This document shows positions 1 to 64,000 of a DNA stretch of 64,000 nucleotides, piece after piece. The stretch covers positions 98,692 to 162,691 of the forward strand of contig JAQGBZ010000125.1 of assembly GCA_034687125.1 (NCBI GenBank), read 5' to 3'. The stretch comes from Neelides folsomi. Lineage: Eukaryota; Arthropoda; Collembola; Neelipleona; Neelidae. A model generated the notes under the pieces. That model was not told the DNA's origin and searched no databases. It saw nothing but the letters and a program-made list of their open reading frames with translations. Numbering within the stretch: the stretch's first letter is position 1; each line of letters starts with the position of its first letter. The translations under genes were made by a program, and so were the position numbers.

Positions 1-102
1 TAAAGAAAATCCTCATACAAAAAACCTATAATATTAATATTGAAGGTTTAATTTATTCTTTCCATAATTATTATTTATTTTAACATTATTTTATTTCGAA
101 AG

Positions 103-262
103 GACAAGGACGAACTTGAGGGATCGAATCATTGGGTTGGAATCTCGCTATTTTCTTGCTGTTTGGAATGGTGTCCTTGTCTACATTGCACTCATTGTCT
201 ACAATCGAAATCCAGTGGAAATCATTCGAGATGAAAACATCAACATTGTGACTGGAAATTGA
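103..262 (+). CDS. Terminal coding exon of an unidentified gene (partial)
   Basis: An AG acceptor at 101-102, after an AT-rich stretch that looks like an intron, opens a reading frame that runs to TGA at 260-262. About 52 residues are encoded. They include one hydrophobic stretch (YFLAVWNGVLVYIALIVYN), followed by a short polar tail ending IVTGN. Base composition is clearly richer in G and C than the flanks, as for the other exons here. The gene would start left of the window. I do not recognise the family. One membrane span near the C-terminus is all that can be said. The chance that this is a spurious frame is real, because only one splice site supports it. Confidence 0.4.
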
Positions 263-1730
263 ATTAACAGCTTTGAAGAATACTTAATTTACAAGGTGTT
301 ATGAGGGTCCAAATATATTTAATTCCTCATTTTGCATTTCACTTTCACTTAAATAATGAACCAATATTTATTAATTTAATCCTTCGTATTAATAATTATT
401 AATACGGTATTTGATAATCGCCTTTTCACGACTTTAGTCAATATAACAATGTATGAAAATTACTGATCTTGATTATATTGTTTTGAAAAATTGTAACCTA
501 CAAGGTATATTATATATCTATTTTAAAATGGACAAACTCGTTCATTTTTTATTAATCTCAACATCAATATTTTACCAATTTCAGTAGATTTTTTAATGTT
601 AGTCCTTTTTGTGTATTTTTATAAGAAAAAGTAAAAATTATAATAATTTATGAAATAATCATAATGTGAAATCTCTCATTACATTTACGTTGTAAGTTAT
701 TTTATAATGATGACGAATTATTACTTCAATTAACATATTAAATATATAATTATGATGTAAAACAAATGGTTTTAAAGCTTTTCACTTTTAAGTAAATACA
801 TATTATGAATATGTAGTAATTTAATTTTATTACTTTAATAAAATCACAATTTTATTAATTAATTTAACACAAGGAAAAATACACAAATTATTTAAATTTC
901 ACAATTTGGTTACAATCACGCCGTAAACAATGACGCCTTAAACAAACACGCCGTAAACAAACACGCCGCTAACTTACGCCGTAAACATTCACGTAAGTTA
1001 ATTACAATAATAAGCGCAATGTAACGTTATTAAGATCATTCATAATTGCTAATTTTATTTAATGTTGGAAACTTCTATAAATTCATTGTATACAGTATGC
1101 TGTTAACCAAAACCCAAATAAATTAAAATTGTTAACTCTAAAAATCACTTGGCATTTAATAGATCATTTACTTAGGAGGAGATTAGCTCTAGCTGCGTAA
1201 AATAAATTCTTTTATTGGATTTCTTTATGGTTGATTCCTTTGAATTATAATTACTACTCATTCAAAGCTACTTGGATCTCTTTTAATGAGGTTTTAACAT
1301 GAGGTTTTAATATACATACATATATTTGTAGGCAAAGTTACGATAAAATTTTAATTGTGAAGCATGTTATGCACAACCGCTTTAATTTTGCCTTTGTTGG
1401 AAACAGCGTTGGTTCATCACGCCAATCCTTTTTATAGTTTTCTCCACATTCACCTTGACTCTTGACATATTTCTCCTCATTTAGATCCCGAGCTCAATAG
1501 TGATTCTTTTCGTCTTGAATACATACTTTATACCGTTCTACCTCCAAACTCCAAAAGATGCATTTATGAATGATATATTCATTAAAAACAAATATTGTCG
1601 CTAAGTTGATCAATAAAAAACTATCAATAATTTTTTTTATTTAATTGGATAAAATATTGAATAGTTTATTAAAACTAAAATATTCATTGCAAAGCGCACG
1701 ATTTATAACGCCACTGCTCAATTATAAGTA
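263..1730. other. Intergenic, AT-rich, no gene seen
   Basis: About 1.5 kb of AT-rich sequence with no convincing exon on either strand. It holds one short tandem repeat (listed separately) and the presumed promoter of the kinesin gene just before 1731. Confidence 0.6.
917..990. repeat. Short tandem repeat, about 14 bp unit
   Basis: About five imperfect copies of a unit resembling cacgccgtaaacaa stand in tandem, with the CG-containing core kept while the spacing varies by a base or two. It is a GC-rich island in very AT-rich DNA. Confidence 0.7.
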
Positions 1731-4700
1731 ATGGAAAAGAAAAATTTCCAACAGCGAAATATTAAAACAAGTGATGGCCTCAAAGACAACAAATCTAAAA
1801 ATATGAAATCCAAAAACTCCTCGGAAAAATGGAAAGAAGATCCAAAGGAAAGTTCCAATAATAGTATCACAAGTCGTACAAATATTGAAGTCGTGGTCCG
1901 AATCCGTCCCGAAAATGAAGCCGAGCAAAACAATCCCAAGCACCGTACGATTGTTGAATCCCTCAGTGACAAATTGCTCCTGTTTGATCCAAAACAAGAA
2001 AAAGAAGAATTTTACTATCATGGGAAAAAAGTCCATGGGCGTCACGATTTTAACAAGCGGCCAAACAAGGACCAAACCTTTGCTTTTGATCGCGTTTTCG
2101 GCCCAGAATCTTCCAATAAAGAAATCTTCGATATCAGCTTGGTGAAAATCGTGGACCACATCATTGAAGGATTCAATTGTTCTGTATTTGCCTATGGGGC
2201 CACAGGAGCTGGGAAAACTTTTTCAATGCTCGGAACAAATGAAAATCCTGGGCTCAGTTTCTACATATCTATGGAACTTTTCAATCGAATGGGTCAATTT
2301 GTGAATGAATACGAGCCCGAGCTTGTGGTCTCGTACATGGAGATTTACAATGAGAAGATTCGGGATTTGTTGGAGCCTTCGGGATCTTTGAGCATAAGAG
2401 AAGATGTTTTTTGTGGAATTCAGATCCCGAATTTGACGACTCACAAACCAAAGGACGCCAAAGAACTTCTTTACATGTTAAGATATGGGAACGAATTGAG
2501 AACGCAACATCCAACAGATCGGAACGAAGAATCTTCCCGCTCTCATGCAATTTTCCAAGTTCTAATCTCCCTCAGGGAGAAATACAGTAACGTAAGGTTA
2601 AACAATCATTTTATACAGATACTAATATTTAATGCTACCTATTATTATCTCTGTATTATCCTTGTTAAATACTTATAGTTATTGAATAGTAATAAATTAA
2701 TTAATAATCAATAATTTTATGCTTCAGTAACGATATTATTTTATGAATTCTGAACCTCCATGACCTTAAATCAATTTTGGTTATAGCCGATCACTATGCG
2801 GAAATCAAAGTTGGTGATGGTTGACCTTGCTGGGTCAGAAAAGGGTGGAGCTTCCAATTGCGAAGATGCAAGGTTCAGGGAAGGAGCGAATATCAACAAA
2901 TCTCTGTTTGCATTGGGAAATTGTATCAATGCATTGGCTGATGGAAAGAAGCACGTTCCTTATAGGTAATGCAATTAATTTAAAATTAATATTTCTTATT
3001 TTAATAATTATTTAATCATTTCTACTATTTGTACTCATTTACACTTGCAGCATATATGTATGTTTGTTTATATAATATTTATTTTATAAATTGGCTTAAA
3101 TAATTAAAACCCAACAACTTTTTACTATTTTTAAATTATTAGAGACTCAAAGTTGACAAGAATATTGAAAGATTCATTGGGAGGGAATTGCAAAACCGTG
3201 ATGATTGCCAATCTATCTCCTTCAAACCTCTGCCACGATGACTCCTATAACACATTAAAATATGCTGATCGAGCCAAAGAAATCCGTGTTCAATTAAAAC
3301 CCAATCTTTTACGCTTGTCCAAGGATATCAATAACCCGACGTATCGCAATCACTTGACCGAACTTAAAGACCAAATCACGTCCCTAACAAAGCAGCTCAA
3401 GCGTGAACAGAAAGCGAGTGAAAAATTGAAGCTTGAGCTCGAACAACGTCCCTTCACATCCGCGATAATTTTCAGACCAGAAAGCGCTGTGAAAGAATCT
3501 TCGGAATGCGAAGACCAATATTCCCCCCTATGCAATCCAATAGCTCTCGAAAATTTCATCTTACTCTTGGATAAAAAAAAGCAGCTTGACATTAACCACG
3601 TAAGTGCCAGCACATCGGCCCGGGAAGCTGAATGGGATTTGAGATGGAAAGATTGGAGGATCCTTGGAGCAACATCGATGGGCAAAGCATCGAAATCACT
3701 TTATGTTAGTCTTAACAAATGGAAAAAACAAAGCGAAACGCTTAAACTCCAAGAAGTGGGTTATCGTGGACGGGCGCTGCTCACCAAAACAACGTTGGAT
3801 TTCAACGAGAAGCAAATTGATTCCCAGATTAAACAATACATTAAAGGAGTTTTATTGGACCATCCTTTTATCACCGTCACTCTCAAAGAATTCATGCATT
3901 ACAAGTCTTTGGAAAAGGAATTACTCATTCACACCCATTTGGAGAATCATCATCGGAGAACTTCATTGAGGATCTTTGGGGAACTCATGAAGGACCAAAA
4001 ACTGCTGTGGAAAGTTCTCCGGTTTCAAAAGACTCTTTACAAATTGATCCAAGGAACGAAAAAATGTACGAAAGAAATTGACGAAACTCATGCGGACATC
4101 ATGGCCATGGTTTACGGACTTAAATCAAGAGGAACGGCATCTGGCTGTAAAAGTGCTAAATCCTCATCTCGCCCTGACTCGACAAAAGATTTCCCAACAG
4201 ATCATACCATCCACAGCATGTTTGAATTGATCAGGTCTCCTGTTGTTGATTACGATCCTCCAACCCAAGACAATTCTTCTTCAGAGAATGAGAACGAGAA
4301 TGCACGGAATTCTGATCGAGATTATGATCGTTTGGTTCTTGTTGAAACTTCTCGTTCGAACCAATATCGGCTTAAGCGCTCAGGCTCCCAGTCGTCAATT
4401 AATACGGAGTTTAGCGATGAAGAAGAGAACGAGGAGGAAATTTCGAGCGGGGAACGGAAGAAAATATTCCAAATGAAATATGAAAAGAAAATTCAAGAAG
4501 TCGTGGAGAAACTTTATGCAATTCCGGCTGAATCGGATAAATCCCTTAAAACCCTGCTAAAAGGAACGGATATCAAATACACTTCCAAGAATCTCGAAAC
4601 GGAGCTTATGAACATCAATCCCAATTTTAAACCAAAGAAGAAAATCGAAACTCCAGATGAGAAAAGCCACCAAGGAAGTTCAAGTGGAAACAAAGGACGG

Positions 4701-5363
4701 AAAAAATCACCGCATGTTTCAGCAATTAAGAAGAGAACCAGAGTGAAATCTCCTGTACATTTTTCTCCTCTTTCGCGAACTCCAAGTGAGAAGTCCAAAC
4801 GATTGCAAACCAAACCTGGACCTTCGTCTGCCAAATTGCCACTTTCGTTGAAGGAGAGCACGAGCAATAATAACAACAATACAAGTGAGCAGTTCAGTGA
4901 AGCATTTAGCAGTTCAGAGTCAAATACTTCGATTTATTCTTTGACTTCAATTGGATCTGGAGGTTTGGAATATTACGCTTCTCTTCCAACCCTATCTTCA
5001 GCACCGAAGCAATTTCAATCCGATTACAACGGTGAGAAAACCCGCCCGGTGACGGCTCATCGAAGGGGGAAATCAACGCCGCCAAGGTTTGAGTACAATC
5101 ATTCAATGAACTTCAAAAGGGCTCAAACGACAGACTCTGAAGAGAAATTGTACAATTCGGATTGCAGTTTTATAAGTAGCAAAAATGAAACGCCGGTCGT
5201 TAGTGGGAGAAATAAAAATGGTAATGGTTCCAATAAGAGTTATAGAAATAATAGTAGTCGTAATCTTCGTGAACGGAAGAATTCAATTGATAAAAGTCAA
5301 AAGACCAGTGAAGAAACGAGAAGTCGGAAGGAGAGTCGAACCAGTTTTGCAAATGCCAGATGA
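1731..5363 (+). CDS. Kinesin-8 motor protein (KIF18/Klp67A-like)
   Basis: Three exons (1731-2591, 2787-2965, 3143-5363) join in frame to 1086 residues. The motor domain is N-terminal, roughly residues 45-390. It has the P-loop YGATGAGKT (about 155-163), switch [10 protein letters not shown] (about 265-273), switch [11 protein letters not shown] (about 299-307) and [19 protein letters not shown]. The features [12 protein letters not shown] and [17 protein letters not shown] are typical of kinesin-8, whose members walk to plus ends and limit microtubule length in mitosis and meiosis. A short coiled coil follows the neck. The last 450 residues are Ser/Lys/Glu-rich and look disordered. Drosophila Klp67A is the likely counterpart. 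The start is the first ATG of the open frame. A polyadenylation signal AATAAA lies at 5381, 18 bp after the stop. It converges on the receptor gene to the right. Confidence 0.93.
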
Positions 5364-6595
5364 AACTTGGAATAATTTTAAATAAAAGGACATGATGTCA
5401 TACTATAAAATATTATATGAGTGCTATAAATGTGATAGTGTTAGGGTAATAAATCATAAAATGTGACATCAATTTTTTAGCTAAATGTAATGATATATTT
5501 AATTCCTAACAAAATAAATATGAATTGAAAATGTTACATATTTGTGTATTATTGAGTCATCCCAAATCCAATCCCATTCCATTATTTAACATATTACCAT
5601 ATATTGAGTTTGCTCTGATTGTAAATGTATTTAACATTTTCTTGGCTAACTATAAACCAAGAAAAGTTGTAAGTAGTATTCTATTCTATATAAAGTATTC
5701 TATTCTTTAACAGGGCATTTGTTTCGCTAATTTGGTTAATCAGTGATATTGCGAGTATTCACAATATTCACATACAAATACATTTAAAGGTTGATAGTTT
5801 TCATTCCTTGATTTCATTCCTTGATTTCATTCTTTATTTTACTTAACTGTGCGAAAGTCTTTATTAAATTACTTTTACAATATGGCGCAAAGGTTTATGT
5901 TTCAAGTAAAAGTAATATCATATCAAAGATTTAGTGTCAAGAGAAGGACATTTAGAAGTTGTAAAATTACTTTCGACGGCTTACTCTCCCGTCGTTGAAT
6001 CAATGCAGTACGCGGGCTTTGGAACTTGATTTAGATTAACAATTGCTATATAGATTATAACCATGTTAATCTAAATCAAGTTCCAAAGCCCACGTACTGC
6101 ATTGGTTCAACCACGGGAGAGTAGATAATAAATTGATTATCATCTTGTAATTAATTACTTTTAATAAAAACTGCCAATTATAACTACTGAAACAACTAAT
6201 AAATTTATTCAAAACCTGATTCTAGCTACTGATGTAATATGATATGGTTCATTCGTCCTTTGATGTGATAATATTCTAAAAATTACATAAAACAAAACAT
6301 TTCAGAACAATTGATTCGACCAATTAACTAAATAATAATTTATCTATTTACTATTTATTGCGACTTGCGAGATAAATGATATGAATGAATGTTTTAATAA
6401 ATTACATTAACCATTTTAATTATTTTAATCACTTAATTAAAATTCACTTATTCACCAAACTTCAGTATAAGTTTTACTCATGAAACCACGAAATATTAAC
6501 AACACACATTTATGTATGCTATTATACCATATATTATAGTATTTGGATAATAAATCATCAATACATTAATTATAAACAAACACAAATTAACAAAT
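5364..6595. other. Convergent intergenic region
   Basis: The space between the kinesin stop and the receptor stop. It holds 3' UTR sequence, a three-copy 14-bp repeat near 5800-5834 (ttgatttcattcc units) and a strong inverted repeat listed separately. No coding exon was seen. Confidence 0.6.
5981..6124. repeat. Near-perfect 59-bp inverted repeat (hairpin)
   Basis: The left arm (5981-6039) and the reverse complement of the right arm (6066-6124) agree at all but about four of 59 positions, with a 26-bp loop between them. The arms are GC-richer than the flanks. It could be a small foldback transposon or a transcribed hairpin. No coding potential was seen. Confidence 0.85.
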
Positions 6596-9500
6596 TCAGT
6601 ATCTTTCATTGACATTTTGTACTGGAAGAGTGAAAACTTCTAAATCTTCGTTATTCACATCGTCCCTTCCATTGACTCCATTTCGTCCAGCTTTGTAATC
6701 CCAACGATCTAAAATAATAAACAATACCATTTAGAATAGTAAATTTAGAATGTCACAACAATAAAAATCTAAATACATTAAAATTTTAACTGTTAATTTT
6801 TCAATTAATAAGAACTAAATGTTAGTTAAAGCCTTACTTTGGTATGTTAATATAATTAAGAGTTAAAAAGAATTAATTTTCATAATAACAAACTTCATTT
6901 CTCTTATTGTTATTGTAAGTTATTTTTTAGTAAAGCACACTGAATAATGTTTACCGACATACTCGTGGGAGCACAGGAGACGTCATGGCGGCCAGAGCGA
7001 CTCGGCAAGCAAAAGCCTTTGCAGAATTTCCTTTTTAGAACCCCAATCACCTCGCTGTTGCAAAAACAGAAGAGCAGGCTAACACAGAACCCCTAAAAAC
7101 ATTTTTAAATTAATTATTTTAAAGTTAAACTAAACTTGATTAGATTAATTTATTAGAATAATTAGATGATTAGATAAATTAACCTGAAGACTGGACGTGG
7201 CGGCTGCCACAATTTCATAAACTGCCGCCCATCTTGTGCTCGAGACTGGTCTGAATGGAATGACGAGATAGTGAAGTCCAAGCAACGGAATTAAAATCAG
7301 CGTGGCCCTTGCAGCCTTTAAATTAGATAATTAAATTACATACTAATTTAACGTAGTTTTACATAAATATATTTAAAGTTTTTAAATATAGTATTTTCAA
7401 AAATAAAATCTAGTCAGTCAAAATCTTGACTTATCATGTCATAAGGAAACATTTTCAATAAAAACTACCTTTTTAATAGAATGATGATTGTCCGATGGAG
7501 ATGAATTGGAATTAAATGAAGCAGATCTTGTTGCCGTGTTAAAAGTCCTCTCGTTATCTTTCAACTTCTTCACCAAAACTCGAAGGATGTTGAAAAGAAA
7601 GGCGAGAGACAAAACAAGGGAAAGGCAAACAGGAACCCCAAGAATCAAACTCCATGTTGATTCCGAGACCCAACACCTAAAATTCATTTTTCATATATAG
7701 TACATATATTAATTAGTAAATTCTATTAATTCGTATTTATTAACATTAGCATTACTGTTGAGAATCAATGGGGTCCGTTGCTCGAAAGTAAATGTAAGCA
7801 GAAATAGGGAGAATTGGTCCAGCCCAAGCAAATACGTAAAATCCTCTCAACATCCGAGTTTCTGATCGGAAAAAAGCCAAGACGATGAGCGTGTGGAGGT
7901 AAAAGCCTTCGCAGAACATCCAAAAGTAATTCGCTACAAGGAAATATTGAACGAGGATGTGAACGCAGCTGCACCACCACTGAAACAAAATTATAAAGTT
8001 TATATCAATAATCATTTATTACGAGTGCCAAGAATTTATCAATTAAATTGTATTAATTCATTGTATTATTTATGGTGTGGAATATCTTACGGGATTATTG
8101 AGCATGACGTCTGGATCATTGATGACGAGTCTGTACCAGAAGAGCCAAAATAAATTGGAGATGATGAAAGATACGAACAAATGTTTGTGGATTTTCACCC
8201 GCGTACATTTCAAGCATCTAAAAACAATTCGGCATAAAATTATCCAAAATCCTTATTATGGTGTTAACTAAATAACAAGAATTAATTAATTATTAATTTT
8301 TTTAATTTCCACTATCTCACTTGAAAGAACAAAAGATGAGTAGAGAAATGAGAAGTGTGCAAACAGAGATGAAATAACCAACTTCGTAAAATGTGATGAT
8401 AAATCTCCGCCACTATTCAAAAGTAAATGTTTAAATCACATTCAATTTAAAACGTAAAAATTTTATATTAAAAAGTCTGAACCTGCAAATCATCAATGTC
8501 CACACATGTGGTGTAATTGGACCAAGTGAGGTTCGACTCCGGATGTCGAAACCACGTTCCATCTTCAAGACATTCTTTGTGAGCCAATTCTGAAAAAGAA
8601 AGGAAAACAAATCTCTCATAAACTCACATTTATGATATCGTTATGTTATATCGCTATTATTCGTATATTAAGAATAGTAATGCATACCATTCTCATACAT
8701 AAGGTATTGGCAAATATCTTATACATTTGCTTACATATTATTGTACATATGGTATGTTAAGTATTGTGTATAATACTGGTCAGTATTCATATATTATTAT
8801 AAATATCGTACTATTACAATATTAGTCTTTTCATTATTATCATATTATCGTTTGTAATTTGTAATTTGGCTAAATAATATAATCCACAAATATGCAATCA
8901 TAGAGTTTGTGATAAATATGAATTTCCATTAATTTCCATTCCATATATTCTCCATATATGTAGAATTAAAAATGGAGAATAAATAGAGAATTTTATGATT
9001 TTTATTTAAAAAAAATTAAATATAAAATCTTAATTCAAACTTAACTATCATACTATATAACTTACAATACATATCTGTACAATCATAGAATACAAGCTTA
9101 TAAGAAGTAAGACCAAAGTAAAATGTGATATGTAGGTAATAATAAATGAAATGTGAGATGAAGCAGGTAAAAAGATATTTGAAATATTCGAATTGGAAAA
9201 TTGGATTGGAACTCCATTTGAGACTTTCCCCCCAACCCCACACCCTTCTTCATCTGATCTAATAGGAATAATAATTTAATATAATATGAAAAAAGCGAAT
9301 GGGAGGCCTTTCGGAGATTGAAGACAAAATCTCAACATCATTTCCGTCTTTCTCCTCATCTGGATTTAATGGAATTTATCTGTCGATATGGATTGTTCCT
9401 AATGCCCCTTCCCAGACTCCCAAGAGGGTCAAAGCCAATTATATTATTATGATTCATCTTATTAGGAAAGGGAAAAAGACAATCTGCCGTCAAAAGACAT

Positions 9501-12500
9501 TCACTTTTATTGACTAATTAAATCCCAATGACCCAAATGGAATGTGGCCGTGGAGTCTCATAGGAACAAATGTGGAGTTGTCACGACTTTCCTCGAACCC
9601 CGTTGATGTGGATTTTAACTTTGGGGTGACTTTCCTTCAATATCTTCACGGCGTCCTTGGATATCTTGATGTATTTGAATATTCAAAAAATTATTAAAAG
9701 TTTAGGTTTTTTAATCATGCTTGTTAATTATAAAAATTATGTATTAGCAATTAAGTATAAAATAAAAATTGGATGTGTAGTAAAAAAAAATTTGATTAAA
9801 ATATCACCTTTGTTTCACCGAAAAACATAAGAGTTTTCAATTTGGAAACGTTATTAAAAGCGAAAGTACAAGTCCTGTCAGTCACGTCATTGCCAAGTCC
9901 TTTAAATGCAATTTCCTCAATCTCTGCATTAAAAACGCAATACATAGTTTAGAATAAAATAATATATGTAATATAGGTTATCTTACTTATCTTCATTATC
10001 TTCATAATTAGTAATATAAAATGTCAATTGTTTTTTAACAATAATATAAAAAGTAAGCACGTTAAAATTGAATTTGAAATTAGCGAGGAAACCTCTAAGA
10101 TCAGAAAAGGAATATCCAGTTTTCAATGATCCGAATGGCACAACCGCTGAATCAATCCCAGTGAAAGCAAAATCAGTGACGGAAGGCATTCTTGCTCGGA
10201 TTCGGATTTTCTTCAGTTTCTTCAAATAGCACAAAATGGTTTGAATGTCCGTGTCGTCGAGTTGAGCCAATGACATTTTCTTATATTGGGATTGGATTTG
10301 AAATCTGCCATAATATTCAAATCTTGGCCCGTCGTAAATTCCAAGTTCGGTCAGATTCGGAAACGCTTGTGCTATCAGATGGACATCGTAAGAACGGAAA
10401 ATCGACGGTTTGTCCGTGTGGATTACATTCAACAAAAGTTCTTCCATTTTCAAAAATTTTGTATCTACCATTGGAATAAACTGGAAAATGAAAATTAATA
10501 TAATCATTAAAGTTATGAAAATGATGAAATGACATTGCTGATTTCTTGTTATTATTTTATATGTAATTTGAGTAGGTAAGTAATTTTTGTAAATTTTAAT
10601 GTAGCAAACTATAACCTGCCCAACTCCAGTTGTGCTCAGTGAATCAATCGCAGCTCTTAGCGATCCCAATGTCTCTTTCAAAAACCCCATTCTGAATGAT
10701 TCCATAAGCATCTCTGTGTAATTCTCCATATCATAATCTTCCACAATGAGTCCCGGGGCATCCGAAACCAAAATCCCAATCTTGGTGTCGACTTCTATTG
10801 GAGGGATCAAACGTTCCAACAAAGACAAATGGTCCGGTTGTAAAATTATCTTCCCGCAAATGAATTCCTTCAATTGTGCCAGAGATTGAACAAAAGGAAT
10901 GAAAACTTCCACAAAGTCCGGATGAATCATCATGATCCAATCCAAAGCAATGTTAAGATGCGTAATGTTGATTGGATGTGTGGTCCATCGAAATACCCGC
11001 AAAGTTTTGAACAAGTCGAGGAAATAAAAGCTGTAAAATTGATGATGCCAATCAAATTTAACTCTTTTCAAATTCCTACCATTTTTAAATAGAAATATCC
11101 CCAGCGCTGCTCCAAACTCTTCGTGGTCTTCGATATTGAGCGATGCGAATTCATCAGAATTGATCACGAGCTCGAAATCCTCAACGTTATGGCACGTGAT
11201 CTCAAGCATCTTAATAATGCTAGTTGTATTTGATCCTGATTTCTTCTGCTGGATCTTGAGGGTTTTGAAAGGAAGACGCTTAAGGAAAAACTTTTGATAA
11301 TTCGTTTCACGCAATTCGTAGATTTCCAAAAGGCAGAAGCTAAAGAATGGATCGAAGTAGATTCGGCTATTCATGGCTTTGAACGTTTCGAGAGCGCTAA
11401 AGTGTGAGAGGAATTTAAACGTTTGGCGCCATTTGAGTGTGCAATTTTCTAATTCCAAATGTTGAATGTGAGAAATGGATTCTTCAAGGCCTGCTTTTTG
11501 GGATTTCGCGAGAATTAGGTCCAACTGGCTTGAGTGGCAGTTTCTAATTCGCATATGAGTCCAGTGAGGGAAAAGAAGACCGATTGTGGTTTGGGACTTG
11601 AAATCCTCCATGGCTGAATTCCTATCTGATTGGCTTTCTTCAATATGGAGCATGAATTGCTTTGCCGCGGTTTTGCGGAAAAAACGTTTTGTGCCATCGA
11701 ACAAAATTACTGTTTTGGTTCCCAGTTGAGGAACAAGGACGAATTCCCATCGACGACAAATGAGCCTACAGGTTTTTAGTTCACTTCCGGATAAATAAGA
11801 GAAAATTTCTTCTAAAACTGGTACCTGTGAAATTTTTAATTACTTAATTAAAAATCAATATTTTTTCTTTCGAGATACTTCTACACATATATAATAATAC
11901 ATTATGATATGTGAAATAATAAGCCAATAATTATTAATTATTTAATTATTGTTTAATTATTTTAAAAAATTAAACTTCACCGGTAAATCTAAAGTGTAAT
12001 CACAGCCAGTTAAAACCTGAGACTTTTTGCTTTTACCTTTCCTGTAAAATTCAAAATTTCATTAATTTTTTGTTTTACTTTTTGTGGGGATTTCAAATTT
12101 ATATTAATAGTGAGCATTATATTATGTAATTAAATAAATGGTAATTATACCACATTTGAATAATGTTACGTACTTTGTGACGATTTCAATGTTGCTGCTT
12201 TTATTCAGTTGTATTCTCACTTCTTTCTTCATGTTAAATTTTAACTTAAATTATATACCTAATCCAACTTATTTATATTTAACATGTCAATTTAAAAGTT
12301 CCTTACTGTTAAAGTCTATTACTGTTAAAGTCTATATACGTGATCAAAAATTAATATTAAACTAACAATTAACAATTAAATAATCTCGTCATTGAATATT
12401 TTAAAATAAATATTTTTTAATTTCAATAATATTAGTTTCTACTCCTACTAATTGTAAACTAGAAACTTCTTTTGTGTATTGTAGTGTTTGTAGTATACGG

Positions 12501-15500
12501 AGTATTTTAGTTAAGGAGATATAATGAATGCGACTATCTTCATTGTTTTGTTTTGGTGGAAATAATGGAAAAGATGAAGATGAACATACTAAATGTAATC
12601 AAGTAAAATTCGAATCAATACATTCGAATTCACTATAAGAGATTAACATTAATATCGTAAATTGATTATATGGTGTAACGGTAAAAGTGAAAGGCATTAC
12701 GTATGTCATATTGTTAATTAGAATAATACATAACTACTACATAAGTAGTACCATGTATGGTATGTAAGTATGTATTAATACATTAAAGCTTTCAGCGAGC
12801 TGTTTAAGAAAAACTTAAATATTTATATAACATACATTATAAATAAAATATGTGGAGATAATAATAGGTACGTAATGTACAAATAATTTACCTATAAGGA
12901 TGATAAATCAATCACGACAGAAGATATTCTGATTGATAATTAATTTGTAAGTATTAATGAAAATTACTTGACGGGACAAATCCAGTGATGAAGAGAGGAC
13001 ATGGAGCGTAAGCAGTTTCACCTCCTCCAGTTTCATTCCAACAGCTCCAACCATCCCATGATCTAGGACACCATGGTCCTGAAAATGATTTTTATTTTAG
13101 AAAACATAAAATTCAAAGGTCTTCATATTTAACCTACGTCCATGATTTCATACTTGTAGGGAAGAATGCAATTTTTACTTTTACATCCATTACATTTACA
13201 AATATGTAAAATACTTGACTTACAATATAGTTAAGTAGTAGTTAAGTTTTACAATATTTGTATTGTTTACTTAACAATGTTTATTTAGTAATTAGGTAGT
13301 AATACACTACCATATATACCATATATATTAGATTTGATACATATAGGTATTTAGCTTCATGACTAAACTTTCTTCAAGCTCATGTTCAAATCCAACTAGG
13401 CCTGATTTAACAAATCTGTTAGGTAGCTCTGTTGGATCTCTAAGGTTTTGCGAGGATTTTTCCTTTGGAGATTCTGAATTCGTGAGTGTGAGAGTGCGAG
13501 ACCTCATGAGAGTTTACTATGTGAATGTGTGTGTAGTAATAATGTTCGTTAGAGCATGTTATAGTCTGTTGTGTGTTAAAATGGTTTAGTTAAAGTGTCA
13601 AGTCTGGTACGGGTCTTTGGAGAAATCCTCTTTGACTTCCTTATAATTTGAAAGGAAAGACCCGAGGGAGAATCTCCACTTTTAAACAATACTTGGAGAG
13701 GAATGACAAGAGACATGCGATCGATGGCTCCTTAATACTCATATATCAAACCATTATAAGAATTATACCATACCATGCATATCGCAATACTTTATACTTA
13801 TATATCTACTATTACCGAGATTCTCTTCCTCAGACGATGGAAAGATGAAAGAGATCTATAGGTCTACTTTTGTATTGTCAAAGTCATCAAATCATCACAT
13901 TTGCTTTTTGACAAGAAAATGATTCTTGAAGAAAATGAGAATTCTACTTGTGATACTTCAAAGGGCTTCATCAGTTTCATGTGTTTATTTCTTCATCCGC
14001 TGATTTAAATTACGGATTACGTAGTATATATTTTATATATATATATAGCATTTTCTCCGAAGGTTTATATTAGAATACTACGCACATAACAATATTAGAC
14101 ACAAATAGGTCACTAATCAAAATTTTGTCATTAAAGAAGTCTCGATATGACCTTGGCTTTAAATACAGAATACAGACATAGGATTATTTTTTGAAAAAAT
14201 GAAAAGGTATTTCAATTTACCGCTAACAATCAGCCAGGTTCTTTAGTTATTGTTTAGAACGCTACGCCTATAGTAGTACATCTGCCTGGATCATAAATCA
14301 ATCAGAGATTGATATGATATGAATTGATTCATTGTGGAAATGGAAAGCCAACACAAACAAGGATCGTACGATATTGATACGATTAGCTCATCAAGGTGAT
14401 AAAAGTGAAATCATATTCTTATTCGCATTTTTATCGTTTATATTATTTGTACCATTATTGGTATGTACATAACAAATACATAATATACTTGTACCTATAT
14501 AAGTTTCATACAATACAGTGTACTCTATCTCGGATACATACTCTACATACTACACGTACTTAAGGTATATGAAAAATGCATACAAAAATACAGATTTATG
14601 TACAGAGGTTTAACTATGTACCTTGAGTATACTAGGAACATACTAATATTTATTATATTTACATACAGATATAGATATATCGAATAATAATAATATTATG
14701 TCGGTAAATATCACATGTTAATATGCAGGATAGAGATATAGGTGACAATTGTTTTAATTTATCTTTTTGTTTATTAAATATAAATACTTTAGCCCTGTTT
14801 TATCTATCTCCACTTGAATAACTTCGAAAAGGCTAGAGTGTTCTAGTTCTAGTTAATTGTAGTTATATCGGTCACTAACGTACCTAGTTTTCAATTAATG
14901 CAATGCGACATACGCAAAACGCAAGTCATTTTATGCCAAGCGAAATTCATTTGAACAACCTGTGCAAACATTAAATTTTTATAGGAAAATTATTACATAA
15001 TGTAAAATTTTAAGTTATGATTATTATTTATTAATATATAGATGATTTGTAGAGGTTTCTTATACAATTTTTCCTTTAATTCTATTGCAATTGGTATATA
15101 ATATATATCATAAATAAATAGGTACGGACGGGGAAAATTCCATCAAATAACTTAAAAAATACTTGAAAAAGTCTGGCCAAGATAAAGCATAAATATTTAA
15201 TCTTTGGGAATTTTGAAGAGGAATCGTCGTCACTCGTTAGTTCGTTAGAAATGCTAGTCAAAACAAGATGGCAATTGGTTTGCTTCAATTAATAGTTATC
15301 TAGACATACGTGGGTTTTTGTAATATACACAATCACATATCATCACAATTTGTTCAAATTTCAAAGAAAAGGGTTAAAGAAAAAGATGAAAAGAATTTTC
15401 TCTTTTGATCACCCAACCATTTCATCAAGCTGAATCAATCAGCTCAAATGCATATTTTAATATTAAATTGAATATGTTTTTATGCACAATCGCGGTAAAC

Positions 15501-18500
15501 ATTAATTAAATGGTTATTCAACTTTAATAAAAAATCAATATTTATTTCTTCAAATGCGAAGGTTCAATAATTGAAATCTTGGAATTTGGAACTTAACCCT
15601 AAACATCTCATAAGATCGAGTTTTATGCCAACTCAAAGACCCTAACTCTCCCCTACGCAATTAATATCAAAGTGATGGTTTGTTATCAATCAATTACAAA
15701 GGTCTTTTAACTCTGCTTTAACTTCCATCAACTCTTCAAACATCACTCTTAACATTGATGACTCAAAAATGACATTTTTCGTTAATTTGTTCTTATTAAT
15801 TTAAATTTCATTTTTATTTTCTATTTGTGTCAAGTCGTTTAGTTCAAGTTCTGGTTCTTAGATTTCAACCTATTTAGACAAAGGGTTTTTATTTAAACAA
15901 TTTATTAAATACATATAACTTTAAAACGGGTAGGTTTGTATGTCACATCATACATACACAGAGTATATTCAATTATCTATTTACAATATTTACATTTAAC
16001 CATGTGGATCATATATCATATTATACGACAATACAAAAACATGCATATAAGTACCATACACAACATAATTTAAGTAAGTTTGTATGACTATGTATAGAGA
16101 GTTAGACATAGTTAGAATTTAAACTTCATTGAGCTTTAGTGGTTCATTGGTTTGGACTGGATGTTTGGAAGCAGAAGGGTGATAAGGGAAGTTGAAAGTC
16201 CTTTTTCAATTACTATCATTAGGACTCAACCCCATATATATTTATATACTTACATACGTAAAAGAACATTCTGTTTCATTTAAAAAGTATATCTGAATAT
16301 CAGATATATTTTTATAGATGTATGAAGTTCTTTAGACTTCATTGGAAAGTGTCTAAAATGAAAGTATATTTGAATGCAATCCAGAACTTCACAACTCTCA
16401 TATTACGCCGAGAATAATATTATTGTAAATAATAAGTAGTTACTTAATGTTAGTGCATAGCCTTCTGTATTTTCTCATATATAAAAATAGAGATAAACTA
16501 AATGTTGTTAGTTAATAGGTTAAAAAGTATTGACAAAATGAAACCATTGAGCTCAGTTTACATTTTTTGCGTATCTTGTTAATAAATAGTGAGATTTGAG
16601 CTAGGGTCGAGTAGCTTAATAAATACATAGGATAGGAAGGATATATGATTGTATTAGTATGCACCATATGAATATTACGTAGAAGAGAGATTGTAAAGCT
16701 GGTCATTCATATGAAAGATATCAACATTATCGTGACATATTTAATATGTATAAGGGCAAGATAAAACTTCTACTTTCATTCAACATCCGATCAAAATGAA
16801 ACTTGGGGTGAAATAATTTGGATTTAATAATTCACATTTCACAACACTTGTAGAATAAAGTTCAATTTGGAAAAACTTTTAGTTTTAAGAGGTTTTATCT
16901 TAAGTTTTTATTCTTTAAAACTATTGAGTGAAAAGTTCGTCTTAATTTAAATCATTTTGTTTCTTTCAATATTTCCGTAATTTCGAAGGTCGGTAAATTA
17001 ATTAAATCCTGTGATATTTGGACAACTTGGTTGAGTGGGAATTACGCGTCGAGGGGAAACTGCGTGTGCGGTATAAGAAAAGTGCTTATGTGAAAAGTTG
17101 ATCAAATTATAGAAGACCAAGGAAGTTGGAATTCCATAATTGCTCATTATAAAATATCAACTATGCCCATTCCCAGCCATTCCTTACTATAGTGGCCAGT
17201 ATCAAATTTTAATATTTTAATTTAAACCCCAAAGCCCTACATTTTAAATAGTCAAAATGTTATGTTTAATACTAAAAACATTTTTGCAAATTGGAGCGGC
17301 GTCACTAGCTCTTTTCGCAGCTTTTAAACCAAAATTGGCACTAATTTTAATTAAAACTTTTCCAAGAGATTTAAGGTATTAAAATCTTATAACTAAATTT
17401 CTAATCAACTAAAAATCTCTGAATTTAATTTTAATGGAAATTTTAAATAAATCCTAATTATTAAATATTTTTTGATATATAGAGGTTTAAAACGTGCGGC
17501 TCATTCAATAATTCAGCTTAAATTAGCAATGGCGTTTAACTTAACAGTAGGAAAACAATTTGACTTGATTGCAAAAAAACACCCACATAAAGTTTGCATA
17601 TATTTCGGTGATGAAAAATGGACTTTTGAGCAGGTAAAGAAAAACGACTCAAAATGGGATAAAAAAATGAAAAAAGAGATAAATATTTCAATTACTAACT
17701 TTGTTAAACAAATTTAAATTACCAGATTGAGAAATTGAGCAACCAAGTAGGAAATTACTTCCAACAACAAGGATTCAAACATGGAGATTCCCTTGGGCTT
17801 TTGATGGAAAACCGTGCGGAATATATTGCCATTTGGCTTGGATTATCTAAAGTATTCATTATGAAAAAAATTCCCTCTATCTGTTTTATGTCATTTTATA
17901 TCTAAATTCTCATGTGGAATGTCTCTTACAAACTTTATTTGAATCTCAAGATCGGAGTTGTTCCGGCTCTTATAAACTTTAATCTCCGGTTGGAGTCTTT
18001 ACAACATACTTTGAATGCGGCAAAATGCAAGGCTATCATTTACGGGAGCGAACTATCCCAAGGTATAATGAACCACGTAGTATTTATTTATCTTATTGTT
18101 TTCTCAAAATATTATTAACCAAGCAATTTAAATCAAATATGTAGTAATACAAGAATATTTTACTTAGGTATTAAGATATATGTGAAAATAAAAAAATTTA
18201 TAAATTGAATTTAGCGCTATCCGAATTGTACGACATTGGATATTCAAAAAACATCCCAACGTATGGTTATGACCAAGAAGGCGGATTGCTCAAAAACTCA
18301 ACCGATTTAATTAAAGACCTCAAATCAGTTTCCATCAAACATCCCAAACCCGATAAACCCGTTTTGGCAACGGATAGTTTATTTTATGTCTTTACGTCAG
18401 GAACGACGGGGCTTCCAAAGGCAGCTTTTATCAAACATTTCAGGTGATAAAAAATATTTTATAGTTATCCCAAACAATTTTAGATTTATGCTCCACTGTG

Positions 18501-21500
18501 TAATAGTAATATGTAACACTAACACAATTTACATTTATATTTATATGTTTAATTCCATCCCATTTCCATCTTTAAACGTGGATAATAATGAATTTTGGCG
18601 CCATATTTTAAGATTCTTCATGGCAGCTTATGGCGCCCATAATATGAACGGGATCAAAAGAGAGGATGTGATGTATTCGCCTCTTCCTTTGTACCACAGG
18701 TATTTTAAAATAATCTTATTAATCAGTTCCCTGACCTTTTCCTTTGAACCTTTAGTTCTTTTGGTCCTTTGTGAATTGTTGAGGTAGCTGAGGTTTTTAA
18801 AATGAATGTTTGACAGTGCGGCGGGAATGTTGGCCGCCGGCCAAGCTCTTGTTTATGGAACTTCCATTGTCCTCAAGAAGAAATTCTCCGCGTCTGTTTA
18901 CTGGAAAGATTGCATCAACTACAATGTGACGGTAAATGGGTCTTTTCAATCTTTTCAAGCCTCCCACCACAATTGGAAAAATCCTTTGAACACAAATTGA
19001 AAATCCTAATTTTATACACATTTTTTTCGTTAAATAGGTTATTCAGTACATAGGAGAAATTTGCAGGTAAATTACAAAAAAACTAATTTTTATTTAAAAT
19101 GTTAATTTAACATAAATATTACTAATAATTGTTTTTAAATTTTAATGCTAATTATAAAACATAAATGAGCATTATTATAAAAGAAGAATATTTGCGAACA
19201 TTTTTTTAGATATTTGTACAGCCAACCAGAAACTCCAGAAGAAAAATTGCACAAAGTACGGATGATGTTTGGGAACGGTTTGAGGATTTCTCTTTGGAAG
19301 GATTTCACCGACAGATTTAATATTCCACTTGTAGCAGAATTTTACGGCTCAACTGAAGGTATTCTTTCAATTTCAAATTCCAATAATATCATTTTTATAC
19401 ATTTTTTATATTTCAATATAAATTATTTTTTCAATATAAATACTTTACGACCAAATAACTTTTGTTTAATGTTGGGGAACTTTTTCTTTCAGGGAACTGC
19501 AACGTCAGTGAGTAAAAAACTTTTTAATTAACGATTCTTAGCTCATATGTCACATGTCTATCTGTTACACAACCCACATACAAAACATTAAATCTTATAG
19601 ACTTTTAATGACCATCAAGATTTATACGAAACAATGATGTGTACTTAATAGCTATTAAATACCTCAGCTATACCAATCTAGTACTTAAAAAATGCAATAT
19701 TTTGGAAATTGTATTTTGTGTATGAATAATAGCAAATATTGATGGACACATTGGAGCTGTGGGTTTTATCCCTCGTTTAATTTATCCGATCCTTCCTATG
19801 AAAATCATTAAAATGGACGAAATTACTGGAGAGCCTCTAAGGGATCCAAAAACTGGGCTGGCTATCAAATGCTCACCAAACGAAGAAGGAGAACTCGTCG
19901 GAATAATTAAGAAAGATCATCCAATAAGAGATTTCAAAGGGTAACCAAAACAACGTTTGTAGTTTAAGTTTAGCTTATCTGTAACTATAACCCTAAACAA
20001 GTTAATTAACATTTTAACTTGTTATAAACTTAAATTAATAATTAACATTGCCCATCATAACCATAACAAAATTATTACATAATATTACTTTAATAATAAA
20101 TTTTTACTATACTTTTCAGATATGCAGATGAAAGTTCAACTCAAAAGAAAATCCTTTATGATGTGTTTTCCAAAGGGGATATGGTATTCAGATCGGGTAA
20201 TTAAAATACACATCTCGAATAGTTTTCATAATAAATCATTAAATTTCTTCTGGTTCTCAAGGACATTATCAAGGGATAAAATGGAATAGGGATAGTTGTG
20301 GTATTATTTGATCTAAACTGTGTTTTCGACAGGTGATTTGCTCGTAATGGATGAATACGGTTACATTTACTTCAAAGACCGAACCGGAGATACATATCGA
20401 TGGAAGGGAGAAAACGTCTCAACTGCAGAAGTGGAAGCTGTGATTAGCAAAGTTTGCGGGCTCAAAGATGCCGTGGTTTACGGAGTTCAAATCCCAGGGA
20501 CTGAAGGTAAAACCCAGAAAAGATTATAGAGATAAAACGGAGATGATTAAAGTCAATATTATTTTTACGAATTTAAAAAGGGAGGGCTGGAATGGCGGCA
20601 GTTGTCGATAAAGAAAATTCATTAAATATAAAAATGTTGGCCGAAGGGATTGTGAAAAATCTGCCAGCATATTCGCGACCCATTTTCCTTCGCACAGTCA
20701 GCTCCATCGACTTGACAAGTAATTTCTCATATCATTATTTAGGAAATATTAAGGAATTTACCACATAAACATAAAGACACAAACAATTAATTTGAATTAA
20801 TGAATATAATTTTAAATTCCCTCTTTTATTCCCAGGCACGTATAAGATGAAGAAGTTTGAATTGCAAAAGGAGGGATTTGATGTAGGGAAGATTGACGAT
20901 AAAGTTTATTACTTTGATGGCTCAAAATTCATTCAGCTCACTTCGGAACTACACGAGAAAATACTTAATGGGAAAATAAGGCTTTAATAATTAATCAAAA
21001 AAATCACAATGAACACCACAGCTCATTCACGCCACTGTTTTTCAATTAATAGATGATAAAAAGGAAGCTAACTGACAAAACATTGATAATGGTGGACCAA
21101 TCCTATATAATTTTAAATTAAATTTAATAGAATATTTTACTATTTTTACTAAACAATGCTGAACTATATTTATGCAAAATTGATAATTTAAATGTTAACT
21201 TTGTTTTGCTTATCAAATGCAATATGCAATCTATAATTTATATCATATCTACTATTTACCAAACACTATACATAAAATAACTGTGAAATAGAAATTAATA
21301 AATATACTCTAATTACATATCTTCTATAAACAATATGTAATTATAAGTATTTATTTATATAACAGTACCATCCTAAAATAATAAATACATAATAAATACA
21401 AAAATATATGTGCAATATGTAAGTAGGTATTTGAAAACCAAATTACACATAACATCAATTTATTTAATTTTCAAGTAATAATGAATGTTAATTAAAAAAT

Positions 21501-24500
21501 CTGAGTTAAAAAAACTTGAATAAAAAGATTAAAAGGAATAAACATATTTATTTATTATATAGTAAATCATATCGTAAATGTGATTAAATTTGAGTACAAT
21601 GAAATAATCAGTTGGGTGGAATGAAGAGAATCTTGGGATGGTTTTGGATTTGTTCACAGGCAATTAAAGGGAGGGACGCGGGGAAAAGACATTTAAAAAT
21701 ATTCACTTCACCTCTCTTTCCTCCCATTAAAAAAGACAAATGGGGAGAGGAAAAGTCATGTGGGAGATGCGAAAGATGCGAAACACACGTTCTCTCTCCA
21801 ATTCTACAAGTTCCCTATAAAATGCACTAACATTAAGTATCTAGGGTATGTATATCTATATATATATCTGATATGCAAATTATACCAATACTATTACATA
21901 AATTCTACAAATATTCTCATAAATACACATGCAGATACAGAATACAAGTATGCTATGCATTGTACATAATATAAATAGTTTCCGATCTTCTCATCTGTTT
22001 TATATAAAAAAGTGAAAATTTCAAGAATTTCCAACTTATTTTTTTATTCCACATTCCCAATTGTATTCGTGTCCAATAAGTCTTGGGAACATTTGAATGG
22101 GTTCATAAACATTTTATTGTTCAAATGTATCCAAATTCCTCTCGTATTCTTTCTCAATTGACTCATTGGAGTGAAGAAGCGAGGAATTAATTGAGTTATT
22201 AGGAATAAACCCATTAAGCTTCATTCTTTAGTCGCATTACATTACACTCATTATTCTCATTATCTCCCCATTACAGTTTAAGAGGATTAGGGAAAAGTGT
22301 CCAGAGTGAGATAGAATAGCGCCTTTTAAATCTATGTACTTTCAAGAACCCTCAGTTCATCAATTTATCAAGGCATTACGCGGGATTGGAATGTCAACTG
22401 TTCTTTATAAATGAAAATTCGCTATATTGCGAATTTATTTAAATAAGGGATTTATATTTTACAACAACTAGATCTACTATGGTAAAAGTAAAAAGCAATA
22501 CAAAATGTATGTTTAAGGATTTAATTCCTTCCTTATCTTCAAAACGGTCCAGATGGTTTTAAAAGTGTGTAAAAACAATGGGCAAAGTGTTTCTAGCAAA
22601 TCCTGGACATTTTTGTAAAGGATTAAAAGCTTCTTATCCGTAATGAACTTGCAATTTAATATGCCAGCTGGCCAGTAAAAACCTTTTCAAAATTAGGAGA
22701 TAAAAGCAGGAATGAAAGCTACTTAATTCTTAACAAATCTGGACGAAATTGCAGGGAAGGTTGATGATCCACTGGAGCATTTAATAATTGACTCTCTAGT
22801 TTCTGTCTTCAATTATAAATGAAATTCAATTATAAAATGGAAATGAAATCCGATTATTTCAATTATTTTCTAAATTAGAGCTCTGTTACTCTCTACCTAT
22901 AAATCTTCTTTTAATTGTTTAGCTCAAATTTGTCCAAATCGATCATTTTACTAATTGTAATAACATTAACAATATTTTCGTATAATGATAATAATAATAA
23001 TTGTACAAAATTGAATGTATGGTAATTTTGTATGGTCTACTATTTTACTCAATGAAGGTTCTAAATTCTTCTAAACACTTCACCTGTTCCAATTTATAAA
23101 TAAAGGCGGCCGATCTTACAAGGCCGTTTTTAATTCACCGAATTCCGAGAAGCGGAAGATAAATCAACGTCGGGTTGGAATAAAAATTCCAATTTCATTC
23201 TGAATCACACGATAAATAATGTCGAGGACAAAACTCCCCATTCATTTCCTAATGGTAGGTCTAATTAAGAAAAGCACATTTGCTGGTTCAATTAATTCAC
23301 TTCTCCTTTTACATAATCCACCCGGGCTCATTTCTCCAATTAATTCAAGGAGCTGAAAAGGAAGGTTTTTTCCAAACTCGCCCATCCGGCTCCTTTAATT
23401 AATTATTTACATCACCAACATTTAGAAATTTATTAATTCCCGTGTCGGACTTTTGAATCCCGAAGCCGTAAAAGTGTTATCAGCGAATAACTTATCAACC
23501 CAGGTTATTATTTAGCATAAAAATTGGGATTATTTAGAGCGGGATATTTAAATTTGGAATTTAATCAAGATGTTCCTTCGTTTATCATAGCGGTTTGGTT
23601 CTCGGGCATTTACGCCCACTTGTCAACTTTGGTAAAAAAGTATTTATGGCCCGTTTCCAACTTATTTAAAAGATTCAATTCCCAACCACCACAAGGAATC
23701 AACGCCCAAATCCAAGTCATCCAAGTTAACTTTTACGGAAACTTTTAATAAAACTCTCAATTTCAGCCCATGGAAAAAAATCTCTTCAGACCCATTCATC
23801 TCCACCCCGAAGGAAATGCTCGGCATAAAACCAAATAGAAAATGAGGGAAACCAATGAGATTCTCCCATTAAATTGAATTTTTTTTCTTTCTTTCTTTCA
23901 ACCCAATGCAACCATTTCAATGACAATTCCCCTATGCAAATCTTGTCCTATAAAAACTTATGGTTTTAGCACTATGTATAACTTTAGTTAAATGACAATA
24001 AGATCTGATACTACATACATATATGCATATTATTGTAACTTTGTAACACATAACATATTGTATTTATCTTATAGATTATTTTTTAACATTATATGAATAT
24101 TTACGCATGTATAGTGTAAGTAAAGAGATTTTCCATTAGATTGAGTTTTTTAAATTTTTGTGTCATTTTTACAATGATTTTTAAAATGTTTGTATTGAAG
24201 AGATAAACATTGTTATAAATAACAACAACTGTCATTCAACTCCCCTATTTAACTGCCAAGTCAATGTCGTGTTGAAGTCGTGTTCAGGAACTTGGAACTC
24301 ATTCACAATCACCATGAATAATAAGAAACTACTTATTGAACTTTCAAGTTTATTGAACATAAAATGAAAAAAGAGGAAAATGTTCAAACCTGGGGAACTC
24401 TCGTTGTTCGTCAATTCTCCCGACTCCAAGCAGAGTTTTTCCTGGAGGGCGAGAAACTTATGTAAAAGATCTTCGTCAGTTTTGGGCTTCTCCACTCCAT

Positions 24501-24558
24501 AAGTTCCATTATTGGCTTCGTCCCCTTTTGTTGTCATGTTTTTTGAGTCGATTGACAT
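6596..24558 (-). CDS. Class B1 GPCR, calcitonin/DH31-receptor-like
   Basis: Ten exons (24558-24390, 13078-12968, 8589-8483, 8412-8321, 8217-8091, 7979-7756, 7676-7469, 7315-7184, 7092-6963, 6708-6596) join in frame to 470 residues. The ectodomain has the six cysteines of the hormone-receptor domain (43, 60, 69, 83, 100, 122) with WDGWSCW and NYTTC. Seven membrane spans follow. Family marks are [10 protein letters not shown] (TM2), [15 protein letters not shown] (TM3), [15 protein letters not shown] (TM6) and [15 protein letters not shown] (TM7/helix 8). Such receptors bind peptide hormones and signal through Gs. TM2 and TM3 most resemble insect DH31/calcitonin-type receptors, but PDF or other class B receptors are not excluded. 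Exon 1 lies 11 kb upstream. It is assigned because its phase fits and it supplies the first cysteine. No signal peptide is seen. Two introns contain other genes. Confidence 0.88.
8590..9580. other. Receptor intron sequence, no exon seen
   Basis: Intron between receptor exons 2 and 3, before the nested F-box gene begins. It is AT-rich, with a moderately GC-richer patch at 9290-9540 that shows no exon with proper splice sites. Confidence 0.5.
9581..11824 (-). CDS. F-box protein with leucine-rich-repeat-like body, nested in receptor intron
   Basis: Coding exons are 11824-10616, 10480-10061, 9921-9808 and 9664-9581 (stop), giving about 608 residues. The first of these opens with an F-box: [20 protein letters not shown] then ICRRW. 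F-box proteins recruit substrates to SCF ubiquitin ligases through Skp1. The remainder has irregular repeats such as [15 protein letters not shown] and [12 protein letters not shown] that look like degenerate leucine-rich repeats, as in FBXL proteins. The start codon is not resolved. A 61-bp candidate exon at 12041-11981, ending in ...LDLP, splices in phase just before the F-box, but a start further upstream is still needed. The intron 10615-10481 is 135 bp, in frame and free of stops, so its retention would add 45 residues. The gene lies on the same strand inside a receptor intron. Confidence 0.75.
13079..17256. other. Large receptor intron, left part; no gene seen
   Basis: About 4.2 kb of AT-rich sequence between receptor exon 2 and the nested transporter gene. 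It contains TA-rich microsatellite-like runs near 14030 and 13300. No exon on either strand could be supported. Confidence 0.55.
17257..20987 (+). CDS. Long-chain fatty acid transport protein (SLC27A/FATP family)
   Basis: Fifteen exons join in frame to 626 residues, close to the 620-650 usual for FATPs: 17257-17375, 17483-17633, 17726-17851, 17951-18062, 18215-18443, 18613-18699, 18817-18931, 19038-19066, 19210-19358, 19493-19507, 19733-19940, 20120-20196, 20333-20506, 20581-20718, 20836-20987. FATPs are membrane acyl-CoA synthetases that trap imported fatty acids as CoA esters. The N-terminus is hydrophobic and acts as membrane anchor. The AMP-binding motif [14 protein letters not shown] is at about 227-240. 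The FATP signature includes [11 protein letters not shown] (about 362-372), and the adenylation hinge region has [20 protein letters not shown] then [13 protein letters not shown]1/4 is the closest type. Exons 8 (29 bp) and 10 (15 bp) are micro-exons. The gene is nested, antisense, in the large receptor intron. Confidence 0.93.
20988..24389. other. Large receptor intron, right part; no gene seen
   Basis: About 3.4 kb between the transporter stop and receptor exon 1. The stretch 22.2-23.9 kb is less AT-rich than its surroundings but shows no exon with splice sites and coding character. It may hold regulatory sequence for either gene. Confidence 0.5.
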
Positions 24559-27500
24559 TCTCAATTCCGTCCCCTGTCACTCTTTTTCCTCTTCCCTCCA
24601 GCAACACCAACAAATGGCCACAAAAAGTAATTGATTTGAGTAGAGACTCAAAAAGAATTTCTTAGTAGCTCTTTTTACCCGGGTCTTACAATGCCCGGAT
24701 CTTCAATAACCAAGTCTTAAGATACCCGATCTTCAACTTTTCAATACCCGCGTTAATACACTTACTTATTTATAAGTCTTTAGATTCTGTAATATGCTGG
24801 ATTATATAGCCGGGTACTGTGATGCCCGGATTGTATACATTGATCTTAAGATAACGGAATGACTTTATTTCCAATATTCTCTTTCAACAGCTCTTCTTCT
24901 CTGTCTTCTGTCCACACACTGGAGCGATTCTGATCAAAAACCCGGGATTGGGTGAAATAACAATATTACGCTTCCACACACACTCACTGAATAATACAAG
25001 CCCAGGAGTAAAAGTTGTCTAAAGGCTCAGAAGATCTTGAGTCTCTTTTAGCAAACTTTGAGTCTTTGAGTCAGTTTTGATGAACGTTGAGAGATTTTGT
25101 TATTTTGTTCAAGATTTTCTTATTGGGTTCTTCACATTGGATGTTTTGGATGTTTTGGATGTTTTGGGAGAGCCTGAGGGTGAAGACGAGGACCGTTAAT
25201 CAAGTGATATATGTATTTATATAAATGTCGCCTCTGCTGGTAGATCCCTCCTTTTCGCCCCCTGAAAAAGAGAGAGATAAGACTTCCGTGAAGAAAAAAG
25301 AATTATTGGCAAATGTCCCCTTCAAAATATTCCAACACTTGCAGAAAAAACTTTTATCCTATGTACATACATACTTATTGATACTTATAAATGTATATCG
25401 ATACAAGTACTTCAATCTTTCAATATACCTTTTGATAAAAAAGGGATGAGTATAAATATTGAAACATGCAATTGAAAGTTTTATAACTTTTATTACACGA
25501 AATGGAATCTTTCCTTTTTCATATTCTGTCCCAAAAGGAAAAGTAAACATTTTTACAATTTCACTACAATTTTGCAAAATAGTAAAATTCCAAATATTAT
25601 TGAGGAGCAGAAGCATAAAATATGTCAACGGCATGCAATTTATTTGCAATCTACAAATTGACAAATATTCGAATATGTAATTACAGATGCTTGAGAAATT
25701 TTGACATGGAATTTTTGAGTACTTTAACAATAAGTGAATGTCAAGAATTTAAAGAATTTGCCATTACTTTTTGTCTGTGTTATAAAAGTTTATAAAACAA
25801 AACTTTTTTTTCTAAATTACATAGTGGAATACTTATTAGATTTTATTACTTTTATCAATTTGCCTTTAATTTCGCTTATTTTCCAATCTTGTTACAACTT
25901 TATTTGAAACTACACTTTGTTTCCCGGAATTTCCTCGCAAGTGAATTCACCCAACGTCGCCCGCATCCCAACTTTTACCCCTAATGTGCTCAAATAGAAA
26001 GTTTGCATTAAACTCAGCCAGCAAGAAAGTTTAAATTGTGAGAGACAAGGGGTGAATTCGAATTTCCCCAAACAGTTTCCTCAAATCCCACTGGGAGTGA
26101 AAAGAAGAGGGAGAGTTTAATTGTTTAAAGGGAAGAGAATTAACTTTCTTACTTAATTAACTTAATTTGATACTCATGGAACACGAGGTTTTCTCTTTTG
26201 GAAACAAATGGGTCTCCCGAGGGCCAAATCTTCTAATTGAGTTTCTATAACAAGTTGCTAAAAGATGTAAACGCTCAATTCCCCTCCTCATATTTCCTCC
26301 AAGAATCTGTTTCTTACAATTCCATATCTAAAATCTATTTATTCCTCCAAAATAATAAAACAAGGGTCGTAAATTGGAAAGAAAAGTCAAAAGTTTGGAA
26401 ACTTTAATTGACCAAATTTATAATATCTCCGTTATCAACCTCCACCACGTCTTGTAACAAAGCAACCAAACCTAATTATAATTATCTAATATTAACAAAA
26501 TCTCATATTTTTAATTAAACCACATTGTTCTAATTATTCCAAGAATGTTTAAATAATTCAAACTTCTCGCCCTTAAATTCCCCCAAGACGGTGAAAAATG
26601 AAATGTTTGCTGCGGTGTATTCTGGGAATTTAAGCAATTTAATTAAATCTGACATGTTAAATAATTAACTAGAAAAAGCCGTTGGTAATGGCCCTCTTGT
26701 AAGGTATCTTGATAATCTTTAAGATGAATTCAAATTTATTAATTTATATGAGGACATTGTGAGTAAAAATTAACTTTAGAGAAAAGTAGTATTTTTACGA
26801 GGACTTGAATGTTTTTTAGTATTGGGAGTGTGGGTTTTTAAAAGAAGATAAAAGCCAAGAGTTATTGTTTAGCGTGTGGAATGAAGTTTCGGGTGAAAAG
26901 GGCTTGGGTGCAATCGGAACCCGCCATTCTCCTCTGTTTCCCTTCAAAGTGGCCGGAGAAGCTGATAAACTGCGGCTTTCATGCCCATTAACTCCTGGCA
27001 GTCCAAGGGAAGGATAATGGAGAAACTCAATGGGATTGGCACGTGGCTTACACAAACCAAAGGCCTATTCTTATAGAACCACACTTTTCATTTTTACAAT
27101 TTTATGGGTTAAACCAAAAGATTCCAAAGGAGAGTATTTCTTTAAAGAGTATTTTCACCCGGGGTTTCTCACCCAGCTTAGTTCTCATACGATGTACATC
27201 CACAAATTCCTTAATCCCCTTCGTCCAAATACAAAGAAAAGAGTCTCACGGAAAGACCGTTTGATTTACAAAACTTACATATTGTCTAAATTCTTTCTCG
27301 TGCATTTCCGTTTCACAATCGGTATTTATTGGATTGACTATAAGGGACCTTTTCTAATTCATAAAAATCCCTTTCGTTTAATTTTGTCATAATGTATTTA
27401 CAAAATAAGTTTAAATCTGCATATTTATTATTATGCATTTACATAAAATATGCGTGATTGATAAATAGTTATTCACCTAATCTAGGCACTTGGTATGTAA

Positions 27501-27952
27501 CGTTGATTTGTAAAATAATTGTCATTAATTAGAATAATTACGATAAAATTAAAATATCGATCGAATTATTAATGATTAATGAGATTTAAATTGTCAATTG
27601 GAGAAATAATGAAAATTCAGTGAATATAGTTTTCCATAAGAACTTGCAATGAACTTATAAAAAGTTTTAATTTTTTAGTAAATATAAATCAATAATTTAA
27701 TAAAAAAATATTAAAATAATAAGATCATTGATGTCAGTCTTAAAGTGATAAAACAATCAATATCCACCAATATTTTATTTAAAAAACTGTACATTTGTAG
27801 TTATAATTTTTATCCTACAAGAGATCCCAAATTGATTAAATAATTGCATTTAAATATTATTTAATTATATACGGATATCAAAATTATTGGCAAAGATCCT
27901 GATAACACATATAACTTAACATTCCTACCTAATTAAAATAGTGTAGTAAAAT
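24559..27952. other. Upstream region of receptor gene; gene-poor
   Basis: The receptor 5' UTR and promoter should lie just right of 24558. The stretch 24670-24840 repeats a short CCCGG-containing motif. 25136-25168 has about four copies of the 11-bp unit ttggatgtttt. 25.9-27.4 kb is moderately GC-rich, with open frames that lack splice sites or recognisable protein features. No gene is supported. Confidence 0.5.
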
Positions 27953-30026
27953 ATGTTCTCAAATCTTAATGTTTTATATTATTTTTTAATAATAAATACA
28001 CCAAAATATGTCCTAGGATCAATTAAGTTATCATTTGATAATAACAACATGAATTTTAGTAATGTCTCAAAATATTTATTGATAATGGGAAAATGTTACG
28101 TTAGTTTGATGGGGAATTGGAATAAAAACGATGTTTTTCTAAGTTCGGAGCTTTCTCATAAGTATCTTATACTGTTTGTCAATATGAACGTATCAGTAAA
28201 TTTAAATCAGCATGATGATAATGACGACGAATTTAAATATTTTAGAACGTTAAATAGAACTTTATTAAATAAACATTTCATGACAAAATACCGTACATGC
28301 ACTACAAGGATGTATATTTTTCCATTTAAATCTTTAACCTTAATTGAAATTGAAAAGTTCAAAGTCCAGTTTTTGTAAAAAAATTAATAGAATTAATTTT
28401 AGTTCCTCATTTACAATTATGGTCCTTTCAGCTGAAACAGCGATTAACTATATATCACAATTACAAAATCAATGTGACGTATATCCCTTTAAACTATATT
28501 ATGTTACAAGTATTTTTGTATCAATTGATTTTTCTTTTTCAATGCCTTGTATTCTTTGCATGGATGTACAAAACGGCATTTCGTTCGAAACCAATTTCTT
28601 ACTAGATTTACCAATAATTTGCAAAACAAATTATTTAACTATAAGAAAATTAATAAGAATTTGGAATAAATCCCAAAAGAACATGCATTATTTCAACAGA
28701 TTTCATCCGTCAAGTAAAAGGTAACAGAACAGTGGAATGTACATTAATTGAATTATACCAAAAATTTAATTTTAGCTAAAATTCAACAAATAAACTAATA
28801 AATCATGGTATAAGATTCCAATCAATTTTGAATCCGCAAAAATATCATTGGCATCAAGGATTATTCGGATTATATTATGGTTTTTCTACTTTTTGGAACG
28901 GTGTAGCTGAAAATAACGGAATTTCTTATTTAATAATTATAAATAAAAATTCTATAGATTGGTTTTCAGTGGTTAAACCTTTTGATTTAAAACCTGGCTA
29001 TTGATTATTGCGACAACTAATGTAGCTTCAGCGATTTTAATTATATATTTTTACTTGTCTGATTCAGATAAAATTCAATAAGGTTCCTTTTATTTATTTT
29101 CTTCCGGAATTGAACAAGGAAGTTTACCAAATAATTTACTAAATAAACCACATGGTATAATTAAAATATTTTCAATTTGGGCCATTATGTTTTTGATATT
29201 ATCTAATGCTTATAAGGGCAATATTTTTTCTTTTATATCCATTGAAAAAGAACCGAAAATTTCTCAAACGTTTGAATCTCTTTCAGAAAGTAAATTAATT
29301 CTTTTTTCGCAAACTCTTTATGAGGAAATTTTTTATTCTAGAAGTCACATTTATAGTAAAAACTTGAAATACTTGATGGCTATGAGAAATCAGATTTTCA
29401 ACATAAATTTCAATGGGATATACGATTATGATATTAAAGATTTTGTTTTTAAATTTTGAACAAAGTCTTTAGCCAACTTTATATATTTTGACAAATTTTA
29501 CTTCATGGAAAACTCCACAGAATCAATTCAAACACTTGGAGAATCAATAATTATTGTTGATTACATACAAAATCTTGAAATTCATGAGCATCTATTCACT
29601 TTATTTTCAAATGAAGTATTTGTTTTGAAGTCAAAAAACATCGATGCTTTAATATCAATAAAAAGCCTTTGGGAAATGAAAATAAGTATTGTCAAGCCAT
29701 CCTTTGAAGCATTTCTTTTCAATATGTTTGAAAGTGGCATTTTTGAATTTTTCAATAACAAAGAAAAAAAGGATGTAAGAAATCACGCGAAGAATTTTTA
29801 TTTCAAACAATTAAACTTATATAAAAATAAACGAATAGAGAATTTTGAAAAGGCCATTCCCTATCAATACATAATCGTGGAGAATGCAACAAAATCTAAT
29901 ATTTTTCAATTTCAAAAGCGAGAATTAAAATTCAAATCTTTTCATAGTACATTTAGTCTTTATTCAATTACTATTTATGACTGCTTGTTTTTTCTTCCTA
30001 TTGGAACTTTTTATATTAATTTTTAA
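27953..30026 (+). pseudogene. Divergent ionotropic-receptor-like pseudogene
   Basis: Pieces of one protein can be followed in order over 2.1 kb but not in one frame. The N-terminal piece (27953-28378) resembles the fragment at 32182. A middle piece (28385-28724) is in another frame. The third piece (about 28790-29004) ends ...SVVKPFDL. Frame shifts again just before a Trp near 28995, and the last pieces contain in-frame stops at 29079 and 29457. Patterns such as WFSVVKPF, a span after it, IEQGSL, and ILSNAYKGNIFSFISIE match the ion-channel core of arthropod ionotropic receptors (iGluR-derived chemosensory channels). A final hydrophobic segment near 29980 fits the last span. At least two frame breaks and three stops argue for a dead gene. 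The IR assignment rests on motif pattern only. Confidence 0.55.
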
Positions 30027-30103
30027 AAAATTCACAAATTAGATTAGCCTTCTTTATTAATTTTCTACATAATATTTAATATATAGACAATTATAATACC
30101 ATT

Positions 30104-30935
30104 GCTGGGATGAGCCAGAAGTAAGAGTAAGTGCCATTGTAGTACAGCAAATACAAAAACGACAAAAACGTGTGAAGTAAGAGCCCCAACATGGGCAGCT
30201 TTTAGTATATACTAATAAAATTGTTTCACAATGCCCCAGATACGTTTATTTATCATATTTCATATAGCAATAACATTTTCAGTGTCGCTCTATTTGTTCA
30301 GTTAAGGTGCGAATGTCGCACTATTTAGTTCATTCAGCAAAATATAGTTCTATGTAATACTACGTTTATTTATCATATAGCAATAACATATATTCAGCGT
30401 CGCACTATTTAGTAAATTAAGGAGCGAATGACGCAATATTTAGTTCATTCAGTAGTGAATGATGCAAAATTTAGTTCTATAACATCGCAAGATCTAGCCG
30501 ATTCCTTGATTTGAAAATTTCAGGGTTTAAACGTCTTTGAAAGACGAGTTGAATGACATGTCAATCATGTTCAAATTGTTGTGGGTTCAATTTAAAAATT
30601 TAAAAAACTTGACATGGCGACTTATAAAAATAAAAATATTAATATTTTAAATCGCAAAATCTAGTCGATTCCTTGATGATACTTTACTCTAGATTTTTCT
30701 AATGCTATTATCTTAACAATAAACTGTGATCTTCTAAAACTAGTTTATGTTGAGTTTTATTTTATTGATTGTATCGAAGATTTCTTGCCTCAGTTGATTT
30801 TATGAACAATGGAGTATTTTGTCTGATTGACGTTTAAACCCTGAAATTTTCAAATCAAGGAATCGGCTAGATCTTGCGATGTTATGTACTACACCGTGGG
30901 ATGGGGCTCTTACTTCTGGCTTATATGGCTGGGAG
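30104..30935. mobile_element. Non-autonomous inverted-repeat (foldback/MITE-like) element
   Basis: The inner arms 30481-30533 and 30831-30883 are perfect reverse complements over 53 bp. Outer blocks are also inverted: gccagaagtaagag at 30114-30127 pairs with 30907-30920, aagtaagagcccca near 30176 pairs with 30902-30915, and tgtagtaca near 30138 pairs with 30885-30893. Between the left arms sits an exact-period tandem duplication of 120 bp (30241-30360 and 30361-30480). There is no coding capacity. Structure fits a non-autonomous DNA transposon or foldback element, just downstream of the receptor pseudogene. Confidence 0.75.
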
Positions 30936-32181
30936 TAATACAAATTGGAAATGAAGAGTAAAGAAAGGGATATATGGCGAAATTTATCCTACTTGGCATG
31001 CATGTTAGAAAAACCACAATGATGCATCGAAGTAAATGGAGCACAAGTGACGAATTCAGTTTAAGTACCTATATATTATAATAAAAATATTAAAATCCTA
31101 TCTTCTTAAGAATTTTAAGAAAAATTTATTTAAAACAGAAAAAATTTTATTGAAGAATTGCGTAATTTAACGCCCATGCATCCTGTATTTAATAAAGTAC
31201 ATCTATGTGATCTATGCACACGTGCAATATGCTCTATGTAATCCCACACCCAATTGTATGTAATTCCATTAACTTTTGAGTTTTATCATATGTAATAAAA
31301 TAATTATTGTATAATCTTTACATTCATCAACTAATCATTTTCCACATTTTATTTTGTAAGGGTTAATTAAAAATTTTAAGATCATTGTAAAATGTTAATT
31401 CATACGTAGGTTAATGTGCAGAATAAGCTTTAATTTTTTTACACTACATTTTTGATCAGAAAATGGCTATTTACACCCGAATTAAAAAATTAATTATAAT
31501 ATGTTATATACCTATATAATACATAATGTACCCATATTTCATATTTAATTTCAACTAAGAAATTCTAAATTTACAAATCAATAGAAATTGAATAATACAT
31601 ACATTTTTATTAAACTGTCAACTATTGAATTGCATAAACTGTCAATTATTTTTAAAATGACGATTCATATAGTACCTATTCTTATTATGACATTTTAAAT
31701 GAGACGAATTTAAATGCATATTGCAAAATATTAAAATTATTAATATATAGCGTATTTAAATTATTAACAGATTTTGCATACAAAATGTGTTTCCGAAGCA
31801 GATTTTGCAAGAAACAGATTTCGCTTCTGCACCGGCCATAATTCGAACAATAACGGTATTAAACACATGAAATATTTATAAATGAATGTCAAAGTCATGT
31901 TATTAATGATTTAAAATTAATAATTATTTTATATACTTAATGTACCAACTACATAGGTAAAGTTTTAAAGATCATATCTATACATAAATAGTTATACTAA
32001 TACTAGTATAATACTAATATATAATTATTATTTATGTGGATTAAATTGGAATTCAATTAACTTTGAGAGGGACTGAATTTTCGACTTATTAAATCGTTGC
32101 ATTAAAAAATTGCATAGTTAATATTTTATTTTATAAAAGCCTAACTAGTTAAGATCACAAATCAAAATCACGCAATAAAAA
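30936..32181. other. AT-rich intergenic, no gene seen
   Basis: Very AT-rich sequence between the inverted-repeat element and the truncated receptor fragment. Nothing coding was found. Confidence 0.6.
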
Positions 32182-32600
32182 ATGTTCTCAAAACAAAATA
32201 TTTTAATTTATATTTTAATAAATGTAATTATATGTAATATCAAAGAATTTTCTTCGGCATTACCTATTTTATCTTTTGATAATACTAAAATAAATTTTGA
32301 TAATATCTCAAAATATTTAAAAGCAATGGGGAATTGTCGTGTTGATTTAATTGGTAACTGGAATAAAAATTCTCATTCTAATAATTTTCTAAATTCAGAA
32401 CTTTCTGAAAAATATCTACTAGGGTTTGTAAATATGAATACAACAATATATTTAAAATCATACGACAAACCACATTATAAAAAAATTCTACATGGCATTC
32501 TATATAAAGGAATCCTTAATAATTATCAACTTCGCAAGTATTTTGACACAAAATATCTTACATGCAGTGCAAGGTGCAAGGACTTGCATGCAGTGCAAGG
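32182..32600 (+). pseudogene. 5' fragment of an ionotropic-receptor-like gene
   Basis: An ATG and a hydrophobic, signal-like N-terminus are followed by about 110 residues clearly related to the start of the pseudogene at 27953. Shared elements include LSFDN, NISKYL/NVSKYL, GNWNKN, SELSEKYL/SELSHKYL, FVNMN and TKYLTC/TKYRTC. Similarity stops at about 32575. A 14-bp direct repeat (32561-32574 and 32587-32600) and a hairpin-forming sequence then follow, and no receptor core is found downstream. It looks like a truncated duplicate. An intact short gene with this fold is the less likely alternative. Confidence 0.6.
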
Positions 32601-32729
32601 ACTTTACTATCCGGAAAAACGACACAAAACTCCATGGAGCCCTCTAATACAAAACTTAACCTAACCTAAATAACGCGAATAATGTATTATCTCCATGGAA
32701 CAGCATAGAGTTTTTCCGGCAAGTAAAGT
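32601..32729. mobile_element. 129-bp imperfect inverted repeat at the truncation point
   Basis: The ends are inverted copies (18 of the first 20 positions), with a second inverted tccatgga near the centre. It begins exactly where the receptor-like reading frame loses similarity, so it may be a tiny MITE or foldback insertion. The centre holds two TTAGG-type units (cctaacctaa). Confidence 0.5.
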
Positions 32730-35700
32730 CTGGCCCATTTTTCAATACCTTATTGCCTTAATAGTTGCCTTATTTCTTTTTAAAAAAAGAATATTTATGT
32801 TAAAAATATTTATAATCAATACATAATATAATTTAGTAAGTAATACATACGGTTATAAAATTATAATGATGATTAAATATTACTAATAAAATACTGAAAA
32901 GTGAAATTGTCGTTGAAATTCAACAGCTTGCGCAAAGCGCAAAACTTCTAAAATCCGCTTTTCTATCACAGCTATAAAATTAATGGGACTTTGGATGTGA
33001 GTTTTTAAGTTCCCTTTCCCGAAGGCAAAACATCTTATTGAAAAAGTGAAAGTCTTGTGAAGACCCCGCGAGTTAAAGTCATTTCATAGGAAAAAATCAT
33101 TTTTAAAAAAATGAAAGGCCCAAGTTTTATATCCGCTTTGAAAAAAGGAGTGGGGAGAAGTCAAAGGCCATTAGGAGACAAAGAACGGATTTTTACGACA
33201 TGGAACGAGTGAAAATGAGGGGTGGAATGAAGAAGCGGAAGATTGATGGAGTGGCCCATTAAGATGCTAATTTCATCCTCCTCAACTTCAATCCTCTCCT
33301 GGTCCTTCCCCAACATTTCCCATGTCAATTCCCACTTCTCACCCTCAACCACCAAATCACCGAATTTCGGAAATTCACAAGGAAACCCTCGTTGTTATAG
33401 CAATTTGTCGGGGAATTGGATGGAGTCACATCTGGATCAGGAACTTACCGAGCTTACAACACAAGTTTTATTATTATAAGTGTAAACTCCCTATGTAACA
33501 TGTTCTATCTTTCTTCAACTAACCATAAGAATGTTTCCACGAAACTACAAATAAATGTATAAATTCAGTTGCCAGCGACACAACCACTATATTAATGGAA
33601 CCATAATGCCTTTTGATAGCCTATAAATTGCTATAAAATGGAACCTACGCTACTTTTTGTTACCATAGGTTACATAATGTTAGACTATATCCTGTTAAGT
33701 TTATCTTTGTGCTATATTCTGCCATTACCTTTATCTCACATACACGTTACTTTCATGACGTACATTAACTATATACAGATACATACATGTATTATATAAA
33801 TAAAGTATAAAATAAAGTTTACATATAGCATTTTTTACCATATGACTTGGATACTGCTTAACGTATTGTTATGTAGTTGCTATAGGTTACTATACTTTTT
33901 TATGTTGCGGTTGACGGTTGTTATAGCAATGACAGAACTGGATAAATTGATATCCATAGTGACGAGAATAGGAAGATGAAGAAGATTTGAAAGAATGTTC
34001 CCAATAGCATCAAGACAACCATCACCATTAGAGAATGTAGTACATTGAATGCAGAGCCCAATTTCACCACCACCATGGGGAATGGGAAAGACAGGAGATT
34101 TCCAATAGGCTCCAACAATCTGTCTCTCTTTTATTACACGCCCTCAGACCTTCAAGTGGAACTCGGAGAGACAAAGTGGCTCATACATTTATTGACGCCC
34201 GCCTCCTTTCATTATTGATGGGGAAATTGTAAAAATAATACACAGAGATGTGAACAACTTCACTTTGAATTCATCCCACTTTCCTTCAACTATTTCAAAC
34301 CTCATTTTTCAAAATTCCCGCACCGACAGTTGTTATTTATAAAATGATTTTTTTCCTATTCAAAAAACCTCCATCGATCCTTCGCTTTAACCAATTTTTC
34401 ATTTCCATATTCATTTCACATGCACAAGATATTTATTTCATCTTCAAAGATCTCCATCATTTTTCTTCAAGAATGATCTGAGTGAATAAAGGTGTTTATT
34501 TTTATAACATGTAATTCATGTAAATTTATAACGTAAATTCCTTCTGCATTATATGGACAATTTTTAGCATAATAGTGTTATGTTTTAGTTTTCTTTTCTT
34601 GTGCTGGCTATTATTATGCTACGTTATAATTACCAAAATGTATGATCTACTATACTAGGTACCTAAATAAATATATGTACATATGTATATGTACAGTATG
34701 TACCATATACTTAATGTTATGCTTATACCAGGGTATTTTACATACCTAGGTATAAATCAAATTAAAATAGATTCGAAATGAGGTGATTCATATAGAGGAA
34801 TTTGCGTGGTTAAATAATAAAATTAGAAATTTTGTCTAATAAAGTCCCCGCTCTGCCTCATTTAAATTTAGAGCAAATGGAGACCCCAATAAAGTTAAGT
34901 GTAAGATGGCAATTTCACGTTTGAGTCAACTTGATTTGTATTTGGGCAAAGATTTGATTGTAAATAAATGGAGACCGCAGAGAATGCAAACAAATTATAA
35001 GATCATTATCAATTCAATTTCCTTCTCTCTCTTCAGTGTCTTCATTTCTCCGCCCTTCCTTTTCCACTCCTTCCAAGTTCTCCAACAACAAGGTTCCTGC
35101 ATTTATTAAACACTAAATATTCTTCACACTTCACTCCTAATACTTCATACTTCACTTCTTACCTCACTTAATTCATTCAAGAAAACTGCCAACTCCACAA
35201 ATAAAGTTAACAGAAAATAAGGTAGAGCTCGTGATAGGTAAATTACTTAAGTAAAAACCCCCCAAGAACTTAAATTATATATACGAGATTTAATACAATA
35301 ACCAAATGTTACAAAATTGGGAATTGAAATGTCTTATTCAGATTTTCCACACTTTCCATACAAGAACAAATGGTCCTGAAGTTTTGATCTTCTGACTGTG
35401 CCTATCCAATAATGCTGAAATTCTAATTAATCTGCCGTTTACTTTCCTTTGTAAGATTTCAGCAAAGTGGGAGAAAATGAGTCTTGTCTGGGAATTAGTC
35501 TTTTGAGGCCTTAAAAGGACAAATATGATTTGGAGCTTAATTAAACCCCCTCTGGCTGCCGTCACTTGCTGTGTTCAAAGCCTTTGAACAATTTTGTCAA
35601 AGATGAACAACCCAGGCAAGGGAAGTGAAATGAGATGTGAAGCTGTGAAACCTTGGAAGGTGCGGAACTACACATAGGAAAAAGACAAACTAATTGAAAT

Positions 35701-36442
35701 AGTCAACAAATACCAACTAAATTACATTCTCTGAATCATTTTCAATGCTTTTAAATCAGAAGCAGTAAGCGAACTGTTGACGAGCAAAACCCGCACAAAT
35801 CCTACATTAAAGGCCTTCATTTAATGAGAAAACAAATTGCTCTTTTCAATCTTTATAGCCATAACAAGTACTTTCATTTTTCTCCTCTTGAATGAACCAT
35901 AGTATTTTCTTTTCCTCTCTTCTTTTTATTAATTTCATCCCATATGATTTCATTATGTAGCATCAATGATGTTATTAATAAGACTTTAATAATAAGGCAA
36001 AACCAATGTAATTTTGCAGCACTTTAATTAGAATTTAATTTATATTCATAGCTCAAATAGCATACCTAGCTCTAAAATTATTCTTGATAAACATGAGAAT
36101 ATGATATACTTTATAGTACACTTTAATCTGACAAAATAATAAGCTTAAAGTTATCTTATAATCTCAATTAACCCTGTTGTACTTGTAATTCCAAAAATTT
36201 ATTTTATTATGATTTTGAGAGCACTACGAACATAAAGTTGTCAATATTTATCACTAAATGTACTTTTAACATTTGAATTGTATAGAATTGAAAAAAGATG
36301 TATTTGAATATTTTAATATGAAAAAGTGATATTTTCATATTTATTGGTAATTTTGAAGCTACTAAATGATGAGATTGGAAAAATGGTAAATACCGGTTGT
36401 TGAAGACGCTATAAGGGAACGTGTGAATTTCTCTTGTAGAGC
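32730..36442. other. Gene-poor intergenic region
   Basis: About 3.7 kb of alternating AT-rich and moderately GC-rich sequence. Open frames near 33250-33480 and 33920-34120 lack splice sites, known motifs or conserved-looking composition. I cannot support a gene. Confidence 0.5.
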
Positions 36443-36654
36443 CTCTGGTGAAAGAGATGAGAAGAAGAGCGAACCAGGCGAATCTCGGAGTGAAACTGCG
36501 GAGAGAAATGCCAATTCCGCCTACTCCAACATCTCCAACTTCAACCGACTCGCTCCTTGATTCATTCTTGGAAAGAAAGACAACTCGGGTCCTACGCAAT
36601 TCATGTCATCTCACCTTCACAACTCAACAAATGCTTCTTTGTAAAACTCCTTAA
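36443..36654 (+). CDS. Possible orphan 3' coding exon, unknown
   Basis: A good acceptor (tttctcttgtag) ending at 36440 opens a frame running to TAA at 36652-36654. The first part reads like real protein, with a basic helix (MRRRANQANLGVKLRRE), a Pro/Thr/Ser stretch and SLLDSFLERK. No partner exon was found to the left on this strand, and the antisense frame is also open. It could be a lone exon of a gene with distant exons, a gene remnant, or chance. Confidence 0.25.
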
Positions 36655-37067
36655 AATCACTCATTTGTGTCCTTATAAGTCAACCGCCTTCCTGTCAACA
36701 TCTTGTAATTTATATGCACAATTTGAATATTTATTTCCTTTAATCACAGATCATGATCATTAATTATAATTTTTTTCCAATTCATTTTTTTCGTTCCGAT
36801 ATAAAGTTTTATGAAAAACAATTTTTTCAACATTAATGAACATTAATATTTTATAAACCATTTTATTACAGATGATGCAATGTTAATTTAATAATATTTA
36901 TATTGAATAATTGATAGGTAATGAATGTCAGTTTTATGGAGTTTTGAAATATAAAGACCAGTAACGGATGTTTTTGTTAAATTGTAAATTTTTATTTGAT
37001 AATTAATTTATTTAACAATACAGAGAATTAATTACAGAGAAAAAATATTATATTTACATAAATACTT

Positions 37068-37626
37068 ATCGTATTTGGTCGAAAGATACCCTGGGGAATA
37101 TTTAATAATTTTAGCTCTTACCCCGGGTATCTTTCGGACCAGGGCATATTTAAGACCCTGAACATCTTTAAATAAATAAGCACAAAATATATTTAAGCAT
37201 AAGTGTATAAGGTATTAAGGCCCTTAGCTTTATAATCGGGTATACTCTATTTAAATCAACAATGAGTATTAACATAAGACCAAGCTAATTCCTTTACTTT
37301 TAACAGATTTATCACTGCCTATCGCTAACTGGATGGAGATTAAAATTATCACGAAGATATTCTAAACATTTCAAAAAAAAATTATTTAAAATCACCAGTA
37401 TATTATTTAATTAATTTATTATAATATAAACAATATTATATTACTTAAACCTGAAGATATCAAAAAATTAAGTCAAATATGTATCATATGTGTATCATAC
37501 ATACTTGTATATTAGGATTTGAGCCCCGGTCATATTTCAAACCCCGGGTATCTTAAAAATATTAGCTTTGTATCATTCAGACATTTGTATCTTTTGAACC
37601 CCTGGCATCTTTCAGCCAAATACGAT
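37068..37626. mobile_element. 559-bp MITE-like element with terminal inverted repeats
   Basis: The left end starts atcgtatttggtcgaaagat. The right end, read in reverse complement, starts atcgtatttggctgaaagat. The two ends stay similar over about 28 bp, including a CC(C/A)xGGGG block. Internally, CCCCGG-containing units followed by tatctttc recur about four times. No coding capacity was seen. Target-site duplications could not be fixed by eye because the flanks are simple AT sequence. Confidence 0.65.
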
Positions 37627-38084
37627 ATTGACAATTAAAAACAATAAAGAAATTATACAACAAATCATATATTCGAATAAATAACATATTACAGTTAAAT
37701 AAGCGTTAACAAAACCCCCACACCCCCTAACTCCCATACAAAATAGAAAGAAAAATAGATCATGTGCTTTTTATTACTTACCATGTTACTACATATAATA
37801 AATATGTAGCGTTGAGAGATCATGTAAATATTTTGTTTATTAGTTAACAAGCTATATTGCATAGTAAGGGGTATATAGTATATATGGTTATATGGCAAAC
37901 TTGTACATTTTTATATATATTTAATTATTCGAAAGACATTAGACAAAAGACATTTGCAAAAAAGATGAGATGTGATGTGTTTAATTAATTTAATTAAGTA
38001 GATATTATTAATTTAGATAGTATTTAAATTGGGTTATAAAATACAATGGAGGGATTTCGAGTGTTATTTGATGAGAGATGAGAT
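37627..38084. other. AT-rich intergenic
   Basis: Sequence between the MITE-like element and the Bcl-2 family stop codon. It includes a C-run patch (37710-37730) and the likely 3' UTR of the minus-strand gene. No exon was seen. Confidence 0.5.
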
Positions 38085-40543
38085 TCAGCGGAGGAAGGTT
38101 GAAACATACATCGTGGCCACAAGCCCCACACAGAGACCTGACCAAAGAATCGCTCGTTTCAAATGCCCTTCACCTGTGCCAATGGGAGGGAAGTGTTGGA
38201 CTAGATTCCCCTGAAAATACAACAAAACAACCAAAATTAGCACCATATGATAAAAATTAAATTGTTAATTTAATAGCAAGATAAATACAAGGTTGAATAG
38301 ACTGATTAAATTTGGATTAATTCCCCCTTCCCCCCATAACCCTTTAGTAGTATACAATTATGTATGTTCATATAACCAATGACATATTTAGATTGTATAT
38401 GATGAAATATGAGAATATATTGAGGAATATGAATGAAGGAAAAAAACGATTTAAGCATTAAGAAACTTAATCTGCGAGAGATTAAAAGGGTTTTAAGAAA
38501 AGAGTCTGAGTAATGAATTTATATATATAGATGACTCACCCATCCTCCACTGGACCGGACAAAAGGGATGATGTGTTTTGACAAATAAGTGTCGAGATAA
38601 GTCGTCACGTAGTTGACTCGTTCTGGACTCTGGAATCAATTAAAAACATCTTTACTTCAAACATTCTATCATTTTATACATACATTTATAAACATACGCG
38701 GTCTCTAGATTACATTTAATTGTTTAACTTCTCTTAAACCATTAACGGACATTAAAATAAGAGATAAAATATCCTACCACAAAATTAACTGATATTGAGT
38801 AGCTTGTAGCTTCTTTATACTTATAAATATCGGTATATTTGAAATTTATTAAATACGAAATAAGAGATGTCATTTGATAGGATCGATATAAAATTTGAAA
38901 TTTTGAATATCTATTGATTGTTGAATGAATGTTTACCTCTTGGCATTCTTGGGCGAGCCGAACGGCAAAGGCAAAAAGACTCAATATCCTTCCCCATGTT
39001 ATTCTCAACTGTCCGGGCTCATTCGCGTTAGCCTGCAAACAATTTAAAATTGATAAATGAGAATCAAAAGAGGAAATTGAAAGCAACTCAATACAATTTT
39101 ATTAATTTAGAGAAGACGCATATTGAACAAGTGTTAGATATAGATTTAATGTCAAGAATGGTTATTCAAAACAAGATACTGAGATAATTGAGATAAATTC
39201 GGACAATGGAGTTAAAAAGGACGAGACAACAACTTTAGGATTACAATGTTTAAAATGTTTAAACTGAGACACAATAAAAACGAACTGAAAAGGGATTTTA
39301 GGACAATTAACTATTACTTTAATATTTCTGTTAAAATTATAAATACGCAAGTGAATGGTTTTTTTAAAATTTTAATCACTAACGGATGAGGATATTGGAA
39401 GTGGGTTAATTATGGTAAATACTGATTTAAGCCGGAAATGAATATTATGATTGTGACTCACTTCGAATAATTCATTGGCGATGGAGGCGAAGGCATCATA
39501 ATGCGTCACTTCCACCCGACTCATGATCCCATTGAAATTGGCCCGATGTTTCTCCATAATTTCACAAACATAGTAGAAAAGTGTTTGGTAAATGTCGTCC
39601 TTGTCTTTTCCTCTCACAGGATGATGAAGGGCGAGCTCTTGGACGAGCATGTAGGAGTAAACATTACCTATAAAACAAAAGTTAATATTTAATATTAGTA
39701 TTGAGCAAAATATTACAAATAATTGGATTTTGGATTGTAGTTTGTATTGAGATAATTTATTTTCATTTTCAGTTAATATATCTAATACTAGAATCTAATA
39801 GGCAAAAAATCTGTCAATATGATAAAATAAAGACCATCTGTTTAATAACAGAAAATTTATAATTATTAAAACGTTCAGATATAACTATCTATAATAATAC
39901 TAATAATTCTTTTTATAAACTTTGTATGTTGAAGATAAATCGTTATGTTAAATAACAGCCAATAAAAAATATAGCAATATTATCTGCATATATATAACAA
40001 TATCTGCATATACATAAAAACATAATCACAAGAGAGAATACGATCGACAACAACACATTAACGAAACTGGAAATTTCCATTGACGTCAACACCACAAAAC
40101 GTTAATTACAGAAATTCTCTGTATAATTACAATTAAAAGCTAATTAGGATCTAACGAACGTTTAAGTCACAATGAATCATAAGGGGAAATTTCACATAAG
40201 AAAGTGTGTTATTAACCTTTTAAAATAACTGGATCTGATTCTTCAGTTTGGGTTGATATTGTTCTTGAAGACATATTCGACCGAGGATTTGAACACGAAC
40301 TTCTAATCGGAATGAATTGATTAACAATGCTCATAAAACCACCTAGAAATATCAAACACACCCAATTAGGTTTTATAAAGTAACCGAAATGAGGTTGACA
40401 GCTTGAGCGATGCTGAGAAAGCTTTTTCAAATTCTTTCATCCCAAATTGGAATTTAATGACTTTGTCTTGGCAATCCCACACCAAGGTATTCGAATAGGA
40501 TCATTGAGTGACCTTGGTCCTCACCGTTCCCGTTGGCCGACAT
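38085..40543 (-). CDS. Bcl-2 family apoptosis regulator, multi-domain
   Basis: Six exons (40543-40525, 40342-40217, 39667-39462, 39032-38937, 38629-38540, 38210-38085) join in frame to 220 residues, a typical Bcl-2 length. BH1 is RITWGRILSLFAFAV (about 127-141). BH2 spans the last intron as SSGGW plus GNLVQHF (about 175-186). A C-terminal hydrophobic anchor (about 202-219, WSGLCVGLVATMYVSTFL) then one Arg should place it in the outer mitochondrial or ER membrane. The BH2 helix layout (TYLDTYLSKHI..FVRSSGGW) is like Bcl-2/Bcl-xL. A BH3-like stretch, LFYYVCEIMEKH, lacks the usual Gly-Asp. Whether it protects or kills cannot be told. The ATG chosen is the first one in frame. The frame is open further upstream without an ATG, so an extra N-terminal exon is possible. 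Confidence 0.85.
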
Positions 40544-40908
40544 GAGGGAGTTGATGTTATTGTTGATTGTTAGGGAGGTCGTGGTCGTCTTCCTCGCCCT
40601 CGTCGTTGTTGTGGGGAGAGTGTCGGATGAGGGAGGAGGAATGTGATGGATGAATGGGCCAGAAGGAGGTGGAAGCCCCTTGAACCATCGCTCCCAGTGG
40701 CACCTCCTGGCAACTATGTCATTGACATGGACGGAACGAGAGCGGGACAAACCCGGGAAAACAATATACTCACTTTTGTCATCTTTATATTTTCACTGTT
40801 GAGTTTCTTAACTCTTGTCATCTTTGTTTTCAGCGATTTGCTATTTTGTGTATTTGACCAGGGACGAGTGGGCGAGTTTAGGGTTCTGTGGGTAGCTGAT
40901 CTGTAACA
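40544..40908. promoter_or_regulatory. Head-to-head promoter region, Bcl-2-like / CAF-1
   Basis: 365 bp separate the start codons of the divergent Bcl-2-like and CAF-1 genes. It is GC-richer than other intergenic DNA and must hold both 5' UTRs and promoters, unless the Bcl-2-like frame extends into it. Confidence 0.55.
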
Positions 40909-43293
40909 ATGGATAATGAAAATAAAGATACTGTAACTGAAGTGGAGAAACCTGAACCAGTAACTCCAGTCGCTCCAGCTCCAGTGAGGACCCCGACATC
41001 GGCTAGGTCAAATGCTAGGAAACGATCGCTCACTCCTACCCAGAGAGCATTGAGAGAAAAGGTATTTTATTTAGACGTCTAAATATATTCCTCATTAAAA
41101 TATATCTTATATTGATATTTATTATTTAAGATTTTCAAAAAATTTCTAAAATTAATGTTTTTATATTGAAATTTTAGGCTATTTTTTAATACAATGTTGA
41201 ATGAGTTATTATTTTTATCATTTCAGATTATCTGATTTATGAAATTCCTTTTGAATTATAGGAACAAGCAGAGAAGCGGTTGAAGCTTGAAGAAGAAAAA
41301 CAAGAGCGATTAAACCGAAAAGAACAAGAACGGCTCCAAAGGGAAGAAAAGCGGATTAAACTCGAAGAGGAAAAGAAAAAGCGGGCTGAAGAGAAAAAGG
41401 CCAAAGATGAGGAAAGGGCCAAGAAGGCCGAAGAAGATCGGATAAAAAAGGAAGAAGAGAAGACAAAGAGGGAAGAAGAGCGGGCCAAGAAAGAGGAAGA
41501 GAAAGCGAAGAAGGAGGAAGAAAGAATTAAGAAAGATGAAGAAAAACGGAAGGACAAGGAGCGGAAAGAAGAGGAAAAAAGACTCAAAGATGAAGAACGA
41601 GCTTTGAAGAAGAAACGAAGAGAAGAAGAAGAAGAGCGAGAAAAGTTGGAAGCTGAAAAGAAATTAAAAGCTCTTCAACCCATCACTAAATTCTTTGTTC
41701 AGAAAGGAACTCCGCCCCCAACAACTGCCATTAGGCCGAGTCGTCGTTCGTTGGCAAGTTCCGTCGAAGGGACGGAAAATGAACCGATTGTAATTGAATC
41801 TGAAAGTCCATTGAAGGACGAGGAAGTTTTACCCTTTGACCCTATGCCTTTTGAGGTGAAGAATGAAATGGCTTTGGCTCCGATTGTCCGACGACAGATG
41901 ACTGACGAAGATAAGTTGAAATTAGACCAAGAGATCGAGAATGGAAGTTCAAGCTTTCTTCAAATGATTAAAAGTGGCGGGCGGAGGGGGAAAAAGACCG
42001 ATGTGGTTTATTCATCTGATGATCCCGATGTGGATGTGATCAAGCAAAAGGATTTGCTACAAATGCCCCAAGGGCAAGGGGTGACCAAATGGAGGATGAA
42101 ACTCATTCAATTTCACGAAAATCGTCGACCAGCTTATTGGGGAACTTGGAAAAGACCAGCAGAGGAAGTTAAAGCAAGAAAGCCTCTGTTTAAGCATAAG
42201 GTATTTTATTTATTTTTGGCCATTTAATCCCTATCCAATCCATCTAAAGAATATCCGAGTGATACAATCCACCGATATTAAAATGATTCGGATTGTATTT
42301 AGGTATGTTCGTTAATGCCTAATTACCTAAAAAGTGGTCTTGATGGAGAAAATTGACCTTATGGCCTTGTATGATTCTCGGTTATTTACCTCGAATATAA
42401 TATTACTCATGCAATTATTCAACGTCTTCAGCTAAAGAGTAAACACCAGTTACCTACCTATAATTGGTTTGTTTATTCAAAATAACTTTTTTATCTTCAC
42501 TTCACTTCATTACATAAAAACAACTAAATAACCATTTGTAAAATTAAGTTCTTTTGGCACTACTTACTAAATATGAAAGAAAAGTAATTGATGTATTTAT
42601 CCTGGTTCAATTTACGACGGAAAGGCCACCCAATCAATCCTATCTAATATTTCACTTGGAATGGATCATCCATGCGGAACCTTAATTGTTATATTTTTTA
42701 TTTAATTGGCCTTAAATTATTTCCAACATTTTTAAGATAATGGTATTTTGAGGATAAAATATGAATGAAAAGTTAATATGTTAAATTAATTGTTAAATGA
42801 CTTAAGGAATTGGACTACGAAATTGACTCTGATGATGAGTGGGAGGAAGAGCCAGAAGACGGCGAAGATCTCGGAGACGACGAGAAGGATGAGGAAGACA
42901 AAGAAGAGTTGGATGAGGATGAGGAAGATGATGGGTGGATGGTGCCCCACGGATATTTGTCCGATGATGAGGTCGGAGAGGAAGTACGGATGGATAAGGA
43001 TGAATTGAAAGCCAGCGAAAAGGAGTTTTATGAAAATCGCAAGAAAAAACTCAAGGTAAAACTCAAGAATCCATATTGATACCTACCATTACATTATAAC
43101 CAATTACTTAATTTTATGTAAATACTTATGTTATCAATTACTATTTAATTTTTTGAATTTATAGTTTGGCTATCCGAAAATTATTGTGAACCTGGGTGAA
43201 TTTCAATTTGGACCAAGTTTGCTTTTCCCAGGAGCTTTTGAAGAAAATGTCACTCCACCACAGTCGCCAATTCCGATAACTAATGAATCATAA
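40909..43293 (+). CDS. Chromatin assembly factor 1 large subunit (CHAF1A/p150-like)
   Basis: Four exons (40909-41061, 41262-42200, 42807-43055, 43165-43293) join in frame to 489 residues. CAF-1 deposits new H3-H4 on replicating DNA through PCNA. In order: a short basic N-terminus; a long Lys/Glu/Arg-rich helix (about 55-185, the KER region that binds DNA); a PCNA-binding motif of the CAF-1 type, ITKFFVQKG (about 192-200); the conserved MKLIQFHENRRPAYWGTW (about 332-349); the acidic ED domain that binds histones, with DSDDEWEEEPEDGEDL (about 371-386); and PHGYLSDDEVG. At 489 residues it is about half the human length. The N-terminal PCNA/HP1 region is absent and the C-terminal winged-helix part is short, though missed exons are possible. 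Confidence 0.92.
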
Positions 43294-43876
43294 TCATAAG
43301 CGTCTTTCAAATGGTCCATTTACAAATACATTTGTACAACTACGGCTTTGGTTATTTATCTTAACTTTTAATTTTCTATCCCTCATGTCTCTTGTACTTT
43401 GGGCATCTCGACTCTTCCCATTTATTTTAACTCCATTCACTCTTTTGTTAAATATACCCTTGTCACGATATACATTTATGTAGTTAACTAACAATTACAT
43501 AGCCATTTTCACTAATTGTTTTTAATGGGAATCAATCATTTTATTGTTTAATTTCAATTAAAATGTTAAATCGGTATTCGAAAAGACTCGATATAAAAGT
43601 GATAATAAAAAATGAAATATAAAAACGAAATATGGCATTCATTTATTCACATGTGCTCAAATTACAGTCATTTTGGCTTAATAGAGAGTACACTTAACCT
43701 TTAAATTATATTTTGAGTATATCATAAATAAGTAGTTGGATCATAAAGTGCGCAGTGGAGCAATTTGTGAGAAAGTTAAATACATTGAACATTTTTAGCC
43801 AACCCATTCCAATGTCAATGAAATAATATATATGAAAAATTGGATCTTCTTTCAAACTCCGTTGGAAAAGTTAAAA
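43294..43876. other. Convergent intergenic region
   Basis: About 580 bp between the CAF-1 stop and the dehydratase stop, AT-rich, holding both 3' UTRs. No further gene was seen. Confidence 0.6.
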
Positions 43877-44950
43877 TTATTTAGCCTTCTGCTTGATCGT
43901 CACCGTTGATGATCCACCAAGAATCTTCCGTCGTTGAGCAAACATGTGAAAGTAAAGTTGTGGGAAAACTAAAAAAAATTAATTCATGTCAACAAAATCT
44001 TTTTTTTAAATAGCTATTTTCTAATATTTAGAGCATGAAAGAAATAAACATAGAACATTAAAAGTAAAGAATTCGATAAATAAATGATTTTTTCGCTCAC
44101 TTGGAATGTAGAGCAACATGATGACCACAAGGCAATATGAGTAGTCAAAAGCCACATTGAATCGGTTCGGCATCTTCATGGAAAAAATGTCTTTTTCTTT
44201 GACATGACCAACGGCGGCGTAGATGCAGAGAAGTTCCCCAGTTACTCCCATTGGGTACAACACAATGAACAAGGTGTATCTTTAATTCAAAGATTAATTC
44301 AAATTATTTTATCACTTTTAATTAATGATTTTATTCAAAGATGTAAAAAAATGTAGTTTGCTTGTAAATTTTGTAAATATTCACCTGAACCATTGGATGA
44401 TGGAAGCAAGTCCGATGAGATGAAGGACGTAATATCCATAACGAATGATTTCAGTCACGGACCAAGCGACAAGAAGGAGCGGAACTCCCATTGACACTTG
44501 ACTCGGCGGGCTCAAATTCAACACTCCCCAGAGAGCAAACACTCGAGAAAAAACTTGGAATCCAGTCAAAATCACATTGGATGGAACAAGACCAACAATC
44601 GTATGAAGAATCTGTAAAAATGATTAAAAATTTAACATACTTTCAAATCCAATGTAATTAAAATATCAAAAATGACATTGACATTTTGGCTTGTTAATCA
44701 ATAATAAACAAAATAAAAAAATTGAATTATATGCAATAGTAATTAAATAAACAAAAAATTAAACAAAATTTAATTTAACCTCCATAATTGCTGCAGTTTG
44801 AACTATCTTTAAAGGCCATTCCACTTTATTCCACATCTTTTTGTAGTTGTCCTTCGTTTCTATTGTGAGGTAAAGGACACAAACCCATCCCAGAGCCAAA
44901 ATCAAGTTGTAAAGGATCAAATAACTCTTCCCGATAATTCCGAGCGCCAT
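43877..44950 (-). CDS. Very-long-chain 3-hydroxyacyl-CoA dehydratase (HACD/PHS1 family)
   Basis: Four exons (44950-44780, 44611-44385, 44279-44101, 43968-43877) join in frame to 222 residues. The enzyme removes water from 3-hydroxyacyl-CoA, the third step of very-long-chain fatty acid elongation in the ER membrane. Several membrane spans are seen. The catalytic pair is present as Tyr141 and Glu148 in LYPMGVTGELL, with the seven-residue spacing known from yeast Phs1. Other family marks are VTEIIRYGYYVLHL and YIPIFPQLYFHMFAQRRK. The C-terminus ends KQKAK, a dilysine-like ER retrieval signal. It resembles HACD1/2 rather than the longer HACD3. Its start lies 55 bp after the MRNIP stop, on the same strand. 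Confidence 0.93.
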
Positions 44951-45005
44951 TTCAATCTTCTTATTGAAGAAGCCGTGGAAAGTCAATAGTTCGGTTTAAA
45001 GGATA

Positions 45006-46317
45006 TTAATTGTCTTGTTCGAAGATCGCCCACTTGGACTCAGCTGGAGGAACAACCCGAGTTTTCCCGATGAATTCAGGCGGATTGAAAATTTCAGCTG
45101 ATGGGTCAATTTCTCTCCTTTCAGTGGGGTCGTCGGGTCGCGAAATTTCGTATGAATTGAATTCACTTTGTAAAATCTCTTCCTCGGCTTTGATCTCTTT
45201 ATTTGCAGAAGTTGTATTGATGGTTTGGACAAATTTACGACAATAAAGTCCGGGGCCTTCCGTATAAATCTGTAACGAATTTAAATCTGTAAAGAATTTA
45301 TTGTTAATATATAATAGAAAGTTAAAATAATATAAAAGATAATATAATTATTTTATTTAATCGCTCACCTTTATAATGCTCTGCTTCGTATTGCAAACTG
45401 TGCACTTCCACTTTTCACTCTTTCCTTTGATTTTCACCTAAAATAATGTTAAAAGTTAAAACCTTAAAATAGCTATTAAGAACAAAACTTAACGTTTAAA
45501 GAAGTTTTACAAAATGTTCTTAATAAAAATCGGTAAGATTAGTATTTATCATGAATGGATTGAAGTTCATTGACGAGATACAACTAAAAAAGAATTGGTA
45601 TGTAAAATAGAAAAATATTTTAGCATTTAATTGATTAGTTTGGTTAGTTAATTATGGGAAATGTTGAAGGTCAAAACTGCTTTAATTGATTTTATAATGA
45701 AGAACCCAATTAAATCAACGGCACGGAGGTTCTTAATACGGTTTAATTCATAAAATAATGAGTAGGGAAGTTTGGGAGAAATGAGTAAAATTAACCCAAA
45801 AAGTTGAAATAAACGATGAAAAAAGTAAGTTTGTTAAATGACCTCAAACTTTGATCCCACGAATCAACCGGTTGCGAAAGAAGTCCCTTTTATTTAACCC
45901 TAGTTGTTTTTATTATATACCTACACATAAAATTACTCCTCATTTGTTAGAAGCTGAGCATTATGCAACTAACTAGCTCTATAAAGATTGGATGAACTTC
46001 CATCCTATACGAATGGTTTTCGTGTTCTCGTTAAAAGTATAGCTTTGAGAGGAGAAATCCCCTCAAGCGGTTCATCCACTTTAAAGATTTCTTATCTATC
46101 ACATATCGTAACATTACTTCTCATACGTATAATATAAATATGATACATAATGTTACCTTACAATTTAGACAAATTAGACTATTATTTGATTCGTTAAATT
46201 ACATTATGGGACTTATTCCATAACCACAGCAAATGAAAATATAAACACAATTCAACTGAATCTCACCTGAAATTTTTCACACTCGGCGCATTTGAGTACT
46301 TGAAATGACTGAGGCAT
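45006..46317 (-). CDS. MRNIP: MRN complex-interacting protein (MRNIP-like)
   Basis: Three exons (46317-46267, 45437-45369, 45269-45006) join in frame to 127 residues. The N-terminus matches the MRNIP family: VLKCAECEKFQVK, then KWKCTVCNTKQSI, then YTEGPGLYCRKFVQTIN. The two CxxC pairs form a probable zinc ribbon. In vertebrates MRNIP binds the Mre11-Rad50-Nbs1 complex and supports DNA damage signalling and fork protection. The end keeps the family motif in the form ESKWAIF. Only the conserved head and tail are present. Vertebrate proteins are near 340 residues because of a long disordered middle. The start is the only ATG that fits. The first intron is 829 bp with nothing evident in it. The HACD gene follows after 55 bp. 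Confidence 0.87.
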
Positions 46318-46674
46318 AAATCAATAAAGTTGAATAATATTCTTTCCAGAATTAACTCTTCAGTTAAAAATGAAAAAATCCGAAGGCACAACAAAATATC
46401 AAAAAAGGAGAGAAAAGTAGAAAAGTGCAAAGATACAATCGGAGGGAATCAGCATTTAGTCTTACAATTCATAAGAATGTATCTCAATGCCCTACGAAAA
46501 CGGTGGAAAATTCATTTCCAAACACTGCACTTTTTCCGCATAAGGATAATAATTAATAATATTAAAGTAAATTAAAATTATATAAAACGGTAAATTTCAT
46601 AAGCATTGCGCATGAAGAAATAAATGAATTTATTTATCATTCTGAATGTTATTAATTAAAACATTTAAGAACAA

Positions 46675-48812
46675 TTAGGTTTCCTTATATTCTTGATTGA
46701 GAGAGCGGCCGATGACCAAACGACGAACTTCAGATGTTCCCGCACCAATTTCATATAACTTTGCGTCGCGCAAGTATCGTCCAGTTGGATACTCATTGAT
46801 GTATCCGTTCCCACCTTCATATTAAATTAAAAATTATAAATCACAATATTCATCATTTATTACAAAAATATTAGTTTGATTTGAGATCCAACCTAGACAT
46901 TGAATAGATTGAAGAGCAACTTGAGTGGCTGCTTCAGCACAGTAAAGTATCACACCAGCGCAGTCCTAAATTAATAATACAAATAAAACAATTATTAAAA
47001 ATAATATTAAGTAATATGTTGTATAATATTGATTTAAGAATTCTTTAATTTACTTTTGGACTACAATGTCCCTTGTCCGCAGCTCTGGCCACGTTATAAA
47101 GATAACTTCTACTCGCATTGAGCAGAGTGTACATGTCAGCTATCTTTCCCTGCATTAGTTGAAATTCCCCAATCTTGGTGTTGAATTGCTTACGGAAGTG
47201 AACATAGTCGAAAGCCACGTCGCAACAAGCTTGCATAATCCTATCGACAAAATTTAATTTTATAAAACATCTCATAAATCACAATTTAAAAATTCGGAAT
47301 TATAATTGTCATTAAAATACAAAAAGTAGGTAAATTAATAAGATATTTGATTTTCATAAAATTAAATTGATGTTATTTCAAAATACATAGAGTATCATAA
47401 GTAGAAGAAAATAACTTAATCAATTACCCAACAGGTCCAGCCGAGAGGACAAGACGTTCAAGATCTAACCCGCTGAACAAAACATAAATTCCCTTATTCA
47501 GTTCACCAAGCATGTTACTCACTAAATCAAAAAATTAATGGTTTAATTTTAAAAGATTCAATATCTAATTATTAGATTCAATATTCAATTAAGAATATTT
47601 TTTTATAATTTACCTGGAACTTTACAATCTTCAAAAATGAGTTCAGCAGTGTTTGAACCTCTCATTCCCAATTTGTCCAATTTTTTCCCTACTTTGAATC
47701 CTGGTTGATTCGTATCGACAAGAAATGCCGTAACTCCTTTTGCTGCTTTAGACGCTGACGGATCAGTTTTGGCGTAAACCTTCAAAAGACCAAAACGAAA
47801 GTTTAAAAGACTTGGAATGATTAACTAATAAATGATTAAATTGATTATAAATTACAAATCATGTTAATTATTTATGTAAAATTAATATAAATTGGGAATA
47901 GAATTTATTATTTAATTTACAACAATGACGTCAGCATCTGGGCCATTCGTGATCCAAAATTTTGTTCCATTAATGATGTAATCATCGCCGTCACGAACCG
48001 CTTTAGTTCTCATACTCACAACATCCGATCCTGAACCCGGTTCTGACATGGCTAAAGCACCGATAAATTCTCCAGAAGATAACTAAAAATCAAATACAGG
48101 TACAAACGATTTAATTTTAATTTTATTTTAAAATAGTGAATTATAATAGAGTAATTGAATCACAATATATCATTTTACCTTTGGGATATATTTCATCTTC
48201 TGTTCTTCTGTCCCATTCCGGTGAATTTGATTAAGACACAGATTTGAGTGAGCTCCGTAGGAAAGGCCAATTGACCCCGAAACCCTCGACATTTCTTCCA
48301 TGATGATAATTTGATCTAAATATCCACCATCCATCCCGCCGTATTTTTCCTTGGCAGTTATCCCGAGGAATCCCATATCACCACAACTCCGCCAGAATTT
48401 CCTTAAATCCTTGAAGATATTCTCCTTGTCGATGGTGTCAGCATGGGGAGCGAGTTCTTTTTGGAAGAATGTAAATGCCGCCTCTCGAAGCTGGAAATTC
48501 AACGAATTATTTTAAATTAACTGTTCATTTGAAATGCATGAATGTTAAATGTACATTAAATATTTTCAACATATTTAAAATTGAATTGAATTATTAAAGA
48601 AGATAGGAGCTGATATGACATAATATTTGGTAAAATTTTTAAATGTGAACCTTAATTTGATCTTCAGAGAGTCCAAAAATGACATCGTCGATGGGGTATG
48701 TACTTCCGTGCCTGACTCCCAATACCGGTTCAACTCTTGACGTCCGAATTGCATTTGGAAATCTCCTACTAAAGAGGAAATTCCTCTTCAGCAATTGTCG
48801 AAGAAATACCAT
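46675..48812 (-). CDS. IVD: Isovaleryl-CoA dehydrogenase, mitochondrial
   Basis: Eight exons (48812-48651, 48490-48179, 48082-47921, 47779-47614, 47521-47428, 47240-47054, 46965-46893, 46814-46675) join in frame to 431 residues, the usual length. This FAD enzyme oxidises isovaleryl-CoA to 3-methylcrotonyl-CoA in leucine breakdown and passes electrons to ETF. The first 35 residues are rich in Arg, Leu and Phe without acids, a mitochondrial presequence. Family marks: [44 protein letters not shown] and [17 protein letters not shown]. The segment [10 protein letters not shown] carries the Glu that is the catalytic base in isovaleryl-CoA dehydrogenases, in place of the C-terminal Glu used by other acyl-CoA dehydrogenases. 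That position separates IVD from its relatives, so the call is firm. Confidence 0.96.
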
Positions 48813-49174
48813 GTGAGGAATAAGTAAAAGTGAATACTGTGAAGTGTATTAAATTATTTGTGATTTATGATCACAATTCAATTCTCCACAATATGAGAGT
48901 TTTAGATCTTTACGCTTGAGATAATATTTAAATCATTAATTAAGTTTAGCTTTTCAATGATCAATTAACTTTGAATTAATTTAACTTTTATTAAGATTTT
49001 ATAACCAGAAAAAGTTCTTTGACAAATCTCGCAATGCCCAAGAGAATATAAGCTGAAGAAGGAACCGCCAAGTGTAAAAACTGTCTGGTTGTAAAGTTCG
49101 CCAAGAGCATAAAAGCACATGGTTGAGATTTAAAAAGTTTAATAGATTTAATTGTAATTAAGCAGTTTGTTAAA
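48813..49174. promoter_or_regulatory. Head-to-head promoter region, IVD / DCAF13
   Basis: 362 bp lie between the divergent start codons of IVD and DCAF13 and must contain both 5' UTRs and promoters. No specific element was identified. Confidence 0.55.
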
Positions 49175-52100
49175 ATGAAGATTAAAGTTTTAAGTCGGAA
49201 TCCTGATAATTACACCCGAGAGACTAAACACGACATTCACAAACTTCCTAGGAATTATGACCCGGCCCTTCATCCCTTTGAGATGGAGCGTGAATACACG
49301 AGGGCCCTCAACGCTGCAAAATTGGAACGAGTATTCGCAAAGCCTTTTCTTGGAGCTCTTGATGGCCATTGTGATTTGATCTCATGTTTGGCCAAACATC
49401 CCTATCAATTATCATGGCTTTACTCTGGATCAGCTGATGGAGTTGTAAGTGAAAATTCATTAACTATCACACATGCAAATAATTCAATTAATTTATTATT
49501 TTTTATTAAATGTTCAATGCATGTAAATTGATAAATAACATATTTACTACATATAACAAATTATTAAATTAAATTAAATAGGAATTATAGTTAAAATAAT
49601 ATATTCTCATAAAACATTTTATGTTCAGTATAAATATAAATTATTATTACGTGTTAAAGTTGCACGCCAATAAATTATTAGGTTAATTTACGAGTTATTT
49701 TAGTAATTATTATAATTTAATTTAAAATATTGAATCTTGAGAGTATTCCGACTCGTCCCGTATGTGGCATCCCGTTGTTTTATTCATGTGATCGTAGATG
49801 TGTCCTTCAAATATGTAATATTTGATAAGGGCGTAGGAGACCATGATGAGAGGAACGAGGATGATGATAGTTAAAAAGATTCCTTGGATCATTCGTGTTC
49901 GAAATGTTTGAACGTCCAAAGTCTCTGAACTTCTTTGATAAATCTTGTTAATTTGATCCATCATGTATATTTTGATCATTATTATATTGTTAATTCACGA
50001 GTTCCTCCTTAGCCCTTTTCGATTTTGAGAGATTTTCTAATTACAAATTAGATTTTCAAAGTAAGCAATTGGGAATTAATGTATTAATCAACTAACATTT
50101 TACCTTAAATAGTGGAGGTTTAAGGATTCTAATAATTTCATTTTACGATTTTATGATCGAATTGTTCGAGGGCTTTTCAATTTAGAACAAGAGTAATTAA
50201 ACTAATATTTAATTGTTAATTTGTTAAAGTTCTTCCTTCCTTATTAATTATTGTTATTAGAAGTAAAGACTCGATTGTTCAAGGGTTACAAATTGAGACA
50301 ATTAAGTTTAGTTTAGCATATTGAGCTCTACTTCAATTAATTAGAATTATCAGAAAATAATGTTTACCAAGTATTCATTTCATATTTCCTGCATTCATTA
50401 TATGCACGCAACATTAAATATAAGTATAAAATTAATGGATAGAAATTCACTTGAACTATTTGCATGTTTAACTTCGAGATTAACGTTATTATTGAGGTTA
50501 GCCAGGTTAGCTCTACTATTATGATTTAGATTGAATAGATTGCTCTTGAAAACTCTTTTGATGTTTATTTATTACGCATAAATATTATACAAGTCATAAA
50601 TTCAACGTTTAGATGAAAGCAATGTACAATCAATATAGACAAACAAAAATTATTTTTCAAATCATAATGATGAATAATATTGTTTTAATATTATTCTTAC
50701 TTTAGTAAGTTATGTTTTACGACATTTAATGAAGAGTATCAATAATATTTGCCAATAACGTCACAAATATTCGAAAATAGTGAAAGTTTAACATTTAATT
50801 TTATAACCATTATTTCATATTACCATCTAAATATGTAATTTTTAATTGCACGATAGTTTAGGACAATAAATCTAACTTTGTCAATGTCTTTATTTATTCT
50901 ATATAATTTTTAATTATTCAGAATTGTTAAGTCTATTTAGTTGCGAATTGAATTGATGTTAGTTGTTATTATGAAATGAATGTTATTAAAAGTTTTTTTT
51001 ACTTTCTTTAGATCAAGCATTGGAACATCCCAAGACGAAGTTGCCTTAGAACGATTCAAGGGCATGAGGGATATGTTCGAGGCCTTGCTTTCACACCTGA
51101 CTCAGAAACCCTTATTTCAGTCGGGGATGACAAAAATATTCGATTTTGGAATGCTGATCCAACTGATGAGGATTTCAATACTGGAGATCAACCAATCACT
51201 CCTAAGCATACAATCATTACTAAAGTACGAGTACTTTCATGCATCCATCCTCTACATTTACTTATAAAAAATTTCAATGTAAATTTATATGTTTAATGAT
51301 AGTGATATAACTTGAAAACTTGCTGAGCTTGAATATAAAATTATAATTTAATACAATATTTTCAGTATCAAATGAACAGCATTACGAGTCATTCGAAAAA
51401 GCGTCTATATGCAACTTGTGGCGACGGCTGTTTACTTTGGGAAGCTGAAAGGAACGAACCGATTGAGAAATTCGAATGGGGCGTTGACACACTCAACACT
51501 GTCAAATTCAACAATTCGCAAACTAACATACTTGGTAAGGATTTAAAACTTTATAATGTTTAGTACTAAACGACAACGACATTAAAATCTTTATCATAAT
51601 AATAAAAATCTTACTTTTTTACTGCTGAAGCTGAATCCAAGCATGTTAAATTATAACAATTTATTGTGTTATTTCTGAATTCCAGGTGCGTGTGGAAATG
51701 ATAGGAGTATAATTCTTTACGATATTCGTGGACGGAATCCTCTGAGGAAGATTGTGATGAAGATGAGGAGCAATTCACTTTGTTGGAATCCAATGGAGCC
51801 TTTTGTTTTTGCCGTAGCTAATGAAGATTACAAGTACTCAATTTTGAACAAAATACATTATTTCGATAATTTAAATTATTCATTGTATAAAACATTATAA
51901 TTATATATAATATAATATTTTATTTTGTTTTTTAGTGTTTACTCATTTGATATGCGAAGATTGAAGTTTCCACTTAACATTTACAAAGACCACACTGAAG
52001 CTGTTATTGATGTCGATTTCAATCCAACAGGAAAAGAAATGGTGACAGGGAGTTATGACAAGACTGTGAGGATTTTTGAAACTGACAAGGTTTGGATTAT

Positions 52101-52883
52101 AAAATTCGTTTTTTGTATTAAAATTGTAAACTGTTAATGATTCAAATAACTAATTTGATTTTAGAAATGTGTTTAATTAGATGTTCAATTTCTCCTTTCG
52201 ATTCTTTCCAGGGCCATTCTCGAGATGTTTACCATACGAAACGGATGCAGAGAGTGACTTCAGTCCAATGGAGCTTAGATAGCAAATATCTCCTCACTGC
52301 TTCGGACGAAATGAACATTAGGATTTGGAAGGCCAAAGCTTGGGAAAAACTGGGCATTGTAATTTAAAAACAATTAAAAAACAATCTGCATAAATAATAA
52401 AATTACATATTCAATGTTTCTTTCTCTAAATGGATATACCTAGATAAAGATATAATATACAATGATCGGGAAAATGAGGTTAAATGTATTTTTTTGAATT
52501 TAAGGTCAAAACAAGAGAACGAGACGCTTTGAATTACAGCGAAGCTCTGAAAGAGAAATTCGCTCATTTCCCTCAAGTGAAGCGGATCCTTCGACACAGA
52601 CAAGTACCAAGACATGTTTATTCGGCCAAGAAAGAGCAAAGGATTATTAATGATTCGAAAAAGCGAAAGTGAGATTTATATAATTTATAAAATTATACTA
52701 TCATAAAAATAACCTATAGATGCAATTCGCATTAAATTCAACAATTTATACAAAGTGTAGAAAAATATTAAAATGTTTTATATATTTATTTTCAGGGAAG
52801 GCAATCGACGAGCTCATACAAAACCTGGTACAATTCCTTTCGTCTCCGAACGAACCAAAAATGTCATACAGGAACAAGAATAA
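49175..52883 (+). CDS. DCAF13: DCAF13/Sof1 WD-repeat protein, ribosome biogenesis
   Basis: Eight exons (49175-49444, 51012-51224, 51366-51534, 51686-51833, 51936-52089, 52212-52358, 52505-52668, 52796-52883) join in frame to 450 residues, matching the family (human 445). Sof1/DCAF13 is a nucleolar component of the U3 processome needed for 18S rRNA, and in animals also a substrate adaptor of CUL4-DDB1. The N-terminus KVLSRNPDNYTRET is a hallmark. WD repeats follow, for example GHEGYVRGLAF, SVGDDKNIRFW, NPTGKEMVTGSYDKTVRIF and SDEMNIRIW. The C-terminal Sof1 domain has RHRQVPRHVYSAKKE then NRRAHTKPGTIPFVSER. The first intron is long (1.57 kb) and holds a small antisense ORF. Confidence 0.95.
49722..49979 (-). 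CDS. Small single-span membrane protein, nested candidate gene
   Basis: An 85-residue frame with ATG start lies antisense in the first intron of DCAF13, without introns. The protein has a polar, basic N-terminal half, one clear membrane span (IFLTIIILVPLIMVSYALI, about residues 34-52) and a polar C-terminus with two Asp/Glu-rich turns and one Cys. The frame is visibly richer in G and C than the AT-rich intron around it, as real exons in this window are. No family recognised. Possible start codons are at residues 1, 6 and 7. It could also be the single exon of a larger gene or a chance frame. Confidence 0.45.
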   Translation of the reverse strand: MIKIYMMDQINKIYQRSSETLDVQTFRTRMIQGIFLTIIILVPLIMVSYALIKYYIFEGHIYDHMNKTTGCHIRDESEYSQDSIF

Positions 52884-53232
52884 TTTATTGTTTCTTTACG
52901 TCTCTATTTTAATAATAAATACTTGTGTTTACAATTCTTCTCTATTATATCTTTTTTGTAAATCGGAAAACCATATACCTAAGCTAATAAAAACTGAAAC
53001 TCTAAAATTGCTTTTTAGCATTTTCATTAAATTATTTACGACTTTGTTTTTTAAAAAAAGAAGGGGAAATAAAGGCAAATAATGAAATGAGTTATAAAAT
53101 ATATAAAAGACACAAATCATGTTAAAGTTTAAAAAGTAAAAAGGGATCCTATGATTATCAATCAACGATTAAAACTACTCTAATCTAAGTAATCTAAGAG
53201 AAATCACGAGTTGACCATAAAAGAAATCACTG
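52884..53232. other. Convergent intergenic region
   Basis: About 350 bp between the DCAF13 and Hop2 stop codons, AT-rich, with 3' UTR sequence only. Confidence 0.6.
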
Positions 53233-54128
53233 CTAATCAGTTGGAAAAATGACTCCGACATCTTCGTCCGTCTCCACGCCTATGTCTTCAAAAAGAGCTT
53301 TCTTCGTTCCTGGATAGCTTTCCATCAACATGTCAATGATATCCTTGTGAGTTCTTTTCCTCGTTCGCCATTCTTTCAGAACGGTTGCTCGACGATTCCG
53401 TTGAGCTTTCCGCTCTTCAGGGTCGACGATTGTCGTTCGTTCTGACAACTTTTTGTACTTTTCTTCCATCACTTTGATTTCTCCATTCAACTGAAATAAG
53501 TATAATGAATATTTCGTTTTAATCAATATATCACAAGACATTAGCTATAGCTTTTGGAATTTATTATTAAGGGTTTGTTGAATTTACTCTTTCATGTTTA
53601 AAAACAAGATTCATCTATTACTTGATTTAACTGATTGGTGGCTTCTTCCTTTGTGAGAGAACTGACGAGATCTTTCTGTTCTAACAACAAAGCCTTGACG
53701 GTTCCTTCCGTCTCTTTCAGCAAATTTTCCTTCTCGACTATCTGGGATTCCATGGCTGAGATTTCTTCGGGTTTCACTGTTGGAAGATGACTTTGATCCA
53801 CCAAATAAACTTTCTGCTTCCCATACACCTTTTCACGAATCGATCCATCCTGAGAATAATTCCATTATAATTACGATGAAATTGTTATTTACTATAAGAA
53901 ATTTTTTAATTAGAGTTAAATTGTAAAAAATAATTTGTCAAGTTATTGTAAATTAAAATGTAATCATACTTCAACCAATTTATCGAGTCCTTTTTGTACG
54001 GCTGTCTTTCCATGCTCTTTGTGAAGGTTGTTGAATATGTCATTGACACTATAAGGTCGATTCTGTGCTCGGAGGTATTTGAGGACTGCATCACCCGCCG
54101 AACTCTCTTTATCTTTTCCTTTACTCAT
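53233..54128 (-). CDS. PSMC3IP: Hop2/PSMC3IP meiotic recombination protein
   Basis: Three exons (54128-53970, 53849-53622, 53490-53233) join in frame to 214 residues (human 217). Hop2 works with Mnd1 to stimulate Dmc1 and Rad51 strand exchange in meiosis. The N-terminal winged helix (about 12-75) contains VLKYLRAQNRPYSVNDIF and ends REKVYGKQKVYLVDQ. It is followed by a coiled coil (about 85-150) and a C-terminal helical part with KEWRTRKRTHKDIIDMLMES and an acidic end (FEDIGVETDEDVG). Length and order of all parts match the family. The gene suggests an intact Dmc1/Hop2-type meiotic pathway, which some insects such as Drosophila have lost. Confidence 0.94.
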
Positions 54129-54697
54129 CTTGGATTAATCAGAACTACTTGGACTTGGAATAGATAAAAGTGATAAGAAAGAAAGAAACATTTAATGGAA
54201 ATATGTTTATCTGCACCAATTTAATACACAAACCAAAAAGTATTTTTCACAGTCGTATTCGAAAGTATAAGAAGAATAAAAGTGAACTGAAAACTGGAAA
54301 GAAAGGAAAGCAATGCAATATGCAAATTATGCAATGAGCATAGCAAAATACAAAATTAAAATGAGAAAATTATGAATTTCGCATAATCATGAGCGCGATG
54401 TAGGACAATGCGAACTGTAAAGTTTCATACGAGCCCTAACAAGCTTTGCAAAACGTTATTTTTCTTTCAATGGGCCTTCACATGGAATTTTCACTCACGG
54501 AAATTTTAGCATCACATTCCCCGATTGATTAATTTTTAAATCAACTAAAAATTTAATTGATCCCCAAAGATATGAATCCAACATTTTCTCAGTTTGTTTA
54601 ATAATAATTAGATTAAACTTTGAGAAAAATAGGGGAACGAAAGATAGATCTTTCAGACACTTTTATCATTACTATTTTATTATCTTACAATTTAGCA
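54129..54697. promoter_or_regulatory. Head-to-head promoter region, Hop2 / unknown membrane protein
   Basis: 569 bp between divergent start codons. No specific element was identified. Confidence 0.45.
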
Positions 54698-57600
54698 ATG
54701 AAAAAAGCAAGATTGGATGCTTTATTTTCGGACACAAGTTCATCAAATGATAATACCAGCAGATCAACAATTAGCATTGATATTGGTAGTTTTTAACAAA
54801 TACCCTACTCTGATTTGATCAATTATAATTTTCATTTTTACCCATCAATAATCTTGTAATGGTCGCTAGAAAGGGTTCTGTGGTGAATAAAATAAATACT
54901 CTTAAAATTATTAACGTTTTTGTAGAAACAGCAGCTACAGAAGACGAAGCAGTCGCTTTGGATCGCAATAACAACAGACGTAAACATGCGGACAGCGATA
55001 GCGATTCTTGGGCCAGCGATTCATCCAGCGAATTTGATCCGGAATACATAAAACTACGCCAGGAAATGTCACATGAAGAAGAACTCCAAATGAAGTATTT
55101 GAGTCTTCTCAAAAACAATCCCAACCACCCTGTCAATTCCATTGACTTTTCTTCAATGCGGCCACAATTCTTGCATGCAAGTTCAATGTTTGACAAAGAT
55201 TTCATCGATTCTTATTTGCTCGCTGTGGGTCATTTGCGCCGGGATGAGGATTTGGTTCAAAGAGCAGCTTCAAGAGCTTCAGATCTAGGAATGAAATTGT
55301 AAACTTAACCTACTTCACAATAGATTTTCTGCCTCTAAAGTCTTAATGGACAAATATGTCATTTAGTCATTTCATTTGGGATATTTCTCAAATCCTTATT
55401 TAAATGATAAGTATTATTAATATTTAATGAATTTTTCATGATTCGATGTGTTTTTAAGAACTCGAGTGGACCCATTAATTAAAAATCAAGAAGGCGACGA
55501 CTTAGATTTTGACAGGAACATGAACGTAATTGGAAAAGAAGGACTCAGATTAAGAAAGAGCAAAGTTGCTCCTGCTCCAACGAAAGAACGGAAAGGAGTC
55601 AAAATCAAGGAAGTGAACGAAGTTAAAAAGACGGAAAGAATCATTCAACCAAAATCAAAACCCAAACCGAATCAAAATAAAAAATCAAAGGACAATCCCA
55701 ATACAAGAAGGAAACAACAAAACGAAAGAAATGATGACCGAAGAGATTTAAATCAAGGAGATGAGGATCGGAGGGCAAGAAATCAACGAGATCCGAATCG
55801 GAGAGATGCAAATCAAAGAGTCGAAAATCAAAGGCATCAACTGCAAAAACCTCCTAATTCCAAACGACCAAAGAAACTTGGAGCCGGGAAAAAGAAAACC
55901 AAATTGACCGAGGAAGAACGAGAAAGACGGAAGAACGAACTTTGGCAAATTGAACAAGAAATCATTACAAGGCGAAATTCTCTTTTGAGACTAAAAGCTG
56001 AACGAGAAGATCTTCGAACTGATGTTGTTCTTCTGGCCCGTACTGTTGCCCATCTCCGCGAAGAAGAAATCTTTCGTCAGCGACGGCTCAAACAACAATT
56101 GCTCACTGACCGAGAACGTGAAGTTCATCGACGGAAACACCCTTACGATGATGAAAAACGGACCAAAGAAAAGAGATTATTCCGTAAGTTACAGTCCCGC
56201 CAAAGAGAGAAACATTTGAAGCAATTGAAGGAAAATCGACGAAAACGAAAGGCTTCGCGACATACACGAGGACATGGACATCGACGAAGGCGACATCGTA
56301 CAAGGAAATGGGATCGTCCTATTCTCAGAGCTCGAAGCGGCGATACGAATATTCAAAAGTCTATTCAAAAAATCAAGGAATGGAAAATCTCGACGGCCAA
56401 ACACGGATTTTCTGAAAGTGATGTTGTCGCGTTAGATAGGCAATTTATGGCACATCGATCTTCAAGATCATCAAAGTAAATTTAAATTATTTAAATATTT
56501 GTTAATGAATTTAGTTAATAAATACTCTATATTATCAAAATATTAGGTTAAGTCATATCTTATACAATATTTTACAATTGCACATTAAATTAATTGTCAA
56601 TTTTAAATTCAATGCCTATATTCTTACATAATTATTCTCATCATTTAGAGGCAAAGAAGAAGGCGGCGATGGTGAAGGTGAAGAAACTGGAGGAAGTGGG
56701 AGACGAATAAGTGGTCGACATGGCCGACATGGCAGACATCGACATGGTAATCATGGACATGGGAAACATCGTCACATGAGGTCAAAAAAACCAAGCGACG
56801 ACGGATTTAAAGTAATCCATAAAGCTGGTGAGCCAACCGAAAAGAGTAAAAATGTTCTTGAGAGGAAACGGAAGGGATTGGCACAGGTGGACCCTTATAT
56901 GTACAGATCAGATAGCAATTCGGCGGATCATCACTTGGATGCTCCTGAGAGGAACGATGAATGGTTAGAGCTTTCCTCTTCTGATGCAGAGCAACATGAA
57001 CTTTACATCAAGAAACTTGGAAAAAAGAAACTTCCCTGGTATAGGTTCTCGAAATTAAATTTATTAAAATTTAATAATTAAGTATAATGTGTATCGTAAA
57101 GTATTTTCTGTTTCTACTATGATATAATATTGCTTAACCAGATTGATTAAACCTTTTTGTTATTTGTAAACTTTATTATACTTATAAAGAACGGTAAATG
57201 ACATGATTTTCTTAGGATGGAAATCATGCTCGATTTTGAATCTCAGAGGTTAATTCAGACACTCAAACCGTTTTTCATCGCTTTGAAATTCTCAGGACGC
57301 CTTTTCTTCTTTTTGGATAAGAATATCTTCAATGGACTCGTGATGTTAAAAATGGACCGAAGCAATTTGGTTTAAATGCTATACTATAATATTTTATCTA
57401 ATATTTAATAATCTTAATTTAAAATGTAACTTATTTATTAATATTTAATATTAAAGCCATTTATAAAGAAATGGTTAAAGTTAAAAGGAATCTTTTAGGC
57501 TGTGTTTGAAATCAGTTCTGCTTTGCTCTGGGTTTCAATGGTTTTTGTTTTGATGGGGATGACTGATGTCTTTTTCTTTTCAAGTGCTTCCGACACTGTT

Positions 57601-59611
57601 TATCATAATTATAGGTATTTTCCTTTTCAATCAAAAATGCTCTTTTGGAAAATAACACCATTTTCTTATTATTTACAAGAACCTTAATTTAAATTTTCTA
57701 ATTTTAGATACATAGAAGAAATTGAATCGGATAAATATTTGCTCTTTGTTCTTTATATCATGATTTCGTTGACCATCGCGGCTGTGGGAAGTTTAACGAC
57801 GCTCCTCCGAGACGGCATTTACATTGTCAACTTCATCAACACCCTAATGGGTGGAAATTCTAATATGGAAATGAGTGGGACGAGCGGAGTTCGTTTAGCA
57901 TGCATTTTGAATTTGTGTCTTTTCCTCATTGTGGCGGCCATTTTAATCCTTTCTTTCATGCTTAACTGGCCACCACACATGCGTGAAGGACACGGATTGT
58001 TCGCCATGTATTTGCTTAGAAGTTTCTTCAGTCGAATTCGAATTGCATCTGACAGCTTCATCTTTGCAACCCAAGTCTTCGGATTAGCTCTTCATCTTTA
58101 CGCCTATTGGTGCATTCGGTGTTTTTACGCTATAATTCAAATCTCAGCAGTTCTCATTCAAAATCTCGCTAAACAATGGAATTTCAGATTTGGGCTTCAG
58201 TTTAAACAATGTAAGAATTGTTAACTTAAATGTTAACATATTTAAAGCAATGATATTTAAATTAACATGTAAATGAATGACTGATTTTTATACTTTTTAT
58301 TCAGTTGCCATCAACGTGAAGGGCCATTTCCCGCGTTTAACCTTGGGCAATTCAAACAAAAAAGTTTTTCTACAGCATCGAATGCTCGTTGGATTCACGA
58401 GGGACTTTGGAAACATTTTCCCATACTTCATTTTCATGTATTATATATTTTATGTAAGTATTTATATTTGTTTACTAAAGTAAATCTTTGGACAATATTT
58501 TGGATTCATTAATACAAGTTGTATGTTAACAATTGATTCTCAAAATCTCAAATGAAAGCATTTCCTTCACTTTATTACAGCTTTCATTATTTACCAAAAT
58601 CCTCATTGACATGTTTTTCTACGATGTCGTGAAGAATGTTGCCGATTTGAATAGAACAGAAAGTTTTGCACGGCATAAAACTCCAAGAGAGATTTGGGGT
58701 GGTTTCAAGGAAGAATATTTGAAAGATCCGTATGGAAACTATACGAATATTAACGACACTCATGTGTTACCAGTTACAATGGAATTGCGAGTAAGTAGTG
58801 ATGACCATGCTAATGGTTTATAATTAAATTTATATTATAGGTATAAAGCATCACAATATCTTTCACAATTTTTAATTGAAGCTGATTGAATAACTTAGCT
58901 ATTACTTTTTTAGCTCCACAATAGGAAAATGGAAGATATGATCTCGATGTTATTCGTTTTGATACTCATGTTCATTGATTTCATCTTTGTGACGCAGTAC
59001 GTGGATGAGGCCACAAGATGCGTAAGTTGGCTCAATATATTGTGCATTAATTAAAATAAGCTTGGTATTAATGATTAACTTGTATAATATGTTTTCTTGA
59101 ATGAAGGTTATGGAAGGATTCGAATTTGTGCGCCGTAAAGGCTTAATTTTAAGTGAATCGAGTCACGACCGTCGTTTGGTGAGTTTATTTTAGTTTTTTG
59201 GCAAGAGTAAAAACCGCTGATCATTCATTAATATGAAAATACAAAAAGATAACAAGTCGAATTAGCAAACAAATAAATTTTAAATTATTTGATTTACTTA
59301 GATCTATAGTCTTCAATGGGGGTTTGAACGGAAGGATCCTCCAATCATCACTTGCGCTAACATGTTCGAAGTTGGACGGAGATCAATGATTAGGGTAATT
59401 AACAATTCATTATTTATTCCATTTACTAACACACAAGATAAATACTTTTCACTAACAATTCATCATGAATCTTCAGGCTGTAGGATTTGCTGTAGCCATC
59501 TTTGCCCTCTATGTCCAAATTAGTCAAAGTACAACAAAAGCGAAGACACGGGAAAGACATGATGGTTCTTTAAATCACACTTGCCTTCATCCTAACATTA
59601 GAATAATTTAA
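54698..59611 (+). CDS. Large multi-span membrane protein, unknown family
   Basis: Thirteen exons (54698-54785, 54926-55298, 55459-56475, 56649-57044, 57216-57369, 57499-57614, 57708-58210, 58305-58453, 58581-58790, 58914-59021, 59107-59178, 59302-59394, 59477-59611) join in frame to 1137 residues. All phases agree, including the donor at 55299 that avoids the nearby stop and joins two parts that look like separate genes. Residues 1-150 are acidic/Ser-rich then helical. 155-490 are extremely Lys/Arg/Glu-rich, with N-Q-R-D repeats and a predicted coiled coil. 495-525 are His/Gly/Arg-rich (RHGRHGRHRHGNHGHGKHRH). From about 678 there are some seven hydrophobic spans (near 680, 724, 780, 840, 918, 1012 and 1095), with a glycosylatable loop (NRTES, NYTNIND) between the fifth and sixth. 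I recognise no family. Transport, channel or receptor roles are all possible. Confidence 0.85.
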
Positions 59612-60080
59612 TTAATTCGATTAATAAGGCAAACCTTAATATTTTTAATTGAATTGAATGTTTGTATGGATTTATTTGTGCAATTTTGTATGCACCTATA
59701 TAATATATAATAATTATGATTGAATTAGGTAGTAATACATGTTTTTTATGTATTTACAGAATTTTTTCTTAATTAACATTAAAATCATTAAATATTTAAT
59801 TGCAATCAGATTTAGTCTCACTCATGCTCTCAAGTTTTTTATCGATGGTTTATTTAATACTAATTTTTTGTGGATAACCTAGTACAGAGATATGTTAAAT
59901 GGTTCTAAACATTTATAATGATTTTAGGTATTTAAATTAAATTAAACTAATTTTTAATTAATTCAATAGTTATTAAAATTTGAAATCCCGATAATAATTA
60001 GACATTTAATACAAAAATATTTTTGAATGGTCTTCATAAATTGTGGATTCCGATTGGTTTTAGTTGTATTGTCCGTGTTG
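59612..60080. other. Convergent intergenic region
   Basis: About 470 bp between the stop codons of the unknown membrane protein and the modular secreted protein, AT-rich, with 3' UTR sequence. Confidence 0.6.
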
Positions 60081-63000
60081 TTAATGACTATTGTGGGGCC
60101 TAGGTGGTTTAAGGCCATCCTGGTGACCAGGTGGTTTCGGACCATCGTGATGTCCAGGTGGTTCAGGGCCTTCATTGTGACCAGGTGGTTTTGAACCATC
60201 ATGTCCAGGTGGTTTTGAACTATCATATCCAGGTGGTTTAGGACCTTCGTGATGACCAGGTGGTTTAGGACCTTCGTGATGTCCAGGTGGTTTAGGGCCT
60301 TGATGGTGAGGTGGATTTAGACCATCGTGATGTCCTGGTGGTTTAGGGCCTTCAGGTTGACCAGGTGGTTTCGGACCATCGTGATGTCCAGGTAGATTTG
60401 GACTTACGTTTTGTTCCGGATGTTTGGGACCTTCATGACGAGGTTTATTTCTAGATGGATTAATATGACTTGTATGTCTTGGACCTTTCGGATGTCCATT
60501 TCCGGATCCCCGATGATTTTGAACATTATTTTCTGTTAGCAAAAACTTATGTGGATAACTCAATGTTCTTTCTTTTTCCATCTCGCGCCAAAAACATATA
60601 ATTTTCATTAATAATGTGGCATCTCTTCCTGTCCTCAATCCTCTAAAGGTGGATCTTCTTGTAATTCCGCCTACAATTTTCCTGAGTAAATGAAGATAAT
60701 TTCTGTCCAAATATATTTGTATGTTCATGCCATCAGTCATTGGATTAAATGGATATCCTGCATCTTCCCAACAATTACATTTACCAATTGTTTCACACGT
60801 GCCTCTTTCTTTATTAAAATACGTATTTGTCGGACAAACAAAGACGGATCGTTTCCCGCCATTGCAAGAGAAATAATATCGAGGATCCTTAGTTGGTAAT
60901 TTCCCATCTGTTGCACAGTTTCGCTCCCATGGAACAGAATCCTCTGGGCATTCGAGCCCCTGAGCAGTAACATGAAGATTTTCATTGATTCGATGGCCAC
61001 TCCACATATAATTTTCACCTTTGTCAGCTCCAATAAATTGATGATAATAAGCAGCCACACAAAAACCAAAGTAATTGCTGAAATATAGCTCGCCGGGACA
61101 TTGATATAATATTTGAATATACGCATCGTGTTCTTCCTCTCCTTCGTTTTCATCGCTCTTGCTTCCACTTTCTTCTGATTCTCCACTTTTGTCGATCCCC
61201 AAAGGATGTTTGAGATTTTTGCAAATGTAATAAAATCTGTAATCCGGAGTTGGGAAAATTCCTGCTGAAGCGCAATGAGCAATGTCAAAATTACAACTTT
61301 GAACAATCTGCCCGAATACTACTTTGGGGTTATTAATCACGTTATTTGGTCCAATTGATCGTTTGGCTATTATGCTTTTTTGGTTTTCTATTGTACTTTG
61401 TCCAAAATTTTGATTGAAATTCGAATCTCCCGCCAGGTTGAAACCAAATCTGTAACTAGATCCTTCTAATATAAATTCATGTAGATATACGGGAACACAA
61501 TGCCCGGCTTTAGCGCTGTAATAAAATCCGGAATGGCATATGAATAGATTAACGTTCAACTGGCCTGATTTCGCTTTTTCATTAACATAGTAAAAGCGAA
61601 GGTCAATACATGGGAATTTGCCAATTTTATCAGAAACTGGCACATGGAATGGCACGGATGAAATTGGCACGGAGAATCCACTTCTAGTATCCATTTTTTC
61701 TGATATTGCCCAATGAATTCTAATTCCATTCCACGAATTTGAAAACTAGAATATTTAATTATTTTTATTATTTGATGTATTAATATCGAAAATTAAATCA
61801 AAATATTTATAATAAAATGAAAATACGATTTTTTAAAAAATCTTTCTAAAATAATAATTGTACCTGTCTTCCTGAAAAGAATCTTGGCTGAGTACATGTG
61901 CCATATACTTGATTGAAAAACAGTCCACTCGGACATTGATAAAGTTGTCTTGTCATAAACATTTCTCCATCAATTTTTTCACATGCATAATAAAATCTGA
62001 AATCCGGATATGAAAATAGTCCAGGCGATGAACATTCTGCTAAAATGTACGCAGGAGACGCATGTGAAACCCAAACTCCCATGTTTTGTAAAACGGGATA
62101 TTGTTTCCTATTTTGACTAATTATGTATCCCGAAACGCATTGTAGTTCATTATAGCAGAAGTAATATCCATACGGGCATTGATATAAAATTCCTAAAAAT
62201 TTTTGGAATATGTAAAATTTATATTGTATTTTATAAATCTAGTTATGTATGTATATTAAATAGGATGAAAAACCTCTTTGATTTGGATTATCGCATGATA
62301 AATAATAACGTCCATCGTTTCCAAAAGGTTGAAATCCTTTGTTCATGCACATGTTTGGAATCCCATGGAAAATATTATCATTCACATATGCTGGAACTCC
62401 ATTAGCAAATTTGGGAGAAGAAATTCCCGGTCCAAACCTGCCGCCCAATTTTTTCTGAATAATATTTCCTGCTGATACATGAACACACAAACGAGCATAA
62501 ATGCTGAAAATATAATTTTTCCCACAGGAATAGAAAACTGGGATCATAGGGCCATTAAGTGATCTCGCACAATGATAGTAGACGCTTATGTCTTCGGTTG
62601 GGAAAAATCCCTGTCCATGGCATATATTTGTAAATAGGATAATATTCGTTGGCCTATTTACGAGCATTACCCCTCCGTAAAACAATTCTTCATTTTGAGC
62701 TATTTTAATTGATCTCCAATCATTGAAAAATGTTTCACCAATGAAATCAAATTCTTGATATGAAAATGATGAAATATCGAACATCATTGAATTAAAATAT
62801 TGTTCAAAATTTTCATATAGATTCATAGATTGATAACTGCTACTAATTAATCCTGAAAATAAATAAATACTTATAAATTAATCAATTTAATAAATATTTC
62901 TTATAGTTTCTTTAAATGATTATAATAATTAATTAGCAATTCATTTTAAATTGAAAATTATATAATAACACATGCTCTTACCATTATATGCCGACATTGC

Positions 63001-64000
63001 TTGGTTAGCCATTGCGTTTTGGTGACTAGCAGCACCACTAGATGCTGCACGAGTTATCATTTGATTATTTGAAACTCCCATTCCCTGATTGGACGAGGAA
63101 GCCATGGCGTATCCCATACTTGCAGCTTTAGTAAAATACCAGTTAAATGTATTATGTAAATACAGCTAAATATTTACCTTGGCCAGCAGACATTGCTTGA
63201 TTTGCCATCGCACTCTGTTGGCTAGCTGCGGCACTCGATGATGCGCCAGACATGGTTTGAGTTTTTGATGCGGCCATTGCCTGATTAGCTGACGACGCAA
63301 TGGTAGTCCCTATGCTAGCATCTACAAAATTGATTATTTAGCAATGGAATATTTTAATTTTTGAGTAATTTGAAATGGTTTCATACCGTGATTTGTCGAC
63401 ATTGCTTGATTAGCCAATGCGTTTTGTTGACTATCAGCCTCACTAGAAGCTGAACCAAACATTATTTGGTTATTTGAAACTCCCATTCCCTGATTGGACG
63501 AGGAAGCCATGGCGAATCCCATACTTGCAGCTTTAGTAAAATACCAGTTAAATGTATTATGTAAATACAGCTAAATATTTACCTTGGCCAGCAGACATTG
63601 CTTGATTTGCCATCGCACTCTGTTTGCTAGCTGAGACGCTCGATACTTCCCCAGACAAGGTTTGAGATTTTGATGCGGCCATTGCCTGATTAGCTGAGGA
63701 TGCAATGGTAGCCCCCACGCTAGCACCTTCATAATTGATAAATTAGCACTGGAAAACTTCAAAATTTGAAGGATTTGAAATGGTTTCTTACCGTGATTTG
63801 CCGACATTGCTTGGTTAGCCATTGCGTTTTGGTGACTAGCAGCACCACTAGATGCTGCACGAGTTATCATTTGATTATTTGAAACTCCAATTCCCTGATT
63901 GGACGAGGAAGCCATGGCGTATTCCATACTTGCAGCTTTAGTAAAATACCAGTTAAGTGTATTATATAATTACAGCTAAATATTTACCTTGGCCAGCAGA
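60081..64000 (-). CDS. Secreted modular protein: Ala/Ser repeats, six cysteine modules, Pro/Gly/His tail (5' end beyond window)
   Basis: Exons, in order of transcription: 64000-63988 (partial), 63935-63792, 63726-63583, 63530-63387, 63321-63178, 63125-62982, 62852-62274, 62192-61864, 61745-60081. All phases fit. The N-terminal part seen is five and a fraction 48-residue Ala/Ser/Met/Asn/Gln-rich repeats, one per 144-bp exon. Six cysteine modules follow, of the form C-x-x-x-G-x-F-x-x-x-D-x-R-x-Y-Y-x-C ... YQCP...F...C, for example PDFRFYYAC with LYQCPSGLFF and PDYRFYYIC with LYQCPGELYF. They resemble peritrophin-type chitin-binding (CBM14) domains but diverge. One module has FYYVN in place of FYYxC. 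The C-terminal 110 residues are about twelve copies of GPKPPGHHE-like units. A cuticle, peritrophic or adhesive secretion is likely. The chitin role is inferred. Confidence 0.8.
60100..60430 (-). repeat. 27-bp minisatellite coding for Pro/Gly/His repeats
   Basis: About twelve imperfect 27-bp units within the last exon, each encoding a variant of GPKPPGHHE. Unit length stays mostly a multiple of three, so the frame is kept to the stop at 60081. Confidence 0.85.
62982..64000 (-). repeat. 405-bp tandem repeat, each unit carrying two 144-bp exons
   Basis: Exon type A starts at 62982, 63387 and 63792, and type B at 63178, 63583 and 63988, so the unit is exactly 405 bp. It includes a 52-bp intron and a 65-bp intron whose sequences are also nearly identical between copies. 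At least 2.5 copies are present and the array continues past the window. All exons are 144 bp with phase 1 at both ends, so any number of units keeps the frame. Confidence 0.93.

Follow-up and report, generated by a model that had tools for sequence, protein, structure and literature searches.

A tandem array of paired exons with one near-identical intron in a predicted chitin-associated protein gene of Neelides folsomi

How does a unit of two exons and two introns come to be repeated within one gene, and what kind of protein does it lengthen? Silk and similar repeat proteins are thought to evolve through exchange between repeat units. The question is raised here by the collembolan Neelides folsomi (GenBank assembly GCA_034687125.1; 75.1 Mb in 840 contigs). 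The window, the whole stretch of DNA that was analysed, comprises 64,000 nucleotides, from 98692 to 162691 of contig JAQGBZ010000125.1 (C125); the contig is 162,691 bp long, so the end of the window is also its end. At this end lie repeats for which the original prediction had proposed an older exon duplication, followed by recent expansion or gene conversion of the exon pair with its nearly identical introns, and a fibrous or adhesive secretion as the product.

The array occupies positions 62982-64000 on the minus strand (Table 1). TRF, which places the family at 62989-64000, reports a period of 405, 2.5 copies and 88% matches with 0% indels. In minus-strand order, the 405-bp unit consists of an A exon (144), intron AB (65), a B exon (144) and intron BA (52). 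The window contains three A exons and two B exons in full, and all five are 144 nt long, bounded by AG and GT, and of phase 1-1, each resuming the frame one base into a codon. They are predicted exons, called on the consistency of splice sites and frame and on the conservation of codons between A and B. Since every array exon is of phase 1-1, the gain or loss of any exon or pair stays in frame, while one intron kept alone (52 or 65 nt) would cause a frameshift. The proposed unit and exon lengths, as well as the frame-safe length variation that symmetric phase-1 exons would permit, are thus borne out.

Table 1. Positions and properties of the array and of the other exons of the modelled gene. 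Positions are those of the window, except for contig C244, where the order is given.
Feature	Position	Strand	Length	Remarks
Exon A1	62982..63125	-	144 nt	Phase 1-1; last array exon; AG/GT borders, open in phase
Intron BA1	63126..63177	-	52 nt	Same sequence as BA2
Exon B1	63178..63321	-	144 nt	Phase 1-1
Intron AB2	63322..63386	-	65 nt	14/65 differences from AB3
Exon A2	63387..63530	-	144 nt	3' part diverged; differences 19/144 from A1, 18/144 from A3
Intron BA2	63531..63582	-	52 nt	
Exon B2	63583..63726	-	144 nt	Phase 1-1
Intron AB3	63727..63791	-	65 nt	
Exon A3	63792..63935	-	144 nt	Phase 1-1; 5/144 differences from A1
Intron BA3	63936..63987	-	52 nt	Same as BA0 of C244; 3 differences from BA1/BA2
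End of another B exon, or of hybrid B0	63988..64000	-	13 nt	Final 13 nt; cut off by contig end
Exon 12	62274..62852	-		CBM14-like domain and first half of a second; borders by eye, phase 1 in; CBM_14 E 0.039, 14.5 bits, below cut-off
Exon 13	61864..62192	-		Second half of one CBM14-like domain and one full; CBM_14 E 1.6e-05, 25.4 bits, over cut-off
Exon 14	60081..61745	-		Three CBM14-like domains (one Pfam-matched in whole-exon scan), Pro/Gly/His-rich tail, stop codon; CBM_14 E 1e-06, one stretch, 29.2 bits
Tail repeat, about GPKPPGHHE	60102..60393	-	27 bp (9 residues) per unit	TRF 11.1 copies; from translation; inside last exon
C244 exon 5	5' of hybrid B0		45 nt	Borders by eye
C244 exon 4	5' of exon 5		296 nt	N/G/Q-rich; borders by eye
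C244 exon 3	5' of exon 4		360 nt	CBM14-like by eye
C244 exon 2	5' of exon 3		44 nt	Borders by eye
C244 ATG exon	5' of exon 2		57 nt	Hydrophobic start

When the array DNA was compared with the genome, 3 matches were obtained, and the sole place besides the array itself is the beginning of contig C244, where 161 bases are 96% identical. In the same reading direction, C244 contains 56 nt of an A exon (A0), a BA intron (BA0) and a hybrid exon, B0, of 180 nt, whose last 43 nt are those of B1 (42 for B2), the rest being largely different. The ends of C125 and C244 overlap by 121 bp with 3 mismatches, each of which alters the protein; they could represent two units or two alleles. Because both contig ends lie in the same array, the gap between them falls within it, and on the simplest reading we infer that C125 and C244 carry parts of one gene, linked by the array and separated at it in the assembly. 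Besides the five complete exons, the assembled array includes a truncated A exon, the hybrid B0 and the 13-nt end of a B exon; since the assembly is broken within it, its copy number is to be read as at least three A exons. The reading frame is open through the exons modelled on both contigs. It should be noted that splice sites elsewhere in the gene model were placed by eye and with regard to the open frame, which makes this agreement partly one of construction, and that two of the donors are weak (GTTTTA and GTTTTT).

The predicted product of this gene opens with a hydrophobic signal-like segment, followed by a CBM14-like exon and a region rich in N, G and Q; then come the A/B array, some six CBM14-like domains and, last, a P/G/H tail. 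The predicted translations amount to 346 residues on one contig and 1,097 on the other, or about 1,424 in total if A0 is the same exon as A3. With a signal peptide judged by eye, the protein is probably secreted.

How well are the CBM14-like domains supported? The curated cut-off of Pfam PF01607 (CBM14, or peritrophin-A) is 22.1 bits, and it is exceeded in two of the four exons scanned, namely exons 13 and 14. At E <= 1 the scan of exon 14 gives just CBM_14 and a sub-threshold EGF_2, and that of exon 3 on C244, CBM14-like by eye, gives no match. By eye, about six domains follow the array, with one divided between exons 12 and 13; of the five extracted, with the split one left out, three match CBM_14 at E <= 0.1. 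In the alignment of these five domains, G, D, Y and two cysteines are invariant, and two further cysteine columns are occupied in four of the five. The canonical CBM14 pattern has six conserved cysteines. The expected second one is missing in all five aligned domains, which do not show the six-cysteine pattern, and the cut domain sequences contain 4, 5, 6, 4 and 3 cysteines, respectively. When a portion of exon 14 was compared with the PDB, three weak rows were returned, one of them a chitinase (E 0.19). The five-domain profile, compared with solved structures, returned five weak rows, none significant: three are chitinases, with E 0.096-0.14, and the other two are Endonuclease 8-like 3, with E 0.19-0.20. 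CBM_14 domains are common in this animal, with at least 46 places in the genome at E <= 0.001. Contig C116 has a CBM_14 match in a 548-residue frame, which was set aside, as the frame is without A/B repeats by eye.

Then, could the repeats themselves be the main material of a silk-like or adhesive secreted fibre, with the CBM14-like domains as accessories? In the five array exons (240 residues), A accounts for 24.6%, S for 21.2%, Q for 10.0%, M for 9.6%, N for 9.2% and G for 7.5%, and these six residues together make up 197 of the 240. Such a composition speaks for a fibre, as does the break in the assembly caused by the array, owing to which the true copy number could be large. In addition, iterated near-identical introns are described for spider Flag and Argiope MaSp2 (PMC1885213, PMC9779670). 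However, the assembled array is short, and about 860 residues, out of a predicted total of about 1,424 or more, are encoded 3' of it, in CBM14-like domains, linkers and the tail. Moreover, Pfam, which includes spidroin models, finds no silk family in the four exons scanned: the spidroin C-terminal domain is absent from the scan of the last exon (E <= 1), and exon 3, which represents the 5' part of the gene in the scan, gives no match. The peptides of A1 and B1 fall into no Pfam family, the A/B profile has no match among solved structures at E <= 1, and the array peptide has none among phages. AlphaFold2 modelling of the A/B alignment gives a helix at residues 14-45 with a mean pLDDT of 60 and a pTM of 0.26, a confidence too low to use, so it lends no structural support to a spacer role. 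We therefore regard the fibre as unlikely, because so much of the protein follows the array. A chitin-attached extracellular matrix protein, with predicted chitin binding, appears better supported by the domain matches than silk or glue. That is, of the proposed fibrous or adhesive secretion, the secretion (by eye) and the low-complexity repeats are retained, while the rest of the gene is mostly a CBM14-like chain.

The two exons of the unit are themselves related, as had been proposed. In an ungapped alignment, A1 and B1 share 96 of their 144 bases, whereas 20,000 codon shuffles gave a mean of 41.9 (sd 5.8) and a maximum of 65. All six A-B pairs align gap-free with 90-96 matches of 144 (62-67%). 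By comparison, A-A pairs are 86.8-96.5% identical, and B1 and B2 are 88.9% identical. Identity within each exon type is thus higher than between the types, so that A and B arose by duplication before the pair was amplified together with its introns, which upholds the order of events originally suggested. Between A and B (n = 6 pairs), 8-11 of 12-15 fourfold sites differ, as against 10-14 of 48 second positions. Each pair has 23-27 codons for the same residue, 13-15 of which are different codons. Heavy silent change together with a kept peptide argues for coding exons and for an old A/B split, and on these comparisons the peptide has been conserved since then. Among the recent copies there is no sign of purifying selection in the small numbers at hand (for A3-A2, 1 of 18 fourfold sites and 5 of 48 second positions differ; for B2-B1, 3 of 22 and 4 of 48).

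Are the units, introns included, uniformly alike? Units 3 and 2 differ at 48 of 405 sites, distributed as 18/144 in A, 14/65 in AB, 16/144 in B and 0/52 in BA. The four copies of the BA intron differ pairwise at 0 or 3 of 52 positions (94-100% identity), while the two copies of AB differ at 14 of 65, and the divergence of BA and AB is distinct by Fisher's test (p = 0.0002); these four and two copies are all that the assembly offers for comparison. From unit to unit, BA varies less than the remaining sequence and AB does not, so the claim of nearly identical introns stands for one of the two types. On the circle, the longest identical run between units 3 and 2 is 106 bp and extends from the final 42 nt of B through the BA intron into the initial 12 nt of A; such a run was matched in 0 of 20,000 permutations. 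Extended to nucleotide 60 of A, the block (154 bp) contains 3 differences, against 45 in the other 251 bp. Similarly, the first 60 and the last 84 nt of A contrast in divergence for A1-A2 (p = 0.0003) and A2-A3 (p = 0.02) but not for A1-A3 (p = 1.0), and the first 102 and last 42 nt of B do so for B1-B2 (p = 0.003); the split points 60 and 102 were picked after viewing the data, so these Fisher p values are descriptive, whereas the permutation test is independent of them. Intron homogeneity is limited to BA and the flanking half-exons, so the units have a mosaic make-up and are not recent copies throughout. Of the two causes originally offered, exchange between units fits this picture, and a uniformly recent expansion does not.

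The groupings of the copies are also in conflict. The BA introns form two identical pairs, BA1 with BA2 and BA3 with BA0, separated by 3 sites. Among the A exons, 5 of 144 positions separate A1 from A3, while A2 differs from A1 at 19 and from A3 at 18. There are 16 sites at which A1 and A3 agree and A2 is different; with B as the outgroup, its base is that of A2 at 5, that of A1 and A3 at 7 and neither at 3, and the B copies disagree at 1. The first 5 look like derived changes common to the non-neighbouring A1 and A3. Introns common to neighbouring units, together with an exon part common to alternate units, are not readily produced by simple serial duplication. Although the sites are few, the conflict between these groupings suggests conversion or unequal crossing over.

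Could selection on the BA intron, for example on a splicing or regulatory element, have kept BA while AB diverged, with no exchange at all? The BA block is indeed the best-conserved part among the copies at hand. However, the identical run includes synonymous sites of the flanking half-exons, and, as the A exons arrive at almost the same 3' peptide through a different choice of codons, the protein does not dictate the codons of B. In addition, the BA copies do differ, at 3 sites, and in paired groups (1 with 2, 3 with 0). Selection of this kind seems quite unlikely to us, and exchange between units would better account for the pattern of divergence. As for an artefact in which one true unit was joined repeatedly or chimerically, which the location at a contig end and the imperfect overlap of C125 with C244 might bring to mind, it is very improbable, since 48 of the 405 positions distinguish the two complete units, far more than sequencing error would be expected to produce, and the exon frames are open; more than one unit is present, although the unit count itself may well be wrong.

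Taken together, we consider the following history, with exchange centred on BA and a chitin-associated product, to be probable. A 48-codon exon of phase 1-1 would have been duplicated long ago to give A and B, with selection keeping the peptide. Later, the pair in the order A, intron, B, intron would have been amplified in tandem, most simply via unequal crossing over, with the frame kept at each gain or loss. The units may still be exchanging sequence by conversion or crossing over, chiefly in the block formed by the 3' part of B, the BA intron and the 5' part of A, while the AB half drifts. The product would be a chitin-associated extracellular protein of the cuticle, peritrophic lining or egg covering, in which the repeats rich in A, S, Q, N and M may serve as a flexible or fibrous spacer of variable length between chitin-binding modules.

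Beyond C125 and C244, no copies of the array were found by DNA (3 matches) or by protein search (E up to 1, 6 matches). The paralogue searches covered exon 3, exons 4-6 and exon 13, and found in the assembly only these exons themselves and, for exon 13, one weak hit within the same gene, in exon 14 (E 0.0037). Two side observations on the assembly may be recorded here. The mitochondrial contig, C742 (15,157 bp), has tRNA-Leu(UAA) between COX1 and COX2 and a gene order that we take to be the ancestral pancrustacean one. The insect odorant receptor family has 3 weak matches in the genome, the best with E 8e-8.

Repeats within a gene have reportedly undergone concerted evolution in Tenascin-X and Coccidioides SOWgp, to judge by the titles of the papers; by name, both proteins are unrelated to this one. 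With arthropod CBM14 or peritrophin-A proteins, the gene shares matches to PF01607, but it lacks the usual second cysteine and has an amplified exon array. The closest parallel is provided by the dragline spidroin genes MaSp2.1a and MaSp2.2a of Argiope, where a tandem unit of two exons and two introns has alternating intron types that are homogenised within the gene, with a mean similarity of 97.6% (94.3-99.7%), and unequal crossing over is proposed (PMC9779670). In contrast, the present gene encodes a CBM14-like chain, belongs, by mitochondrial gene order, to the pancrustacean lineage, has only one of its two intron types homogenised and has a small known copy number. In spider Flag, exons are likewise iterated and successive introns are near-identical, which is read as intragenic homogenisation; however, Flag is a silk protein, and alternating intron types are not described in the portion of that paper at hand (PMC1885213). 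Human tropoelastin, an extracellular matrix protein, also alternates two kinds of domain (hydrophobic and cross-linking) with phase 1 borders (PMC3458006), whereas A and B here are paralogous exons of equal length.

The authors of the MaSp2 study state that, as far as they know, no eukaryotic gene besides these has two homogenised introns in alternation (PMC9779670). Among the best-ranked papers of the open-licence literature, at the level of titles and the beginnings of abstracts, we found no report of this protein, nor of a repeat gene with alternating introns outside Argiope. Tentatively, and with somewhat less than even confidence, we suggest that this may be a second known kind of gene built of alternating two-exon and two-intron units, outside spiders, in which exchange is focused on one intron, a homogenised and a freely drifting half-unit lie side by side, and the length of a chitin-tethered protein can change without loss of frame. 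In comparison with known repeat genes, the half-homogenised unit is unusual. The locus is also an example of a contig break inside a gene. In connection with Argiope, it has been proposed that repetitive introns direct exchange between repeat units (PMC9779670). An apparently non-silk, compact gene in a small genome, with one homogenised and one drifting intron in each unit, would offer a test of such intron-directed exchange.

On contig C244 (L004), which starts in the same array and putatively carries the 5' part of the gene, the 5' edge of the array seems to be marked by a hybrid exon, B0, since its 3'-most 43 nt are the same as those of the complete B exon B1, whereas the remainder is largely different and rich in N, G, R and Q (see the table). 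Close to the start of the exon 3 product, the motif RERR resembles a furin-type cleavage site, and is a candidate for one.

Features of the array-bearing gene, its surroundings and the genome assembly (G000)
Feature	Location	Strand	Basis
Hybrid exon B0, first of array	L004 (C244) 109-288	minus	comparison with B1
Exon 3, RERR close to its start	L004 (C244) 1693-2052	minus	translation
CBM14-like domains, second cysteine absent	60081-62852	minus	alignment of 5 copies
27-bp tail repeat, 11.1 copies	60102-60393	minus	tandem repeat detection
Two overlapping 21-bp tandem repeats	41430-41546		tandem repeat detection
CBM_14 match in 2,661-residue open frame	G000:C241:78050-78208	minus

The tail repeat lies at the C-terminus of the same gene's product, and each of its units specifies a 9-residue Pro/Gly/His-rich motif, approximately GPKPPGHHE. 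Separately, the 21-bp repeats are E/K-rich on hypothetical translation.

Contig C742 (15,157 bp; L048, L049) is apparently a near-complete mitochondrial genome, with a pancrustacean-like gene order, and offers the chief pointer to what kind of animal this is.

The usual second cysteine occurs in none of the five aligned CBM14-like copies, and the last may be retained in only one, a pattern suggesting that one disulphide may have been lost, both cysteines as a pair. Elsewhere in the genome, the open frame on C241 possibly encodes a giant chitin-binding protein.
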